A stretch of DNA of 64,000 nt from the IMG/VR virus record IMGVR_UViG_3300013233_000235, positions 1-64,000 of that record. One strand, 5' to 3'. This DNA comes from a virus. The translations under genes were made by a program, and so were the position numbers. The notes under the pieces were generated by a model that saw only the letters and a program-made list of their open reading frames with translations, made no database searches and had not been told where the DNA came from. This document shows positions 1 through 64,000 of this stretch, piece by piece. Position 1 is the stretch's first letter; each line of letters begins with the position of its first letter.

Positions 1-738
1 AGCACGGCTGTTTGCCACTTACCAGATGATTCCCCACACACGATATGTCGGGAGTTCCTACCTGACGGTACCCCCGTGGATGCCCATAACACCATGCTGG
101 ATTTTGACGGTAAGTACACCAGTAATCGTGTGGATGATTATGCCTGCCCAGCCTGTGGCGGTAAAGTTGAAAGCACTGAAGAGGATGATGTGTACTACTG
201 TATAAACGCTATGCGGGGCGTTGCTGGGGGTTGCCCCGGCCCTATGATCGCACTGCTTACAGCCCACCGACCCATGGCGGCTATATGCGGGTGGGCCCCC
301 GGTAACCGTGTGGGGGCCACCATTGGGGACATGGTGGTCAACAGGGATATACCACTACCGGTGGTGGCCGAGCTGGTCCATAAACTATGCGCGCAGCACC
401 ACGGTGTAGAAATACTAGGTATGCAGTCACTGCTGACGTACCGAACCTATGCGGATCTCATGGGGCACGTACGTGGTAAGGTGTTTGCCAAGGTGTTCGA
501 CTCATACCTAGGTGTTGTTAATATCCCAGATGTTGATCCCAGACATGTGGTCAGGCTGGCACCACCTAGAATGCTCCCCGGCTGGGTAGGTGTGGTTAAC
601 AATGCCGCAGCGCAGCGGCTTGGTAAATATGGCACCATTGCTCATAACGACCCCGGTGTAGCCGGTCTGGATGTGACTAACAGGGAGGATAGTGTGGCCA
701 TCCTAAGGTTGTTAGATGAAATAGGGCCCGTCCTATAG
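1..738 (+). CDS. Zinc-ribbon protein, 5' end outside window
   Basis: The frame is open from the first base of the window to the stop at 736-738, so this is the last 245 residues of a longer protein. A GTG at 76 is an internal codon rather than a convincing start because no ribosome-binding site precedes it. Around nt 140-240 there is a four-cysteine cluster (CPAC, then single cysteines about 15 and 10 residues later) that looks like a zinc ribbon. The CPxCG form recalls the zinc finger of NAD-dependent DNA ligases, but the last spacing is too long and the helix-hairpin-helix part that should follow is not evident. Function is therefore unassigned; a ligase C-terminus is only a possibility. 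It heads a small plus-strand gene group ending in a macro-domain gene. Confidence 0.6.
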   Translation, partial: STAVCHLPDDSPHTICREFLPDGTPVDAHNTMLDFDGKYTSNRVDDYACPACGGKVESTEEDDVYYCINAMRGVAGGCPGPMIALLTAHRPMAAICGWAPGNRVGATIGDMVVNRDIPLPVVAELVHKLCAQHHGVEILGMQSLLTYRTYADLMGHVRGKVFAKVFDSYLGVVNIPDVDPRHVVRLAPPRMLPGWVGVVNNAAAQRLGKYGTIAHNDPGVAGLDVTNREDSVAILRLLDEIGPVL

Positions 739-799
739 TACGGGTTGGACAAGGTGGCCGGCATCACGCCCGGCTGAACATTCACAAATTGGAGCTAGT

Positions 800-1348
800 A
801 TGATAGGCAGCTTTATAACCAGAACCAGGGATGCGGTGGTGCAGCGACTCTGGGCGCACAAGCTTGAGTATCTACGCCACACGGTCGCAACCCACACAAC
901 CGATGCTGTGGGTAAGCAGTCTAGAGAACTCTTACGTGCCGAGTGTGCGCTATGGCGACATTTATCTACAGCGGTGTTCGATTGCCGTGACCTGCGGGAT
1001 AAACAGTTGGGTACTCGGACGGAGTCCATATCTGCGCACGAGCGTGTACTAACCACTATCTTGGAGGGGGTGCAATGCCGTAAGGTTTTCGAGATCCCCA
1101 CTGACATGCTGTACCCAACAGAGACTATGGTTGAGTATAGCGCATGGTACTGGTATAACAACACCACCACCACTAGATCCCCCCACGAGATGGTGCTATC
1201 CATTGCGGACCTATATGAGTCTATAACGGACGCTGTATATGGCGGTGGAAATCGCAAACTTATACTGGATTACGAGCGGAGGTTCCCAGTAGTAACTCGC
1301 ATAAATAAGCCTCTAACAGAGATGTTGGAGATCATAAATGACCTTTAA
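800..1348 (+). CDS. Hypothetical protein, 182 aa
   Basis: A 182-residue protein starting at ATG 800, with GGAG five bases upstream. It is basic and helical at the N-terminus and has a tryptophan/tyrosine-rich stretch (EYSAWYWYNN) followed by a run of four threonines. No signal peptide, membrane segment or catalytic motif is visible. It lies between the zinc-ribbon gene and another unknown gene on the same strand and is probably cotranscribed with them. Function not recognised. Confidence 0.75.
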   Translation: MIGSFITRTRDAVVQRLWAHKLEYLRHTVATHTTDAVGKQSRELLRAECALWRHLSTAVFDCRDLRDKQLGTRTESISAHERVLTTILEGVQCRKVFEIPTDMLYPTETMVEYSAWYWYNNTTTTRSPHEMVLSIADLYESITDAVYGGGNRKLILDYERRFPVVTRINKPLTEMLEIINDL

Positions 1349-1359
1349 AGGAGCTTGTA

Positions 1360-1980
1360 ATGAGCGGCAAAGGTACAAACAAACCCGGCGGCAGTCGGGA
1401 GAACTCAGGGGATACCACACTAGCCAGGCTATGGCAGGAGTATTTAACACGCTGTAAAATGACGGATGCTTATTGGGATAAACTTATTTCCCAGTGGCGT
1501 GAAGATATGGCGAAAGTCATCGGGCAAGCTAGGGCGTCAAGTATCCGCACCAATACCGGTGAACGGCTATCTAAAGATAAGATAAGCTGGACCATGCTTT
1601 ATCGAGCGTTGCAGATAGTTAACTCGCTTGGTAAGTATCGTCGGATCACGGTGACCTTATCTTTCGAGGAGCCGGACGGCACAGTGCTGGCTATAGAAAC
1701 CGATGTCATAAACCGTGAAAACGGTGATGGGGAACCCTCTGGAAACGACCCCTACACCCCATCGGGTAGGGCCGTATTGCGACCCGGTGACACGGCGGTG
1801 CCAGCCATGGCCTACTATGTAAGCGGCTTTGGTAAAAGTCCTATCAACGGGGTGGTGCTGACGTTCAATGGTGTAGAGCCGCTGTGCATCACCGATGGCG
1901 CATTTGATGGGCATGTGGCTATCGGCAACCATGTTCTTAACTCGGACGGATTACCGTCCATCTACTGGAGCATCGAATGA
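1360..1980 (+). CDS. Hypothetical protein, 206 aa
   Basis: A 206-residue protein starting at ATG 1360 behind AAAGGAG. The first 20 residues are polar and glycine-rich, followed by a charged helical part (about 20-95). The second half (about 115-206) looks beta-rich, with alternating hydrophobic residues and many Gly/Asp turns. Its TGA overlaps the ATG of the macro-domain gene (ATGA), so the two are likely translationally coupled. Function not recognised. Confidence 0.75.
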   Translation: MSGKGTNKPGGSRENSGDTTLARLWQEYLTRCKMTDAYWDKLISQWREDMAKVIGQARASSIRTNTGERLSKDKISWTMLYRALQIVNSLGKYRRITVTLSFEEPDGTVLAIETDVINRENGDGEPSGNDPYTPSGRAVLRPGDTAVPAMAYYVSGFGKSPINGVVLTFNGVEPLCITDGAFDGHVAIGNHVLNSDGLPSIYWSIE

Positions 1981-2453
1981 TGCGTAAGATCGCTGGAGAT
2001 ATCGTGAGATATTGTAAGAAAGATTCTAACGGTGTGGATGTCTTGATCCACGCTTGTGCGGCCGACAACAGCGTGGGTGTTGGTCTTAATGCGGCTATCT
2101 ATCGCGGCTTCCCGTGTACCATGGTTGCGGCAATATCGGGGCCGGATAAATGGCCCATGGCCTCGGTGGTTAGATCCGTTGACACAGATTGTGGCTTGGT
2201 TATATACAACCTCATCACCCACCCACGCACGGGGAGGGCTAGAGACAACCTATTCAACTACACCGCCTTGTCATTGGCATTGGATACAGTCGCTGGTATA
2301 GAGCCCCCGGGGAGGGTTATCGCCTTTCCCAGTATTGGTACAGGGGCCGTTGGGGGGAGATGGCGAGCTGTAAAGAAACTCATCCGGGCTTCTTTGGCTA
2401 CACACGATCTTCGCCATATCGTACCTAGCCTATCCATTAAGGATAGCAAGTAG
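1977..2453 (+). CDS. Macro-domain (ADP-ribose-binding) protein
   Basis: A 158-residue, single-domain protein, the usual size of a lone macro domain. Seen directly: an N-terminal GDIV (7-10), the first ligand loop around residues 21-38 (VLIHACAADNSVGVGLN) and the glycine-rich phosphate loop around 116-129 (SIGTGAVGGRW). These match the order of motifs in macro domains, which bind ADP-ribose and in many members remove it from proteins, nucleic acids or ADP-ribose-1''-phosphate. Inference: in a phage it could handle NAD+ breakdown products or reverse ADP-ribosylation by host defences such as DarT-type toxins, or simply salvage metabolites. It starts with an ATGA overlap on the gene before it and is followed by a terminator, so it closes this small operon. 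Which macro subclass it belongs to cannot be told from here. Confidence 0.75.
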   Translation: MMRKIAGDIVRYCKKDSNGVDVLIHACAADNSVGVGLNAAIYRGFPCTMVAAISGPDKWPMASVVRSVDTDCGLVIYNLITHPRTGRARDNLFNYTALSLALDTVAGIEPPGRVIAFPSIGTGAVGGRWRAVKKLIRASLATHDLRHIVPSLSIKDSK

Positions 2454-2601
2454 TACCATCCTATGTGTAGTTGTGTATGGTCGGTACTTATCACACCACC
2501 GCAGCGTTAGCTTATGCATAATGGCACCAGCCAATTCCCGCACAGCTTAGGCTGGCGGGCTTTTTATGCTGTTTCGGCATAAGGTCGACCAACCGGCCGA
2601 C
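2452..2601 (+). other. Tandem hairpins after the macro gene
   Basis: This gap holds several inverted repeats in a row. AGTACC 2452-2457 pairs with GGTACT 2483-2488. A palindrome TTATGCATAA lies at 2512-2521. The terminator stem is at 2537-2559. TTATGC 2564-2569 pairs with GCATAA 2577-2582. GTCG 2584-2587 pairs with CGAC 2598-2601 around an inner CC/GG and an AACC loop. An AT-rich run and the ribosome-binding site of the next gene follow. Confidence 0.55.
2537..2566 (+). terminator. Rho-independent terminator
   Basis: CCCGC, a bulged A and CAGC pair with GCTG and GCGGG across a TTAG loop, followed by CTTTTTAT. It ends the 1-2453 gene group. Confidence 0.75.
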
Positions 2602-2629
2602 AATATTTTTTTATTTAGGAGTGACCAAT

Positions 2630-3685
2630 ATGGCCGCTAAAATCGCACCAAGTCTATTCGCCACAGGTCCAGATAACAGTTTAGTAGCAGCCGATGTGTA
2701 CTCCCCATCAGACATCATGGATCTCAGTGGGTTGTCTGACCTACTGTCTAAGTTGGGTGCAGTCGGTAACGGGCTGGATCTATCCACACTCACTGGTGGG
2801 GACATAAACAATGTGGATGTTGGCACGCTACTAGCAGCCAACGTGCCCAACCCCGTGCTACGAAAATTGATAGCTAAGGGTCTTCCAAACACATTCTCTA
2901 TACGGCAGCTACTAAGTCGGATAGTTGGGTACCGATTGGAATCGGTAAATCAGGCCATATACGGGCTGAACAACTTTGGCCTTACCTTCCCGCAGTACGG
3001 GATGACTTTAGATCAGTACCACATTTATCTATCCGCAGCCATGGACATGATACAGTGGCAGGGTTTATCCACCCCCAACGGTCCTTACGTAGAGTGGGGT
3101 ATTAATCAGGCCGCAGTTATATACGGTGCGTATTTATCGGGTGTGCTGACCTCACCCTCCGCCGCTGTTGACTATGTGAATTCCTACCTGGCTACAGGTG
3201 CTGTACCCATCGTGGCTACTGGGGCCAGCACGGCATCGGCTGTGGCCAGACCTAATATCACACCAAGTGCGGCTGACCTGCTCATACAGGCCATCCAACA
3301 ATTGGCGGCGGATGCGGGTTACCCAGAGACTGCGGCGGCATTGGGCGTGCTGCTAACAAACCCCCCAACGCCGGCAGCCGTGTATCTAACTATAAAGAAG
3401 ATGTTGCAAGGGTACCGCTACCCCGCAGATGGCACCTCTGAAGAAAATGCCACCACATTTCTAGATTCATTACTTGCCGTCGACCCAAACTGGAATCGAT
3501 GGGTTCGCAACGGCGAGTGGGTATCCGATTTAACCATGTACCAGTATGCCAACGGTGACTCCAAGTACGCATTATCCCACGAGCCACGAACCAGGGCTGA
3601 GGCAATGGTCGTGTATTACGACTCGGTTAGCCCAAAGGACCCCGGGGCACTGGCATCAAAGATATACCCAGGGCTGCGTATCTAG
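2630..3685 (+). CDS. Probable virion-associated protein, 351 aa
   Basis: A 351-residue protein. ATG 2630 is preferred over a GTG nine bases upstream because AGGAG (2617-2621) is correctly spaced for it. The sequence is Ala/Leu/Ser-rich and mainly helical, with an alanine/threonine-rich linker near residues 190-205 and an aromatic C-terminal third. No enzymatic motif is seen. It is next to the giant tail lysin block and converges on a minus-strand virion gene, sharing a CTAG at 3682-3685 that supplies the stop codons of both genes. A structural role is inferred from position only. Confidence 0.7.
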   Translation: MAAKIAPSLFATGPDNSLVAADVYSPSDIMDLSGLSDLLSKLGAVGNGLDLSTLTGGDINNVDVGTLLAANVPNPVLRKLIAKGLPNTFSIRQLLSRIVGYRLESVNQAIYGLNNFGLTFPQYGMTLDQYHIYLSAAMDMIQWQGLSTPNGPYVEWGINQAAVIYGAYLSGVLTSPSAAVDYVNSYLATGAVPIVATGASTASAVARPNITPSAADLLIQAIQQLAADAGYPETAAALGVLLTNPPTPAAVYLTIKKMLQGYRYPADGTSEENATTFLDSLLAVDPNWNRWVRNGEWVSDLTMYQYANGDSKYALSHEPRTRAEAMVVYYDSVSPKDPGALASKIYPGLRI

Positions 3686-5724
3686 TTAGGCCTGAGTCCG
3701 CCCGCGAACACAAAGCTTAGTTTCTTACCGAATTCCGTGCCAGCAAACCAGTTAGCACGCCTTGCTGGCGATGTCCACGTCTCGAACGCGGCCATGGTTT
3801 CCCGCCATGCCAGTCTTAGGCGTGGGGCAAGGTAGTACTGATCGTACAGGGATTGGCCTGATAAGATACTCATGTAATCTGTTAACGCGCTATCTTCGTC
3901 GAAGGATGATAGGCTGAAAGCATTGGTCGGCCCACTATTGGCGCTGATCGGCATATGCATGACCTTGTCCAGATTCTTAAACTTCAAACTGACCTTAACC
4001 TCCAACGCTAGATCGTCCTCGCTCCACCCCACATTACCAGTACCCCTCTCGAACGACATACTCTCCAGAATAGCCAGCTTAGCATTAGCATGGGACTTAT
4101 GATGCACCCTACAGTAAAGTGGGGATGTATAGGACTGCGGACCAGTCGACAATGGCAGACCCATTGGTAGTATAAGTGACATCGGTAATGCGACATCTAT
4201 TAGATTAGACAGCTTATTACCATACGGTCCGCCGAGCGTCATCGTGTAATTCATCTCCGGTAGTGTGGCCGAGCACGAGTCCCAGAAATCATTGATGTCC
4301 GCATGGGATTTACCACCCAACCCAGCCAAGCCGCCAACCCCGAAAGATGTGAGGGTGCCAGTCACGAAATCTTTTGCTGCGCCCACCACACTCTCCATCA
4401 GGTTTACCACCGCCCCGTCCCCAAGATTACCATTGGCAAAATCGAATGACTTGGACCGTACACTGGCCGCATTTGAGTTCATCTTATTTTCTAGATCGGA
4501 CGTCTTGGTCGAATTGGACATACTCTCACTGGTGCTACCTGTGTAGTCTACGTAAAATCCCACCCAGGCTGCGCCATCCTCAAGCTCACTCTTAAGGTAC
4601 TTAGGGTCATTATCCCACTTCTGCACAGGGTTCACCGGGGTGCTACGCAAGTAATCTTGGGATGCCATGTTATCATTCACAGCCACTTTACCATCGGACA
4701 CACCAATACCTGAACCAACCCCGCCCTTCTTGTAGAAGTTATTCATGTATCTGATTAAGACTGGGTCGGTCATGTTGCCGGTTGTTAGGTACTTAGACAG
4801 CGGTGGTGGGTCCAGCTTTCTATCCAAATACTCCAATACCAAGTCGTTAAACGATTTGCCTCCGGGCTTGGTGGCCGCCTCAGCCAACTGCGAAAGAATC
4901 TCTCTTTGCCGCATGCCTAGCCTTTGAGCCCTGGTGGCGATGGCAAAAATATCCAACCCCCCGTTTGCCCGCATGACGCTTGGTAGCAATGTATGTAAGA
5001 TGCCGGCTTCTTCTGTGGATAACCCGTTTCCGTAGCTGATACCTCTTTCTTTTTTATTCTCTTTGGCCAGTTCTTTGGCATCGGTGTTGTCGACATTCTC
5101 GGTAGACACCCCCTCTGTAATACCGGTCCTCACGGATATCATGTTCAGTATATTAGATGCAGCCGACCAATACATCGGCTGAGTTGGTTTTAAGTAACTG
5201 AACTTGGACCTTGGGGTATTGGTGATGAAAGATATGAATTTGGACACCAGTTGGGCAGCGCCAAATAACACTTGCAGGGGCAGTGTTAAAATAAACCCTG
5301 CGGCCTTGCCCGCCGAGAAGAAGAACCCCGATGCATCCCCGGTGTTGGCCAGCTTGGCTTCGGTGGGATCGTAGTATCGGCTAACAAAACCTGTTAGGGA
5401 GTTGTGCTCCAGAGTACCGAATTGGAAGTATACCAACTCAGCGCTCTGGTCGATAGCTTCATGGTAGTACCCACCTTTCCCACCGGTCGCACCCTCTGGT
5501 GCAAATCCCGGCAAGGGTGGGTCACAGTACTCGGTGAACTGGTATTTAGGATTGATGCCGAAGCTCCCACCAGGCGTTGTATCCGTAAATGCTAGCTCCG
5601 CCGGTGAAAATGTTCTGGCCCTGATCTCGTGCTCGAACTGTACCCTGCCGGGCACCATGAACACCTGGCGTTGCCACGCTGCGTCGTTGCGAATCGTACC
5701 ACTTAAATAATCTGCTGCTGACAT
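3682..5724 (-). CDS. Virion structural protein next to giant lysin
   Basis: A 680-residue minus-strand protein. The start at 5724 is chosen because GGAGTCAAC sits directly before that ATG; an in-frame ATG ten codons upstream falls in the loop of a GC-rich hairpin and has no ribosome-binding site. The protein is beta-rich with many aromatic residues in the first 130 residues, a hydrophobic stretch near 140-170 (FILTLPLQVLFGAAQLV) and a serine/asparagine-rich middle. The position directly downstream of the giant lysin gene suggests a tail or inner-head protein, as in phiKZ-like phages. No domain recognised. Confidence 0.75.
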   Translation of the reverse strand: MSAADYLSGTIRNDAAWQRQVFMVPGRVQFEHEIRARTFSPAELAFTDTTPGGSFGINPKYQFTEYCDPPLPGFAPEGATGGKGGYYHEAIDQSAELVYFQFGTLEHNSLTGFVSRYYDPTEAKLANTGDASGFFFSAGKAAGFILTLPLQVLFGAAQLVSKFISFITNTPRSKFSYLKPTQPMYWSAASNILNMISVRTGITEGVSTENVDNTDAKELAKENKKERGISYGNGLSTEEAGILHTLLPSVMRANGGLDIFAIATRAQRLGMRQREILSQLAEAATKPGGKSFNDLVLEYLDRKLDPPPLSKYLTTGNMTDPVLIRYMNNFYKKGGVGSGIGVSDGKVAVNDNMASQDYLRSTPVNPVQKWDNDPKYLKSELEDGAAWVGFYVDYTGSTSESMSNSTKTSDLENKMNSNAASVRSKSFDFANGNLGDGAVVNLMESVVGAAKDFVTGTLTSFGVGGLAGLGGKSHADINDFWDSCSATLPEMNYTMTLGGPYGNKLSNLIDVALPMSLILPMGLPLSTGPQSYTSPLYCRVHHKSHANAKLAILESMSFERGTGNVGWSEDDLALEVKVSLKFKNLDKVMHMPISANSGPTNAFSLSSFDEDSALTDYMSILSGQSLYDQYYLAPRLRLAWRETMAAFETWTSPARRANWFAGTEFGKKLSFVFAGGLRPN

Positions 5725-5737
5725 GTTGACTCCATAT

Positions 5738-5765
5738 AGCCACCCCCCAGGCATGGGGGGTGGCT
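5738..5765 (-). other. GC-rich intercistronic hairpin
   Basis: AGCCACCCCCC (5738-5748) pairs perfectly with GGGGGGTGGCT (5755-5765) across a six-base loop. It lies between the stop of the giant gene and the start of the downstream minus-strand gene. No U-run follows on the minus strand, so it is not an ordinary terminator; RNA processing, 3'-end protection or attenuation are possible. Confidence 0.7.
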
Positions 5766-5771
5766 GGTTGG

Positions 5772-8700
5772 TTATGATTTATATTTAACCACGGGGTTAA
5801 ATTCTCTCTCCGTACCGCCCGTGGACCCCATTACATTATTAACAGTTGTTTTATTAACCGTAGTAGTGGGTTCGACTTTGGGTGGTTTGGGTGCCTCAGA
5901 AGCTCGTTTATCCAATCTCGCTAAGATACCATCTAACTTGGATGCAATCAGAGTTTGACTGGATATCAATTTCTCTCTCTGGTTATGCGCCTTGTTACCC
6001 AGCTCCAATTGGGCATTCATGACAGCGGTGTAGTTACCCACATTGGGTAAAGGCGGGGTTGGGGCGTGTGAAAACCCGGAGGACATATCTAGCTGGATGG
6101 CTGTATTGACATCCTGGGTTGCAGCGCCGGCCGGTTTATTGGCCGGTGTGGTCGCCACCTGGGTGGTGGGTGACCCACTATACACCTTAGGGCTATATGT
6201 GTCGGTCCAGGCACTTTTACCAACATCCCCTTTATACACGTACGCCTGTTCGTCGGATAGCGTGGCATATACGGCCATGCTTATATCCTTAAGCCCACTA
6301 ACCGCGCGTTTGGCATTGATCTGTAGAAGATCACCGTCGGTTTTATGTGCCACTGCCTCGGCGGGTGTTACCTGTTTTACAGGCTCCTCGTGTGCGATAG
6401 CTTCGCCAGTACCAAGTGTTGCCACCTGTTTAGCAGGCATACTTGGTAACCCACTGGCCTCACGATAGTGGTTAACGGCCGCAGACCTTGATGCACCATC
6501 TATCTCGTGCAATCTGGTCATAGCGGCCACCTCATCGCTGGTAGCGAACAACGCGTCCGATGGGGTTATGGACTCATACTCCCCCATTGTGATCCCACCA
6601 TATCCGCGATTATGCCGGCTGGCATTAACCTTGGCTAGTTTTTCATCCTGTTCTGTAACAGGGGTGATAGGACTCACCACAGGTGGTACCTTAACCGGTA
6701 ATGGGGTTTCACTAGATATAACCGATCTGGCTACTTCCGCATTGGTAGCGAATAGGGCATTCGATGGGGACATGCTGCTAAACTCGACCTCGGTGATGGC
6801 AGGTTGCCCGCGCTTAACCCGGTTGGCATTAACGGTGTCTAGCTTAATAGGTTGCTCTGTGCCATTAGCACCCTTGTCAGCTAACACCGCGTCGACACCC
6901 TCAGCGGTCTTAGCTAAAAGCTCCTCTAAACTTAGCGACAGCCGGTCTTCTGGGGACACCTTACTATATAGCTCGGCGGTTATGTCCTTGAGCCCGTTAA
7001 CTGCACGCTGGGCATTGGCGCGCAATACATCGGTTTTAGTGGGACTGTGTGGGACGGCAGCCGGTGTCACCGCCGGTGTTGGGGCGACGCCCGTGCTGGA
7101 TATAACCCCCCCCTCTTGGTGCGATTTGGCCTTAACACGGTTGACACTACTGGCATTGGCTACACCGGATACTGTTTCGGTGAATAGCGCGGCCATCTTG
7201 ACTGGGGTGAGTGCGACATCGGTTGGTAAGGATTCCTCTATGTCCTCCCTAACGGCCGGTGGCATGTCCGATTCGGGTGGTATTGCAGGTGCGCCCGCTA
7301 GAGTGCCGTAGCCTTCTAGATCGTTCACATCCGCACCTTCCTTATCATTTTTAGCCAGAGGTTTGCTATCTCGGCGCACCTGCTTCACAGCTTCCTTCCG
7401 CACGGTTGGTGTCAAAGCGAGCATTGGATCTATAGCGGTAGCCTCTTGCGCGGCATCTTTACGATGCTCGAAGTGCAAGTGGCTACCAGTCCCAATACCC
7501 GTGTTGCCAACATATCCGATTACGGCGCCCTGCTTAACCCTATCACCCTTACCATACTCGTCAGCGAACCTGAGCATGTGTGCGTATCGAGTGGCAGTGC
7601 CATCGCCGTGTTTGATATATATCGCGTTACCATAACCGCGATGACTCACATACCTCCGATAGATAACCCCATCCGCAACGGCCATCACTGGGGTACCACT
7701 GGGTGCCGCTATATCGATGCCCTTGTGCATCTTTCTGACCTTGTACTTGGGGTGGATTCTGAAACCGAAAGGCGAGCTGATACGGCCATTAGCTGGCATG
7801 ATGAAATCACTTTTTGGTATCCCCCTAACACTCATCGGATCATACCGGTTGTATTCGACAGCGGTACCACCACCCAATGTCAGGCCGGCAGCCAGTGTGG
7901 CTGCTTTAACCGCTTTATTTTTAGATGCCGCTATGGTATCGTCCGTAAAGTAGTTCCTGGGGTTAGCCATCGCCCGCTCTGCTTCTAAGTTGGCCTTAAT
8001 CCGGACCTCGTTATCAACAGGCCCTTTTGGGATGGCCGGCAGATCTGGGTCGAACTCGCCACCATCCTCATCCCCATTACCAGCTATGATGTCATCGTAG
8101 TGGTTTATCAGGGTGTTACTGTACTCCCCGATGGCCGCAGCGTTGCCATGCACAGGATGGTTGCGCATAGGGCTTGCCAACACGTTGTATGGCATTAGAC
8201 CCGCAGCGGCCTCTTCTGGCCCAAACTGGACACGTCTAACAAATGTGGAACGATCTTCGGGTTCAATCTCATCATCGATGTCATCTAAGTTGACGCCATC
8301 GTCTAGTGAGTGTATAACCGTCAAATGTTTAAGTAGCACCACCATGAAGCGTTGCGTGAACCATAGGTTCCACTCCTCCCAATCGGCCTTGCTATCAATG
8401 ATCCTCATGAAGTCTTCGCAATGTTCCTTGTAGAACACATCTGACTTGACTTTAAGCATCGGGTATGCCCCGCGCCACGTTATCTCCGATATCACCGCAC
8501 TCTCTAACCTACGGATGGATGATACAAATCGGGCGTCGGTTGGGTTAGCCCCGTACTGTAAGAAGCGCAACCCTTCCATTGGATCAACATCTGCGTTATC
8601 CACTATGTGGTTGTACAGTAGGTATGTACCATATGCCAAACCGGCTACAACCGCCACACCACCCACCACCAGTGCGGCCCCAGCCAGTGTGACCCCTGAT

Positions 8701-11700
8701 GCCAGAGTGGCTATACCTGTACCCATGGTTGTCGCAGCTGATGCGATAGTCGACCCAAAGGATAGCGCTGTGGTCGCCACGGTGCGTATGTTTTTCATCA
8801 TGTCGAATACCCCTGTGACATTGTCTTTGACCCCTTTGGCCTTTTCTAGCCAGGTTTTTTTCTTTCCAGGTCCGTCGGGCGTAGCGGGTTCATCAGCTCC
8901 GTCGGGCGTCCCCTCCACGGCCGATGCCGCAGTGTCGGGGTCGCCACCACGGGATTGCCAGCTACCATCCCGTTTACCATCGCTATCCCCATCGCCGGCA
9001 ACATCGTCTGGGTCAACCGCCTTCCCTATCTTGCGTAACTGTTTAAGCATGGCTGAAAAATAGCCACGCTCATTCACGTCGGAGGTTGTATCGTCGGAGA
9101 CATCGATGTCTTCGGCAGCCACATCATCGGGCAGCTCCCCAGCAGGTTGCTCCGTTGGGGATCCTCCGTCAGTTGGCACTTCGGCACTGGGTACGATCTC
9201 TGATGGCCCGCCCCTTACGCCATCTCGCACCCCACTTGCCACACTTGCGGCGGTGGTGGCCGCCAAACCGGCTGTAGCAGATATCAGCCTACCCTGCATA
9301 CCCCATAGTCGGAATAACCCCTTGAAGACAGCACCTGTTCTAAATGTGCGCTCCTTTAGTACGACACCTGCTTCCAAGATCTCTTTGGACGATGGGTCGC
9401 CCGATGCCTCTAATGCCTCGGCCCCTTCTAACAGTACCTCCCCAATTTGTTCTTCCGTTGCCCCCGCATCAGCAGCACGCACGGCCTGCTTCACAACTTC
9501 TTTCGCGGGGGTGGATAATGGCACAGTCTCACCCACATCCGTGGGACGCGTCGCGTCATCGGGCTGTGTGAGTCCTGCTGACCGGGGGGTTGGCTCTGAC
9601 GACTGTGTATCAAGATCAGCGCCGGGTGGCACGGGTGCCGCCGGTGTTGCCATACCATCTTGGGCGGGCATTTCACCCACAACATCGGAAGCCGCAGTTG
9701 CGGCAGTGGTGGGGGTTTCCACCTCAACCGCTGCATCGGGGTCAGGCTGACCCGGCGGTGCGGATGCCCCACCCGGCATTGGCCCATCCTCAGCAGCCAC
9801 GGGTTGGGCATTGGCTGCCTCTGCTGCGGTTGTGGCAGCAGGTGTTTGGGTTTCTGGTACCTCTGCGGTTGTGGCAGCAGGTGTTTGGGTTTCTGGTACC
9901 TCTGCGGTTGTGTCAGCTGGTGGTTCCACCCCCAGTGGGTCGGGGGACGTCGGTGAAGCATTGGCTGCCTCTGCTGCGGTTGTGGCAGCAGGTGTTTGGG
10001 TTTCTGGTACCTCTGCGGTTGTGGCAGCAGGTGCCGCCGGTGTCGCCATATCAGCTTGGGCAGGCATTTCACCCACAACATCGGAAGCCGCAGTTGCGGC
10101 AGTGGTGGGGGTTTCGGGGTCGGCCTCAGCAGCCACGGGTTGGGCATTGGCTGCCCCTGCTGCGGTTGTGGCAGCGGGTGGTAAGATTGGTACGACCTTT
10201 CCGGTAGTGGGATCTACCCGTAACCCTCGTCTCCCCAAGCTTACAGATCGCGCCTCTTCTTCGGTGGTTTCAGATGCCCCACTCCTAACAGATTCGCTTA
10301 TTAACGCCCTAAGGCTTTTGGTACCTTCCCCCTGTTTTAGTATTTCCCATAAACTGCGATCACCAGTCTGGTTAATGACATCTAGTCGGTTACCCGTATC
10401 ATGGTCGGGGCGTATAGTCTTATACATACGCCTTACCGCCCCACCAGCATCCCGCACGGTTTTACCAACGCCATGTATTAATCGCTCAATGCGGGTCACT
10501 GGGCGCCCGTCTTTATCGACGACCCCCCCTTCTAGGTCCTCGGCCGTAAGCAGTACTACCCGGTTTTTATCCACCACCGGGCCATTTATATCCGATGGTG
10601 AGCGCAGGTTATCCCCAGTAACGGCGGAGTAGTAATCGCCCCTTCTGAAACCCATAGCGTATAGCCGTGGCTTGCGCATATCCGATTTAGCATACACGTC
10701 CGGCACAATCAGCGTGCGCTTAACAGTCCCTACTAGGTTTGCCCCCATTTTCACGGCAGCGCCCATCGCCTGGAATTGGGCTTTCCAGGCTCTACCCACC
10801 ATACGTACAGCCGCATTAAGGCCACCACGTATTGGGGTGCCATCTCTACGCTGAATACCACGGCGGTACTCTTCATCGGATAGTATTATCTCACCATCTT
10901 CATTCATCACCGCCCCCTTTATATCCGTGGGTCGGTGAATGGGTTTACCGTTTTTAACTAGGCGCAGTGTGCCTGCACGCATATCCTTAGCGAGAATAGA
11001 TGGCTCCATCTCACCTTTAACGTAAACATCGGTTATGCGCATGTACCCACCGGTTACAACTTTGCCAGCCACATCCAGACCTTTGGATACCACGGCCGCA
11101 GTCATACCGGCTAAACCACCAGCATAGGCATTTTTAAGTAGTGCCGCTGTCCCATCTCCGGATCGCAAACTTTCTAGGAAGCTATCCTTCATGCCAAGTA
11201 GCCCACCACGACCTTCCCCGGTGGCAGAAGCCACAGACTGTAGGAGTGCGTGTGAGGTCTTAGCATTACCGTCAACTGAGTCAACGATCATCCCGGCTAG
11301 CTCTCTAAGTAGTTCCTCATCCGATTCAGTCTTGGTCTCCATCGATTGCATCGCACTTATCTGCTCGGATAGATGTGTGTTTTTATCGGTTAGCGACACG
11401 GACCTTAGGTCTGTGCGATTTTCGCCAAGTGCTGTTAGTGCAAGCCCGTATGCGGGCAAATACGATTCTTCTGCCTGGGCATCTTCAGCGGTTGGGGCGG
11501 GCTGTTCCCCCGAGATTGCTGAAGATATGAAGTTGACGGCAGACTTATACGTATTGCCAGCCACCTCCGCAGCTTTATCACCGACTTTCGTGACTGCTGA
11601 CTTGTCGGTATCACCCTCCCCACCCTCTGTTGTTAGGGCTTTATCAACACTAGCTCCCAGGTTATTAAAGAAGCCAAGGTCTTCGGGGTCTTTAGGATCA

Positions 11701-14700
11701 CCTGTGAAGAAGGTTGTTACGCCATCTAAAGCCATGTCTTTGGCATTAAGGGCAACGTCCACGACGTTATCCCTAGATGTCTCCATACGGCCTTTTACAG
11801 CATCTGGTAGCGTGGGGCCGTGTAGGGTGGACATGTCCAACATCATGGGCCCGGTTATAACCGGCCCATCCCGTTGGGCGGTTAGGCTGGCCCCTAGATT
11901 TTTAGCGCTGTTCATAATGCTGGTGATGTTATTAACCTCAGTATCATCCCCACCTATGGTCATGGCGCTGACAGCCTTCTTATAGTACTCATTGCCACTG
12001 ACATTCTTAGTTACAGATGCCACTGTGGAATTTTCCATAAAGTCTTTCTTTGCGTCTGCATACACTCGCTCAGCGGTATCAGCGGCAGTGGTCAATTTGT
12101 CACCCACTTTAAGAGCATCCACCTTAGCTGCGATGGCCAGCTCCAACTCCTCCACCTTGTCGACGGCCTTCCCAAGTGTGCCGGTGGGCTTGTCGCCCCC
12201 ATCTCCGGCTTTTATCCCTAGTTTGCCAACACCTTTGGCTATAGCCGCCGTGTAACTACTATCTTTATCGATGCCTACAACGCCCCGGATACCCGATTCT
12301 TCAAAATCATTTTTGAGGCTTACGGCGGCATTCTTGGCTGATGATTCTAGACCATCTAAGAGATTGTCGGCGCGCTGTATAACACTGGTGTCGCCATACT
12401 CGTTAGAGCCGATGTCGGCCACGTACGCAGCGCCCGTGTCCAGGCTAGCTGCTATTTCAGCCTTTGCTGCCGTTATCACATCACCAGCTAAGCCGGTATC
12501 CCGCGGGGCTAGTGGGCCTGTAAAACTATCCACGGGTATCTGTGGTGCGCGCGGTCCAACGAATGCCGCGTCCCTAGCAGTGTCGGCCTTATCGCCAAAG
12601 AATCTAGAGGCGTCATCGGCGGCACGCCTAAATAGCCCCCTCTGGTCCCCGTCTGGTGTTTCCGCATACCCCTTCACCGCTGAGACGGTCTCTGACGCCC
12701 CCTTAAGGACCTTACCGGCTAACCCCAGCTCACTACTGTCAGATGCCGTGACATCCTCTAAGGTGGCCTCTAGCGTGGCCTTAGCACTATCCACGGCATC
12801 CTTAGCACTCTTCACATGTTCGTTCTCATTGAACGACGTGACAGCATCCTGGACATGTACGTTGGTACTCACTGACTCTTTAGCCGACTCGTATGTATTC
12901 TTAATGGCCTCTTTAGTGTTGGTGACAGTATCTGTTTCTGATAAGTTCACCAATGCTTCTTTGACCGTGCTCGCTGAGCTTACCGCTTCTTTGGCCTCAC
13001 TGTAAGACTTTTCGACACTGTCCTTAGTCTCAGCATACACTTTTTCCGCACTATCTTTGGTGTCTGTGTAATACTTCTCTACAGAGTCGGTGTTGATACT
13101 AGAGATTGTATCGCTTAAGGTGCCGCCATGGTCAGCCACCCAGGTCTTAGCATCGACATACGTGCTATTGGTGCTCAGCCTGTCGTCCAATGCGGCAACC
13201 TTTTCCTCGGCAGACTTATACACGGATGACCCTTTGACATCAGCAACCTTACCATTTATGAACCCCAGCATTCCCCCAACTGGCGGTGTGTCCTGGATAG
13301 GTGCGGGTAACATGCCTGCATACCCCACCATGCCTATGGATCCGATGATGCCGCCGGGCGGGCCTTTATACACACCTTCGTGGTCAAACCCACTCATGGT
13401 GATGTCACCGTCGTACGTGTCTGACAGTGCATGGGGGTCGGCATCCGGGGTATAGGCGGGTTCTTGCGGAGGTGGCTGGTGGCCCTTTACCCAATTATCC
13501 TCGCCGCCGTTGTAAGGGGTGGTAACAAAGTCGTGCGCCCCTCTGATGGCCGCCCAGTCACTATCCCCACCAAACGTGTCTGACAGTGCATGGGGGTCGG
13601 CATCCGGGTTATACGAAGGTTCTTGTGGTGTTAGTTGGTGGCCCTTTACCAAATCATCAGCACTACCGTTGTAAGGCGGGTTAACAAACTCATACGCCCT
13701 CCGGATGGTCGCCCAGTCGTTCTCTCCGCCATATGTGTCTGACAGTGCATGGGGGTCGGTATCGGCGGATGGTACCCAGGCACCCCCACGGCTGTCGCCC
13801 CACGCTATGGGTTGGGGCGGGGCGACAGCTTCGCGCACCTTTACCCACTCATTACCGCCACCAGACCCGCTGGGTGGTGTGCCGCCACCACCTGGCCCAT
13901 TGTCGCCACCTGCTGACAAAATAGCAATTACATCTGCGAAGCCTGTTGCCACCACATCGTGCATCCGCGTGGACTGCTTATCCACCGTGGCCGTTATACC
14001 AGCAACTGCCTGTAAAACGCTGATATTGATATCTGACAGGGTGGTGAGGTCATCTGTAGATGCTGTGTCCACGCTATCATGGGGTTGGACCACATCATTA
14101 CTCGGGACACCCCCTGCTAATACTGTCGGATCGTTTATGATAACAACGGTCTCGGGCGCTATCTGTTGTTCAGCATCATCTCCACTAGCGTATAGAGGTT
14201 CTATTGGACTTATGGGAAGTTCATCCGGGGCGGGTGGTACGATTGGGGGGAGCTGGTCCACAACCGCGTCCGCTTGGTCAGATGCTGTTTCGCCACTCAT
14301 CTCGCTGATCACCTGGGACGGGGTATCCATAATGCCACGGGTAGGTGGCATTGCATCAACCACGGGGGGTTGGTCAAGTGGGTCGTTACCCTCATTCGCC
14401 GATGCGGGTGCCTCGGCATCACTAACCGGGGGCTTCTCTGGGTCATCGCCCACGGGCGGTGGTAGCTGGGTGCCAGGATCAGTGTCACTAACCGCCGGTG
14501 GTGCATCCACTTCTTGTTCGGACTCGGTAACATCTGGAGGCGGGGTGGGGCTACCAGCGGCCGTGTCCGCTGCCAGCCGTCTTGCCCTAATAAGCTCACC
14601 CATATCCGGGGCATCGCCGTAGGTGCCGTCCTCATTTTTATCAGCCAGGTGGTCCCCTAAGCGATAACTCGTGATGGTCTCGTTATCGCTAACCAGCTTA

Positions 14701-16988
14701 CCATTGGCATCTTCCTTCAAAATACCTAACCGCTTCATGGACTCACGGTTACCAGTGTAGTGTAACATAGCTGCCGTATTTTTCAGCTTGTTATCGGATG
14801 GTCGCATCTGTCTGAAGCGCTGTGTGACAGCTAGTCTGCGCTCAGGGTCTAGCTCGGTCACCATGGTGTTTAGCGCGGTCTTCACCTCCGTGGCAATGCT
14901 CTGTGTGCTGTACATGCCATCGGATGTATAGTTGTCTGATACGAAGGCCGCCTTAGTGTCCCTAGATGCGGATATGGCTCTGGACAATTCATTGACGGCA
15001 TCTTCGGACAATTCACCATTAGAGATCGTTTTAGCTATCTCTAATGATTTCTCATTTTTGGTACGGATTTCCTGCTCGCCAAAAACATGATTCTTTACAA
15101 CCTCGTCCTGTTCGGATACTGTTATAAAGTCCTCTTTCTCAACCGAGTACACCTCCCGCTCAGCGGTTGGGTCACCAGTATTGAGGATCTTAAACTCACC
15201 AAGGATTCGAGATAGATATCCGGGGATGATGACGTTTACCGATCTGTGCGTGATGGTATCGAACTTGGCTGCCTCGGAAACATTGTCCATCAAGCTGCCG
15301 CCCATATCCAACGACTCATTGAATCGGGGTATGACAGATTTGGCAAACCCGGCCAGTACATCCAAGCCGGCGGCCGTTACCCCATTCTGCTCAATGGAAT
15401 CCACGGCACCCCGCATGGGATTCCACTCATCCTCAGCGAACTCTTTATCGGTCATCCCACCTTGGGCCATTGATCTTAGGGCACCGGCTAACCCCTTCCT
15501 TTCGACTGCTTGTTCAACACCGTTACTATCTAGCGTTACCTCACGCCCCTCGTTGTTATATAGAGCCCCTGGCTCATTAGCCCGCGCATCCTCGTCTGGC
15601 GCCGCAGCAGCATCCAACTGACCCATAACGGTGGCGTAATCCGTATCACGTTTTTTTCGTTCCTCCGCTATTTTGTCATCATGCGCCTTTAACCGATCTT
15701 CCGATGTTGCCGGTATAAGCTTCCTAACACTATCCTCGATCTTACGCTTGGCGGCCTCTTTCAGATCCATCTTAGATATAACGGCCCGGCGATATACTTC
15801 GGTTTCAGTAAACTTCTTGTCTGATGAAGCCCACGCCTGTAGCCCACCTGCGGCACCCTCATTGAGGTACATCAGGTCCTTAGACAACCGCATGATCTTC
15901 TCATTCTTTTCTGCTAGTTTGCGTACCTTCTCCGACACTTTCTTTGTTACGAAACCAACGCCCGCACCGACGGCGGTATCAGCCGCCATTCCGTACGCCA
16001 TATCTTCACCACCGTCTTGGGCGGCTTCCCCTAACTGGCCGGCCATGTCTATGCCACTTATGACACCCTCTTTTACAGCGGATGCCGCGCCCACCACCTT
16101 GCCTTTGATATCGCCCCACAACTCTTTCTTAAAACTGCTGGTATATTTACTAATTCCATCGCTGACGGCGCCCATCATTTTATCACGGGCGAAGTCATCC
16201 ATTCTTTCACTCATTTTATACTTAACAGTCTCTGGTAATGCGGTATTCTTTTGAATACCTTTCATTAACTCGACTGCTGTATCAAAGTAAGGTTTGGACA
16301 CCTTTAACAGATCACTGGTGGCAAAATAGATACGATGTTGCAGCTCTAGATTCTTACGCTGGTAGTTGACAAGCACGCTGTCCTGATACCCAGCTAGTTT
16401 GGATACCCCCTCCGCGACTATCTTTAAATACCCAGCATTTTCCATATGTTGGGATGCACTCATCTTATCGCGGGTGTTCTCTCTTACATCCCGGTACTCG
16501 GTATCTGCCGCCTCTGTCACAGACTGCTGTTCGAAGATTGCAGCATTAGCGGCGGCAATTGCCGCTTCCTGTGGATCGATATGTTCACGGGATCGCTCTG
16601 TACCGGCAAAGTCCAACATGGTGTCGGCGATATTTTCCGGCAACCATGCTTTAATGTTTTCCGCCTGTCCCCGGATAGCCCCTTGGAGGGCGGTCTTAGC
16701 TGGCTTAAGTTCCTTTACGCCAGCCTCGTATACATCGTCCAGGTTGGATACAACATCGCCAATCTCATCCAGGGTGGTGCTATATCCCTCGGGCAGTGCA
16801 TTGTTTTTAATGGCTGCCCCAACTGTGTAGGCAGTATCCTCTGATAGTGCTGAATCCAGCACGGCATCTGAGACCTTGGCTGCGACTGAACGCTCACCAG
16901 TCTCTTCGCCAGACTCGGGGTCGAAGTCATCGAATGAGTCTAACCCACCCATGTCATCGTCGTAATCAATTTCCCATTCTTCGGACAT
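5772..16988 (-). CDS. Giant tail-associated lysin with M23 peptidase domain
   Basis: A 3738-residue protein, larger than the phiKZ tail lysin gp181 whose place it occupies next to the virion polymerase genes. Seen: charged helical N-terminus; Ala/Lys/Asp-rich helical repeats about 1250-1500; three copies of a 53-residue repeat (nt 13417-13780); a Pro/Ala/Thr/Glu-rich linker with near-identical short repeats (about 2260-2500); a hydrophobic Gly/Ala/Val stretch about 2733-2785 that could cross a membrane; an M23 endopeptidase domain about 3060-3190 with HKGID (His3088, Asp3092) and HLH (His3170, His3172), the zinc-ligand pattern of lysostaphin-type peptidases; then four repeats of about 36 residues (NA-R--G---I---). 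Two related segments beginning DVYVKG and DVYAKS lie near 1980-2140. The likely role is peptidoglycan cleavage during DNA entry, with the remainder acting as tail or ejected protein. It diverges from the polymerase genes across a 59-base gap. Confidence 0.9.
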   Translation of the reverse strand: MSEEWEIDYDDDMGGLDSFDDFDPESGEETGERSVAAKVSDAVLDSALSEDTAYTVGAAIKNNALPEGYSTTLDEIGDVVSNLDDVYEAGVKELKPAKTALQGAIRGQAENIKAWLPENIADTMLDFAGTERSREHIDPQEAAIAAANAAIFEQQSVTEAADTEYRDVRENTRDKMSASQHMENAGYLKIVAEGVSKLAGYQDSVLVNYQRKNLELQHRIYFATSDLLKVSKPYFDTAVELMKGIQKNTALPETVKYKMSERMDDFARDKMMGAVSDGISKYTSSFKKELWGDIKGKVVGAASAVKEGVISGIDMAGQLGEAAQDGGEDMAYGMAADTAVGAGVGFVTKKVSEKVRKLAEKNEKIMRLSKDLMYLNEGAAGGLQAWASSDKKFTETEVYRRAVISKMDLKEAAKRKIEDSVRKLIPATSEDRLKAHDDKIAEERKKRDTDYATVMGQLDAAAAPDEDARANEPGALYNNEGREVTLDSNGVEQAVERKGLAGALRSMAQGGMTDKEFAEDEWNPMRGAVDSIEQNGVTAAGLDVLAGFAKSVIPRFNESLDMGGSLMDNVSEAAKFDTITHRSVNVIIPGYLSRILGEFKILNTGDPTAEREVYSVEKEDFITVSEQDEVVKNHVFGEQEIRTKNEKSLEIAKTISNGELSEDAVNELSRAISASRDTKAAFVSDNYTSDGMYSTQSIATEVKTALNTMVTELDPERRLAVTQRFRQMRPSDNKLKNTAAMLHYTGNRESMKRLGILKEDANGKLVSDNETITSYRLGDHLADKNEDGTYGDAPDMGELIRARRLAADTAAGSPTPPPDVTESEQEVDAPPAVSDTDPGTQLPPPVGDDPEKPPVSDAEAPASANEGNDPLDQPPVVDAMPPTRGIMDTPSQVISEMSGETASDQADAVVDQLPPIVPPAPDELPISPIEPLYASGDDAEQQIAPETVVIINDPTVLAGGVPSNDVVQPHDSVDTASTDDLTTLSDINISVLQAVAGITATVDKQSTRMHDVVATGFADVIAILSAGGDNGPGGGGTPPSGSGGGNEWVKVREAVAPPQPIAWGDSRGGAWVPSADTDPHALSDTYGGENDWATIRRAYEFVNPPYNGSADDLVKGHQLTPQEPSYNPDADPHALSDTFGGDSDWAAIRGAHDFVTTPYNGGEDNWVKGHQPPPQEPAYTPDADPHALSDTYDGDITMSGFDHEGVYKGPPGGIIGSIGMVGYAGMLPAPIQDTPPVGGMLGFINGKVADVKGSSVYKSAEEKVAALDDRLSTNSTYVDAKTWVADHGGTLSDTISSINTDSVEKYYTDTKDSAEKVYAETKDSVEKSYSEAKEAVSSASTVKEALVNLSETDTVTNTKEAIKNTYESAKESVSTNVHVQDAVTSFNENEHVKSAKDAVDSAKATLEATLEDVTASDSSELGLAGKVLKGASETVSAVKGYAETPDGDQRGLFRRAADDASRFFGDKADTARDAAFVGPRAPQIPVDSFTGPLAPRDTGLAGDVITAAKAEIAASLDTGAAYVADIGSNEYGDTSVIQRADNLLDGLESSAKNAAVSLKNDFEESGIRGVVGIDKDSSYTAAIAKGVGKLGIKAGDGGDKPTGTLGKAVDKVEELELAIAAKVDALKVGDKLTTAADTAERVYADAKKDFMENSTVASVTKNVSGNEYYKKAVSAMTIGGDDTEVNNITSIMNSAKNLGASLTAQRDGPVITGPMMLDMSTLHGPTLPDAVKGRMETSRDNVVDVALNAKDMALDGVTTFFTGDPKDPEDLGFFNNLGASVDKALTTEGGEGDTDKSAVTKVGDKAAEVAGNTYKSAVNFISSAISGEQPAPTAEDAQAEESYLPAYGLALTALGENRTDLRSVSLTDKNTHLSEQISAMQSMETKTESDEELLRELAGMIVDSVDGNAKTSHALLQSVASATGEGRGGLLGMKDSFLESLRSGDGTAALLKNAYAGGLAGMTAAVVSKGLDVAGKVVTGGYMRITDVYVKGEMEPSILAKDMRAGTLRLVKNGKPIHRPTDIKGAVMNEDGEIILSDEEYRRGIQRRDGTPIRGGLNAAVRMVGRAWKAQFQAMGAAVKMGANLVGTVKRTLIVPDVYAKSDMRKPRLYAMGFRRGDYYSAVTGDNLRSPSDINGPVVDKNRVVLLTAEDLEGGVVDKDGRPVTRIERLIHGVGKTVRDAGGAVRRMYKTIRPDHDTGNRLDVINQTGDRSLWEILKQGEGTKSLRALISESVRSGASETTEEEARSVSLGRRGLRVDPTTGKVVPILPPAATTAAGAANAQPVAAEADPETPTTAATAASDVVGEMPAQADMATPAAPAATTAEVPETQTPAATTAAEAANASPTSPDPLGVEPPADTTAEVPETQTPAATTAEVPETQTPAATTAAEAANAQPVAAEDGPMPGGASAPPGQPDPDAAVEVETPTTAATAASDVVGEMPAQDGMATPAAPVPPGADLDTQSSEPTPRSAGLTQPDDATRPTDVGETVPLSTPAKEVVKQAVRAADAGATEEQIGEVLLEGAEALEASGDPSSKEILEAGVVLKERTFRTGAVFKGLFRLWGMQGRLISATAGLAATTAASVASGVRDGVRGGPSEIVPSAEVPTDGGSPTEQPAGELPDDVAAEDIDVSDDTTSDVNERGYFSAMLKQLRKIGKAVDPDDVAGDGDSDGKRDGSWQSRGGDPDTAASAVEGTPDGADEPATPDGPGKKKTWLEKAKGVKDNVTGVFDMMKNIRTVATTALSFGSTIASAATTMGTGIATLASGVTLAGAALVVGGVAVVAGLAYGTYLLYNHIVDNADVDPMEGLRFLQYGANPTDARFVSSIRRLESAVISEITWRGAYPMLKVKSDVFYKEHCEDFMRIIDSKADWEEWNLWFTQRFMVVLLKHLTVIHSLDDGVNLDDIDDEIEPEDRSTFVRRVQFGPEEAAAGLMPYNVLASPMRNHPVHGNAAAIGEYSNTLINHYDDIIAGNGDEDGGEFDPDLPAIPKGPVDNEVRIKANLEAERAMANPRNYFTDDTIAASKNKAVKAATLAAGLTLGGGTAVEYNRYDPMSVRGIPKSDFIMPANGRISSPFGFRIHPKYKVRKMHKGIDIAAPSGTPVMAVADGVIYRRYVSHRGYGNAIYIKHGDGTATRYAHMLRFADEYGKGDRVKQGAVIGYVGNTGIGTGSHLHFEHRKDAAQEATAIDPMLALTPTVRKEAVKQVRRDSKPLAKNDKEGADVNDLEGYGTLAGAPAIPPESDMPPAVREDIEESLPTDVALTPVKMAALFTETVSGVANASSVNRVKAKSHQEGGVISSTGVAPTPAVTPAAVPHSPTKTDVLRANAQRAVNGLKDITAELYSKVSPEDRLSLSLEELLAKTAEGVDAVLADKGANGTEQPIKLDTVNANRVKRGQPAITEVEFSSMSPSNALFATNAEVARSVISSETPLPVKVPPVVSPITPVTEQDEKLAKVNASRHNRGYGGITMGEYESITPSDALFATSDEVAAMTRLHEIDGASRSAAVNHYREASGLPSMPAKQVATLGTGEAIAHEEPVKQVTPAEAVAHKTDGDLLQINAKRAVSGLKDISMAVYATLSDEQAYVYKGDVGKSAWTDTYSPKVYSGSPTTQVATTPANKPAGAATQDVNTAIQLDMSSGFSHAPTPPLPNVGNYTAVMNAQLELGNKAHNQREKLISSQTLIASKLDGILARLDKRASEAPKPPKVEPTTTVNKTTVNNVMGSTGGTEREFNPVVKYKS
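7420..7815 (-). other. M23 peptidase domain within giant protein
   Basis: Domain-level annotation inside the 3738-residue protein. It begins near SPFGFR, includes HKGIDIAAPSGTPV and GYGNAIYIKH, and ends with GSHLHFE. The two histidines and one aspartate that bind zinc in M23 peptidases are all present, so it should be active. Confidence 0.85.
9600..10190 (-). repeat. Pro/Ala/Thr linker repeats in giant gene
   Basis: Short direct repeats, including a 39-bp unit seen back to back at about 9827 and 9866 and again near 9980, plus a longer unit of about 85 bp at about 9631 repeated near 10035. They encode a linker rich in PETQTPAATT-like words. The repeats keep frame, consistent with expansion and contraction of a flexible tether. 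Confidence 0.75.
13417..13780 (-). repeat. 53-residue tandem repeat in giant gene
   Basis: The word GTGTCTGACAGTGCATGGGG occurs at 13417, 13576 and 13735, an exact 159-bp (53-codon) period. Each unit encodes DPHALSDTY followed by an aromatic segment ending VKGHQ; the last copy is partial. Confidence 0.85.
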
Positions 16989-17047
16989 GTCACATACGCC
17001 TATGTATAAAAGGTATCACAGTATTAACCACGCAATAAGGTACCAAA
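16989..17047. promoter_or_regulatory. Divergent intergenic region, lysin / RNAP
   Basis: Only 59 bases separate the divergent giant lysin and polymerase beta-prime genes, so promoters for both should lie here. It contains an inverted repeat, ACATA-CGCC-TATGT at 16992-17005. TATG-type words are present, which phiKZ late promoters also have, but no promoter can be placed with certainty. Confidence 0.4.
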
Positions 17048-18682
17048 ATGAGACTAGAAAAGATCCCCTTCAATATCAAGTACCTGTCGACGGATAGGGC
17101 ACGCATACGCGGCATACTCCCTGTAACTGTGCTGGATATGTACCAGAGTAATAGCGGTGAGTTGCACCCGCAGGGGTTATACTCCAACGAAGTATTCGGT
17201 AGGGTGGGCACGCCCGAGCGCAATACCCGCCATGGCCTGCTTAATACCCGGGCTACATTCTTACACCCAAAAACCTTTGAGGAGCTGAAACGCTTAAAAG
17301 GTTTGTATGCCGACGTGATGGCCGGTAGGGTGTTCGCTAAGTGGGATAATAAGGTTAAGGATTTTACCAAGAGTGATGTCCTTGATGGCGAGACCGGGTA
17401 CTCTTTCTTTATGTCCCATTACGGGGATCTTAAGCTTCGTAGAAACGCATCGGCTAAAAGGGACCTCCGGATTGATGTGGTTAATAAGTACCGTAATGGT
17501 TCCGACATATACGACTACTTACCGATATGGCCAGCGGGCCTCAGGGACGTTAAACCCGATGCGGATGGCCGACCCATTGAGGAAGACATCAATAAGATTT
17601 ACAGACGTATCTTGATGCTCTCTAACAGTGTGTCATCAACTCTGATCGGTACCGAAGACCCAGCGCTAGATAGAACACGCTGGAGCTTACAGGCGGCTAT
17701 TCAAGATTTGTGGGATTACTTTATCGCGTTTAACGGCGGGAAGAACGGATTCTTTCAAGCCAAGTGGGGTAGCCGCAAGGTCGTATACGGCACCACCAAT
17801 GTAATCACATCCATGGATACCGCCACCGATGATCTAGATGGCTCCAGGTCCATTGACCTGACGACCACCATGGTTGGGTTACACCAGTACATGAAATTCA
17901 CCGAACCAATGTTCGTTGACTGGGCCATCCCCTCCGGTATAATGAGAGATGTGATTGAGACTATCTCCAATAGCCCTAGACTCATTAACACTAAAACGCT
18001 AAAACTAGAGCCCGTCGATCTGGGTGAGTATGAGCGAGTGGCATGGGGAACTGCCAAGGGGCGGTCAGGATTGATCGATCATTATAAGGATCTGGGTGTC
18101 CGCCATAAGCCCATGATGATAGGTAAGCATTACGCGGCTCTAATTTACAGAACTCGTAAGAATCTTAAAGTGTTTAGGGATATCGATTCCATACCAGATC
18201 ACATCGATAAGAGTATGGTCAGGCCTATCACTTGGGCTGAGTATATGTACTACGAGGCGTTCCAGTATAACGGGAGGATAAACGCTTTCGTTAACCGGTA
18301 CCCCATCACCGGTGATGGGTCGGTGTACATCGCCAGCGTGTACTTAAAAACAACTGTTAAAGGGGAGAGACTAAGAGTTCTAGATGACCAATGGCGTCCC
18401 AACCTAACTGAGTTGGAATACCCTGAGTTCCCGGATACGGCTAATGAGGCCGCATTCATGGATACCTCCAGCCCCCACTTAAGTCAGCTGCTACCACTGA
18501 ATGCCGATTTCGATGGCGACCGCAGCAGTACAACCGCTGTTATGTCCGAAGAAGCTGTCGCCGAGGCAAGAGAGCGATTAGATTCTATCGAGACATATCT
18601 AACGCCAAGTGGTACATTGCGACAACTGAGTAGCAATGACCTATCCAACTGGGTATTCCGTAACTTCACTGGTTTTAGATAA
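17048..18682 (+). CDS. Virion RNA polymerase beta-prime subunit, N-terminal half
   Basis: A 544-residue protein with NADFDGD at residues 485-491, the absolutely conserved motif whose three aspartates hold the catalytic magnesium in multisubunit RNA polymerases. The text before it (around 420-484) fits the double-psi barrel region. The length and the adjacent beta-like gene match phiKZ gp180, part of the polymerase packaged in the virion and injected to transcribe early genes. The remaining beta-prime half with the trigger loop is not next to it, as expected for the split arrangement in phiKZ (gp80). The start is ATG 17048 after AAGG. It likely reads the TATATAAC promoters found later in this window. 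Confidence 0.9.
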   Translation: MRLEKIPFNIKYLSTDRARIRGILPVTVLDMYQSNSGELHPQGLYSNEVFGRVGTPERNTRHGLLNTRATFLHPKTFEELKRLKGLYADVMAGRVFAKWDNKVKDFTKSDVLDGETGYSFFMSHYGDLKLRRNASAKRDLRIDVVNKYRNGSDIYDYLPIWPAGLRDVKPDADGRPIEEDINKIYRRILMLSNSVSSTLIGTEDPALDRTRWSLQAAIQDLWDYFIAFNGGKNGFFQAKWGSRKVVYGTTNVITSMDTATDDLDGSRSIDLTTTMVGLHQYMKFTEPMFVDWAIPSGIMRDVIETISNSPRLINTKTLKLEPVDLGEYERVAWGTAKGRSGLIDHYKDLGVRHKPMMIGKHYAALIYRTRKNLKVFRDIDSIPDHIDKSMVRPITWAEYMYYEAFQYNGRINAFVNRYPITGDGSVYIASVYLKTTVKGERLRVLDDQWRPNLTELEYPEFPDTANEAAFMDTSSPHLSQLLPLNADFDGDRSSTTAVMSEEAVAEARERLDSIETYLTPSGTLRQLSSNDLSNWVFRNFTGFR

Positions 18683-18693
18683 GGACCAATTAG

Positions 18694-21600
18694 ATGTTAA
18701 AGTTCGATGCTTTTAAAAAGAAGTGGATGGCCCGCACTGTGGCCCAAATTAAGACTCGGCCACTAGCCAAGCTGGGGGAAATCACCGCCCCCCAATATAC
18801 ACACCTACACTACTTTACGGATTCACAGACCGACTATGGTATCCGGTCATCAAACCCATTCTTAATAGGTTTTGATAAGTCTATCCGCATCCAACACACC
18901 ACCGAGTTAGTGCAGACCTTGGGTAAGCCCACCCAGGTTCGGACAAGTGTGCCAAGCATGGTCAAGGCCTTTTTAAAGTCCCGTCCTAAAAACTTCCGTA
19001 AGGTGACAGATCTTGAGAAGAACCTTAAGGATAAATCGTCAATAACGGTCACGGATTACAGCCTGATCAGCCACCTCTACAAGTATCCAGTCAACCGTCT
19101 CAGTGGTTACTACAAACACGCCAACCTCTTTGCCACGGTGTCTGAGAATATAAACCAGGTTGGTAGTCGTCGGAATCAGTTCCTTAATACACCGGTGCCC
19201 ACCAAGTTACCTGACTTTAAGCGGATGATTATCTTAGAGGAAAGTAAACCCGGCACCTACGTTAAAGAGATGTCTGATCCAGACCTCCTCAATATACTGG
19301 AGTTGTTTAAAATCATCTCGGCTGCCGCCGAGGGGATGGCTAGTGAGATAAATGTCAAAGGTTTGGAGCATCTAACCTGGGTGTTCAATGCGAACGGTGC
19401 ATGCATGCTTTTACATATGTCGGATGTGATGTTGTGGGCTATGGATAACCCCACCCTTCTGAAGCGTAACATCCACGAGCGCTTAGAGATCATGTCCTCG
19501 GATATGCGCCACAATGAGACTGACAATGATGACGAGGTTACCGATGTTGGCGACCCTTCTCTAGATACGGTCGACGATATTGCCGAGAACTCTATTGGGG
19601 CTATTGGCGTTAAGTCTAAAGCCGACGCGCTCCTGGCCAGTGGTAGATTGACAATTGCCCAGCGTGACCGACTGGTAGCAAAGGCCGATAGTTATAAAAA
19701 GATACCCGACCCACACGGTGGCACGGGCACGCTTGTGGACACTATGCATATTGAGGCTACCACCCTGGCCGTCACACCAGATGGTGGTAAAATGCCCGAT
19801 AAGCTATTTGTCGTCGATAAGTCTATGTTGTCTAGTAGTATCGATTACATGAGTAAGAACTACGTGCGTAATTTAATGAAGGCTGACATAGCCCGAGGCA
19901 TCCTACATGTACAGAAGGGCGGTGTAATCGTGAGTGACGTTAGGATCGAGCGTAAGCGCGATGCACTTAACGTCATCGACACATACGTCGTTAAGCTGGA
20001 ACCGGTGGATGGGGTGGTGAGCACCGTGCGGCTACCCATCCCCGTGGTAACCGAAAATGGGACTTTCCGTGTTAGCGGGGTTGAATACCGTATGGATCCA
20101 CAGCGTGTGGATTTACCCATCCGTAAAACTGGCCCGGAATCCGTGGCCCTGACCAGCTACATATCCAAAGTGTTCCTGCGCCGTACCCCGAGGGCTTCGG
20201 CCAACTACCGGCTATGGTTGACTAAACTGGTTATTGTAACCAGTATGGATAGAGAAGATAAACGGTTAACATCGTTAACGCCTGCCGATACAATCCTGCC
20301 TAAAGTCAAGTTACCACGCTCATACGCAGCACTGTGTCCAACCATACTCCGGTTCAAAGCCTCTGGCCGTAGTTACTTCTTTAATTACGATGCCCGTAAT
20401 GAGGAATTTGGTGCGGCACAGGTGTCGGCTGCTGAGAAAGGTGGTTACGTAGCATGTGGCACACACGGTAAAGGTCTTGTGGTCATGGATATGGATGATA
20501 ATCTTTACGATTACTCCGGTGGCAAACACGTGTTAGTGGGCCCATTCTCCCCGAACATGATGAAAGACATGCCCACCCCGCCCGTGGAATACGTCGAAGT
20601 CGGCATATTTGGAAAACACATCCCCCTTGGTCCGGCTATGGCATCTATCATCGGGTTGGAGAAGTTGCTTAAGGTTAAGAAAATCCAGCATCGGTGGTCA
20701 GATGCTGGTAAGCGCGTAGACATGACACCCAGCGAGTTCAGGATTCGTTTCCAGGACGAGTCGTTGATCGTAGATTCCCACGACTATAACGCGCGGTTAC
20801 TCATCGGGGGCTTTCTGGCTATAAAGAAGACCACTGTACTGTACCCCGCTGGTGAGTTTAACAAGAGTCCGATCTATTCATTGGCTTTCGAGAACATCAA
20901 CGTGGGCCGATACATAGGCCGTGAGTTTGAGAGTATGTATAGCTCCTGGGTGGACCACCTTACCGAGGAGACTCTCATCGAGATGGGTGAGCCAACCACG
21001 TTTGAAGGTCTTCTATACAGATCTGTGGACCTTATGTCTGATGACCAGTGGTCTGACGAGATGGATCCTACCTTTATGCGCACCAGGGGTTATGAACGCA
21101 TCGCTGGTTTTGTTATTAACCAGTTTAGTAAAGCCATGCGCGAGCAGGCTAGCAACCCTATGCGTTCGAAGGTGCCGGTATCTTTCCCACCTCGCCAGCT
21201 GTTAACCGACATTGTTGCCGATCAGTCGGTAGTGCTGGTGGAGGAGTCTAACCCAGTACATGCCCTCAAGGAAGCTGAGGCTGTAACCTTTACCGGCCAG
21301 GGTGGTCGCAGCCCCCAGACCATGGTCAAGTCTAGCCGCGTGTTTCATGACAACGATGTGGGTGTCATATCCGAGTCAACCCCTGATAGCAGTAAAGTTG
21401 GTATTCGGTCTTACCGGTCACCAAACGCCCTATATACGGGTATGCGTGGCACGACCCGTAGATTTAAACCCGAGACGGACGGTTGGGCGTCGCTGCTGTC
21501 GTCGGCCGCGTTATGTAGCCCGGGGTCTACCCACAACGATCCCAAACGTATTAACCTCTCAGATGTCCAATGGTCGGCGATGGTGTCAGCGGCCGGTGGG

Positions 21601-23025
21601 GCGCTCATGCCTGTGCGCACCGGTGGTGACATGGTTGTGGCAAATAGGGGTGGGGATGAGTTCGCTTATCCAGCCAGGGCTGATGGGGTGGTTGTCAAGG
21701 TTGTTGATGATGCTATCACTATCCTGTACGACGTCACAGTCAGATACCAGTCTGGTTATCGGGTGTTATCGGGTGATGTTATCTACGATGGTAACGCGTT
21801 GTGGAGATCTGTACACACAGCAACACCGGGTCAGGCACTTGTGTCGGAGCTATCCAAGTTACCGACACTGAAGTCTAATGAGAAAGTTACCGGTGAGGGT
21901 GTGATTATCATCGGACCTGTAAATGGCGTCAGCACATTACTGGCTGGATCGGGTGTGTTGGCTATGATGGCTAAATCTGGTGCCGAGTCATTACCGGCAT
22001 ATGCGGTGACCCCCACACAGGTTGAAGAAGCCATCGTTAAGTCCACCAGTAAACTTGCATCTAAGGGTGCCCTTTATAGTAAAGCCGATACATCCGGTCT
22101 ATCAAGATCTGTTGAGCTTGGCACTCACCACGGTAAGGCCGGTGGATCGGTTATACCCCAGACCATGATCACTGATCATAAGAAGGGGGATCGATTTAAA
22201 CTCGGCGACATACTGGTGTGGAATGTTAACTACTTCTCACGTGACTACCTCAACCCCGGCGGTGTTAGCCTCAGAATGGGGGTCCCCGCCAGAGTGGTGT
22301 TCATAGAGTTAACAGATACCTTTGAGGATAGCTCATCCATATCCCCCGGGTTGTCTAAGGATTTGAGCACACCTGTTAGTAAAGAACGCACTATCCTTTT
22401 GCGGTTTGATCAGGTTATTGATAACTTGGTTGCGATTGGGGATGAGGTCACCAGCTCCAGTATTTTATGCACCATTGAGGATGCCGTCACAGGTGACGTG
22501 GCTGGTGATACCCACCGGCTGACCGATCTAACCAAGCTGGCTGCTAGCATACCTAAAGCCAAGGCTGGGGGGACTGTTAGTGCGATGAGTGTGGTTTATA
22601 TGGGTGATACCAAGGATATGCACCCGTCTTTACAAAGACTGGTTAGAGCCGATAATAAAACACGTAAACGCAAGAAGGAAATACGTGGTGACGCGGACTA
22701 CCCTACAAGCGGCGAGATAAAAGAGTATAGCTTCGTCGGCGGCCAAAAGGTGACATCTGACACGTTGGCACTGACCATGTATATCGACACAGTTCTCCCA
22801 TCAGGTGTGGGGGATAAAAACTCTTTCGATACGGCTCTAAAATCCATCCCTGCCAGCGTTATGGCTGGGATACACAAAACCGAGGAGGATGGTATCCCAA
22901 TCGATGCTTACTTCAGCTATCGGTCGGCTAGTGCGCGGATTGTGTGTTCACCTGAGATAGATGGCTCCACCAATACAACGCTGATCCAACTGGGTCAGGT
23001 TCTACCAGATATGTACTTCAAATAG
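18694..23025 (+). CDS. Virion RNA polymerase beta-like subunit
   Basis: A 1443-residue protein starting 11 bases after the beta-prime gene behind AAGGA. Two blocks support a beta-subunit identity. THNDPKRINLSD (His947 onward) resembles the HDDANRALMGSN segment of cellular beta. GVGDKNSFDTALKS (Lys1375) with GGQK (Lys1352) resembles the conserved lysine pair near the active site. Order and size match phiKZ gp178. An Asp-rich insert lies near residues 270-290. Known from phiKZ: this subunit is packaged with the virion enzyme and the beta chain is divided between genes. Whether this protein spans the whole beta chain or lacks a part encoded elsewhere cannot be decided by eye. Confidence 0.82.
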   Translation: MLKFDAFKKKWMARTVAQIKTRPLAKLGEITAPQYTHLHYFTDSQTDYGIRSSNPFLIGFDKSIRIQHTTELVQTLGKPTQVRTSVPSMVKAFLKSRPKNFRKVTDLEKNLKDKSSITVTDYSLISHLYKYPVNRLSGYYKHANLFATVSENINQVGSRRNQFLNTPVPTKLPDFKRMIILEESKPGTYVKEMSDPDLLNILELFKIISAAAEGMASEINVKGLEHLTWVFNANGACMLLHMSDVMLWAMDNPTLLKRNIHERLEIMSSDMRHNETDNDDEVTDVGDPSLDTVDDIAENSIGAIGVKSKADALLASGRLTIAQRDRLVAKADSYKKIPDPHGGTGTLVDTMHIEATTLAVTPDGGKMPDKLFVVDKSMLSSSIDYMSKNYVRNLMKADIARGILHVQKGGVIVSDVRIERKRDALNVIDTYVVKLEPVDGVVSTVRLPIPVVTENGTFRVSGVEYRMDPQRVDLPIRKTGPESVALTSYISKVFLRRTPRASANYRLWLTKLVIVTSMDREDKRLTSLTPADTILPKVKLPRSYAALCPTILRFKASGRSYFFNYDARNEEFGAAQVSAAEKGGYVACGTHGKGLVVMDMDDNLYDYSGGKHVLVGPFSPNMMKDMPTPPVEYVEVGIFGKHIPLGPAMASIIGLEKLLKVKKIQHRWSDAGKRVDMTPSEFRIRFQDESLIVDSHDYNARLLIGGFLAIKKTTVLYPAGEFNKSPIYSLAFENINVGRYIGREFESMYSSWVDHLTEETLIEMGEPTTFEGLLYRSVDLMSDDQWSDEMDPTFMRTRGYERIAGFVINQFSKAMREQASNPMRSKVPVSFPPRQLLTDIVADQSVVLVEESNPVHALKEAEAVTFTGQGGRSPQTMVKSSRVFHDNDVGVISESTPDSSKVGIRSYRSPNALYTGMRGTTRRFKPETDGWASLLSSAALCSPGSTHNDPKRINLSDVQWSAMVSAAGGALMPVRTGGDMVVANRGGDEFAYPARADGVVVKVVDDAITILYDVTVRYQSGYRVLSGDVIYDGNALWRSVHTATPGQALVSELSKLPTLKSNEKVTGEGVIIIGPVNGVSTLLAGSGVLAMMAKSGAESLPAYAVTPTQVEEAIVKSTSKLASKGALYSKADTSGLSRSVELGTHHGKAGGSVIPQTMITDHKKGDRFKLGDILVWNVNYFSRDYLNPGGVSLRMGVPARVVFIELTDTFEDSSSISPGLSKDLSTPVSKERTILLRFDQVIDNLVAIGDEVTSSSILCTIEDAVTGDVAGDTHRLTDLTKLAASIPKAKAGGTVSAMSVVYMGDTKDMHPSLQRLVRADNKTRKRKKEIRGDADYPTSGEIKEYSFVGGQKVTSDTLALTMYIDTVLPSGVGDKNSFDTALKSIPASVMAGIHKTEEDGIPIDAYFSYRSASARIVCSPEIDGSTNTTLIQLGQVLPDMYFK

Positions 23026-23034
23026 GGCGGTTAT

Positions 23035-23223
23035 ATGAAAACACTGATTAATAATATCGCAGTGATGGCTAATGTTGTCGCCATCACGTCGGGGGTTATG
23101 CGCAGATTGTCTAACGGTGACACCGAGGTGGCGGATGACGTTATCGAGGAATTGGCGGCTATTGAGATCGATAACGCGCTACGTGCTAAAAGCACAGTGG
23201 CTATAAAAAGGGGCTGGTCATGA
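23035..23223 (+). CDS. Small protein between RNAP beta and next gene
   Basis: A 62-residue protein. ATG 23035 follows GGGCGGTTAT, and its TGA overlaps the ATG of the next gene (ATGA at 23220-23223), supporting real coupled translation. It has a hydrophobic N-terminal helix and an acidic middle. Function not recognised. Confidence 0.65.
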   Translation: MKTLINNIAVMANVVAITSGVMRRLSNGDTEVADDVIEELAAIEIDNALRAKSTVAIKRGWS

Positions 23224-24647
23224 TTAGCAAATCTGAAGCACAGCGGGGATACCACATCGTTGGATCGGCCGATATGCAATATGGGGGTGGGGTTGTGGCC
23301 GCCGCAGATGGTACCATGCTATCGGCTGTTGTTAACTCTCACCAAGTGTTGGCCTCCGCTGAGGACGATGTTACTGAAACCACCGAGGATTACGATAGCA
23401 CCGTCGCTGCTGTACGCAACCGCTATAACAGAAACTCGCCAAAGACGCCCTTCCACCACACAAAGGAAAAGGAAGCTCTTGAGAAATTCATAGCTGACCG
23501 CATTGGTGCATCAACATCGTTCGCCAAAAACGTAGTGATGCCCATCGTGAATGAAATCTTGGAGGACGCCCAAGAAGAATTTACCAAGGATCCCATCACA
23601 CGCATCGTCAGCACAGATGGCCCTGATATCATCAACGATTCCGATCTTGATGAGTTCTTGGCATCGCTATCAAGCGGTGAACCTAAATCTGACACAGCCC
23701 TGAGTAAGACGTCACCAATGGTGCTATCAAAGCTGCCGGCTTCCGTTGACGATATTACCGACTTTGGTATCCCGTGTCTGAATAATCTCGCCAAGGTTGT
23801 TAAGGATACCTCTGTACTCATGTGGTCTGATATGTCCACTTACCGGGCTATGGTGGCGCTGGCTAGTGATTTGCTTCTTACCCATGCCGTCCGCGAGAAT
23901 CTCATCCCCGAGTTCGATCTCGGTTCTGAGAGCCCGCTGGTTGTCACGGCTATTATTGAGCATCGTGCCGATTTGGCCGCTAGCCTAATCGTATCTCTGG
24001 ATAAATTGCGTAAGTTGTTCTCAGACACCAACCTGGTTGTTACATCCACTTATGGGTCGGCTGGACGGCTAATCATCGTTGTCGGTCGCAGCTATCGCAA
24101 GTTCCTACGGAATGGTGGCACCCCTGAGGCAATTCTTGAATGTAACATGACGCTGGATAATGCGGGCCAAAATAACCCGGATAATCTGCGGGCCAACTGT
24201 AACCGGATGTATCAAGGCAATGTTGATCCAGCACATACCAAGCTTGCAACCGAACGGTATAACTCATACCTGCGCTTAAAGGCTGGGGCTGCCAGAGTAA
24301 ACACCTCTCGTGACATCGCCACTTATACTCTACTCGTGCTTGGCGCATATGTGCGTGAAACATACCCAGCGGACTCCGATGATCGCGCGCGTTTATTTAA
24401 TCGCATGAACGACTACAGCGATGCAAACCCAATGGTGCCCGGTTCACCAGCAGACCTATATGTGACAAGATTCGTCTGTCACGTATTAACGGATGGGGTC
24501 AACAACTCTCTGGATATCATTCTTGGTATGCGTAAACTCATGGCGGACGATGGTGAGCTCAAGCCCGCTGAGGCCGCCATGATTATCTCTGCCCGCCTAT
24601 GTGTTGACTGGCTACTTAGCCAGGTGGTCGTCGGCAAGGTGTCCTGA
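23220..24647 (+). CDS. Conserved virion-cluster protein, phiKZ gp177 position
   Basis: A 475-residue protein, mainly helical, with an acidic segment about 130-165 and no recognisable enzymatic motif. It stands between the virion polymerase genes and the prohead protease, the position of phiKZ gp177. The assignment is by gene order only; a head or inner-body protein is a reasonable guess. The stop overlaps the next ATG by one base (TGATG). Confidence 0.7.
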   Translation: MISKSEAQRGYHIVGSADMQYGGGVVAAADGTMLSAVVNSHQVLASAEDDVTETTEDYDSTVAAVRNRYNRNSPKTPFHHTKEKEALEKFIADRIGASTSFAKNVVMPIVNEILEDAQEEFTKDPITRIVSTDGPDIINDSDLDEFLASLSSGEPKSDTALSKTSPMVLSKLPASVDDITDFGIPCLNNLAKVVKDTSVLMWSDMSTYRAMVALASDLLLTHAVRENLIPEFDLGSESPLVVTAIIEHRADLAASLIVSLDKLRKLFSDTNLVVTSTYGSAGRLIIVVGRSYRKFLRNGGTPEAILECNMTLDNAGQNNPDNLRANCNRMYQGNVDPAHTKLATERYNSYLRLKAGAARVNTSRDIATYTLLVLGAYVRETYPADSDDRARLFNRMNDYSDANPMVPGSPADLYVTRFVCHVLTDGVNNSLDIILGMRKLMADDGELKPAEAAMIISARLCVDWLLSQVVVGKVS

Positions 24648-25363
24648 TGGAGGTCTCAAGTCTTAAGAGGGATTCTAAAGCGGTGCTAGGTGCCATGAGC
24701 AAGGTTGGTAATAACCTGGTGGCTAACAAAGATCTACTGGTGCACATACCTAAGGGTTGGGCTGGCACATCTCTGGCCAGCGTTGAGACATTGGTAAAGA
24801 CTGTCGCGGTCTATGGTATAATCGTCGGTGATAAATACGCCACATCTGTGGCTTGTTGCCACGTCATGATGGCACCCAGCTCTATCACAACTGTTACTGT
24901 CAATGACACACCCTATCTGGAGATGATGTTCAGTAAAGGGGACACTGTTGTACTAGGTCTGGATGTGCTTGTATCCCCATCGGTTATTTTCCCTATCACC
25001 AACGAGATTGTCGATAAGGGTAAGACCCCATGGTTCTTCAGTAAAGAAGATCAGTGCAGGCTTTTGGATACGACTGACTACCATGCGGATAGCTCTTTTC
25101 CAGACAGGGCTGTTATTGAGATGATGGCCGCTTCAAGGTTACGTCTGAAAAAGAATCGGGCTTCTTACTTTAAGGAGCACTTTAAGTCCCAGGCTGAGTT
25201 CGATGCTGCTACCCCCGATGTGATCGCTGGTAACTCGATTGCATATGGTGCCACCAATACGACGGCTAAGCTGCTAGGGTCGCACATGCCCGAAGGCATG
25301 AGTTCTGCGCTAGTGAATCCCTCTGAGAGATTAGAGGCTGTCGAGGAACTTTTACTCAATTAA
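24647..25363 (+). CDS. Conserved protein, phiKZ gp176 position
   Basis: A 238-residue protein directly before the prohead protease. The first 130 residues look beta-rich with repeated valine strands; the C-terminal 90 are helical and charged. No motif is recognised. Start ATG 24647 overlaps the preceding stop, implying coupled expression with the neighbouring virion genes. Confidence 0.7.
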   Translation: MEVSSLKRDSKAVLGAMSKVGNNLVANKDLLVHIPKGWAGTSLASVETLVKTVAVYGIIVGDKYATSVACCHVMMAPSSITTVTVNDTPYLEMMFSKGDTVVLGLDVLVSPSVIFPITNEIVDKGKTPWFFSKEDQCRLLDTTDYHADSSFPDRAVIEMMAASRLRLKKNRASYFKEHFKSQAEFDAATPDVIAGNSIAYGATNTTAKLLGSHMPEGMSSALVNPSERLEAVEELLLN

Positions 25364-25376
25364 GGAGAGAACGGAA

Positions 25377-26183
25377 GTGGCTGAAGAGATCGTTGTATAC
25401 TCGTGCGACATGTACATGGACCCGGCGTCTAAGGCTGCATTTAAGCCTGATTCAGATGGGTATTACAAGATGTGTGTAGGTGGGTTTGACGTACCCTGCT
25501 ATAGTGGGTCGGTGTATTTATACGACAATGCTGTAAAGGGTTTCTTTGATTCCAGCAGCTCATTCCAAAGGCGCATCAAGTCTGGCAAATTGCGTGGTGA
25601 GCTTAATCATCCCACTATTACACCAGGGATGAGTGATGCACAATGGTTGCAAAGAGTTGCCACAGTGGAGCCGAGTCGTTACGCCACCAGGTTCTCTAAG
25701 ATGTGGCTTGAGCACAGCAAAGATGACAAGGGTGACGATCTGGTACTGGCTTGGGCGCGCCTTAAACCTTTCGGTACGTATGGTGACACTGTTAAAGAAT
25801 CATTGCATGACCCCGAAGATAACACCGGCTATAGTGTTAGAAGCATTACCAGTATCCCGGTGCTGATTGGTGGTAGACCCACTCGTAAGGTTAGATCTAT
25901 GGTGACGTACGACTATGTGGACGAGCAAGATGTCTACATGGCCGATAAGTTCTCTAGTGCGGGTGGTGGTAAGGATGAGCCCGGCATGCAGAGCGCTGAT
26001 GCCACATTGTCACCGATGATGACTGAGCAAGTCATTCACCGTGGTGCTTTAACCGACATGTCGGCTAATAACGCGGTAGGCTTAATGAGTAGCGATGCTG
26101 CGGTATCGCGGGTCTTAACTGATCTTGGTTGGCAGACGATTGTGCGACGGGAGGCAAACGAGTTACGCCACCTTAAGTGGTAA
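25377..26183 (+). CDS. Prohead maturation protease
   Basis: A 268-residue protein that starts at GTG 25377, nine bases after AAGGAGAG. It contains GELNHP (His78) and, about 75 residues later, GYSVRSIT (Ser153), the His and Ser pair spaced as in the T4 gp21 / phiKZ gp175 class of prohead proteases. These proteases cut scaffold and head proteins during capsid maturation and then themselves. The C-terminal 60 residues are less conserved in character and may be a processed tail. It closes the polymerase-protease gene cluster and is followed by a strong terminator. Confidence 0.85.
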   Translation: MAEEIVVYSCDMYMDPASKAAFKPDSDGYYKMCVGGFDVPCYSGSVYLYDNAVKGFFDSSSSFQRRIKSGKLRGELNHPTITPGMSDAQWLQRVATVEPSRYATRFSKMWLEHSKDDKGDDLVLAWARLKPFGTYGDTVKESLHDPEDNTGYSVRSITSIPVLIGGRPTRKVRSMVTYDYVDEQDVYMADKFSSAGGGKDEPGMQSADATLSPMMTEQVIHRGALTDMSANNAVGLMSSDAAVSRVLTDLGWQTIVRREANELRHLKW

Positions 26184-26190
26184 ATACCGG

Positions 26191-26215
26191 CAGACCCTGC
26201 GGGGTCTGTTTTTTT
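26191..26215 (+). terminator. Rho-independent terminator
   Basis: CAGACCC and GGGTCTG form a 7-bp stem with a TGCG loop, followed by seven T. It follows the prohead protease gene. Confidence 0.9.
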
Positions 26216-26260
26216 AACGTAATCCGCATTCTGTAGGCAACCCAATGGAATAGCACACAC

Positions 26261-28765
26261 ATGTTCTTAAAGAAATTAGAGCTTCACAACAATACCCAAT
26301 TTGCATTAAACGATGTGGTGACACTAAAGTGGTCACTAATGGAGCCATTGCAGATCATCGTTGGTAAAAACGGAGCTGGTAAAAGCACACTCCTGTCTGA
26401 GTCTAACACCTTACCAGCAAATCCCAGTCGGTATGGGCCCGGTGGTTATAAAAAGGTGTGGTTTGTATACGGCGGCAAAGACTATTACGCTAGCTCCGTT
26501 AAGGGTGAGGGTAGCGGTATGAAACACAGCCTCGTGGAAGTTGACCCAGATGGTGGTTTCGATGACACCTGTGGGCTAGAATTAAACGAGGGTGGGACCA
26601 GCACTGTTCAGAAAGATCTTATCATGGATATGTTCGGGTACTCTGATAAACTCCACAAAATTATGACGGGTGGGGTCTCATTTGTATCGGCTGGGCGGGG
26701 GGTTCGTAAGGATATGTTGATGGCGGCTAGTACCATGGATATGAGCTATGCCAACGAGGTGCATGTTAATTTGAAGACATCTTTACGTAACACGGTGGGG
26801 GCTATAGACCACATCGAAAAGAAACTTGCGGATGAGCTTGGTAACCTCGCACTCATAGGTGACATAACTGAGCACCTTAAAGACGCCGATGCGATAGAGG
26901 TGCAGCTGTCAGAATTGCGACCATTCACCATCAACAAGGATGCGGAGTTGGTATCCAAGGAACTGGATTATGAAAGGTCACTAGCAGAGGTGTCTAGTAC
27001 AATCCTGCGGTTAAAGCGGGTAAAGTTAGAATACAAATCTTGCGGCATGGATAGTCTTGAACAGGCTGTTGCCGCCAGAGATGCCGAGAAGGCTAAATCG
27101 TTGTATCTTAAGGAAAGCATAACAGGGTTACTCGACCGTGCATCAAAGCTGGCTGACTCTGATAATGCCGCCGCCTCTAGTAACGTCACGGATACAGAGC
27201 TGGAGGATAACTGTGTCAGCACACGCATAGAGCTTGATAGGTTACACCCACCATCCGCAAACATGGTGGATTATACGGACCCACTACCCACCGCCCATAA
27301 TGCCATTGAGCGGGCCCTAGCTGATTTCAAGCTGATTGAGATCGAGCACCCTATGACCGACCTTGAGATATGTACGCCAGCCGAACGCACTGATCAGGTT
27401 GATTTATTAGAGTCCAGTCGTGCGAATCTGGCCAAGGTGGATAACCTGATATTTAGGGTGGAGCGTGAGCTGGATAGAATCGAATCCCTTAGGAAGGGGG
27501 CCCCCACGTGTGACAACTGTGGCACTCTGGTGGTGGGCGATGTAACGGCCACCGAGGGTCGGATAACCAAGGGGGAGAGTAAGCGTAAGGGGTTATACCT
27601 AGATAAAGATGCCCTGGTTGCCAAGATTGATAAGGCTGTTGAACGGCTAGCCTATATGGACGTCTTCGTTAAGAAGTATCGGGAGTGCGTAAAGGCTATA
27701 AAGGCGTGCCCTTCATTGACACCATTATGGTCGACGTTGGATGAGGACCTACCTAGGTGGGCTGCTATATCCACATCAGGCATGGTGTCGCGGTTAATAG
27801 CCGAGTATGATGACGTGGGTAGGGCGATGGCTATTAAGGCTGCCACAGACAGCCATGATGCCGCCAGAGAGGCATTGGCCATACGTAAACAGTCTTTAGA
27901 TGAGATCTATGCTAGAGACAAGCTTGCCGTGTCTGAGGAGCTGGCTAGTAAGTATGCTGATCTGGACTTAACAACCCTGCGTATAAAGGACCTTAGTTCT
28001 GCAATATCTTCATACAAGACTCTGGTCAAGATGCGAGCAGCCTTAGATGAATGTAAGGAAGATTCTGTTAACAAGCGTGATATCGTAACAGAAGCATTGG
28101 TGCAGCAGACCGCTAAGGAGGAGGTTAATAGATTGCAACTGGTATTGGGTAAGATAACCCACACATTCGATAGACGGCGGATTGTGTTAACCGCTGTGGA
28201 TGATTTGAAGGCTGACTTAGCTAAACTTATCCGTAAAAAAGAGCAACTATCCAACCTCTGTGATTCCCTACTGGGTGTTATAAACACGCAGATGAATACC
28301 TTCATCGAGGCCTTTCTTGAAACTGTAAATGGCATCATAGCCAGTGTATGGGAGTACGACATGGTCGTCATGCCTAGTAGCGCAGACGATGACGGATTGG
28401 ATTATCGCTTCCCCGTGATGGTCAAGTCCACGCTGGTGCCTGAAATCTCTAAAGCCTCTGCTGGTCAGAAAGTGATGATTGACTTCGCTATCAATCTCAC
28501 CCTGATTAAATACCTCGGCCTTGAGTCCTATCCTATATATTTAGACGAGCCTGGTAAGGGGTTTGATGAAATCCATACACCCAGGTTTCTGGGATACCTA
28601 CGTAGTCTCATAGAAGCGAAGGAGTGTGAGCAGATGCTCATGGTTAGCCACTTCAGTGCTGACTATAGCGGTATGCCGCACTCAGAGGTTGTCTCACTTA
28701 GTCCAGAGATACAGGTACCCGGTAATAAGTATAACGACCACATGTCCATAACAAAAAGGTTTTAG
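26261..28765 (+). CDS. SbcC/Rad50-like SMC-family ATPase
   Basis: An 834-residue protein with the plan of SbcC, Rad50 and T4 gp46. It has a Walker A motif GKNGAGKST at 35-43, long coiled-coil arms, a CDNC zinc hook at 417-420 in the middle, a second coiled coil, an ABC signature (SAGQK, about 735) and a Walker B YLDEPGKG near 760. Such proteins pair with an Mre11/SbcD/gp47 nuclease to process DNA ends in recombination-dependent replication. No nuclease partner is adjacent, so it must lie elsewhere or be absent. The gene stands alone after a terminator and is followed three bases later by a membrane protein gene. The ribosome-binding site before ATG 26261 is weak. Confidence 0.88.
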   Translation: MFLKKLELHNNTQFALNDVVTLKWSLMEPLQIIVGKNGAGKSTLLSESNTLPANPSRYGPGGYKKVWFVYGGKDYYASSVKGEGSGMKHSLVEVDPDGGFDDTCGLELNEGGTSTVQKDLIMDMFGYSDKLHKIMTGGVSFVSAGRGVRKDMLMAASTMDMSYANEVHVNLKTSLRNTVGAIDHIEKKLADELGNLALIGDITEHLKDADAIEVQLSELRPFTINKDAELVSKELDYERSLAEVSSTILRLKRVKLEYKSCGMDSLEQAVAARDAEKAKSLYLKESITGLLDRASKLADSDNAAASSNVTDTELEDNCVSTRIELDRLHPPSANMVDYTDPLPTAHNAIERALADFKLIEIEHPMTDLEICTPAERTDQVDLLESSRANLAKVDNLIFRVERELDRIESLRKGAPTCDNCGTLVVGDVTATEGRITKGESKRKGLYLDKDALVAKIDKAVERLAYMDVFVKKYRECVKAIKACPSLTPLWSTLDEDLPRWAAISTSGMVSRLIAEYDDVGRAMAIKAATDSHDAAREALAIRKQSLDEIYARDKLAVSEELASKYADLDLTTLRIKDLSSAISSYKTLVKMRAALDECKEDSVNKRDIVTEALVQQTAKEEVNRLQLVLGKITHTFDRRRIVLTAVDDLKADLAKLIRKKEQLSNLCDSLLGVINTQMNTFIEAFLETVNGIIASVWEYDMVVMPSSADDDGLDYRFPVMVKSTLVPEISKASAGQKVMIDFAINLTLIKYLGLESYPIYLDEPGKGFDEIHTPRFLGYLRSLIEAKECEQMLMVSHFSADYSGMPHSEVVSLSPEIQVPGNKYNDHMSITKRF

Positions 28766-28767
28766 TA

Positions 28768-29208
28768 ATGATTCCCGATATTTACATATTGGCGCTTTGC
28801 CAGATATCAGCTATGGCCGGCTGGGTGCGTGCCAGACTAGCCACATCCGAGAAGATCCAGATCGTTAGATATAAGGCGGCCATACTGGCGGTTGGGTACA
28901 CCACGGTGGTTAGCGCTATCGTGGGATACCTGCCTGGTTTCAACCACCCCATCATAGTGTTAACGTTAATGCACCATCTATACGTATCCCCCAGATGGCT
29001 GGCTGTACGTGAGGATTCAGTGAAGAGCGTGATGGTTAGCAATGCTAGCACTATATTCCTAATACTGTTAACGCTGGTGTTTAGCGACTTATCATTCAAC
29101 GAGGCCCTGCCGGGGCTGGGCTTCTGTCTAGCGCTACTGTGGGGCGTAAGCTCATTTGGCGGTGTGATGGGTGGGCTAGAGTGGTGTAAGGGGTTTATAT
29201 CACGGTGA
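28768..29208 (+). CDS. Small integral membrane protein
   Basis: A 146-residue protein with three or four hydrophobic segments, near residues 38-58, 92-112 and 116-136 plus a weaker one at the N-terminus. It begins three bases after the SbcC-like gene and is followed by a terminator. Size and topology would fit a holin, but nothing specific identifies it as one and no endolysin is adjacent. Confidence 0.7.
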   Translation: MIPDIYILALCQISAMAGWVRARLATSEKIQIVRYKAAILAVGYTTVVSAIVGYLPGFNHPIIVLTLMHHLYVSPRWLAVREDSVKSVMVSNASTIFLILLTLVFSDLSFNEALPGLGFCLALLWGVSSFGGVMGGLEWCKGFISR

Positions 29209-29225
29209 ACCCCTCCCATAAAGTC

Positions 29226-29252
29226 AGCCCCTTCGGGGGCTTTCTTTTTTTA
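29226..29252 (+). terminator. Terminator, cassette copy 1
   Basis: AGCCCC-TTCG-GGGGCT stem-loop followed by TTCTTTTTTT. The same hairpin recurs at five other sites and is here joined to an early promoter. Confidence 0.93.
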
Positions 29253-29276
29253 TTTGTTTCACTCATATGTCAGAAC

Positions 29277-29284
29277 TATATAAC
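29277..29284 (+). promoter_or_regulatory. Early promoter TATATAAC
   Basis: GAACTATATAACTTGTATG context, identical in its core to other copies. AAGAG (29292-29296) pairs with CTCTT (29307-29311) to form a hairpin just downstream, then a ribosome-binding site and ATG 29331. It resembles the TATATTAC early promoter of phiKZ. Confidence 0.75.
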
Positions 29285-29330
29285 TTGTATGAAGAGGCAC
29301 ATTGATCTCTTATGTTGAAAGGATTTAGTT

Positions 29331-30467
29331 ATGAACGAAGAAAATATAGATACTATCGTGCTGGTAGATATCTGTGTAGGTGGGCTGGACACAGTGGATA
29401 CGGAACTACTGGCCCGTTGTTATACGGAGGGGTGTGTTGATCGGTTGGTATTAAAAGGTTACGACTTCGACGACATGGCTCGTAATAAGGGGCGGGTAAT
29501 GCTGGAGTTGTACGTGGCTGATGTGGCCGGTATCGTCGTTGCAACGCCCAGATCTGCAATGTTGGCGTCATGGGCTGGTGTTGACGCACTGGTGTTCGTG
29601 GATAATGGTACCGATAAGATGCTTGACCAGTATACGGATAAGGGGATCGTCGTCACGCATGTGGCTGGTGAGGGCGGCTGCTACATGACACTATCCCCAT
29701 CGGCAGCGGAGGCCCTAAGCGCTAATGCTCCGAGTGACGTGGCAATACCCAAATACGTTGGCCTACCGGCCACCACGGCTATATGTGAGTTAACAAACCA
29801 CATAAAACTACGACCCGGGGAATCCATGGCTAACCACACATACACCCGTTTGGCCCAGGGATGGTTGGCTCACACCACGGTTGGTGATATGATCTATCTA
29901 CGCCGTGGTGGGGTGGATGCTCGGTTCTCGTTTGGCAGTCCGGTGAGCATGGTAACAGTGGAGAAGCCCGATGCTTTGGCCCCACTGCTGTTAACAACCG
30001 ACCTTGGGACATACGTTGTGACCATGGGCGATGGTGGATTTGTTCAAGGTATGACACCAGAGAAGTACCAGGTGCCCGATCCAGTCGCACCTTCAGCCAA
30101 CTTCCTACAGGTGTACTACGATGGGCACATCGTGGTAAAACTACCCGATGGTACAACAATGTTTGTGTCACGCGGGTGCGGGGGCGTGGCGATGAACAGG
30201 TTATCCACCACGTATGTTTTCACCGACGCAGCTGGCCCGTTCGACCTGCTAACCCACTGCGGCCACCTGTGTATACTCGTCGGTGACGTGGTGCGCATAT
30301 ATGCGCCCGATGCACACCACACAGTTACAACACATCCCGCCGATGGCGCTGAGATGTTGGTTGCTAAACTATCCACGGGTATCGCTGTGGGTGATGGTGT
30401 AACCACCCAGTGGCCTGATGCCGCCCCATTGTGTAAAGAGTTTGCCGTAGCCCACCTATTAAATTAG
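29331..30467 (+). CDS. Early-promoter protein, 378 aa, unknown
   Basis: A 378-residue protein under a TATATAAC promoter with hairpin leader and AAAGGA before ATG 29331. The N-terminal 130 residues alternate helix and strand (TIVLVDICVGG, GIVVAT, ALVFVDN). The rest looks like repeated beta strands with Gly/Asp turns (GDMIYL, GTYVVTMGDGG, DGHIVVKLPDG, GDVVRIYAPD), possibly a small beta-propeller. No catalytic motif recognised. As a single-gene early unit it may act soon after infection. Confidence 0.75.
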   Translation: MNEENIDTIVLVDICVGGLDTVDTELLARCYTEGCVDRLVLKGYDFDDMARNKGRVMLELYVADVAGIVVATPRSAMLASWAGVDALVFVDNGTDKMLDQYTDKGIVVTHVAGEGGCYMTLSPSAAEALSANAPSDVAIPKYVGLPATTAICELTNHIKLRPGESMANHTYTRLAQGWLAHTTVGDMIYLRRGGVDARFSFGSPVSMVTVEKPDALAPLLLTTDLGTYVVTMGDGGFVQGMTPEKYQVPDPVAPSANFLQVYYDGHIVVKLPDGTTMFVSRGCGGVAMNRLSTTYVFTDAAGPFDLLTHCGHLCILVGDVVRIYAPDAHHTVTTHPADGAEMLVAKLSTGIAVGDGVTTQWPDAAPLCKEFAVAHLLN

Positions 30468-30540
30468 GTGGGTCGCTATACTGTGAACCAGTACACGGTT
30501 CACATACGGCACCACCCGGTGCCACCTGGGAATGATCCCA
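30451..30540 (+). other. Four tandem hairpins before small gene
   Basis: Four consecutive hairpins lie between two genes: CCCACCTA 30451-30458 with TAGGTGGG 30465-30472; TGTGAACC 30482-30489 with GGTTCACA 30497-30504; GGCACC 30508-30513 with GGTGCC 30518-30523 (ACCC loop); TGGGA 30527-30531 with TCCCA 30536-30540 (ATGA loop). All stems are perfect. The first contains the stop codon of the upstream gene; the last ends just before the ribosome-binding site of the next. Confidence 0.75.
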
Positions 30541-30557
30541 CTAAAAGGAAGATACAA

Positions 30558-30941
30558 ATGTCTAAAACCACATTAACCGATAAACTGATTGCCGCCGCCA
30601 ACACAGCCGGTGTGAAAGATAACCACGTGGTTATCGATTCAGCCACTTTCTTCGACAACGCCCCCAAGGGTGTTACAGAAAAGAGCTGGGCCAAGCATGA
30701 AGATTACCGCGATAAGTACGCGGTGGCCACAATGGGTGCCACCGCTAAGGTGTTCGAGGACCATTCTGAAGGGGAGGTCTCTGCCGAGTTCGGTATGGGT
30801 GATAACACCACCGCCCGTCCGGCAATTGTGTTCAACGAAGGTGGTGACACCACCGCCGTCTTACGCGTAGAGTGCACGCTGTCCACAGAAAACAGAGATG
30901 CCTTTAACGAAATTGATGATTGGGTAAAGGCCAACATGTGA
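30558..30941 (+). CDS. Hypothetical protein, 127 aa
   Basis: A 127-residue protein; ATG 30558 is preceded by AAGGA, whereas an in-frame GTG at 30468 lies inside a hairpin and lacks a ribosome-binding site. The sequence is soluble, with an alternating beta pattern in the second half. The tandem hairpins upstream suggest post-transcriptional control or mRNA stabilisation and possibly high expression. Function not recognised. Confidence 0.72.
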   Translation: MSKTTLTDKLIAAANTAGVKDNHVVIDSATFFDNAPKGVTEKSWAKHEDYRDKYAVATMGATAKVFEDHSEGEVSAEFGMGDNTTARPAIVFNEGGDTTAVLRVECTLSTENRDAFNEIDDWVKANM

Positions 30942-31021
30942 TACAGCCTTACGAGCCGGATGATGGGCCTGAGGACCTCGAAGAAGATACCGAGGAGGTA
31001 GACTTCTACGGGGATAGTTAG
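30938..31021 (+). CDS. Small acidic protein, 27 aa
   Basis: A GTG-start frame whose GTG overlaps the TGA of the preceding gene (GTGA), with AAAGG upstream. The product is very acidic (12 Asp/Glu of 27 residues) and the frame ends just before a terminator. Overlap, ribosome-binding site and position support translation, but the frame is short. Confidence 0.4.
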   Translation: MIQPYEPDDGPEDLEEDTEEVDFYGDS

Positions 31022-31025
31022 TACT

Positions 31026-31053
31026 AGAGGGGTCTTTTGACCCCTCTTTTTTT
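31026..31053 (+). terminator. Rho-independent terminator
   Basis: AGAGGGGTC pairs with GACCCCTCT across a TTTT loop, followed by a T-run. Confidence 0.93.
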
Positions 31054-31073
31054 GTTCATTTGGGAGGTTATAT

Positions 31074-31568
31074 ATGTTACCGCATAGTAAAGAGGAGTTC
31101 GGCGATTTTGTCCAGATGTGTTCAACCATTCCGGACATGCAAGAGGCTATCATAGCTCGCCTAAGTACGCTTGGGAGCGGTGGGTACATGGATGCGGAAT
31201 TAGCTGGTGTGTGTTGCGGGGTGTATCCACTGGCTATAGGTGTGCTTGCAGACTACGTGGATAACGATGTTAAGCAGTTATGCTACGATGAGATATTTAA
31301 TGAACATGGTGATCTAAGTATGGTGGTTGCGGAGTGTAGAACGCACGCTATGGCTATGGCGACCATATCCACACGCCCTTATTACACCTCTATTATCCCA
31401 ATGCGTCTATGGGATTATGAACTGGCTAATGAGCTGTGTAATGAAAATGCGATTTTAAAGATGTATCTGCGTGTACCATGGTTACTAGATATGCTGGAGT
31501 ATATAGCAGCCTTAGGGCCTGATGAAGAGCATCATGCCTTAAATACGTACATGTTGACTGATACCTAA
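31074..31568 (+). CDS. Hypothetical helical protein, 164 aa
   Basis: A 164-residue protein starting at ATG 31074 after GGGAGG. It appears all-helical, acidic, with several cysteines (CCG at about 47-49) and no membrane segment. It ends at a bidirectional terminator opposite the tail tube gene. Function not recognised. Confidence 0.72.
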   Translation: MLPHSKEEFGDFVQMCSTIPDMQEAIIARLSTLGSGGYMDAELAGVCCGVYPLAIGVLADYVDNDVKQLCYDEIFNEHGDLSMVVAECRTHAMAMATISTRPYYTSIIPMRLWDYELANELCNENAILKMYLRVPWLLDMLEYIAALGPDEEHHALNTYMLTDT

Positions 31569-31577
31569 AACACATAT

Positions 31578-31609
31578 AAAGACACCGCAGCTTTCGCTGC
31601 GGTGTCTTT
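31578..31609. terminator. Bidirectional terminator
   Basis: A 14-bp perfect stem (AAAGACACCGCAGC with its complement, TTTC loop) with A-run and T-run flanks, placed between the convergent gene ending at 31568 and the minus-strand tail tube gene. Confidence 0.93.
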
Positions 31610-31640
31610 ATTGCATCTAAACAAACATTTAAACCGGCAA

Positions 31641-32558
31641 CTACGGCCCAGGTGTTACGATCACTGCTGCGGGGGTTTCCGCTACAGCTTGTAACTTCTT
31701 GGTGTAATCTTCGCCGTTGTTCTTGACACCAGGCTCAATCTCGATGTACGCAGCTTGCATGCTGTGTGGGCGAGCGCCTTTCTTCATCAACTCATCCAAG
31801 TGGTTCTGTGCAAGCACATCCACATGGTCACTGATGGTGGTGGTGCCAGTGAACTCGATGGTTTGCTCAACAGTTTCATTGGCTTCACCGACGATGTTTT
31901 TAGCTTCATCTTCACCACTGCTTTTAGGCATCATGTTGACTACCAAGTAAGCTTCGGTGATGCGGGCCATATCCACGGATGGTTCGTAGAACAGGCAGGT
32001 CATTGCAATCGCATCAGGCAGGAACTCGGGGTATCCCGCGCTCTGGTATGCGATCTTATTGACCAGACCAGGGTGAGTGGTCTCAGGATCGTAGATCAAT
32101 TCGATGAGCCATTGGCTCATGTAGTTGAATACGAACTTACCATGTTTCTCAGGGATGACAATCGATACAGTTGACACAGCACGGCTGACACGGGTCGGGG
32201 TGTGATGCACCTCGTTGGTATCATTGATTTTGTGTTCACTGTACTCGGCCTCCAGCTTGCGGGTCAAGCCCTGCACAGCGGTAGGCATGGTTTCCATAAT
32301 AGCCTTCAACAGGCGGATACGGTCAAGACCATCGTCCATGTACATCATGTGACCAGGTGCTTCGTAAAGCACGGTGATCATTTTCTGGCGTACGTATGTT
32401 GCTGAACTCATCCAATGTCGATGATCAGCCATCATGCTTTGTTGTCCACCGTACTTACCATCGAGCGCACGGGTGCGCCCACGGGTAATCGAATGACCAG
32501 GCTTGCTTAACGGGCCAGTGTCATACAGTCTTGGTGGAGCTTTCTTTGGTGCGGCCAT
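31641..32558 (-). CDS. Tail tube protein
   Basis: A 305-residue protein directly downstream of the tail sheath gene on the minus strand, with GGAGA before its ATG. The order sheath then tube matches phiKZ gp29 and gp30. A segment with YPEFLPDAIAMTCLFYEP followed by a strand-rich stretch is typical of contractile tail tube proteins. It would form the inner tube through which DNA and virion proteins pass. The N-terminal 30 and C-terminal 30 residues are polar and probably disordered. The assignment is by size, order and general character. Confidence 0.75.
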   Translation of the reverse strand: MAAPKKAPPRLYDTGPLSKPGHSITRGRTRALDGKYGGQQSMMADHRHWMSSATYVRQKMITVLYEAPGHMMYMDDGLDRIRLLKAIMETMPTAVQGLTRKLEAEYSEHKINDTNEVHHTPTRVSRAVSTVSIVIPEKHGKFVFNYMSQWLIELIYDPETTHPGLVNKIAYQSAGYPEFLPDAIAMTCLFYEPSVDMARITEAYLVVNMMPKSSGEDEAKNIVGEANETVEQTIEFTGTTTISDHVDVLAQNHLDELMKKGARPHSMQAAYIEIEPGVKNNGEDYTKKLQAVAETPAAVIVTPGP

Positions 32559-32569
32559 CTATATTCTCC

Positions 32570-34597
32570 TTACAGGTCGCTGTAACGACGAGCGATGATG
32601 TTGAAGGTACCTACAGTTCTACGACCTTTACCGTACATTACGATATCCATCGTGTAACTAAAGCCTCGGGCTTCATCACCTTTGGTGTAGTACGCATTAG
32701 GGACAATCTTACAACGCCCAGCGTAAATACCATCGGTCTTAGCAGCCATCAATGCATTACATGCCGCCAGGAATTCGCCATCTTCCATGCTACCATTGCC
32801 TTCCATCTCACGATGGACTTCCATGGATTTCTTTTCCAGATCGACACAGATCATCATAATCTTGTCATCGCCAAGGGTGCTACTATCCTTGTCGTATACG
32901 GTCTGGATAGCAGGCCAGAAGCTTTCGGTCATGTTGGCCGATTCTGGATAGCAAAGACCCAATTCCCAGTCTTTGGAACGGACTGCGCGAGGGCTCCATG
33001 GGAGTGTGAGGTCAGTCATGTTGACGATACGGTTAGCTGGGCTAACATCGTACATCATGTCTTCTTTCCAAACACCATCGCCAGCACCCATAGCCATTGC
33101 GCGTTTTTCGATCAGATCGAAAATAGCTGAAGCAGTACCTTTATAGTTACTACCTTTGACCTTACCACTACGGCCGACAATGACAGCGCGGCAGGTTGCG
33201 GTGCCATGGACAGTGCTCTCTGGGACAAGGCGTGCGGTTGCGCGCAAGCTTGTTAGCAGTGATGTTTCATCTGAGCTGCTGTTGGCTGGGGATGCCGAGT
33301 CCTGTGTGGAAACTGCCACGTGGATGTCTTTTCTTTTTCCCATCAGTAGCAGAATGCTTTTGCTGGTGGCCAAAGAGAAACCGGTACCATAGATGACACT
33401 GAAAGGGAACTTGGCCTCATTAACCAATGGGTCGTTGACGTCTTCCCAACCGGTGGTGACCTGGGTATTCACCAATGCATCGTAAGTGGCGTTGTTAAGA
33501 GTACCGTCGCTACCACCGGTCATGTAATGGGTTGTAGTCCCATTCAGCTTAACACCACCATCCATGCGCACCGTGTAATGATCATTACCATTGATATCAA
33601 GGGCGTTGAATACATTAACCAGATGTGCTTCGGTGATGTTGGCATCCGAGGTCACTTCTTTGGCATGCAGCAAGTTCAGCACCGTTTCCAGGTTATTCTG
33701 GTAATAGTACATCTCTTCAACAGGACCGTAGGTTGGTGGTGTACCATCTTTCAAGTCCACTGCGTACGCATCTGTGATGCGATCCATACCCATATCGGCA
33801 TCGGTGCGGGTGTTGATTGCACCGTCTTTCAGGCAAAAATCAACTGCTGGCTCGGCGGCGATGCTGGACAAGACACGTGGGGTTGCCACGGCGTTATCGC
33901 GGACCATCCATTGTGCGCGGTACACCTGTGCACCTTGGTCTTCCATTGGGGTGAGATCACCAGGGCTGCTTGTGGCAGGGCCGGGGTAGCTCAGGCGTAG
34001 ACCGGTATTATTACCGTTAGCACCGACCACATCGCGGATGGCGAAGATGGGGTACACCGTGGATGTCTCACCAGCGCTACCGACCATTGTGCCGGCCACG
34101 GCATTTTCACCGCGAAGATTAGCAGTGCTGCTCAGCGGTCCGACACTCCAGCGAAGTTGGTGACCGGCGACGGTGGCAACCGCGTCTAGCAATTTGACAC
34201 CATTGGCGTCTCTGGCTACACTGCCATCGGCATTACGCTGGTATGCTGGCAATGTGGTTGCTACCACTTCCAATGAAAACACCAAGGATGGGATGGTGGC
34301 GTCATCTGGCACTACCCGTTTAACGAAGCATGAGTTACCCTGGGCATTAGCGATAGTCAAACCCAAGGTGCCATGGGTGAAGAAAGGACCGCGTTCGTTG
34401 AGGGTCTCGGCACCGAAGGTCGTGATCAAAGAGTTACCACCGTGCAGCATGGTGGTTAACGGGCCTTTTTTAGCCAGGATGTAAAATAATGGACAATGCT
34501 GTGGTACGCTTTGACGTTCCACCACCTGGCGACGGGTGGTTTCATCTTTGATCCCGTTCAGCCGATGCTCCGGCATTGAGTTGGTAAAAGTAGCCAT
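32570..34597 (-). CDS. Tail sheath protein
   Basis: A 675-residue protein, close to the size of phiKZ sheath gp29. The N-terminus carries features common to contractile sheaths: a segment around residues 35-95 with PLFYILAKKGPL, GAETLNERG and THGTLGLTIANAQGN, then a valine-rich strand with FVKRVVPDDA. The C-terminal 120 residues (NRIVNMTDLTLPWSPR onward) are the conserved sheath core region. It would form the contractile outer tail. Its ATG 34597 follows AAGGA and the tube gene begins 11 bases after its stop. Confidence 0.85.
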   Translation of the reverse strand: MATFTNSMPEHRLNGIKDETTRRQVVERQSVPQHCPLFYILAKKGPLTTMLHGGNSLITTFGAETLNERGPFFTHGTLGLTIANAQGNSCFVKRVVPDDATIPSLVFSLEVVATTLPAYQRNADGSVARDANGVKLLDAVATVAGHQLRWSVGPLSSTANLRGENAVAGTMVGSAGETSTVYPIFAIRDVVGANGNNTGLRLSYPGPATSSPGDLTPMEDQGAQVYRAQWMVRDNAVATPRVLSSIAAEPAVDFCLKDGAINTRTDADMGMDRITDAYAVDLKDGTPPTYGPVEEMYYYQNNLETVLNLLHAKEVTSDANITEAHLVNVFNALDINGNDHYTVRMDGGVKLNGTTTHYMTGGSDGTLNNATYDALVNTQVTTGWEDVNDPLVNEAKFPFSVIYGTGFSLATSKSILLLMGKRKDIHVAVSTQDSASPANSSSDETSLLTSLRATARLVPESTVHGTATCRAVIVGRSGKVKGSNYKGTASAIFDLIEKRAMAMGAGDGVWKEDMMYDVSPANRIVNMTDLTLPWSPRAVRSKDWELGLCYPESANMTESFWPAIQTVYDKDSSTLGDDKIMMICVDLEKKSMEVHREMEGNGSMEDGEFLAACNALMAAKTDGIYAGRCKIVPNAYYTKGDEARGFSYTMDIVMYGKGRRTVGTFNIIARRYSDL

Positions 34598-34778
34598 ATG
34601 GTTTCCTTGTGTATAGGTCGGATTACCGGGGGGTTACCTATCCGACGTCCCCGGCAAAATTGGCTGTCTAGTGATCTTATGTCCCGTGATACGGAAGCAT
34701 TAGTTGCATAGTATTCTATTAATTATAATGGTTGTCTATGTACGTATCCGCCCAATATAGCCATCAGGAATCATCGAA
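34598..34778. promoter_or_regulatory. Divergent region, sheath / structural genes
   Basis: A 181-base gap between divergent structural operons. It contains a nested hairpin: GTCGGAT 34617-34623 with ATCCGAC 34640-34646 and an inner ACC/GGT. An AT-rich stretch near 34710-34730 (TTCTATTAATTATAATGG) could be a promoter. It lacks TATATAAC, which fits late rather than early expression. Promoter positions are not certain. Confidence 0.4.
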
Positions 34779-35762
34779 ATGTTTGAATACATGAGTTATC
34801 TAAACCACAAGCAGATTAAAAGCTTATCCCACTTACACGGCTATATAGAAGAACAAGAAGCGCTCGGGCAGAGTGGTGGGTTGGTCAGCGTGGGGTCTAA
34901 CCCATATGGGGAAGTATATGGTATCGTACAAGAGAATCATAAGCTGCCCCATTTTGTCCACCCTATCACCACAAACGCGGGTAAGTGCTACGTTGATACG
35001 CGCGCATACTTGACGGGAACTGGCACCGTCCGTTATAAAATTGACCGGACATTCGCCTTACAGCGTGGTCATCTGGCTTTGGCTGCCGCACATGGTCCCG
35101 AGTTTTTCGAATCCATCATCCCACAGGTTAGTGCATTATTCGGCGCATGGGTAGCGGGCACCATGGTGTCTCGCTTTAATGCTGATATTAATGATGAGGT
35201 GCTTCTAAAGATCGCTGCCACCTCTTATTACGTTGCACTCATGCTTAAGCAGATAAGCTATGCTAAAAAGTCAGGAGATCGGTATGAACCACAAATCCAG
35301 CCCGATGAAGACCATGGGGACTACCTCGATGCTGAAGAATTATCCACCATCTGTTTACGGATAATGGGTAACCGCGGTTTAGGTATCCCCACGACGTTTG
35401 TGGAAGAAGCGCTGGAGGATGGTATTATCCACACTCTAACTAACACCCCCCAGATCAACATGGCTGTGTTACTAAAGCTAATCGACGACACCGGGGAGTT
35501 CAAGATGGGTGAGGCCGATATCGGCACACTCAGTAGGTTAATGGGTGGTGGCTCTTGGCAGGGTATGGATGCTATCAACCTCGCCATAACTGGTATGGAA
35601 AGTATGAGCGTCATGACCTCAATGGTGGCTTTCCTGGGGTACATGCCGTCATACCGCAACCGCACACGCATCGGTCAAGCGTATAACACTCTATTTAAAC
35701 GCATGGATATGATTGGGGTGCATGAGTCCGTGGTACGCCTTATGGGTGCCTATCATGGGTAA
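34779..35762 (+). CDS. Virion structural protein, phiKZ gp28 position
   Basis: A 327-residue, largely helical protein. It begins a plus-strand operon that ends with the large terminase. In phiKZ the genes between terminase (gp25) and sheath (gp29) are gp26, gp27 and gp28, and this gene takes the gp28 place. No domain recognised; a neck, baseplate or tail role is inferred from order. Its stop overlaps the next gene by eight bases. Confidence 0.72.
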   Translation: MFEYMSYLNHKQIKSLSHLHGYIEEQEALGQSGGLVSVGSNPYGEVYGIVQENHKLPHFVHPITTNAGKCYVDTRAYLTGTGTVRYKIDRTFALQRGHLALAAAHGPEFFESIIPQVSALFGAWVAGTMVSRFNADINDEVLLKIAATSYYVALMLKQISYAKKSGDRYEPQIQPDEDHGDYLDAEELSTICLRIMGNRGLGIPTTFVEEALEDGIIHTLTNTPQINMAVLLKLIDDTGEFKMGEADIGTLSRLMGGGSWQGMDAINLAITGMESMSVMTSMVAFLGYMPSYRNRTRIGQAYNTLFKRMDMIGVHESVVRLMGAYHG

Positions 35763-38256
35763 GATCGATGACCGTCTACTGGAGGTCGCCAGAGATGGGA
35801 TGTGGTTTAACCCACACAACGATAACCAGGTGGTCATACAGGTCGCCAGGCTTACCGGGGTGGCCGGGGTGGTTGGTGGCGTTAATATGGCGTTTACCAC
35901 ACATCGGTTACCAGACAATGTGACCAGATGGGTTTTATACGAGCTTGGGGGGATTAATCCAGAAGAGTTGGGCTTAGCCGCGTTGACCGACCACTGGATC
36001 GGGGCTGGGGCGTTAATGGCCCGTGAGGACACTCTTATACAGTTGTTTACTGATAACCGTGCGATACCTTTGTTTACCGCGATGTTTAAGCGTAATCTAG
36101 CGGGAACTATCTTGTTGGCTATCGATGCTACCGCTGGTGGCGCACTGCTGTCTAGACATGCCCAGGTGTATGCCAGATTTTACACAAACATCTGGAGAAA
36201 TAACTCCTACGCAACATCTGTATCTGAAGTCGGGGCCCACATCACGCATTTGGATAAGCTGCTACCCATAATGGCTAAGCAGGCGGAACCACCAACCGGC
36301 AATCGGTTCTACTACATCGATGGGGTTTATCAGGACTACATTTCCACGCCAATGGTTGCCCTAGAGGGGTTGGGATGCACAGTAACGCTGCTCGAAGATG
36401 CGGATGGGGATGGGTTCGAGGATCATACCTTGGAAGACCTCCCCCACTATGTGTCTACCGGTGATGCGGAGCATAAACTGTTATTAATGCCCGATGCGGG
36501 GGGTGACCCGATGGCCCCTACGCCGTACGATGAGCTGGAGGTCTACATATGCACCAGGATGCCAACGCCCGACGGCGTTGGCACATATGTTCGCGGTGTC
36601 ATGTACCCACGGCTATCCCTACCAGATATGCGTATGATTACCCATCGTGACTTTGCCTTGCGTGCAACCAAGGTGGAGAACATCGTTATGCGTAACGATT
36701 TCCTCAGTGCTGCCGACTCCGTATTTATACGGGTGTTCCGCCGTCACCATGAAAACCCAAGGCGCACCGTGATGGATGGGGCGTATCTAATCGACTTATA
36801 CAAGCTTGCTACCGATGCTCGCAGATCCATGCTGGTGGGGGTGGGCGGTTACGCGGGTTGGCGCGCAGACAAACTGGAGGGGACTCCGTCTACCCTATGG
36901 CAAACGTTGACTGCGGGGGAAATTACAGCTGCCAATATACCTGGGGTTTTATCGGAGTACGCTATATCTGGGGCCATCGGTATTGGTGAGCTTGTGGATG
37001 GTGTGTACAAGTTGCCAGTGGCAGCCGATATAGGCGGTGTCTTATTATGCTACGGGCCAACTGGTTTGTTAACAGACTTGTTAAGTGTGGCGCCATCTTC
37101 GGGAAATAGCAGCGTCGGCACCCCAGGCGGGACAGGCGCTGTGGAATTCATACCGGGTGTATTGACCACCGATGGTTACGAGATGGATAAGCCTCTGGTG
37201 GCCGATCACATCGCTAGCATTTACAATGAGCGCTATTACCACCGCACGCCTGGAGAAACCGCTTGGTCAATATCCGAAGAGGGTGTCGATTATGAGTATG
37301 GTGAGAATGGGTTGCTCATTTGGGACCACAAGCACTATGATAGCGGGAAGGTTGTTAGAACACTTAACGACATTCTCTACTACCGGGCCAACGTCGAGGT
37401 AGATCTGCTATATAAACCGATCAATATTTTAACTGGCAGACCAACTGCGGTGGACATTGGTTTCGATCTATTTGACGTGTACATGAACGGTTATAAGCTG
37501 GTTCGGGACGTGGAGTATACTGTGGATTACCCGCACATCAGTATATCTGCAAAAACCCCCATTGGTCTTAGCGGTGACCTGTTTGTCGATGTACTCATAC
37601 TCAACCATGGTTTCGTCACAGACCCCACGATCCACGGATGGGTGGCTAACAAGCTGGCTGTCCCCAAGGCTCACGAAGATCTGTTCATAAAGGATCGTAA
37701 TAAGAGGTTGTTCATTAATGGCATGTTGAGTGACATGTCCATGATAACAGCCGTTGAGGATTCAGTAGCCGACCCGCAGCCAAAGGTGGCAGATGGCAGC
37801 ATCTGGGAGGCGGTGCCAAGAAGTAGCATGTTATCTGTCTATGGCATGGGCAAATACGGCCCTGTCCGTGGGGTTCCGGCCTACGTTAGTGCGGCGGTAT
37901 ACCAGCAGATACCTAAGTACCCAGTGTCTGGGATTATCATAGTCCCAACTAAGCGGGTTATCTTCAGCCCATTCATACGCAGTGTTATAAACATGCTGCG
38001 TAACAAGACCATACTCGCGGTCATCTATAGCGGTTCCAGCACCGCTGTCACCAAAGGGTTGATGCCATATATATCTGACCTCAAGAAGGATGTCTGTTAT
38101 AAACTGTTGGACGACTGGATGGTCGAGATACACCCTACCCCCGGCAACGATGTTATACAACTCGCCAGTTACGAGATAGCATTTTTGGAAGAGATGAACC
38201 GGGTATACTTTAACAGCAGGATTGTGCTTAATAGGTACATATCCCTGATACAATGA
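35755..38256 (+). CDS. Virion structural protein, phiKZ gp27 position
   Basis: An 833-residue protein. ATG 35755 is chosen because it gives a short overlap with the preceding stop; upstream TTG 35713 and ATG 35722 would give longer overlaps. The N-terminal 130 residues are helical. The middle has many Gly/Asp turns (DADGDGFEDH near residue 215 looks like a calcium-loop acidic motif) and the C-terminal half is beta-rich. By order it corresponds to phiKZ gp27. Probably a tail or baseplate component; no enzymatic motif seen. Confidence 0.72.
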   Translation: MGKIDDRLLEVARDGMWFNPHNDNQVVIQVARLTGVAGVVGGVNMAFTTHRLPDNVTRWVLYELGGINPEELGLAALTDHWIGAGALMAREDTLIQLFTDNRAIPLFTAMFKRNLAGTILLAIDATAGGALLSRHAQVYARFYTNIWRNNSYATSVSEVGAHITHLDKLLPIMAKQAEPPTGNRFYYIDGVYQDYISTPMVALEGLGCTVTLLEDADGDGFEDHTLEDLPHYVSTGDAEHKLLLMPDAGGDPMAPTPYDELEVYICTRMPTPDGVGTYVRGVMYPRLSLPDMRMITHRDFALRATKVENIVMRNDFLSAADSVFIRVFRRHHENPRRTVMDGAYLIDLYKLATDARRSMLVGVGGYAGWRADKLEGTPSTLWQTLTAGEITAANIPGVLSEYAISGAIGIGELVDGVYKLPVAADIGGVLLCYGPTGLLTDLLSVAPSSGNSSVGTPGGTGAVEFIPGVLTTDGYEMDKPLVADHIASIYNERYYHRTPGETAWSISEEGVDYEYGENGLLIWDHKHYDSGKVVRTLNDILYYRANVEVDLLYKPINILTGRPTAVDIGFDLFDVYMNGYKLVRDVEYTVDYPHISISAKTPIGLSGDLFVDVLILNHGFVTDPTIHGWVANKLAVPKAHEDLFIKDRNKRLFINGMLSDMSMITAVEDSVADPQPKVADGSIWEAVPRSSMLSVYGMGKYGPVRGVPAYVSAAVYQQIPKYPVSGIIIVPTKRVIFSPFIRSVINMLRNKTILAVIYSGSSTAVTKGLMPYISDLKKDVCYKLLDDWMVEIHPTPGNDVIQLASYEIAFLEEMNRVYFNSRIVLNRYISLIQ

Positions 38257-38269
38257 ATTGGATAGCATT

Positions 38270-39937
38270 ATGAGTACAATCGTAACAAGTGCCGGTTCGC
38301 GTAGTAGCCGCGTGCTACACATTGAAGAGGCATACACCGGCGTGGAGGGCCCCCAGACCAATGGGCTTGTTGCTCTAAAGAAAGGTGATGTTGTGTTCAA
38401 CAATGCGGGTAAGTCACAGCTGGTCACGTACGTGGATCCAGATACACTGATACCCGTGTTTACTAGCACTGATGATACCACCGAGTCGACCGTGGTGGAC
38501 CCAGACTCATTAGAGCTAGGGTTGGCATATAAGCCACCCCAGATCACATCGCGCATGTTTATCGACTATGCCACTGAACCTGCCACAATTGTCGTAGACG
38601 CCCACTACACCATTTTGGACAAAGCGGCAACCCAGATTAAGGTCTTCATGGGGCGCGATACATCAGATGGTGGTCAGGTCATATCACACACTGTTAATAC
38701 CAGTGGTGTCATCATGTCAGAGATGGTGGATGTGGAACCTATCGATGTTACATTGCCGGCTATCCGCAGACCTTTACGGTTTAACACCACAACCGATATT
38801 CCGGCGGGGCAGGTGTTGACTGCGGTGATCTACGCCAACACTGGGAAGATTATCGGTGAAGACATATTTGTGGCCGTCCAATCCCGGATGATATCCGGCC
38901 CGTCCGCCGCCAGTGTGTACATCGATGGTATCAGCCTTGTTAGCCCAATGTTGTCTACCACCGATGCGCTTGTTATTGAGAACCCCTTCGGTCACAGTTT
39001 TACCGGGTCATCAGCAGCCTGTCTGTTACATTACAGCAATGGTAGAAGTGTCACAATGCCCATCGATGGCAATAAGGTTATTCTACACGGGTTGGATAGT
39101 TTCGATAGTTCGCGCATGGGTAGCAACACCTCCGTGGTGTTGTCATACTACCCTGGTGAAGATGAGCCAGCTATCAATGTTAGGGGTGTTACGACACCAT
39201 CCATAGCCAAGACTTACACATTGGTTAACATACCAATATCCGGTGATTACAGGTTGCGTGCATACATCATCCCACACTGGGATGTGGCATCGGGGTGGGC
39301 CTTACGCGTACTCCTAACAGATGTGGAGTATGCTGTTTACATTGATGTGACTGAATACGCTGAGTTACGGGATGCTCTAGGTAACCCCCTGACTCTAATC
39401 GGGGACGGTACCATGTCCCGTGTCCACATGTCCATCGATTTGAGTGGTATGACCAATGATACTTACGACGGCTACGTGCACACCCAGAAACTGGATATCG
39501 CATTGCCAACCTACTCCGATATCGATGTCGAGGGCTGGCGAATAGATTACGGATGTGATGGGATGACTGTCTATGGTACCGAGCTATATGCTCGCGTCAG
39601 TCAGGCCGGATCAAGGCCATTCAAGATCGATTGCGGCCTTGCGGATGTGGATAAATGGCTTGCTACCCTATATCGCGGGTTGGACCCAAGTTACGACAAT
39701 ACCTTATATAGTGAGGCCCCAACGCCCACAAGTTTCCGTTTAGAACACGGGGGTGTCGATGGCGACATGGTTATCGGCACTTTCCCCATTGTAACATGGG
39801 ACGCTGTCCTGTACCTTGGGACTGGGCGCGAGTGGCTAAGTGGCAAACCTCTTAACATCGTCTGGTTATTGGATTCACTAGAATCTACCAAGGTGTTGGC
39901 GGTAAGCCCTCTACCCGTAAAATTCCTTTACGTTTAA
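38270..39937 (+). CDS. Virion structural protein, phiKZ gp26 position
   Basis: A 555-residue beta-rich protein starting at ATG 38270; a TTG 12 bases upstream is less likely. It has repeated strand-turn patterns with many Asp, Gly, Thr and Tyr residues, in the manner of baseplate or tail-fibre-associated proteins. Position before the terminase gene matches phiKZ gp26. Function inferred from order only. Confidence 0.72.
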   Translation: MSTIVTSAGSRSSRVLHIEEAYTGVEGPQTNGLVALKKGDVVFNNAGKSQLVTYVDPDTLIPVFTSTDDTTESTVVDPDSLELGLAYKPPQITSRMFIDYATEPATIVVDAHYTILDKAATQIKVFMGRDTSDGGQVISHTVNTSGVIMSEMVDVEPIDVTLPAIRRPLRFNTTTDIPAGQVLTAVIYANTGKIIGEDIFVAVQSRMISGPSAASVYIDGISLVSPMLSTTDALVIENPFGHSFTGSSAACLLHYSNGRSVTMPIDGNKVILHGLDSFDSSRMGSNTSVVLSYYPGEDEPAINVRGVTTPSIAKTYTLVNIPISGDYRLRAYIIPHWDVASGWALRVLLTDVEYAVYIDVTEYAELRDALGNPLTLIGDGTMSRVHMSIDLSGMTNDTYDGYVHTQKLDIALPTYSDIDVEGWRIDYGCDGMTVYGTELYARVSQAGSRPFKIDCGLADVDKWLATLYRGLDPSYDNTLYSEAPTPTSFRLEHGGVDGDMVIGTFPIVTWDAVLYLGTGREWLSGKPLNIVWLLDSLESTKVLAVSPLPVKFLYV

Positions 39938-39943
39938 ACAACA

Positions 39944-39961
39944 GGCGGCCTAGCGGTCGCC
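39944..39961 (+). other. Hairpin before terminase start
   Basis: GGCGGCC (39944-39950) pairs with GGTCGCC (39955-39961, one G-U) across TAGC. The terminase ATG follows three bases later. There is no T-run. It may shape translation of terminase or process the mRNA between structural and packaging genes. Confidence 0.6.
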
Positions 39962-39963
39962 TT

Positions 39964-42084
39964 ATGGTGTTATCAATGATTCTGTATAAAGAGGACTGGG
40001 ATAAATACCCGGATGCCATCGCCGATGTTGAAACATCCAATGATAGTTTCATACACTTATGTGCCACCTATAAGGCTATGGGTATAGAGAACTGGGCATT
40101 CCCATTGGCGCTGCACGACCCATCATTGCAAGGGGTAGACCCATTCGATCCAGATATATCTGACGATCTTAAGCTTAAGATACGGGTGGAGTCCAAATAC
40201 AACCCGTGGTACAACTACCGGGAACTATTACGCATTAAGCAAGAGGGGTCGTCTATAGCAACCCAGTTTCTAGCCAACCGTGGTAACATAGCGATGGCGT
40301 GGGCGTACTTTAATCATTTCGATTTCTATCTCATCCAGCCACGGCAAACTGGTAAGACTGTATCGGTTGCGTGGACATGGGGCCAGATACTATACCTTTT
40401 ATATGAAGGTACTAAGATACAGCTTATTACGGAGAAGACAAAGTTGGTGAAAGATGTTATCAACGGCATCCGTAACATGCGTGACTCACTACCTAAATGG
40501 CTCAACCCAACCGATCCCAAAGTTGATGCTGATAACCTTGAAAGGATAGAATGCCGAGCACGGGATACCAGATTTAGCACAGCGGTTGGCCGTAACACCA
40601 CCGAGGGTGCCGAGTCAGTTGGCCGTGGTGCCACGTCAGGTACACTGCACGGCGACGAAGTACCATACGTGCCAAAGGGTGAGATATGTTTCCCCGTAGC
40701 GCTGGGTTCGACTCTGGGCGCCCGCAGGTTATCTGAAAAGAATGGGGGGTTGTATGGCAACGTGTTTACTACCACCGCTGGCAAGCTTAACACACCCAAT
40801 GGTGCATTCGCGTATAAAATGTTCATGGACGGGTACAAGTGGAATGAGTCGTTGTTCGATTGCGCAAATGCTGAGGTGGCCAAAGATGTTATACTGACTA
40901 ACTCTAAATCGGACATAGCGCAGATAAGTGCGGCCTTCTCATACAGGATGCTTGGGTATGATGATCAGTGGTTCAGAGAGGCTGCCGCGATAACCCGTGG
41001 TAGTCGCGATAGCATTGAACGTGACCTGTTGAATATATGGTCACACGGTAGTTCCGATGGCCCCATCCCAGTCGCGGTGTCCGAGGCAATTAACACATCC
41101 GTTAGAGAGCCCAACTGGGTACAGATTACCAAAAACAAATATAGCATCAACTGGTATAAGGATCGGGATGCCGTGATCGACAGCCTCATGAATGGTCACC
41201 ACTTGCTAACATTGGATACCGGTAATGCGGTGGGTCTCGATAGTAATGCCCTAATTATAATGGATGTGACTGATGCATCTATACTGGGTATATCCGATGT
41301 CAATGTTGGCAGTATATTTAAGTACGCTGATTGGATAGCCGAGTTACTCATACGGTTCCCTAAGACCACATTGGTTATCGAGAATAAGATGTCTGGTCAG
41401 AGTGTGATTGACATCATAGTTGTCCGGTTAATCGAGGCTAAAATTGATCCGTGTCGACGTATATTCAACCGAGTTATTGACGATGAGCATGGTAACGCTG
41501 AATTGTTTGCAGACATGAAGGCCCCATGGTCTAGGAGGAGCGGGCGGTTTTACGACAGATTCAAGAAGTTCATGGGGTTCTGTACGGGCGCGGCTAACCG
41601 CACACACCTGTACGATGCGGTCTTAACTAGGGCCACTGAGACAACGGGCCATCGTGTAACAGACCGTGGGTTGGCTGACCAACTGCTCGGCTTAGTAAAA
41701 AAGAATGATCGTGTGGATCATATAGCCGGTGGTCATGATGACCTTGTTATATCGTGGTTACTCGGGCATTGGTTTTTAAATCATGCTGTTAACCACTCTA
41801 TGTACGGCATACCTGTGGGTAAAGCATTGTCAGGTGTCAAGGAGCACGGTGCCACCTTATCAGACGCCGAGTTGGCTATACAGGATGCTCAGAGTAAGGT
41901 TCGGGCCGAACTGCTTTATATAAAGGTTCAGCTTACCCAGCGTAACACACCATTGGTGAATGTGCGCCTGCGTAAGAAGGCTCAAGCCTTAACCCGTTTA
42001 ACTGAAGAAGATGGTGGCGAGACTGTCACCATGGATTCCATAATAGGCGGCGGTAAGTCTAAACGCCGTAAGGCTAGAGTATGA
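39964..42084 (+). CDS. Terminase large subunit
   Basis: A 706-residue packaging motor protein. Seen: Walker A-like QPRQTGKT at 125-132, Walker B ending HGDE at 229-232, and the three acidic clusters of the RNase H-like nuclease, Asp418 (LTLDTG), Glu473 (VIENK) and Asp592/Asp593 (GGHDD). The ATPase pumps DNA into the prohead and the nuclease cuts the concatemer. It corresponds to phiKZ gp25 and closes the structural operon. The start is ATG 39964; an in-frame ATG at 39976 is an alternative. Its TGA overlaps the ATG of a small membrane protein. Confidence 0.92.
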   Translation: MVLSMILYKEDWDKYPDAIADVETSNDSFIHLCATYKAMGIENWAFPLALHDPSLQGVDPFDPDISDDLKLKIRVESKYNPWYNYRELLRIKQEGSSIATQFLANRGNIAMAWAYFNHFDFYLIQPRQTGKTVSVAWTWGQILYLLYEGTKIQLITEKTKLVKDVINGIRNMRDSLPKWLNPTDPKVDADNLERIECRARDTRFSTAVGRNTTEGAESVGRGATSGTLHGDEVPYVPKGEICFPVALGSTLGARRLSEKNGGLYGNVFTTTAGKLNTPNGAFAYKMFMDGYKWNESLFDCANAEVAKDVILTNSKSDIAQISAAFSYRMLGYDDQWFREAAAITRGSRDSIERDLLNIWSHGSSDGPIPVAVSEAINTSVREPNWVQITKNKYSINWYKDRDAVIDSLMNGHHLLTLDTGNAVGLDSNALIIMDVTDASILGISDVNVGSIFKYADWIAELLIRFPKTTLVIENKMSGQSVIDIIVVRLIEAKIDPCRRIFNRVIDDEHGNAELFADMKAPWSRRSGRFYDRFKKFMGFCTGAANRTHLYDAVLTRATETTGHRVTDRGLADQLLGLVKKNDRVDHIAGGHDDLVISWLLGHWFLNHAVNHSMYGIPVGKALSGVKEHGATLSDAELAIQDAQSKVRAELLYIKVQLTQRNTPLVNVRLRKKAQALTRLTEEDGGETVTMDSIIGGGKSKRRKARV

Positions 42085-42197
42085 AGATGTTTAAGCAGTT
42101 TATGCGTGGGGCCCTATACATCCCATCGGTGTGCGTGTTCGCTATGATGCTCGGCATCATATGGCTCGAGGATTTGTTTGAGGATTATGATGAGTGA
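42081..42197 (+). CDS. Small membrane protein, 38 aa
   Basis: Starts with an ATGA overlap on the terminase stop. It has one hydrophobic segment (about residues 11-29, ALYIPSVCVFAMMLGIIWL) followed by an acidic tail (EDLFEDYDE). The overlap argues for coupled translation. Function unknown. Confidence 0.6.
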   Translation: MKMFKQFMRGALYIPSVCVFAMMLGIIWLEDLFEDYDE

Positions 42198-42251
42198 GTT
42201 GTATCCGGTTTTGTGCGCGATATTGCGCTGTATTTAAAAAGGATCTTAGTT

Positions 42252-42452
42252 ATGTATGAATCGGCAGTTTTGTCATTGATTTTGAATGGGTTGGCGGTGG
42301 CGGTTGTCATCACATTGGTTGTCGGATTACTGGTGTATGTGCTTGGGTCGCCAAATGATCACCCCCTGACACCCCCGCGTAAACGTGGGTCTCGCGGTGA
42401 CTCGCCATCATGTGACCACGGTGACTCCGGTTCCTCTGGGGGTTGTGAATAG
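42252..42452 (+). CDS. Small membrane protein, 66 aa
   Basis: ATG 42252 after AAGGATCTTAGTT, a leader ending shared with other early genes here. An upstream in-frame start at 42213 lacks a ribosome-binding site. One long transmembrane helix (about 6-32) is followed by a Pro/Arg/Ser/Gly-rich soluble tail with two cysteines. Function unknown. Confidence 0.65.
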   Translation: MYESAVLSLILNGLAVAVVITLVVGLLVYVLGSPNDHPLTPPRKRGSRGDSPSCDHGDSGSSGGCE

Positions 42453-42559
42453 TGTTGCACATTTACATACTGGGCATAGCTCCCCTGATTATGGCCACAC
42501 TTGTGGCCGTTGGCGTAGCATTCTGTGCATGTCGCATAACTGCGTACAGAAGTTGTTAA
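42452..42559 (+). CDS. Small membrane protein, 35 aa
   Basis: GTG at 42452 overlaps the preceding TAG by one base and has GGGGG nine bases upstream. The product is almost entirely one hydrophobic helix with three cysteines near its end. Supported by overlap and context only. Confidence 0.45.
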   Translation: MLHIYILGIAPLIMATLVAVGVAFCACRITAYRSC

Positions 42560-42568
42560 ACATTATTA

Positions 42569-42594
42569 TATAAACGCCCACATAGGTGTTTATA
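42569..42594 (+). other. Hairpin overlapping TATATAAAC
   Basis: TATAAAC (42569-42575) pairs with GTTTATA (42588-42594), with CC/GG inside. The left arm overlaps a promoter-like TATATAAAC (42567-42575), a one-base variant of the early promoter. Confidence 0.45.
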
Positions 42595-42644
42595 GGAAAC
42601 GGATAGGGAATGGGACTACAAACGCTGGCCAGGAGAACGGCACT

Positions 42645-42776
42645 ATGTTTGATCCATACCTAAGTCTGGTGGTTATAAATAGTCTCACCATATCTGGGGG
42701 GTTATGGGCACTAGCCCTTATCTCTTTAGATGAGCACAAACGTTGTGCCCGATTGGACCATAATGACCTACCTTGA
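42645..42776 (+). CDS. Small membrane protein, 43 aa
   Basis: ATG 42645 behind AGGAG. One transmembrane helix (about 5-28) and a charged C-terminus. It overlaps the next small gene by 14 bases. Function unknown. Confidence 0.6.
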   Translation: MFDPYLSLVVINSLTISGGLWALALISLDEHKRCARLDHNDLP

Positions 42777-42894
42777 AAGGTTGATCATACTAGGTTTAAT
42801 AGGGTGGTGCCTATACGCATGGGTGCCGAACATGACTGAGTGTACCACTGTTGAGAAGGCCACTTGGACAATCCAGAGATGGGACGGGGAATAG
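42763..42894 (+). CDS. Small membrane protein, 43 aa (second)
   Basis: ATG 42763 overlaps the previous frame, with GGA upstream. A hydrophobic N-terminal helix (about 5-22) is followed by a polar C-terminus ending just before an early promoter. Function unknown. Confidence 0.5.
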   Translation: MTYLERLIILGLIGWCLYAWVPNMTECTTVEKATWTIQRWDGE

Positions 42895-42896
42895 CT

Positions 42897-42904
42897 TATA
42901 TAAC
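42897..42904 (+). promoter_or_regulatory. Early promoter TATATAAC
   Basis: TATATAAC with a less typical downstream part (ACATG rather than TnnnATG). It lies 57 bases upstream of the start at 42962. Confidence 0.6.
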
Positions 42905-42936
42905 ACATGTTGTATAGGCGCGTTGGCGGACATTCA

Positions 42937-42952
42937 TCCATTATTAAATGGA
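42937..42952 (+). promoter_or_regulatory. Hairpin holding the ribosome-binding site
   Basis: TCCATT pairs with AATGGA across ATTA. The right arm contains most of the GGAG that serves ATG 42962, so the fold could limit translation. Confidence 0.5.
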
Positions 42953-42961
42953 GTGTCAATT

Positions 42962-43291
42962 ATGAGTGATACCTTAAAAATCGCAGTTGTCATTTTTGCG
43001 TTAGACTTTATGATCATTGGCTTTCTGTGGCTTGCTGCTAAACGGCATCATGATCGCATTACTGCCCGCAGAAACCGTGGTCGTTTAGATGAGATCCTCA
43101 CGGCCTGTGATACTATCACATGCCATCCTGTAAACCTCCAACACATGTCTGCTCACGTAGGCGTCGCCCATTTGGAACCTAGCATCCTGGTTCGCGAAGT
43201 TTCCGCAATGGGTGAAAGCGACTTGGCGCTGTTTCACAAGGAAGTTATGAAGGCGGCCGATGCTATCGCCGCAAGTAAGGAGCCAAGTTAA
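42962..43291 (+). CDS. Membrane-anchored protein, 109 aa
   Basis: ATG 42962 is preferred over an upstream start at 42851 because of GGAG placement and the promoter in between. One N-terminal transmembrane helix (about 5-27) is followed by a soluble helical domain with several histidines. It ends before a GC-rich terminator-like hairpin. Function unknown. Confidence 0.68.
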   Translation: MSDTLKIAVVIFALDFMIIGFLWLAAKRHHDRITARRNRGRLDEILTACDTITCHPVNLQHMSAHVGVAHLEPSILVREVSAMGESDLALFHKEVMKAADAIAASKEPS

Positions 43292-43295
43292 AGTG

Positions 43296-43323
43296 CGGCC
43301 GGCCAGTATTGGCCGGTCGTTTT
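43296..43323 (+). terminator. Terminator-like GC hairpin
   Basis: CGGCCGGCC pairs with GGCCGGTCG (one G-U) across AGTATT, followed by a short T-run. Confidence 0.7.
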
Positions 43324-43345
43324 ATACGTACCTTAAGGATTGTGC

Positions 43346-43648
43346 ATGAATACTTACAAATTATCGTTAGCGCTGGGCCTAGATAGTAGGGGCTTCGGTA
43401 AGTTTATAGAGGTCCGTGGGGGTCGATATAGTGGCTTCTCAGTCTGGGCATTGGCGGGGCTTGCCAGGACATACATTGGTAAGTCCACAGGGTCCGCTGA
43501 CACCGTGTTGCGCAACCACTGTGGTGACCTCCTTATAGCCGGGCGTCTAAAAAATGGACAACGTTGCAAATGGTATATCCGGTCTACCGAGGTCGGTTAT
43601 AAACTAGGGTGCCCCACCTCAAACGAGGGTGCTAATGGAGTTAGATGA
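43346..43648 (+). CDS. Small protein, possible winged-helix
   Basis: A 100-residue basic protein starting at ATG 43346 after AAGGA. Residues 30-75 (a helix with WALAGLARTY, then TVLRNHCGDLLIAGRL and a strand CKWYI) could be a winged-helix fold, but this is a visual impression. Overlaps the next gene by 14 bases. A DNA-binding role is possible, not shown. Confidence 0.6.
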   Translation: MNTYKLSLALGLDSRGFGKFIEVRGGRYSGFSVWALAGLARTYIGKSTGSADTVLRNHCGDLLIAGRLKNGQRCKWYIRSTEVGYKLGCPTSNEGANGVR

Positions 43649-43994
43649 CATGGTCGCTGATTACGCGATGTTTTACCCAGCCTTCCTGATAGTTGCTGGC
43701 GTTAGTATTTTATTCGGGCTAGGCGTTGCCCTGTATGTCTGTAGGAATGTTATACCCTGTGGCGATTTTAGGGCCATGCGTAGGGCTGGGATGATCCCTA
43801 TCGATATGGACCCGGTATCTAACCGGATCATCGAGATTCGGATAGCGCTTGCTCTAAACCAGATGTCCGCAAATTCCATTGAAGAAAATGGCCACATTGT
43901 CATCAAATCCGTGGCTGTACACTGGGCCGCTAAAATCGTAAGGCTGCCCCCATCCGCCAGAGCTGAGATGCTAGCACGGCTGGAAATGATATAA
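43635..43994 (+). CDS. Membrane-anchored protein, 119 aa
   Basis: ATG 43635 overlaps the preceding gene and follows GAGGGT. One transmembrane helix (about 14-38) is followed by a soluble C-terminal part that is helical with regularly spaced Ala/Leu. Function unknown. Confidence 0.65.
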   Translation: MELDDMVADYAMFYPAFLIVAGVSILFGLGVALYVCRNVIPCGDFRAMRRAGMIPIDMDPVSNRIIEIRIALALNQMSANSIEENGHIVIKSVAVHWAAKIVRLPPSARAEMLARLEMI

Positions 43995-44017
43995 TGGAAT
44001 CAGTTATATTTCAATGA

Positions 44018-44025
44018 CATATAAC
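44018..44025 (+). promoter_or_regulatory. Early promoter CATATAAC
   Basis: TGACATATAACTAAAATG context, identical to the copy at 47687 over 17 bases. It drives the hairpin-rich transcript at about 44030-44300. Confidence 0.7.
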
Positions 44026-44103
44026 TAAAATGAATACTCATGTATAATTCTGTACATGGGTCACCTGATACCACTTATATAGGTGGTGCAGTTTGGAGTA
44101 GCT

Positions 44104-44277
44104 ATGTTAGCTTTGGATACTGACAAGGTTATGGCAATTGATTGCCGCCTTGTGTACATGGAGACCCTGCCAGAATGGCAGGGTTGTAGAAAGGTCTGCA
44201 CCATATGTGGTGCAGACACCTGCACCCTAAAGGGTGCAGACGTAATGGACCTGCGAAAGCAGGTCCATGGTGAATAG
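44104..44277 (+). CDS. Open frame across hairpin array, 57 aa
   Basis: ATG 44104 is preceded by GGAG, which supports translation. The product has a CTICGADTC cysteine cluster. But the frame lies over five consecutive hairpins and its amino acid sequence repeats because the stems do, so it may be a small structured-mRNA protein or a chance frame in a non-coding RNA. Both readings are kept. Confidence 0.4.
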   Translation: MLALDTDKVMAIDCRLVYMETLPEWQGCRKVCTICGADTCTLKGADVMDLRKQVHGE

Positions 44278-44300
44278 CCCTTCGGGGCTTTCTTTTTTTA
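44276..44300 (+). terminator. Rho-independent terminator
   Basis: AGCCC-TTCG-GGGCT followed by TTCTTTTTTT. It ends the hairpin array transcript. Confidence 0.9.
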
Positions 44301-44780
44301 TTGGAGAATACCATCCTTAAAATACTGATATGTCTGATGTTGTTACCCATCCCCTGCCGTAGTGAGATACCCAGTATGGCCACCACAGCTAACTACAACG
44401 GGTCTGCACTATTGGATGCCATGGCCCCCAGGGTTGAGTACCGCGCGTTCCAGGATGGGCGGCTACCTAACATAACCTGTTGGGTCGGTTTCCCTGTACG
44501 TGGGCGCAGACGTTTAGGTGCCGGTGACAAATATGAGGTGATTGGCTTGCCCAGCATGGATTGTGCCAGGTTATCCACAAAACCTGTTGTTAATATGCCG
44601 GCAGTACCCACCCGGTGGAATATCCTGTTATCTAAACGGGATGCGGCGTGGTTAACCCCATACAAGTTAGGTGCGGTTTACGACACCATCAACCGCACAC
44701 TTGTATACACCCTACACAGGGGTCCTTACACGCGCGGTGATACGGGTAGGATCATTATATCCGTGGTGCCAATGCTGTGA
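44301..44780 (+). CDS. Putative exported protein, unclear start
   Basis: A frame of up to 159 codons. A strong GGAG (44303-44306) lies inside its first codons, yet no ATG, GTG or TTG stands at the right distance: the codon at the expected place is ATC (44313). TTG 44301 has no ribosome-binding site and ATG 44337 would cut into a hydrophobic leader (LKILICLMLLPIPCRS) that looks like a signal peptide. The mature part is beta-rich with two cysteines. Either ATC or another weak codon is used, or the start has decayed. Function unknown. Confidence 0.5.
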   Translation: MENTILKILICLMLLPIPCRSEIPSMATTANYNGSALLDAMAPRVEYRAFQDGRLPNITCWVGFPVRGRRRLGAGDKYEVIGLPSMDCARLSTKPVVNMPAVPTRWNILLSKRDAAWLTPYKLGAVYDTINRTLVYTLHRGPYTRGDTGRIIISVVPML

Positions 44781-44798
44781 TCAATAATTTTTCAGAAC

Positions 44799-44806
44799 TA
44801 TATAAC
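44799..44806 (+). promoter_or_regulatory. Early promoter TATATAAC
   Basis: GAACTATATAACTTGTATG context. AAGAGA 44814-44819 pairs with TCTCTT 44828-44833 at the transcript start. No cassette terminator precedes this copy. Confidence 0.75.
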
Positions 44807-44849
44807 TTGTATGAAGAGACATCTTGATCTCTTGTATAGGAGTTTAGTT

Positions 44850-44954
44850 ATGAGTGACTTATTTTCTGCTGTCCGTGCCGTTGTAGTACTATCCACCATC
44901 ATCGTAGGTGGCTGGTGGGTTGCCAACAATGGTGCGATTTTCTACATCCACTAA
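44850..44954 (+). CDS. Small membrane protein, 34 aa
   Basis: ATG 44850 after AGGAGTTTAGTT, the standard cassette start. One hydrophobic helix (about 5-24). In frame with the leader ATG at 44811, which is not taken as the start because it lies in the promoter-hairpin element. Function unknown. Confidence 0.6.
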   Translation: MSDLFSAVRAVVVLSTIIVGGWWVANNGAIFYIH

Positions 44955-44967
44955 TGAGGAATACCCC

Positions 44968-45078
44968 ATGTTTAAATGTTTTAAGACCCTGGCGGTGCTG
45001 GCATTTGCTGCTATCACCATCATCATGTCACTGCGATACGGGTGCGCTCGCACCATCCCTAAGGGGTGCTCTGACTAA
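44968..45078 (+). CDS. Small hydrophobic protein, 36 aa
   Basis: ATG 44968 after GAGGAATACCCC. It begins with a Lys-containing start and a hydrophobic stretch (TLAVLAFAAITIIMSL), then a cysteine-containing tail, like a signal anchor. Function unknown. Confidence 0.55.
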   Translation: MFKCFKTLAVLAFAAITIIMSLRYGCARTIPKGCSD

Positions 45079-45086
45079 CTAACCAA

Positions 45087-45114
45087 AACCCCCCTGCATT
45101 CGTGCAGGGGGGTT
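45087..45114 (+). other. GC-rich hairpin abutting a start codon
   Basis: AACCCCCCTGCA pairs perfectly with TGCAGGGGGGTT over a TTCG loop (12 bp). The next base is the A of ATG 45115. No T-run follows. Confidence 0.75.
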
Positions 45115-45417
45115 ATGAGGGCTATGATGATTACATCAGCAAGTGGCGTGTTTGTAGCTAGATCGGCCGATGGCACGTGGGGTGTCACTGACCCCGATGG
45201 TCGGTACGAAGGGTTGGCCTGCGATACCCTATGGTTGTTTGGTAATGCCATGTTACTAACAACCACTTTCTTCATAGTGGCTGGTGGGCCGATGGTTTGG
45301 GCACCAGTGGGTGTAACGTTTGACTCTGTGGAAATAACCTGCTGTGGGGAAAGCTTCTCTGTAACAGGGTACTACGGGGTGAATACCGTCCGCTGGGTTT
45401 GTGAGGTACGCATGTGA
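45115..45417 (+). CDS. Hypothetical protein, 100 aa
   Basis: Starts at ATG 45115 or at ATG 45124/45127 a few codons later; the first would abut the hairpin. It is beta-rich with a hydrophobic middle segment (about 43-62) and several cysteines near the C-terminus. Its TGA overlaps the GTG start of the HAD gene. Function unknown. Confidence 0.6.
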   Translation: MRAMMITSASGVFVARSADGTWGVTDPDGRYEGLACDTLWLFGNAMLLTTTFFIVAGGPMVWAPVGVTFDSVEITCCGESFSVTGYYGVNTVRWVCEVRM

Positions 45418-45827
45418 GTAACTTCATTTTCTGTGACATCGATGGGGTGCTTAGGAAATACCCACACGACCACCCGCATATGGCTGTGGATGATCACACC
45501 CCGGGGAGATTGGAAACGATGCTTAGGGTACTCGATGCTAAGCTTGTTATAACGAGCAGTTGGAACTTTGGGAAAACCCCCCAGAGCATGCGCAGTGCCC
45601 TTTGGAAATTGGGTATGCAATCTAAGGTAGATTTCCTGACGAAGGATAGCGGGAATGGTAGGGCGGCTGATATAAGTGCATTTCTGGATACCCATCCAGA
45701 GGTGTCCCAGTATGCCGTATTGGATGATGATAGGGATGTGTTAAATATCCCCAATAGCTTTTTAATAGATGGCAATGTTGGGCTGTCTGATAACGATGTG
45801 GAACGGGTAGTTAAATCCTTCCGCTAA
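45414..45827 (+). CDS. HAD-family phosphatase-like protein
   Basis: A 137-residue protein with HAD motif I CDIDGVL (Asp8, Asp10), motif II TSSW (47-50) and motif III/IV LDDDRD (104-106). The short length and the ITSSW form resemble the small HAD domains found in RNA-repair 'Swiss Army Knife' proteins and in many phage proteins, which act as nucleotide or polynucleotide phosphatases. GTG 45414 is the start, in a GTGA overlap. The substrate is not known. It sits among early genes, so it might act on nucleic acid ends. Confidence 0.75.
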   Translation: MSNFIFCDIDGVLRKYPHDHPHMAVDDHTPGRLETMLRVLDAKLVITSSWNFGKTPQSMRSALWKLGMQSKVDFLTKDSGNGRAADISAFLDTHPEVSQYAVLDDDRDVLNIPNSFLIDGNVGLSDNDVERVVKSFR

Positions 45828-45838
45828 GGAGTTTAGTT

Positions 45839-46015
45839 ATGAGTAGATTTATCCGCAGTGTTACATGCATAGTACCTAGATCCAACGGGGGTGGTTACAA
45901 ACGCGGGGTGATGGTCACGTACGCTGCCGATGGTACATCGAGCAATCGTGGCCCCATACCAGTGGTTGTGCCGAAACCGGAGCGGCTGGCCCTTCGCGGG
46001 CTTGCCCCTAAGTAA
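45839..46015 (+). CDS. Small basic protein, 58 aa
   Basis: ATG 45839 behind AAGGAGTTTAGTT. It is rich in Arg, Lys, Gly and Pro and ends at a cassette terminator. The start context is the same as in promoter-cassette genes, though no promoter lies directly before it. Function unknown. Confidence 0.65.
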   Translation: MSRFIRSVTCIVPRSNGGGYKRGVMVTYAADGTSSNRGPIPVVVPKPERLALRGLAPK

Positions 46016-46021
46016 TAAGTC

Positions 46022-46047
46022 AGCCCCTTCGGGGGCTTTCTTTTTTA
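46022..46047 (+). terminator. Terminator, cassette copy 2
   Basis: AGCCCC-TTCG-GGGGCT with TTCTTTTTT. Confidence 0.93.
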
Positions 46048-46071
46048 TTTGTTTCCATACATTCTTAGAAC

Positions 46072-46079
46072 TATATAAC
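46072..46079 (+). promoter_or_regulatory. Early promoter TATATAAC
   Basis: GAACTATATAACTAATATG context, followed by the AAGAGA/TCTCTT hairpin (46087-46106) and AGGAGTTTAGTTATG. Confidence 0.78.
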
Positions 46080-46122
46080 TAATATGAAGAGACACTTTGA
46101 TCTCTTGTATAGGAGTTTAGTT

Positions 46123-46818
46123 ATGAGTAGAGTACTGGGTGTATTAAATAGTTACCGGCACCGGGTGTTGCAAATGCGTGGGATCAGTACGTATGAGTTT
46201 ATCAAAGCGGTTGGCACAGACTGGGTGAGTACCTCTATCAGCAAGCGGGTAGGTAAGCACCCGCCCGTGTTGATACATTCAGAGGATGGCGAGGTGGAGA
46301 TCCACATAGCCTACATCCGCCCGGTGTACCCGGATACGCAGGGTGTGATCTTACACATCCGTGTTAAGGACAAGCCCGCGCAATTCCGATTTATGAAGAA
46401 CGCCACATTTTTCCACACGCCGGGGCATAGTGGGTTTATAATCGGTGACAATCTGGTGGATGTGCGTGACACCACCGCCTACATCAGCCGCATATACAAC
46501 CAAGAGCCGTACGCGGTGACTGTGACGAACCTGTTGGTGGGTTCTCTATCTGTTGAATTACTAGATACCAAAGAAGTGACCTACCCGCTACCAACCGATG
46601 TAGATCTGGGGACGGTATGCGCCAAGCAGTGGCTCATAGGCGACAAGGTCGTGATGCACACTTATACCGCAGATGGTTCTACCCTTCTTGCCGCAGAACA
46701 CCATGGTCGGTGGAAGGTGCTGGGGTGGGAGTATGGTGATGCCACGGTACGCGAGGCCGTCGCATTCGGCAACATGTGCATGCCTAAGTTAAATTCTAAA
46801 CTGGACAATCCGACATAA
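46123..46818 (+). CDS. Early-cassette protein, 231 aa
   Basis: ATG 46123 is set by AGGAG; an in-frame ATG at 46084 belongs to the promoter-hairpin element and would add a false MKRHFDLL start. The first 50 residues are helical and basic; the rest is beta-rich with Asp/Gly turns. It is terminated by a cassette terminator, so it forms a single-gene early unit. Function unknown. Confidence 0.72.
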   Translation: MSRVLGVLNSYRHRVLQMRGISTYEFIKAVGTDWVSTSISKRVGKHPPVLIHSEDGEVEIHIAYIRPVYPDTQGVILHIRVKDKPAQFRFMKNATFFHTPGHSGFIIGDNLVDVRDTTAYISRIYNQEPYAVTVTNLLVGSLSVELLDTKEVTYPLPTDVDLGTVCAKQWLIGDKVVMHTYTADGSTLLAAEHHGRWKVLGWEYGDATVREAVAFGNMCMPKLNSKLDNPT

Positions 46819-46822
46819 GGAC

Positions 46823-46848
46823 AGCCCCTTCGGGGGCTTTCTTTTTTA
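46823..46848 (+). terminator. Terminator, cassette copy 3
   Basis: AGCCCC-TTCG-GGGGCT with TTCTTTTTT. Confidence 0.93.
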
Positions 46849-46872
46849 TTTGTTTCACCCATGTGTAAGAAC

Positions 46873-46880
46873 TATATAAC
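46873..46880 (+). promoter_or_regulatory. Early promoter TATATAAC
   Basis: GAACTATATAACTTGTATG context with hairpin AAGAGA 46888-46893 / TCTCTT 46902-46907. Confidence 0.78.
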
Positions 46881-46925
46881 TTGTATGAAGAGACACTTTG
46901 ATCTCTTATTGTGAAGGATGTTGAT

Positions 46926-47126
46926 ATGAATGCGTTACTAGCGGTGTTTGTCTGCGTGCTGACAGATGGGCTGTTGTGGGTATCCCTGACACCATATGTG
47001 GTATCTCCCGCGGATGTGTTTATCCGGATTGTGTTACCTGGCGCCACCATTGTGGGGCTGTACACTAGCCGTGCAATATTGCACACCCAATCCCAACTTG
47101 GAGGTAAAAAGAAATGTTATACTTAG
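46926..47126 (+). CDS. Membrane protein, 66 aa
   Basis: ATG 46926 is placed by GAAGGA seven bases before it; GTG 46911 is an alternative. Two hydrophobic segments (about 4-22 and 33-50). It overlaps the next gene by 13 bases. Function unknown. Confidence 0.65.
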   Translation: MNALLAVFVCVLTDGLLWVSLTPYVVSPADVFIRIVLPGATIVGLYTSRAILHTQSQLGGKKKCYT

Positions 47127-47626
47127 TGCTGCATAGTCTAATAACCGCTGGGGTGTTGTACATCACCCACCTCGTTATATCCGACTACCTTGAGAGGCTG
47201 TCAGCCACAGCCGGTGAGGATGTATTCACACTGCTATCTGATTGGCATACCGGGGTATCCCGCCATCAGATTATGCCACTACCATGTGTGTACCCATATG
47301 GTGGCCGGTGGTTTAGCCCTGCCGTGCCACCGGCGGCCATTTCAGAAGCTGTACGCGCATATCTAATGGCGGATAAGTCGGGGTTCTATCGGCGGTATAA
47401 GTTACTACGGGCGGCCATGAAAGATGCTAGGGCCACGGTAATTCTTATAGGGGAACTTACAGAAAAGGCTTACAGCATAGCTGAGATCTGGGATGAGGGC
47501 ACGTTCCGGATGTATCCTGGATTAAAGCGTACGCCCATTTCAGGTGACTGCTACGTTGGTAACTGGGGTGGTAAACTGTGTTACGACCGGCCCATGGTCC
47601 GGATGTGCTTGGAAACCATCTCATAA
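47114..47626 (+). CDS. Hypothetical protein with N-terminal anchor, 170 aa
   Basis: ATG 47114 follows GGAGGT. A hydrophobic N-terminal helix (about 2-22) suggests membrane anchoring. The soluble part is mixed helix and strand, with basic residues near 95-115. It shares an early unit with the preceding small membrane protein. Function unknown. Confidence 0.68.
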   Translation: MLYLVLHSLITAGVLYITHLVISDYLERLSATAGEDVFTLLSDWHTGVSRHQIMPLPCVYPYGGRWFSPAVPPAAISEAVRAYLMADKSGFYRRYKLLRAAMKDARATVILIGELTEKAYSIAEIWDEGTFRMYPGLKRTPISGDCYVGNWGGKLCYDRPMVRMCLETIS

Positions 47627-47630
47627 AGAC

Positions 47631-47654
47631 AGCCCCTTCGGGGCTTTCTTTTTT
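47631..47654 (+). terminator. Rho-independent terminator
   Basis: AGCCCC-TTCG-GGGCT with a TTCTTTTTT tail; one G shorter than the other cassette copies. Confidence 0.9.
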
Positions 47655-47686
47655 ATGTAAATCTGGAATCAACGTATTTTCAATGA

Positions 47687-47694
47687 CATATAAC
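47687..47694 (+). promoter_or_regulatory. Early promoter CATATAAC
   Basis: TGACATATAACTAAAATG, then GATATA 47702-47707 / TATATC 47720-47725 and TGGCT 47730-47734 / AGCCA 47739-47743 hairpins before AGGAG. Confidence 0.7.
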
Positions 47695-47754
47695 TAAAAT
47701 GGATATAGGCGTTTTGACTTATATCACTATGGCTTAACAGCCAGGAGATTTACC

Positions 47755-48291
47755 ATGAGTGATTTCACAGTAACAGATTTCGGCTTCGTTTCTATGTCTT
47801 CAAAAGAGTTGGATGTCGCCGGAACTACCGGTGCTACACTCGGCTCCGTGGCATACGGCTACAGCCTACCCACCAAGGCGGTCATGGTTCGCCACGGGTG
47901 GAGACTCACCGTCGTGGCCACCGGTGGAATGGGTAACTGCGGAGTGGGTATCCTGACCCCCGCCTCCGCGCGAACGCGGGCCATTCACTTGGCGGCATAC
48001 ACCGATCGTTGGTCAGATCAGTTGGGCTGCGCACCATCGGAGCTGTATAATTTCTACGACGTAGTAAAAAGCACCAGATTTGGTTGGGAGGTGCTTGGAT
48101 GGGTAATCGCCAATCCCTCCACCGATGTGTGGGTGAGTTACCCCGGCCAGGGTCGCGGGGTAAACAACTGGCGTGAGGCATCCGCCTCACGCAAGGATCT
48201 GTTGGATGGATTCAGTGTACCAAGACTCGATGCTATGCACACGCTGGTGCAATCGTTAGAGAGCTGCCTGGTTGAAAAATACCTAGCCTAA
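47755..48291 (+). CDS. Hypothetical early protein, 178 aa
   Basis: ATG 47755 after AGGAGATTTACC. A soluble, glycine- and serine-rich, apparently beta-rich N-terminal half and a helical C-terminus. It is a single-gene early unit with its own promoter and terminator. No motif recognised. Confidence 0.72.
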   Translation: MSDFTVTDFGFVSMSSKELDVAGTTGATLGSVAYGYSLPTKAVMVRHGWRLTVVATGGMGNCGVGILTPASARTRAIHLAAYTDRWSDQLGCAPSELYNFYDVVKSTRFGWEVLGWVIANPSTDVWVSYPGQGRGVNNWREASASRKDLLDGFSVPRLDAMHTLVQSLESCLVEKYLA

Positions 48292-48295
48292 AGAC

Positions 48296-48321
48296 AGCCC
48301 CTTCGGGGGCTTTCTTTTTTA
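48296..48321 (+). terminator. Rho-independent terminator
   Basis: AGCCCC-TTCG-GGGGCT with a T-run. The usual ATTTGTTTC follows but no promoter, so this is a half-cassette. Confidence 0.93.
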
Positions 48322-48392
48322 TTTGTTTCCATCAATTATCGTAAGGGGTTATGTTTTATGTACACTTACCATATCAACCACCGGAGTCAATC

Positions 48393-49046
48393 GTGAGCAA
48401 GTTATTAATAATCTACATCCGCGCAGCTGTAATCGCGGTATTACTTACGCCGTTCGTGCTACCAATCTTAAGTTATATTCCCACCCACCTACTCGTCCCC
48501 GGGGTTGCGCTACAAGTGGGGTTGGGTTTAATCCTAGCCCTACTACTCAACCGCCCTGACGCCGCCATCGATTCAAATACCCCCGATCGGCTGAAAGAGT
48601 TATTCCTGGATGGTGGGTATGGTTTGAACACACCACTGGTGTTAATCATCGGCAGTCGACGCATAACCATCTCCAGCCCATACGCCGTTGCGGATACATT
48701 GACTGCGGAGATGTGTCGCCGTACCATCTTAGGCAACCGGGTCATTAGTAAGCGTGTGTCAGCCCAGGTGGTAGACGGGATAAAGAGTATTGCACAGTTG
48801 ATCCGGTATAAGCGGCGTTTTGAATCTCACGCGGCCGAGTTGAAGAAACGCACTCCCAACATCCGTAGAAAACTTATTAAACGTCGCGGTGCCCTATCCA
48901 GATGGCCCAGCATGGGTTATCTGGGTGAGGTAATTGATTTTTATAAAGGGCCTGCCAATCTGGTATCACCAGAAGTCGAGTTGGAAGATATCGAGGGTAT
49001 GATGAGTACACTAACACATATTAGCGAATTAGGATTATCTAAATGA
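48393..49046 (+). CDS. Membrane protein, paralogue A
   Basis: A 217-residue protein. GTG 48393 is preferred because GGAG lies six bases upstream; ATG 48351 would add 14 residues. Two N-terminal transmembrane helices (about 5-27 and 33-50). The soluble part contains ADTLTAEMCRRTILGNR and a following GIKSIAQLI, which match the next larger protein in order and spacing, so the two are tandem paralogues. A basic helical region lies about 140-170. Function unknown. Confidence 0.68.
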   Translation: MSKLLIIYIRAAVIAVLLTPFVLPILSYIPTHLLVPGVALQVGLGLILALLLNRPDAAIDSNTPDRLKELFLDGGYGLNTPLVLIIGSRRITISSPYAVADTLTAEMCRRTILGNRVISKRVSAQVVDGIKSIAQLIRYKRRFESHAAELKKRTPNIRRKLIKRRGALSRWPSMGYLGEVIDFYKGPANLVSPEVELEDIEGMMSTLTHISELGLSK

Positions 49047-49093
49047 GTAGCGCTATTACGATCCTGCTGCCACTGGTGGGGTACGATCTATGA
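49043..49093 (+). CDS. Possible 16-residue coupling frame
   Basis: A frame whose ATG overlaps the stop of paralogue A (ATGA) and whose stop overlaps the ATG of paralogue B (ATGA). It may only carry ribosomes from one gene to the next. The product is short and hydrophobic. Confidence 0.35.
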   Translation: MSSAITILLPLVGYDL

Positions 49094-49689
49094 ACTGTTA
49101 CCGCGATGTGTTAGTTTGGCTCATACGTGTGTGTGTCTTTCTAGGCCTGTATGTGGTGTTTTTCGGCGACCCTAGATTCCTGCCGCCATTAGACCAAGTG
49201 AGTGCTCTGGCATATGCCATGTTCTTAAGTCTGCTTATGCAGAGGTCTACAGTGGTAGTACCTATGCATTTAGTGGTTGACGTTAGTCAGTTATTTAATG
49301 CCACGTGTAGCAGTTCCACTGAACCGTTAGTGGTACGCCACCGGCGTGGGCTTAGCGTCATATACACAGTTGCCGGCATACAAGACACGCTTAATAGGGA
49401 CTTGTGCAGGACCACCATTCTGGGCAACAGGCAGCTTGACGGGCCGTTGGTGGACGAGTTCATCATAGGTCTGTCCCACTTGCGTAGCCGGGCTTATAAT
49501 GTTAATGAGTTGCTGGGTATGGTGGACGATGCCTATAAATCCGGAGCGCCATTGCCGAAACTAGGTGACCCCGTCCTACACAGGCTGATGCACAGCCTTA
49601 TCCGCGCCGACCCAGTTGATCGGAGGCTGATTGTGGCCGGCATCAGTGATGGCGACGTTGGATTATTATCGGAGGTCTTATGTCCGTAA
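49090..49689 (+). CDS. Membrane protein, paralogue B
   Basis: A 199-residue protein with two N-terminal hydrophobic segments (about 8-25 and 36-52) and a soluble domain containing QDTLNRDLCRTTILGNR, then a helical C-terminus. It resembles paralogue A in the TILGNR segment and overall plan. Function unknown. Confidence 0.7.
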   Translation: MNCYRDVLVWLIRVCVFLGLYVVFFGDPRFLPPLDQVSALAYAMFLSLLMQRSTVVVPMHLVVDVSQLFNATCSSSTEPLVVRHRRGLSVIYTVAGIQDTLNRDLCRTTILGNRQLDGPLVDEFIIGLSHLRSRAYNVNELLGMVDDAYKSGAPLPKLGDPVLHRLMHSLIRADPVDRRLIVAGISDGDVGLLSEVLCP

Positions 49690-49745
49690 ACTACATCCGG
49701 TTGGGTACACCTAACCACACATTGGAGAGTCGTGATGGTGCGTGA
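49680..49745 (+). CDS. Possible 21-residue peptide
   Basis: ATG 49680 is preceded by a strong GGAGG and overlaps the end of paralogue B in another frame. It overlaps the next small frame. It could be a leader or coupling peptide. Confidence 0.35.
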   Translation: MSVNYIRLGTPNHTLESRDGA

Positions 49746-49833
49746 CGCTGCGGTATGGGTATTTATCATGAGTGGGTTCGTCTCGATGATCTCTGTGATA
49801 GTGCTGCTATACAAGGGACGTAAAAATAAGTAG
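49735..49833 (+). CDS. Small membrane protein, 32 aa
   Basis: ATG 49735 after GGAGAG. One transmembrane helix (about 6-25) and a basic tail (KGRKNK). It ends just before the bidirectional terminator. Function unknown. Confidence 0.5.
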   Translation: MVRDAAVWVFIMSGFVSMISVIVLLYKGRKNK

Positions 49834-49835
49834 CT

Positions 49836-49872
49836 ATATAAGACGACGGGCGTTTTGCCCGTCGTCTTATAT
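49836..49872. terminator. Bidirectional terminator
   Basis: A 16-bp perfect stem (ATATAAGACGACGGGC with its complement, GTTTT loop) between the convergent plus-strand small genes and minus-strand nrdB. Confidence 0.88.
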
Positions 49873-49880
49873 GTGCTTTG

Positions 49881-50960
49881 TTACTCGTCCCAGTTTAATG
49901 CTGAACCAGTTTGGTATTCCGTGACCTTCGTTTCAAAGAAGTTTTTTTCTTTTCGGATGTTAGCCTGCTCATCCAGCCATGGTAGTGCCGATTCTGCCCC
50001 TGGGAATGGCTCTTTGATCTCAAGCGCTCTCGCCCTACGGTTGGCTATATATCTGAACTGGGCTATGTGGCTATCCGAATCATACCCAAGTATCCCTGTT
50101 GGCAAGATGTATTTAGCATAATCGTGTTCCACACGTTCGGACTCCGACCACATCTCATCTAGCTCGGATTGGATAAGTACCACGTTTTCTTCCAAGATGA
50201 TCTGCTTAATGACTCGGATGCCAAATGTGGCATGCATTGTTTCGTCTCGCATGATGTATTGTAGCTGCTCGGCTGTACCGCGCATGAGGCCTTTGCGCTG
50301 TAGTGCGAATATGGGGCTAAACCCATTATAGAACCAGCTACCTTCGAACACGCATGCAAAGAAGATATAACCCATGACGAACTTACGAAGCTGCTCAGGG
50401 TCTTCTAAGTCCATATCACTGCGCATGATACCGTTGAGTCGATCTGCGCTCATCTGTATCTTAGCGTTGATCTCAGGCACCACCCGGTACCTATTGTACA
50501 CCTCAGCCTGATCCAGTCCGAGGGTTTCAATGCAATGCTGGTATGTCCAACAATGCATCGCTTCTTCGTACACCTGTCTAGCCTGGTAGACCTGTAACTC
50601 GGGGGCGGACATCTTCTCCATGACTGCCAAACCTATGTTACGCATAGCCATTATATCAGACGTGGTTAAATAGGCCAGCACATTGACATAGAGGTGTCTC
50701 TCGGCCTCTGTAAGCTTGTGTTTGTAATCACTGATGTCATTAGTCATATTGATGTCTAACGGCGTCCAGTGGTTCTTATTAGCGTTTAAGAAGTATGTCC
50801 ACGCCCACGGGTATTTGAAAGGAGCTAACTGGTTGATATCCCCTTTACCATTGACTACCCGTTTATCATTGGCGGCTGTTGCAGATGTGCTACTTACAAC
50901 CTCTTTGGCGGGGGAGGTGGGTTTCTTATTCAACTTACCGAAATTTGTATCCCAATCCAT
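49881..50960 (-). CDS. nrdB: Ribonucleotide reductase small (beta) subunit
   Basis: A 359-residue class I subunit with the full di-metal ligand set: Asp102, Glu133, His136 (EAMH), Glu206, Glu240 and His243 (DETMH). Tyr140 stands four residues after His136, the position of the radical tyrosine (E. coli Tyr122). It would make the radical needed for conversion of ribonucleotides to deoxyribonucleotides. The large subunit is not next to it; it must be elsewhere in the genome or supplied by the host. AAGGAAA precedes ATG 50960. The first 45 residues are a polar extension. It is the second gene of a minus-strand pair. Confidence 0.93.
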   Translation of the reverse strand: MDWDTNFGKLNKKPTSPAKEVVSSTSATAANDKRVVNGKGDINQLAPFKYPWAWTYFLNANKNHWTPLDINMTNDISDYKHKLTEAERHLYVNVLAYLTTSDIMAMRNIGLAVMEKMSAPELQVYQARQVYEEAMHCWTYQHCIETLGLDQAEVYNRYRVVPEINAKIQMSADRLNGIMRSDMDLEDPEQLRKFVMGYIFFACVFEGSWFYNGFSPIFALQRKGLMRGTAEQLQYIMRDETMHATFGIRVIKQIILEENVVLIQSELDEMWSESERVEHDYAKYILPTGILGYDSDSHIAQFRYIANRRARALEIKEPFPGAESALPWLDEQANIRKEKNFFETKVTEYQTGSALNWDE

Positions 50961-50974
50961 CGATCTTTCCTTTG

Positions 50975-52309
50975 TTATTTATATCGGCTATACGTTAACA
51001 CACGTATAGCTAAGTATGTAAGTGTGGCCACCTTGGCAGGTGCTGTAATAGACTTGCTCTTAAGGCCAATCGGGCTGGCGTCACATATGCGATCCATCTC
51101 TTCCCTAACCTTGATGATATCGGGTTGTGCCAACTGGCTCGTCCTAAACAGGTTTATGAGATTACCGGCTAGTCTCACTAGGGTGTCCCCGTCTTGCCCG
51201 TTCTCCCTGTAGTAGTCACTGATGTAAATAATAAGCTTTTCTACCATGCCGTCAACGTTAAACCGTTTCTCCTCATTGGCATTATCCACTATGAAGTTTA
51301 GCAGAATCATAACGTGCTTTGGTTGTGCTGAGCCAACCGACTTATACACCTGCTCCAGCAACTCTTCTTTAATGAAGTCCACCGGGTTGCGAACAACTTG
51401 GTGCATCCCCACAGTCATGCTGTGAACATCATTAATAGTATCCTTCAGCTTAGCCTCACCATCCATGGTTATGAACGCACCCTCAGATAAGACGCGTGTA
51501 TCGCTTTCTAGCATCGCATGGTACTGCTGGTTGAGTTTAACGATGAGTTTACGTATACGGGTCTGGGTATCAGCCACAGTGTACAGCACCAATGAATCTG
51601 GGGCAAATGCTTTGATGGCTTCGTGATGCACACAGTGTTTGGCGGCTAGAGTCTCCGCCCGGTGGGTTACAAGCCCGTACCAGGTGTGATAGCGCTTAAG
51701 TAGGGACTTATTACTAAGTGACTCGTAAAGTGCCATGGCGACACTCTCCTGGGCCGCATACTTGTAACTACGCTGTAGCAGCGAGGTTATGAACTTGTAA
51801 TGCATCATCCGCCATACCGCGACCGCCCCACCTTCGATCTCCCGCTTAGACAGGGTTGTGGAGAACATGATGCGATGGGCTAGGTATACGTAAAGGCTAT
51901 TGATGGGATTGCTTGTTACCTCCCAATCAGGGTTAACATAGCGCTGGTCCTTAAAATCCTCTGTTAGGGTATCCCAGTCATCAAAGCCTATTACCTCTTC
52001 GATGAAGTCACGCTCATCTTCTTTAGTGTACCTGAACTTGTACACTCCGATCAGGTTACCACCTAAGAACTTGATGTGTTCCTCTGTAGCAGTCTCGAAC
52101 CCATGTACGTACTTCATGATACCAACTACAAAGGCTTTGTTTACTGTGATCTTATTCTCTTTGAAGTAGAAGTCAAATACATCCTTAATAGACTTGAATC
52201 TACCTACTGGGTCTGTCATCCATGACTGTTGCTTAGCTAAGTATAGCTTCTTGAACTCTGATAGTAGCAGTGCTGGTTTATCTATAGCTTGTAGTCCATC
52301 AGTGTCCAT
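50975..52309 (-). CDS. Unknown helical protein, 444 aa
   Basis: A mostly helical 444-residue protein upstream of nrdB, separated by 14 bases. Start ATG 52309 has AGAGAG seven bases upstream; an ATG 13 codons earlier (52348) lacks a ribosome-binding site. It contains no reductase large-subunit motifs, so it is not NrdA. Sequence character (long amphipathic helices, many Arg/Lys/Tyr) could fit a virion structural or DNA-associated protein. Function not recognised. Confidence 0.68.
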   Translation of the reverse strand: MDTDGLQAIDKPALLLSEFKKLYLAKQQSWMTDPVGRFKSIKDVFDFYFKENKITVNKAFVVGIMKYVHGFETATEEHIKFLGGNLIGVYKFRYTKEDERDFIEEVIGFDDWDTLTEDFKDQRYVNPDWEVTSNPINSLYVYLAHRIMFSTTLSKREIEGGAVAVWRMMHYKFITSLLQRSYKYAAQESVAMALYESLSNKSLLKRYHTWYGLVTHRAETLAAKHCVHHEAIKAFAPDSLVLYTVADTQTRIRKLIVKLNQQYHAMLESDTRVLSEGAFITMDGEAKLKDTINDVHSMTVGMHQVVRNPVDFIKEELLEQVYKSVGSAQPKHVMILLNFIVDNANEEKRFNVDGMVEKLIIYISDYYRENGQDGDTLVRLAGNLINLFRTSQLAQPDIIKVREEMDRICDASPIGLKSKSITAPAKVATLTYLAIRVLTYSRYK

Positions 52310-52682
52310 TAGATATCTCTCTTTAGTTACGTTATTAATAAGGGGCATATGTATTACATGGGTACTAATTAGTATCCATTATTACCTCTCTTCAGTAATG
52401 GAGGGGGGTTGGGGGGAGGTATAGGAAGATAGCGGGAAGGAACGGAAGAGATAAAAGAAAAGCATGTAATCCAACTAACTACTTACTTAAACAACACTAC
52501 TAGCTAGCTCATAGCTTGTCTTATCACTACTGTAATTAACAACACGATAGAGACTTGCTAGTAGACTAACAACTTGGTGATATTAATCTAATAACTAATA
52601 TCATCAATAGTAAACAGATAGAAGGCTTTTAGCGCTGAAATAGTAAGATGGCATCAATAGTGTACTACAGGAGAATATAAAC
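52310..52682. promoter_or_regulatory. AT-rich divergent region
   Basis: About 370 bases between a minus-strand and a plus-strand gene, more AT-rich than the surroundings. It has an inverted repeat CCATTA/TAATGG (52377-52400), a palindrome ACTAATTAGT near 52364, a G-rich run near 52400-52420 and an 8-bp stem TGATATTA/TAATATCA at 52578-52603. It must hold the promoter for the minus-strand pair and probably one for the plus-strand genes. No TATATAAC is present. A replication or recombination role is possible but not shown. Confidence 0.4.
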
Positions 52683-52907
52683 ATGATAGGTGATGGTGAG
52701 ATGTTCAGTAACAGTTGGCTTAGTTATGATACAGGCTATAAGCTAGTGAGGTGGTTGGATACTCCTCCTACTGGCTATAGGGGTTGTAGTGCTGCTGTTA
52801 GGGCTTTGTTTGGGTTGAGAAACTATATGTACTGGGATGCTGATGTTCGTAATGGTGTTGGGGTTGAGATGGATAAGAATGGTAATTATAGGTGGGTTGG
52901 TAAATGA
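52683..52907 (+). CDS. Hypothetical protein, 74 aa
   Basis: ATG 52683 after AGGAG. A small soluble protein rich in Tyr, Trp and Gly. Codon use is more AT-rich than in most genes of the window. Its TGA overlaps the ATG of the next gene (ATGA). Function unknown. Confidence 0.65.
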   Translation: MIGDGEMFSNSWLSYDTGYKLVRWLDTPPTGYRGCSAAVRALFGLRNYMYWDADVRNGVGVEMDKNGNYRWVGK

Positions 52908-54052
52908 GTAAAGATGATGATGGGAAGGTAGTTCCACCGAAGAAGGAGAGGGGTAAGTATGCATGGGGGTTTGTGGTGGAGTCCGATCCACGTGTACCTG
53001 TGGATGGTAAGGTTGACTCTGATAATACGGTGGTACCATTTAAGAGAGACACACCTAAGTTAGGTGCACCTGTAGAGAAGGGTGTGTACGTATGGGGGAG
53101 TTGGGAGGAGTCTAATAGGCACACACCTATGGACACACATATAAAAGATCTGGATAGGGCGGTATTGGGTAAGATCGCGGATATATTGATGCCTAAGGTG
53201 GGTCCACCGGGTGGGTTGGTATTTAATGCCAAGGCTATGGGTAAGTGGTTAAGGTCGGCTACTTATACCCGCCACACACATGCGGACAAAGAATCCGATA
53301 AGGTCGTACCTATTAGGCCTGGTGTATCTAAGGGGCCGGTGCCTATGGCCAACGATGGTGTGAATGCCCATACCGGTCGGGGTAATGGGGGTAGCGATAA
53401 TGTTTTACCATTTAGGGCAGAGGGTCCACCACCCGAACTAGACGCAATTATAGAAAAGGCAGTCGAGGACCTGGGGTGGGTATCTGGCACTAGCCCTTAC
53501 GACGGCGATACCTTAAAGGCAGCCATGGATGCGTGGTTGGCTAATAAGGCTGAGCGTTTAAATAGGACCATGTCTAATGGTAAAACACCTGATGGCGATA
53601 TGCCAAGCACACCCGATCAACTGGTAGAGGTCATGGATAAGACCATTGCTGAGTTGGAAGATGAGCTGGAGGAAGATATGGGTAAGGCCATTGCTGAGCA
53701 GCTGGCCGAAATAGGTGGGTTGGAAGATACATTTGAAAACCGTGTTAAGCTCAAACATGCCGCACAGGCCACTGTGCGACGGTTGCGTGAGGATGGTGTC
53801 GATAACATGTGCCCACCAAGCCCTGTGGCCGGTACGTTGGGTATTGACCCCGAGTACAAATCCCCGCCTATGACGATCTTATCGATCTATCGTGATGGTG
53901 AGATTAGATATACCACCAAACGTGGGGATGACATACGCGAAGAGAGTTTAACTGAATCACAGCGGGTCGCCTTAGATAATTTTGCCAAGGCGTTCAGCAC
54001 AGATCTGGACACCACTGTGACATCTATTTCGATAACCACTAGAGGCGTATAG
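52904..54052 (+). CDS. Acidic repeat-containing protein, 382 aa
   Basis: A 382-residue protein with four short related motifs in the first half (GKVVPPKK, NTVVPFKR, DKVVPIRP, DNVLPFRA), each followed by a Gly/Pro-rich linker. A coiled-coil, Glu-rich stretch follows at about 240-275, then a C-terminal alpha/beta part. The repeated V-V/L-P-F/I-R/K words could be short binding motifs for one partner. Function unknown. Confidence 0.65.
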   Translation: MSKDDDGKVVPPKKERGKYAWGFVVESDPRVPVDGKVDSDNTVVPFKRDTPKLGAPVEKGVYVWGSWEESNRHTPMDTHIKDLDRAVLGKIADILMPKVGPPGGLVFNAKAMGKWLRSATYTRHTHADKESDKVVPIRPGVSKGPVPMANDGVNAHTGRGNGGSDNVLPFRAEGPPPELDAIIEKAVEDLGWVSGTSPYDGDTLKAAMDAWLANKAERLNRTMSNGKTPDGDMPSTPDQLVEVMDKTIAELEDELEEDMGKAIAEQLAEIGGLEDTFENRVKLKHAAQATVRRLREDGVDNMCPPSPVAGTLGIDPEYKSPPMTILSIYRDGEIRYTTKRGDDIREESLTESQRVALDNFAKAFSTDLDTTVTSISITTRGV

Positions 54053-54065
54053 CCTAGGTAGTAAC

Positions 54066-54096
54066 AGGGGCTATGGTGGTTATGACCATAGCCCCT
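54066..54096 (+). other. Perfect 12-bp hairpin between genes
   Basis: AGGGGCTATGGT (54066-54077) pairs with ACCATAGCCCCT (54085-54096). No T-run follows, and the next ribosome-binding site is close behind. An intercistronic hairpin rather than a plain terminator. Confidence 0.7.
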
Positions 54097-54120
54097 CACC
54101 ATACAAAGGGGTTGTACACG

Positions 54121-54732
54121 ATGAGTAATACAGATAAACACAAAGATAAAGTGCGCACAGCCGCACGCCGAAGCCGGGATATTGTGAAGAAGTGGGTCGA
54201 TGATAACGAGCCGCGTTTCCTAATCAACGGTGAATGCCTATACAAGGACGGGGTACCGCCCACGTGGGATGAGTCATTTGAGGAACACCTGGAAGAATTG
54301 ACCGGGGATGCCCTAGAACAGGCACTTGATATATTTAGATGGGACACGGATGGCAGTAGTTACTTCGACACCTGTGAAAGTGACCACCTGGGTATTAGGT
54401 TGTTGGGACTGTTAGCCCAAATAGGTAGCGACCGCTATACGCCGCTGTTAGCGAAGTTATGCCCACCATTGGATCACATTAATGACGGACATAGCCCAGC
54501 CCCTGGGGTGTATGTATACGAGAATGAATGGGCCCTAAGGTTGCACCATATCAACCATGGGCTGGATTGTAAATACGTGACAGTGGATGTGTATGAACTT
54601 ATAGGAATACGTGGCATGAACGGTAGGCGAAGCATTAAACACAAATTGATAATGGAGGGGGATAATAACATCTCGGTAGAGGTTGGTACACACAAGCGGT
54701 TACAGGTCATCGTTAAGGACATAATGAAATGA
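54121..54732 (+). CDS. Hypothetical protein, 203 aa
   Basis: ATG 54121 follows AAAGGGG; the in-frame start at 54073 lies in the hairpin. The first 30 residues are basic and helical; later parts are acidic and mixed. Its stop overlaps the next start (ATGA). Function unknown. Confidence 0.65.
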   Translation: MSNTDKHKDKVRTAARRSRDIVKKWVDDNEPRFLINGECLYKDGVPPTWDESFEEHLEELTGDALEQALDIFRWDTDGSSYFDTCESDHLGIRLLGLLAQIGSDRYTPLLAKLCPPLDHINDGHSPAPGVYVYENEWALRLHHINHGLDCKYVTVDVYELIGIRGMNGRRSIKHKLIMEGDNNISVEVGTHKRLQVIVKDIMK

Positions 54733-56534
54733 GCACATATAAACGATTTAAAGATAGCCTGGTAAAAGTGTTTAGGGGTGGCCCGCAGGTCAACCCTAGT
54801 GAGATCTTCGCGGAAGTGAGCAAAATGTTGCGTAAGTGCGACCCTAATGAGATAGATGATGACCAGGCCATGAGGATGGCAGAGGCCGTATTTAAGGAAC
54901 GGGGGTTAGATATAACAGTGTACAGGGGGGGTAGTGTGGAAATGTGGATATCCTCAATTATGGCCACACAAAGGTGTCTGATAACTACGCGCCAAATTAT
55001 AGAGGTCATCGCCACGGATGGCCGTACCCTGGTACCGGTAGTGGACCCGATGCCCATAAATCGGAGTATGCGGACTCTACAGGAGATTGCAGACGATATA
55101 GGGCTGACTATGGGGGATCTGACGGAACCCCAACCCCCCGTACCGGATGGGGTGTACATAGGCTTTGTGTGTTGCCGTAACGGTTACAACAGGTGCATGC
55201 GGTATGCCGGGGATGGTTTGTGGGAAGCCGTTACAACCCACACATGTGCTGATAACCCACCCTTGGTAAAATCTCCCGACCAAGTTTGGGAAGAGACCGC
55301 CGGTATAATTAAAGATTGGTTAACAGATGCCCGGCATACCGCATTGGCAGTGCGCATGGCCACAGCGTTATCGTGCGGCGGCGAGCCTGTGATAAACAGG
55401 CTGATAAAGGGTACGGTCAAGTTATGCGAATTACAATCCGATGATGTGCTTAGCATATACATGGCGTTTACTGAAATACGCGATGGTAAGGAAGATCCTG
55501 CAAAGAAACAGACACCACACGATGTTGGGGCACTTGTGGGTAAACTCGCTAATACGGATGTGGCGATGTGGGCGATGTATTTTAACGGCGATGCCATTGT
55601 CTGGATCATTGGGTATAGTGACCACAGGGGCGCATATGCCCAGCCGCGATGGTCTTTTGTGTATGAGCTGATAGAGGTGGTGAATTACCTGAAAGGGCAC
55701 AGCGTTAATATACCACCAGTGTACGACGTGGACTATAAAACTATACCACATATGCGTCAACTGTTATCTGACCGTATCACGCTGAACCGTGGTAGATACA
55801 AGAACCGCCATCCGATCGCTGGTGAGGTAATCACCAGCGATTTCGGTGTAACAATGTATGATGGGCACGTCTGGGCCGGGCTATACGACGCCCATGTGGA
55901 TATCGACAACCTATGTGTTGACGGCCCATACGTGGGTTTTATATGCTTTAACGATGATCGTAAAAGCATGATGTATATTGGCGATGGGCTATGGACGAAC
56001 ACGCAGCCGGGTGTGGTACACCCCAAACCCCAAAACAGTGGGGTCATCATAAAGTACACCGAGCAGTGGCCAAATACACTGAGCACATGGCGGGCCACAA
56101 CACGTATCATGGCTGGTTGGATGACAGACTGGCACAAAGATGGTAAGGGTGAAAACATCGCGGCCGCCTTATCTGTAATGACCCAGCCTCTAATAGCCCC
56201 CATCCTGTCTGGTGAGAAATTATTGCCACACGCATTAACTAATGGCGAGAGACTAGCTGTATACAAAGCCTTTACAAACATATGCGACACAACGGAACGC
56301 AGTAGGGGCCCACACACTTTAAATAGCGCCGATGTACTGGATAGCGCTACCACCATTGTAGGCCACAGAGACTGGAAATGGGGTAAGTACCTTTCTCCCG
56401 AGGGGGTCGAGTGGTTATCCCTCTTACCAATACACCATGGGTCGCACCCATACCCTAGACCAACCTTCCCATACGAGTTACGCTGGTTGGCACGACACTT
56501 AACTAAGGAACGTGATGAAACAACAATTTGTTAG
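54729..56534 (+). CDS. Internally duplicated protein, 601 aa
   Basis: A 601-residue protein with two related segments, about residues 140-330 and 395-595. Both begin with a GxYxGFxC strand, continue with a methionine-tyrosine-GDGLW word, a helical part with W--D and A-A-S, then an AFT-I-D word, an MW or KWGKY word, and end near H-G--P-P and YEL. An N-terminal region of about 130 residues precedes them. The duplication is visible by eye but diverged. No catalytic motif recognised. It is part of a run of overlapping early genes. Confidence 0.7.
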   Translation: MSTYKRFKDSLVKVFRGGPQVNPSEIFAEVSKMLRKCDPNEIDDDQAMRMAEAVFKERGLDITVYRGGSVEMWISSIMATQRCLITTRQIIEVIATDGRTLVPVVDPMPINRSMRTLQEIADDIGLTMGDLTEPQPPVPDGVYIGFVCCRNGYNRCMRYAGDGLWEAVTTHTCADNPPLVKSPDQVWEETAGIIKDWLTDARHTALAVRMATALSCGGEPVINRLIKGTVKLCELQSDDVLSIYMAFTEIRDGKEDPAKKQTPHDVGALVGKLANTDVAMWAMYFNGDAIVWIIGYSDHRGAYAQPRWSFVYELIEVVNYLKGHSVNIPPVYDVDYKTIPHMRQLLSDRITLNRGRYKNRHPIAGEVITSDFGVTMYDGHVWAGLYDAHVDIDNLCVDGPYVGFICFNDDRKSMMYIGDGLWTNTQPGVVHPKPQNSGVIIKYTEQWPNTLSTWRATTRIMAGWMTDWHKDGKGENIAAALSVMTQPLIAPILSGEKLLPHALTNGERLAVYKAFTNICDTTERSRGPHTLNSADVLDSATTIVGHRDWKWGKYLSPEGVEWLSLLPIHHGSHPYPRPTFPYELRWLARHLTKERDETTIC

Positions 56535-57123
56535 AGGATTTATCGAGGGACTCCGGATGGGGTTCAGTTCAGCTTTACGGAGATTTCGTAAAGGGGTCGG
56601 TCAGCACGTGGGGGTCGAGCCCCCGCTTATCGAAGATGTGGTGCACCCGTGTGACTACGAAGATATGGCGGATAGCGCGTACAAAAAGCGTATAGCCGCC
56701 CTAGCGGGGGCCACATACCCCAGCCCCGACGATGGGGTACCAACAGCATTCAGAGAGGACCCTGCATTGATACACATCATCGCCGCCGGTGCGGCAGCTG
56801 GTGCCCTGGATGCCGCCGGGGCTAAAGCCATTACCGATGTGATGGTGTATGGCCAACACAGCCTGTATGACCCGCTGCTGGAGGACATTGAACATATCAG
56901 ATCCCACAGGTGGTATGACACATTACTAGATGGTAATAACGTCAGCCCGCTATGCCGCGCTATTCTTTCTACAGCACCGCACGATGGGGATAGTTTAATG
57001 AAGCTACTAATTGCCAAAAATAAGACATTCAGCTTAGCAGTGAATGCATTAACGATGGCCAAAAAAGGATTACCCACACCTGTGCAATCCACCCACACAC
57101 ATGGAGTAACACATGAAGCCTAA
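56515..57123 (+). CDS. Hypothetical protein, 202 aa
   Basis: ATG 56515 (or GTG 56512) after AAGGA, overlapping the end of the previous gene. A basic N-terminal 30 residues with amphipathic character and an Ala/Gly-rich middle (AAGAAAGALDAAGA). Mainly helical. Function unknown. Confidence 0.65.
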   Translation: MKQQFVRGFIEGLRMGFSSALRRFRKGVGQHVGVEPPLIEDVVHPCDYEDMADSAYKKRIAALAGATYPSPDDGVPTAFREDPALIHIIAAGAAAGALDAAGAKAITDVMVYGQHSLYDPLLEDIEHIRSHRWYDTLLDGNNVSPLCRAILSTAPHDGDSLMKLLIAKNKTFSLAVNALTMAKKGLPTPVQSTHTHGVTHEA

Positions 57124-57583
57124 GCAACCATCGGGCCCCCTATCGATACACTATATGCAGTACGGGTATGCCTTTGTATTCCCGATGCGTATCGGGGTAG
57201 TGGGGGTTAATAACAGCACCATGAGTGTACACGAATACACCAATGAAAGTGGTATAAACACAGTTACAATAAATGGCGACACCCAGTGCATCCAAGCCAG
57301 GTATAACGACGGCGGTACAGATGAGTGGCACATAGACACACCACCACCGGCAAAATTGTCACCTATACGCGGGGTGGTCAGCATCATACCTGCGGAGCAT
57401 GAGAACACATTGGCGGAAATGCATATGCACCACATGGGTGTGATCATGTACAAATCCTGCGGGCAGTGGTACGCTATACGTACCGACACAAAAGAACCCC
57501 TAGATATGAGCAAATACATGGGTGACAAACCCAATATTTTTACGGCCACGTATGGCCAGACACCTAATATGCAAGCGGGGTAG
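57113..57583 (+). CDS. Hypothetical protein, 156 aa
   Basis: ATG 57113 after GGAG, overlapping the preceding gene by 11 bases. It looks beta-rich with several His and Met residues (HMHHMG near residue 102). Function unknown. Confidence 0.65.
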   Translation: MKPKQPSGPLSIHYMQYGYAFVFPMRIGVVGVNNSTMSVHEYTNESGINTVTINGDTQCIQARYNDGGTDEWHIDTPPPAKLSPIRGVVSIIPAEHENTLAEMHMHHMGVIMYKSCGQWYAIRTDTKEPLDMSKYMGDKPNIFTATYGQTPNMQAG

Positions 57584-57588
57584 ATATA

Positions 57589-59055
57589 ATGGAACTATCG
57601 GATGATGATAACGTCTTAATGTTTGTTAAGGATGGTGCCGACGACCTAGTAACGGAGATGGATAGAATGTTTGGACCCGATGCCGCCAAGCGGGAATCCG
57701 ATTTGGCTACAGCTTTAGAAACCGAACTGGAGAAGGAGGGTATCTCCGGTGAAGCAATCATACCAGCCTACCTGTTGCAAGCCCTAGAGTCACGGTGGAG
57801 CTTAGGCGATGTTGGTGAGGAAATCGATAAGATGCTCGGCCTAGTGGCCAAATTAAAGTACCCATCTGGTGACAACCTCCGTATAGGGACACTGGGTGTC
57901 CGACCACGCAGGTACATCCTTGGGCGACCATACCGTGTATACGACTTGAATGAGTGGTGGCCATCCGATGACACACTGGTTTCGGAAACTAGCCATGGGG
58001 ATTTGCAGGTAGCTATTACGGACTCGGGCATATACGCACTACTCAGCACCACCGGTTGGGTGGATCGCGTTAGCCAGGGGCTCTTTTGTGTCGGTGATGT
58101 TATCATAAGTGTAACCGGCTCGGGGAAGGTGACAGCACACAAATTGGGTGAAGTTGAGTATGAACCCTATGACCCATACCTGAAGTTATACCAGCAGCCA
58201 TTCTCGTGCGAAGAGTACGGTGCGTTGGACTATGATCGGGATTTCCCAGAGGATGTCTCGGAGGCCATTGTTGCAGATGGTGTAGATTTCGGCGATAAGT
58301 TCCAGACGGCCAATGGGGATATCTACACCATTAGACCCCTGGCGATCTACGCCCACGATACACATGTGACAGAGATGCTTCTAGAACTCACCTGCAATAA
58401 ACCGTGGCCCAACGGTATGCGTAAGGCGTTATACACCAAGACGTATAGCGGCGATAGCAAACACATCGACCAGCTAACACCGTCCGACCTTGTTGCAGGT
58501 ACATACGCCCCATGCTTAGGCGAACATGCGCCCACAAATAATGGTAGATACACCATTAGAACACACGGCCCCATATACCCCACCTTGATCACCTCTGACC
58601 ATGCGGGTAAACATCAGGTGATCGATCACACTTTACTGGCCGACCCTAAGCAAAGGTACCCAACGGTGGTGGTTGGTAAATCGGGTATGGACATATATGG
58701 GGATGTTAAAATACGTCAAGGGGCTTACGTCGAGTTCCCCGGATATATCACGATATGGGGGGATGTCACCATAGACGGCGGTGGGGCCATCTTCGGCGAT
58801 AAGGTGGTTGTAAATGGTTCTCTCACCTTAACCGGGCTGCATCGCCATCACCCGTTACCAAAAGATATGGTTGTATCGGATACCCTACGGTTAGTTCGGG
58901 CCGGTATTAAATGGGATTGCAGGTGCAAGCATCTAATCAGTGATAGCCCGGTGATTCTGTCACATCCACACATCAGCGTAAAGGCCCCAGATGTGCATTT
59001 ACGCAATGGTGCGTACGTGGCTGGTAAAGTTAACCAAAGAGTGCCAAAGGTATAA
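57589..59055 (+). CDS. Protein with C-terminal beta-solenoid-like repeats
   Basis: A 488-residue protein. The first 85 residues are helical and acidic; the middle is beta-rich. The C-terminal 120 residues contain repeated short strands with Gly/Asp turns (DIYGDVKI, TIWGDVTI, IFGDKVVV, NGSLTLTG) that resemble a right- or left-handed beta-solenoid. Such folds occur in phage tail spikes, baseplate proteins and some enzymes. It is the last gene before a terminator. Function unknown. Confidence 0.68.
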   Translation: MELSDDDNVLMFVKDGADDLVTEMDRMFGPDAAKRESDLATALETELEKEGISGEAIIPAYLLQALESRWSLGDVGEEIDKMLGLVAKLKYPSGDNLRIGTLGVRPRRYILGRPYRVYDLNEWWPSDDTLVSETSHGDLQVAITDSGIYALLSTTGWVDRVSQGLFCVGDVIISVTGSGKVTAHKLGEVEYEPYDPYLKLYQQPFSCEEYGALDYDRDFPEDVSEAIVADGVDFGDKFQTANGDIYTIRPLAIYAHDTHVTEMLLELTCNKPWPNGMRKALYTKTYSGDSKHIDQLTPSDLVAGTYAPCLGEHAPTNNGRYTIRTHGPIYPTLITSDHAGKHQVIDHTLLADPKQRYPTVVVGKSGMDIYGDVKIRQGAYVEFPGYITIWGDVTIDGGGAIFGDKVVVNGSLTLTGLHRHHPLPKDMVVSDTLRLVRAGIKWDCRCKHLISDSPVILSHPHISVKAPDVHLRNGAYVAGKVNQRVPKV

Positions 59056-59087
59056 ATAAACACCCTGCTTAATCGCAGGGTGTTTAT
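59056..59087. terminator. Rho-independent terminator
   Basis: ATAAACACCCTGC pairs with GCAGGGTGTTTAT over TTAATC (13 bp). The T-run is short, but stem length and position support termination. Confidence 0.78.
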
Positions 59088-59149
59088 AACGTAATCATTT
59101 TTTATTGTACTGCCGGGTAATGTATACATAACTAGGTGGAGAGCCACGC

Positions 59150-59779
59150 GTGATAAAAATACCGAGACTTATTAGTGGGTGCAATTTGGACAACATTAAA
59201 GCCCTATGTAACCCACTTGTACCAACCGGCAGTCTGATGGTGCCACTATCAACGGTTTGTGCAGTTAGCGGATTGAGCCCTGATATGCTAGCGGCATGCC
59301 TTGCCAGAGCATCCGGCGAGTTTGTAACAGTGGGTGGGGTGCCGAATATACGCGTATCCGACCTCACCACTTTCGTAGGTAGAGCATGCCTACACGTGTC
59401 GCCCAACCGTGCATTCACAGCACTGTCGTATGAACGGAACGATGAGACACACCTACAGCTCACACACATCGGATCAGATATGCCGGTGTACTATGTATTT
59501 GAAGGGGCACAACCCCTACGAGCCATGGTTATGTCAGACACACACATCCTTAGTATACACATGGATGGGGTATTTGCCGCCGAGTTAACAACGGATATTG
59601 CGGGACAACCTGAATTACAGGGATTCACGAAAGTGGGTTTCGAAGTCCTACCGGAAGACACTATTGCCATTATCGATAAAGCTGTATCTAATGGCAAGCT
59701 TACATTTAATGTATTAACAGCATCCGGCATTTACACATGCTGGGTGCCACTTGGGGTATGTATTAATGCGGGAATTTAA
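59150..59779 (+). CDS. Hypothetical early protein, 209 aa
   Basis: GTG 59150 preceded by GGTGGAGA. Upstream there is TATACATAACT, a possible degenerate early promoter, right after the terminator. Residues 38-80 could be a small helix-turn-helix-like segment; the rest is beta-rich. Function unknown. Confidence 0.65.
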   Translation: MIKIPRLISGCNLDNIKALCNPLVPTGSLMVPLSTVCAVSGLSPDMLAACLARASGEFVTVGGVPNIRVSDLTTFVGRACLHVSPNRAFTALSYERNDETHLQLTHIGSDMPVYYVFEGAQPLRAMVMSDTHILSIHMDGVFAAELTTDIAGQPELQGFTKVGFEVLPEDTIAIIDKAVSNGKLTFNVLTASGIYTCWVPLGVCINAGI

Positions 59780-60332
59780 AAGATTTATTTTCATCGATGG
59801 TGTTGGGTATATCCATTACAGCGACGGGTTCTGCGAAGAGTACGGGTCGTGTGGGGCCGGACCCAAACCCATTTACGCACAAGGTCGCACAGTACTATTT
59901 GGTAGTGCGGATACGAATGTGGTGTGGGAGTTTACGGCCCCCGATGGTTGGCAACCTGGCGACCAAGAGACCCTGATAGAACACTTGGCTGCGGACTATG
60001 CGTCGGCGGCCATGTATGGGAATGGGCCAACCGTGATTACACAGGATGCTGCGTTCTATGGGGATGGCGTGCACCAACTGGCTGACGTATTGACGAGGCT
60101 GTTGGGTGGGTATACTATCTCGGCCATCGTGGGACTCAAATCAGGCGGGGTGATGTTAGAGATCCGGGGTAGGTATCTGCATAAACTGGTGTCGGCTAAC
60201 TACGATGATACCCCCGTGGTGTATGACACGTTACCAGCGGTGTTTGATCTCTGCGCAGCCACGATTGACCCCCCAGTGGTGCACTTCGAAGACTGGCGAA
60301 TAGAGCCTGATGGCTTATACTACGAAAAATAG
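59766..60332 (+). CDS. Hypothetical protein, 188 aa
   Basis: ATG 59766 overlaps the preceding gene by 14 bases; an in-frame TTG at 59751 is less likely. Mixed alpha/beta with an acidic C-terminus. Probably coexpressed with its neighbours. Function unknown. Confidence 0.62.
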   Translation: MREFKRFIFIDGVGYIHYSDGFCEEYGSCGAGPKPIYAQGRTVLFGSADTNVVWEFTAPDGWQPGDQETLIEHLAADYASAAMYGNGPTVITQDAAFYGDGVHQLADVLTRLLGGYTISAIVGLKSGGVMLEIRGRYLHKLVSANYDDTPVVYDTLPAVFDLCAATIDPPVVHFEDWRIEPDGLYYEK

Positions 60333-60342
60333 GAATAGTTAA

Positions 60343-60972
60343 ATGTACACGTATAGAGATGTTACAAATGTTAGCGCCCGTATCGAGAAGATCGAGGGGT
60401 ACTCACTGATCTATGATGGGAATGAGTTCCCAAAATCCACGACCTACGATGAGAGACTAGCGATTTTAGATATACCATATAACCAGGGTCGGATATCCCT
60501 AGATACCGATGACCTCGTGGAGTTCTACAACGGGGATGGGCTGGGCTACGTCGTGGGCACGGATCTGGATGGGGTGTGTTACGCAGTGGCCATGGTGGCA
60601 ATCAGATTAGGCAAACGGATTGGCGTGAAGAATGGGATGCTGATGTTTAACGAGGCCTTTATGGCTGGCGGCGAACTTATTATGAATCATGGTAGCACCA
60701 TGACGTATCTGGAAAATGGGCGGGTATTAGAAACCGCCGGGGTGAGCGATAAACATCCTAAGCTGGCCTACGGTGAGATTGATGTCATCGGGGGGATGTA
60801 CATACACAGTGTGTCACCGGGTGGGGTACTGCATAGCACCCCCATCCCTAGCGAGTGCACATTGGTGTCACATGCTGACTACGTACAGGTTGCGGCCAGA
60901 GGTGGCCAGGTCAAGTATCGAATTCTAAACAACGGTATTACAACCCCAGTGTCAACAAAACCCCCAGAATAA
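60343..60972 (+). CDS. Hypothetical protein, 209 aa
   Basis: ATG 60343 after TAGGAATAGTTAA. Beta-rich, with repeated G-x-DG turns, and no catalytic motif seen. It is followed by a cassette terminator. Function unknown. Confidence 0.65.
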   Translation: MYTYRDVTNVSARIEKIEGYSLIYDGNEFPKSTTYDERLAILDIPYNQGRISLDTDDLVEFYNGDGLGYVVGTDLDGVCYAVAMVAIRLGKRIGVKNGMLMFNEAFMAGGELIMNHGSTMTYLENGRVLETAGVSDKHPKLAYGEIDVIGGMYIHSVSPGGVLHSTPIPSECTLVSHADYVQVAARGGQVKYRILNNGITTPVSTKPPE

Positions 60973-60976
60973 AGTT

Positions 60977-61002
60977 AGCCCCTTCGGGGGCTTTCTTTTT
61001 TA
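60977..61002 (+). terminator. Terminator, cassette copy 4
   Basis: AGCCCC-TTCG-GGGGCT with TTCTTTTTT. Confidence 0.93.
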
Positions 61003-61026
61003 TTTGTTTCCATACATTCTCAAGAC

Positions 61027-61034
61027 TATATAAC
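61027..61034 (+). promoter_or_regulatory. Early promoter TATATAAC
   Basis: AGACTATATAACTACTATG context, with hairpin AAGAGA 61042-61047 / TCTCTT 61056-61061, then GGAGTTTAGTTATG. Confidence 0.78.
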
Positions 61035-61077
61035 TACTATGAAGAGACGCTTTGATCTCTTATCTTGGAGTTTAGTT

Positions 61078-61659
61078 ATGAACGAAGATACACATAAAGC
61101 TGAGTTTAGAACCATCGATGATAAAGTGTACCTGGTATTGGGTGGTGGGTTAGTACACTACCCCCTGGTGAATCTTTTCTTAGAACTGGTCACCGTGAAC
61201 AGGACGCACGCTGTTTACAAGGATGCCGGGAGGGCGTTCATATGTAACGCCTACGAATGTTACATCGATGATAACATTGCCATCCCCACCAGATTGGTGG
61301 ATGAGTTGCTATCAGTCCGCAATAATTGTTGCCAGCTGGCAACGCGCCGAAACATCGTTATAGATGGAGTGGTACGGGATATGCCATTATCCCTATCGGG
61401 CAGCCTTAAGCTGTTCGAGGTAATGGCCGTAAACGGCGATTGGCCAAACACTGTCATAACAACGTGGTGTGACGGCAAAGGCGTGCACAGGACAAACCTG
61501 GCCACCGGGCGACAATTCCCCCAAGTGGGACACCTACCCACCACAGTGGGTGTTAGCGAGGATGGTAGTGTGGTACATCTAGACAGTGGGTGGTCACTGA
61601 CGATGGATGGCATGGTGCTTACAGACCAACTAGAATCTTCTAAGGAGGATGCCACATGA
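61078..61659 (+). CDS. Early-cassette protein, 193 aa
   Basis: ATG 61078 is set by GGAG; the in-frame ATG at 61039 is the promoter-hairpin element. A soluble alpha/beta protein with several cysteines (NNCCQLA). Its TGA overlaps the next start (ATGA). Function unknown. Confidence 0.7.
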   Translation: MNEDTHKAEFRTIDDKVYLVLGGGLVHYPLVNLFLELVTVNRTHAVYKDAGRAFICNAYECYIDDNIAIPTRLVDELLSVRNNCCQLATRRNIVIDGVVRDMPLSLSGSLKLFEVMAVNGDWPNTVITTWCDGKGVHRTNLATGRQFPQVGHLPTTVGVSEDGSVVHLDSGWSLTMDGMVLTDQLESSKEDAT

Positions 61660-61946
61660 CGGACGCAGTCATGGGGACCGTATTGCACACCCCGACCTCG
61701 GCGTACCGAATCGGCGCCACATGTGACTTCCAAGAGATGGGGGATGATTACGAAGTGGTCCATACTTCACAGGGCTACACCGTGGCAACACCATCTGGGG
61801 ACGTACTACTACCCCACGATGCACCTCTAAGATTTATCACCAGTGTCACCGGGGTTACCCGCACGGGTGTGATGGCACTAAACAAGGGTAAGATTGTGCT
61901 ATTCCACCGTGACGAAGCTGGCACGATGGGGGTAGATAAGCTGTAA
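61656..61946 (+). CDS. Hypothetical protein, 96 aa
   Basis: ATG 61656 overlaps the preceding stop and follows AAGGAGG. A small beta-rich protein. Ends at a bidirectional terminator. Function unknown. Confidence 0.65.
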   Translation: MTDAVMGTVLHTPTSAYRIGATCDFQEMGDDYEVVHTSQGYTVATPSGDVLLPHDAPLRFITSVTGVTRTGVMALNKGKIVLFHRDEAGTMGVDKL

Positions 61947-61974
61947 AAAAAGGGCGGTTATCCGCCCTTTTTTT
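61945..61974. terminator. Bidirectional terminator
   Basis: A-run plus GGGCGG pairs with CCGCCC plus T-run over TTAT. Serves the convergent genes on either side. Confidence 0.93.
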
Positions 61975-62701
61975 ATTTGCTTATAAAGATCCCACTATAT
62001 CTGTGGTATTGTCTCTTATCACCCATGATTGAAAGCTTACGCCATTTCGGTAGATGTTCCTCATTATAAATCTCATAGGCATCCGAATATGAATCCAACA
62101 CCTCCCTAAAGGCACCACCCGTGGACCCACCGGTGTTGACGGCCAGGGATGCATTGATTACTAATGTGTTATACACAAACCCTTTTTCAGCCGATACACA
62201 CATGTTACCAAAATGCCTCTTAGATGTGTTAGGCATGTTTTCCAATCCCGAGGCATGTTCTAGCATCACTCGCACGGTTATACGCTGGCGGCGCCAAAAC
62301 CCCTTAATACCAATGGTGTTGGGGCCAATAAGGTAGACCTCCGATGTACCCTCGTGTGTGGGGTCACCTAAGGTGGAGGGCTCCAGGGTGTTATACCCGT
62401 ATGAGGCGGACATAGCACTGGTTATATCACGGCCTTCCCTTAAGGATTTGGGGACTGTTATAGAGATGCCATGTTCGATATCCCTGGTGGGTAGCCCGAA
62501 TAGATCGATGTCTTTGACAGTACCACTGACAACATTAATATCGGTCATGACAACCCCCCGAATCACATCTTCAACAACGCGGGACTCTACAGACGCCGCA
62601 CCGTTATACATGGCCCCACCACTCAGATGGGCAGCGTGGATGAGGTCATTGGGGATTTCTCGGTATATTTTTTTTAATCCGTAACTAATGTGTGATTCCA
62701 T
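61973..62701 (-). CDS. Hypothetical minus-strand protein, 242 aa
   Basis: A 242-residue protein with AAAGGGTG before ATG 62701. Helical N-terminus (KKIYREIPNDLIHAAHL), beta-rich middle, helical C-terminus with several Tyr and Arg. It is the only minus-strand gene in this early region, and minus-strand genes in this window are otherwise mostly virion genes plus nrdB, so a virion role is possible. No motif recognised. Confidence 0.65.
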   Translation of the reverse strand: MESHISYGLKKIYREIPNDLIHAAHLSGGAMYNGAASVESRVVEDVIRGVVMTDINVVSGTVKDIDLFGLPTRDIEHGISITVPKSLREGRDITSAMSASYGYNTLEPSTLGDPTHEGTSEVYLIGPNTIGIKGFWRRQRITVRVMLEHASGLENMPNTSKRHFGNMCVSAEKGFVYNTLVINASLAVNTGGSTGGAFREVLDSYSDAYEIYNEEHLPKWRKLSIMGDKRQYHRYSGIFISK

Positions 62702-62739
62702 GGTGGCACCCTTTACTGTGTTCGGTGAATTGATAGGCC

Positions 62740-62747
62740 TATATAAC
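62740..62747 (+). promoter_or_regulatory. Early promoter TATATAAC
   Basis: GGCCTATATAACTACCATG context, upstream of the tubulin-like gene. Confidence 0.75.
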
Positions 62748-62750
62748 TAC

Positions 62751-62826
62751 CATGATGGGTAACAACCCTTCATGCAGGCATACCATTTAAACATATGCCA
62801 ATCTACATATTGTGCTTTTAGGCACA
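62751..62826 (+). other. Three tandem leader hairpins
   Basis: CATGA-T-GGGT 62751-62760 pairs with ACCC-T-TCATG 62765-62774 over AACA; GGCATA 62777-62782 with TATGCC 62794-62799; TGTGC 62811-62815 with GCACA 62822-62826. All lie between promoter and start of the tubulin-like gene. Confidence 0.65.
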
Positions 62827-62846
62827 CTACTTAATAGGAAAGTAAC

Positions 62847-63902
62847 ATGAACAAACATACATTGAGAATTTACGGCGGCGGCGGTGTTGGTGCAAACGCA
62901 TTAATCCATGGGATCAACATCCCAGAGGAATTACAAAACGCTGGTGTGTTCCCACGAACACAGGCCGTGATCCTGGACACATCGGATGCCAACATCCGCG
63001 GCATGGAAGAACAGATGCTCGATCTGGGCATCACTGCGTTCCTTGTACCCGATGCACGCGGATTTGGTAAGGACCGCACAAAGGCGTACAAGGCTATTTC
63101 ACCCCACATTGCAACCATCCTGCAAGAGAATCCTGCTGGGGATTACAACATCGTGATCGGGGGAACCTCCGGTGCCAGCGGTAGCATCTTTGCCCACTTG
63201 CTGACAATGGAGCTGCTTAAACGGGGCGAGAACGTAGTGGTTATTCTTGTCGGCTCTATCGCATCAGCCATCGAGGCCGATAGCGCCAAGAAGGTGATTG
63301 AAGGTCTTCAGGGTGCCTGCGAGTCCAGCAAACGATCTTTGCCCTTCGTGTACTTAGAGAATGCCTCGTCACCTAATGAGGATATGCCATGGCAAATGCC
63401 CCAAGGCGATGCTGATAAAGAGATTGACCGCGTGGTTGGTTATCTGGCAATGATGACCTCTGGGAACCTGACGCGTTTGGATCATCGCGATGTGAGCAAC
63501 TTCTTACACCCTGACAAGGTTGTGAAGTCCGTGCCACCCCAGCTGACCCAACTTGTCGTTGGTAAAACCAACGACGACCATTGGTCGGAATACGTTGGTA
63601 AAACCATCACCACGATGTCCGCGCGACAATCGTCCGACACTGGGATACCGGCGTTGGAGAGCTTGTATGACACCGAGGGGTTTTATAAGCCAGAGATTCA
63701 CACTGGTAACAAGCTCAGTGACGCCCTCCCATCCACGGGGTTGGAAGATCTACTACTAGCCACCACAACTAAGGATGTGGCTGCGATCTACGAACACCTA
63801 ACCGAAGTGTGTGATACATATGAATCACACGCATCCAACCTTAGCAAAGCCAGTGCCATCTCATCATCATCCGATATGGGTGGGGATTGCATGGTCCTTT
63901 AA
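62847..63902 (+). CDS. phuZ: PhuZ-like tubulin/FtsZ-family protein
   Basis: A 351-residue protein. An N-terminal glycine loop GGGGVGANA (10-18) and the tubulin-type phosphate loop GGTSGASGS (105-113) followed by a helix and the strand VVVILVG match the GTP-binding plan of tubulin, FtsZ and phage PhuZ. DTSDANI (44-50) fits the nucleotide-contacting loop between them. The polar tail with DMGGD near the C-terminus recalls the acidic tail used in PhuZ filament contacts. Known for PhuZ: GTP-driven filaments form a spindle that centres the phage nucleus and delivers capsids. The gene has its own early promoter and hairpin leader, AGGAAAG before ATG 62847. Family membership is fairly sure, orthology to PhuZ likely. 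Confidence 0.78.
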   Translation: MNKHTLRIYGGGGVGANALIHGINIPEELQNAGVFPRTQAVILDTSDANIRGMEEQMLDLGITAFLVPDARGFGKDRTKAYKAISPHIATILQENPAGDYNIVIGGTSGASGSIFAHLLTMELLKRGENVVVILVGSIASAIEADSAKKVIEGLQGACESSKRSLPFVYLENASSPNEDMPWQMPQGDADKEIDRVVGYLAMMTSGNLTRLDHRDVSNFLHPDKVVKSVPPQLTQLVVGKTNDDHWSEYVGKTITTMSARQSSDTGIPALESLYDTEGFYKPEIHTGNKLSDALPSTGLEDLLLATTTKDVAAIYEHLTEVCDTYESHASNLSKASAISSSSDMGGDCMVL

Positions 63903-63908
63903 TAAATC

Positions 63909-63936
63909 GTACGGCGGGCGCTGATGCCCGCCGTAC
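63909..63936 (+). other. GC-rich intercistronic hairpin
   Basis: GTACGGCGGGC pairs perfectly with GCCCGCCGTAC over GCTGAT. No T-run; GGAGG of the next gene follows. Same type as the hairpins at 5738 and 45087. Confidence 0.7.
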
Positions 63937-63951
63937 AACATCGGAGGTAGC

Positions 63952-64000
63952 ATGACCACAAGTTTCATAATACCTATTAGTGGGAGGGATCTGCGAATAG
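63952..64000 (+). CDS. Start of a gene cut by the window end
   Basis: ATG 63952 has CGGAGG seven bases upstream and the frame stays open to the end of the window (16 codons). The short hydrophobic N-terminus (TSFIIPIS) gives no clue to function. Confidence 0.6.
   Translation, partial: MTTSFIIPISGRDLRI

Follow-up and report, generated by a model that had tools for sequence, protein, structure and literature searches.

Stem-loops at the extreme 5' end reportedly stabilise certain bacterial mRNAs, ompA and papA being the examples associated with Emory, Bouvet and Belasco. It has been described that 5' stem-loops of this kind act through blocking RppH and RNase E, enzymes that require single-stranded 5' ends (PMC3997798). 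In phages related to phiKZ, including AR9 and phiKZ itself, the layout of early promoters has been established as an AT-rich element followed by six nucleotides and a G (PMC5312081). Here we describe a short early unit of a jumbo phage, located at 44018-44300 of the window, i.e. the whole 64,000-base stretch that was analysed (bases 1-64000 of a 204,041-base IMG/VR virus record, the genome of which is labelled G000), in which hairpins are not restricted to the 5' end. The large terminase (TerL) encoded by this genome shares 37-41% identity with those of phiKZ-like jumbo phages, a PhuZ tubulin is encoded at 62847-63902 (phrog_4733, E 2.6e-52), and RNA polymerase beta-type subunits are specified by 17048-18682 and 18694-23025 (phrog_2986 and phrog_3148); judged by this gene content, G000 is a phiKZ-like, PhuZ-encoding jumbo phage with a multi-subunit RNA polymerase. 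Close relatives were found neither in phage records nor in IMG/VR or GTDB contigs (TerL identity of at most 44%), the nearest genomes being those of the IMG/VR viruses G001 (223 kb, terminase 44% identical) and G002 (196 kb, 43%), and genes in all three genomes were called with a simple caller. Downstream of TerL, G001 has kept a relative of the gene at 43629-43994, which in G000 lies upstream of the array, and the array is absent there.

The unit opens with an early promoter of the virion-RNA-polymerase type (CATATAAC-TAAAAT-G, 44018-44032, plus strand), the sequence block of which is shared with other units, and its predicted +1, inferred from the promoter layout, is the G at 44032. Around 30 units in G000 carry such a block, consisting of TATATAAC or CATATAAC followed by six nucleotides and then G. 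The preliminary description had proposed an early promoter at this position, and the agreement with promoters used by the virion RNA polymerase in phiKZ-related phages (TATATAAC-6N-G; compare PMC5312081) bears this out, although a search of IMG/VR with the exact promoter pattern returned no match. On the basis of promoter layout and phage group, the 44018 unit would be classed as a phiKZ-type virion-RNA-polymerase early unit. Two promoter classes can be distinguished: class A (AGAAC-TATATAACTnnnATG, with a leader GAAGAGAC...) accounts for some 24 units in G000, and class B, the minority, reads TCAATGA-CATATAACTAAAATG and is usually followed by a leader GATATAGGCG...TTATATC. The class B block of the 44018 unit recurs at 47687, 97272, 127787, 164398 and 198279, but this unit possesses a leader of its own.

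Nearly all predicted early transcripts begin with structure. A stem-loop lies within five bases of the predicted +1 in 29 of 30 early leaders of G000 and in 23 of 24 of G001 (52/54), the predicted starts in question including those at 29277, 44799, 46072, 46873, 47687, 61027 and 62740 of the window, about 23 more in G000 and about 24 in G001. The stems belong to several mutually unrelated sequences in these two genomes, and the mean leader energy in G001 is -5.8, as compared with -3.0 for shuffled leaders. Also encoded in this early region, at 45414-45827, is a protein whose HAD domain is of the 'Swiss Army Knife' RNA-repair type (PF18143, E 3e-14).

In the 44018 unit the array continues from the leader to the terminator (44032-44299, all elements on the plus strand). 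The 5'-terminal stem-loop H1 (44036-44061; 11 pairs, 2 of them G-U; pair probability 0.99) begins at +5 of the predicted start and is followed by a second leader hairpin, H2 (44069-44088; 8 pairs, 2 G-U; 0.90), and by a weak, imperfect helix predicted around the Shine-Dalgarno sequence and start codon (44089-44122), which is partly open (unpaired probability 0.42-0.81 across GGAG and 0.39-0.92 across AUG). Within the frame there follow the composite hairpin H4 (44123-44153; 0.91), H5 (44163-44185; 10 pairs, triloop; 0.97), H6 (44194-44217; 10 Watson-Crick pairs, tetraloop; 0.98), H7 (44220-44239; 8 Watson-Crick pairs, tetraloop; 0.985) and H8 (44245-44268; 10 Watson-Crick pairs; 0.98), and the unit ends with an intrinsic terminator, AGCCC-TTCG-GGGCT plus T tract (44276-44299, stem-loop 44276-44289), which recurs at several other G000 units. 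The seven hairpins and the terminator are each predicted at a probability of 0.86-0.99. Eight stem-loops had been described between a promoter and a terminator, several of them with perfect 8-10 bp stems and tetraloops; the count holds when the terminator is included and the weak helix over the ribosome site is left out, the perfect stems are found, the loop reported as GAAA is that of H8, and both flanking elements are present and recur at many other units of the genome.

As a whole, 44018-44300 folds at -128.2 kcal/mol, as compared with -81.9 +/- 5.5 for 200 dinucleotide shuffles (z -8.46; 0/200 as stable), these energies being thermodynamic predictions without ribosomes; the comparison with shuffled sequence that had been proposed for this locus thus yields a clear energy excess. 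Six strong hairpins are observed where 0.15 are expected, the maximum in any of 500 shuffles being two. When the whole of G000 was scanned on both strands in segments of 240 nt, the unit was the most extreme location (z about -9), with 128040 as the runner-up (z -8.9), and among G001, G002, lambda, T7 and four further jumbo phages only an intergenic array at G002 82240 (z -9.6) was stronger. The array is therefore real and confirmed. A search of Rfam up to E 1 recovered nothing, the best score of 23.4 bits comparing with a gathering cut-off of 52.

H7 is an in-frame near-copy of H6 at a spacing of 24 nt, and a 24-nt in-frame tandem repeat at 44196-44241 gives rise to both of these neighbouring hairpins as well as to an 8-residue repeat in the protein (VCTICGAD/TCTLKGAD). 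It has been proposed that the arm GGTGCAGAC, shared by these adjoining stems, allows two folds, which would be compatible with a switch, either translational or of the RNase III type, where the gene is regulated through alternative pairing of the repeated GGTGCAGAC arms in the manner of lambda cIII. The shared arm is indeed there and its copies are capable of both pairings, and the helix over the Shine-Dalgarno sequence and AUG is partly closed, as such a switch might employ. However, pairing of 44194-44202 with 44233-44241 yields -29.0 instead of -33.5 kcal/mol and is, at 4.5 kcal/mol worse, given a probability of 0.013, so that two folds at equilibrium are unsupported. In addition, the local hairpin would be the first to form in transcription, and stems of 8-11 bp would fall short of the length usual for RNase III sites. 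Regulation by such a switch is accordingly regarded as very improbable.

As had been noted in the preliminary description, the array is crossed by a 57-codon open frame (44104-44277) with its own GGAG (44095-44098); this motif lies five bases before the ATG. The codon score of the frame is higher than that of 98% of non-coding frames and falls at the 22nd percentile among true genes, its G+C content by codon position (0.56/0.40/0.54) resembles that of genes (0.55/0.42/0.55), and its stop codon overlaps the terminator stem. Moreover, all five in-frame hairpins, H4 to H8, occupy a single codon register, in which position 1 pairs with position 3 and position 2 with position 2, meaning that two thirds of the pairs include a third codon position. 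Were the frame unrelated to the stems, one register for five stems would arise with a chance of 1 in 81, with fewer independent stems to be counted if H6 and H7 represent one duplication. Compared with sequences encoding the same protein, the structure scores z -6.0 and -6.2 under genome codon usage and -4.1 and -4.2 under permutation of its own codons; the claim that there is more structure than a coding sequence needs is hence upheld, with a fold excess of z -6 relative to synonymous recodings. Homologues of the 57-aa protein were absent from IMG/VR, phage records and the genomes of the relatives, the DNA of the locus found no blastn match among phages, and AlphaFold2 applied to the single protein sequence returned no confident model (mean pLDDT 61). 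Taken together, codon usage and signal placement suggest that the frame is probably a real small early protein gene.

The alternative at this point is that the unit specifies a non-coding structured RNA, for example a decoy, sponge, scaffold or packaging RNA, and that the frame is accidental. A short unit of an abundant type with promoter and terminator, together with the extreme fold of 44018-44300, is what one would expect of such an RNA, and G002 offers a non-coding intergenic hairpin array (82193-82431, z -9.6). On the other hand, the gene-like codon use, the spacing between Shine-Dalgarno sequence and ATG, the stop at the terminator and the common register of all in-frame stems argue against an accidental frame, neighbouring coding early units have the same form, and an Rfam family is absent. 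Between the two options offered initially, a structured RNA or a small mRNA under structural control, the evidence from codon use, Shine-Dalgarno sequence, stop and register supports the mRNA, and the non-coding option, less likely, is considered improbable.

The 44018 unit is not unique, since early genes of G000, G001 and G002 are likewise packed with hairpins. Genome scans blind to 44018 identified further hairpin-packed coding sequences at 127855-128172, 95547-96287 and 97340-97942 of G000, at 175633-176442 and 182559-183428 of G001 and at 180259-180933 of G002. The G000 gene at 127855-128172 (105 aa, class B promoter) is the second most structured spot of that genome (z -8.9) and contains a 13-bp perfect in-frame hairpin, and the coding sequence at 175633-176442 of G001 (269 aa) is a chain of perfect hairpins with z -8 to -10 relative to synonymous recodings. 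Across the hairpin-packed early genes of G000 and its two relatives the structure exceeds coding need by z -3 to -10, as compared with -0.1 to -1.9 for ordinary neighbour genes. Early genes as a whole show strong hairpins in 2.3-fold (G000) and 2.4-fold (G001) excess over synonymous permutations, the values for other genes being 1.35 and 1.66, and the codon register of the 44018 frame is adopted by 22 of 30 hairpins in four hairpin-packed genes versus 343 of 914 (37%) in the genomes (p about 1e-4). Most early genes, however, are not hairpin-packed, the class A medians being z -1.5 and -0.9. G000 97340-97942 and G001 182559-183428 are distant homologues (E 5e-5), both class B and both structured, and a Pfam family was not found for the latter. 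In G002, intergenic arrays at 82193-82431 (z -9.6) and 62930-63230 (z -7.9) comprise perfect 18-21 bp hairpins with shared GACCCAGTC motifs.

Whether selection has acted on RNA or on DNA is a separate question, in that the palindromes might belong to a replication origin or to protein sites within the gene, or might derive from template-switch mutation in fast-evolving early genes, the RNA fold being a by-product. It has to be acknowledged that both strands exceed their synonymous controls to a similar degree (-6.2 versus -6.9) and that the in-frame stems are mostly pure Watson-Crick. Furthermore, in the same scan the most extreme location of lambda coincides with the origin iterons inside gene O (39001), and therefore palindromes located inside genes can function at the DNA level. 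Yet the stem sequences of the 44018 unit differ from one another, H6 and H7 excepted, and thus do not form an iteron family, several unlinked genes are affected, mostly directly behind early promoters, and the cumulative GC-skew turns near 16 and 170 kb, away from the unit. G-U pairs also have a bearing here: the sense fold of the unit contains 8 and the antisense fold 2, and its strong stems include 4 G-U pairs, in the leader stems, versus 0 A-C mismatches, although across the hairpin-packed genes the ratio of 11 to 6 is not decisive. The G-U evidence leans towards selection at the RNA level without settling RNA versus DNA, and an origin in DNA palindromes alone is viewed as somewhat unlikely.

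The best explanation, to which we assign a probability of roughly 55%, is that the 44018 unit is a monocistronic early mRNA in which RNA structure has been selected on top of the protein, with nuclease resistance as its likeliest role; both the selection at the RNA level and the resistance are what we infer. According to this proposal, the injected virion RNA polymerase would start transcription at 44032 and produce a transcript consisting of the 5'-terminal stem-loop, the second leader hairpin, the ribosome site, the 57-codon frame, whose tandem hairpins would be written mainly via synonymous codons, and the terminator. With a stem-loop closing the 5' end, a terminator that would shield the 3' end, stems of 8-11 pairs each and few single-stranded cleavage sites, the short early message may resist host ribonucleases; RNase E and RppH both act on single-stranded 5' ends, and slow decay would be expected of an RNA that is sealed at either end and has little single-stranded sequence in between. 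Several other early genes of G000 and its distant relatives share the hairpin packing, probably as a way to protect or tune the first messages.

Promoter class may add to this picture. First genes of early units with z below -3 comprise 6 of 12 in class B, 3 of 45 in class A and 3 of 44 among other genes (Fisher p about 0.002), a class B that was set by promoter sequence but post hoc, with the hairpin-packed genes already seen; a rank test supports the difference less strongly (pooled p 0.06; 0.57 for G000 and 0.04 for G001 taken singly). A bolder and rather doubtful extension would hold that the early genes of these phiKZ-like phages that are marked by class B have been selected into chains of perfect hairpins which hide the first cytoplasmic messages from host RNases and RNA-targeting defence. 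The defence concerned, by way of speculation, could be Cas13, type III CRISPR or RNase toxins, a branch of immunity against which the phage nucleus would offer no protection.

If the selection is real, these would be armoured early mRNAs, sealed from the 5' end through the body to the 3' end by short stems which the ribosome can melt but which single-strand nucleases or guide RNAs may be unable to enter. A DNA phage would then practise double coding much as RNA-phage genomes do, and the phage nucleus, which shields DNA, could be connected in a testable way with a means of shielding RNA. Hairpin packing of coding sequences was not found described in the open-licence literature on structured jumbo-phage RNAs and structured phage early mRNA. 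As a caution, a phage sequence with an extreme fold does not necessarily specify a non-coding RNA.

In comparison with known systems, the 44018 unit shares with phiKZ/AR9-type early units the AT-rich element, the six nucleotides and the G start, in a window that also encodes RNA polymerase beta-type subunits and PhuZ. As in ompA and papA, a stem-loop is placed at the 5' end, here at that of nearly every predicted early transcript, but unlike those messages the unit has hairpins running through its whole coding region as well, and stabilisation would be proposed by analogy. Lambda cIII is likewise an early phage mRNA, one whose structure lies at and around the beginning of a small gene, yet it adopts two competing folds where the 44018 unit has one dominant predicted fold. 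The lambda origin iterons in gene O also are dense inverted repeats in a coding sequence that top their scan, but they are near-identical copies acting as DNA, whereas the 44018 stems differ in sequence. Finally, GOLLD, ROOL and similar RNAs are, like the 44018 unit, highly structured and phage-encoded, and in contrast to them this unit is small, coding and without an Rfam match.
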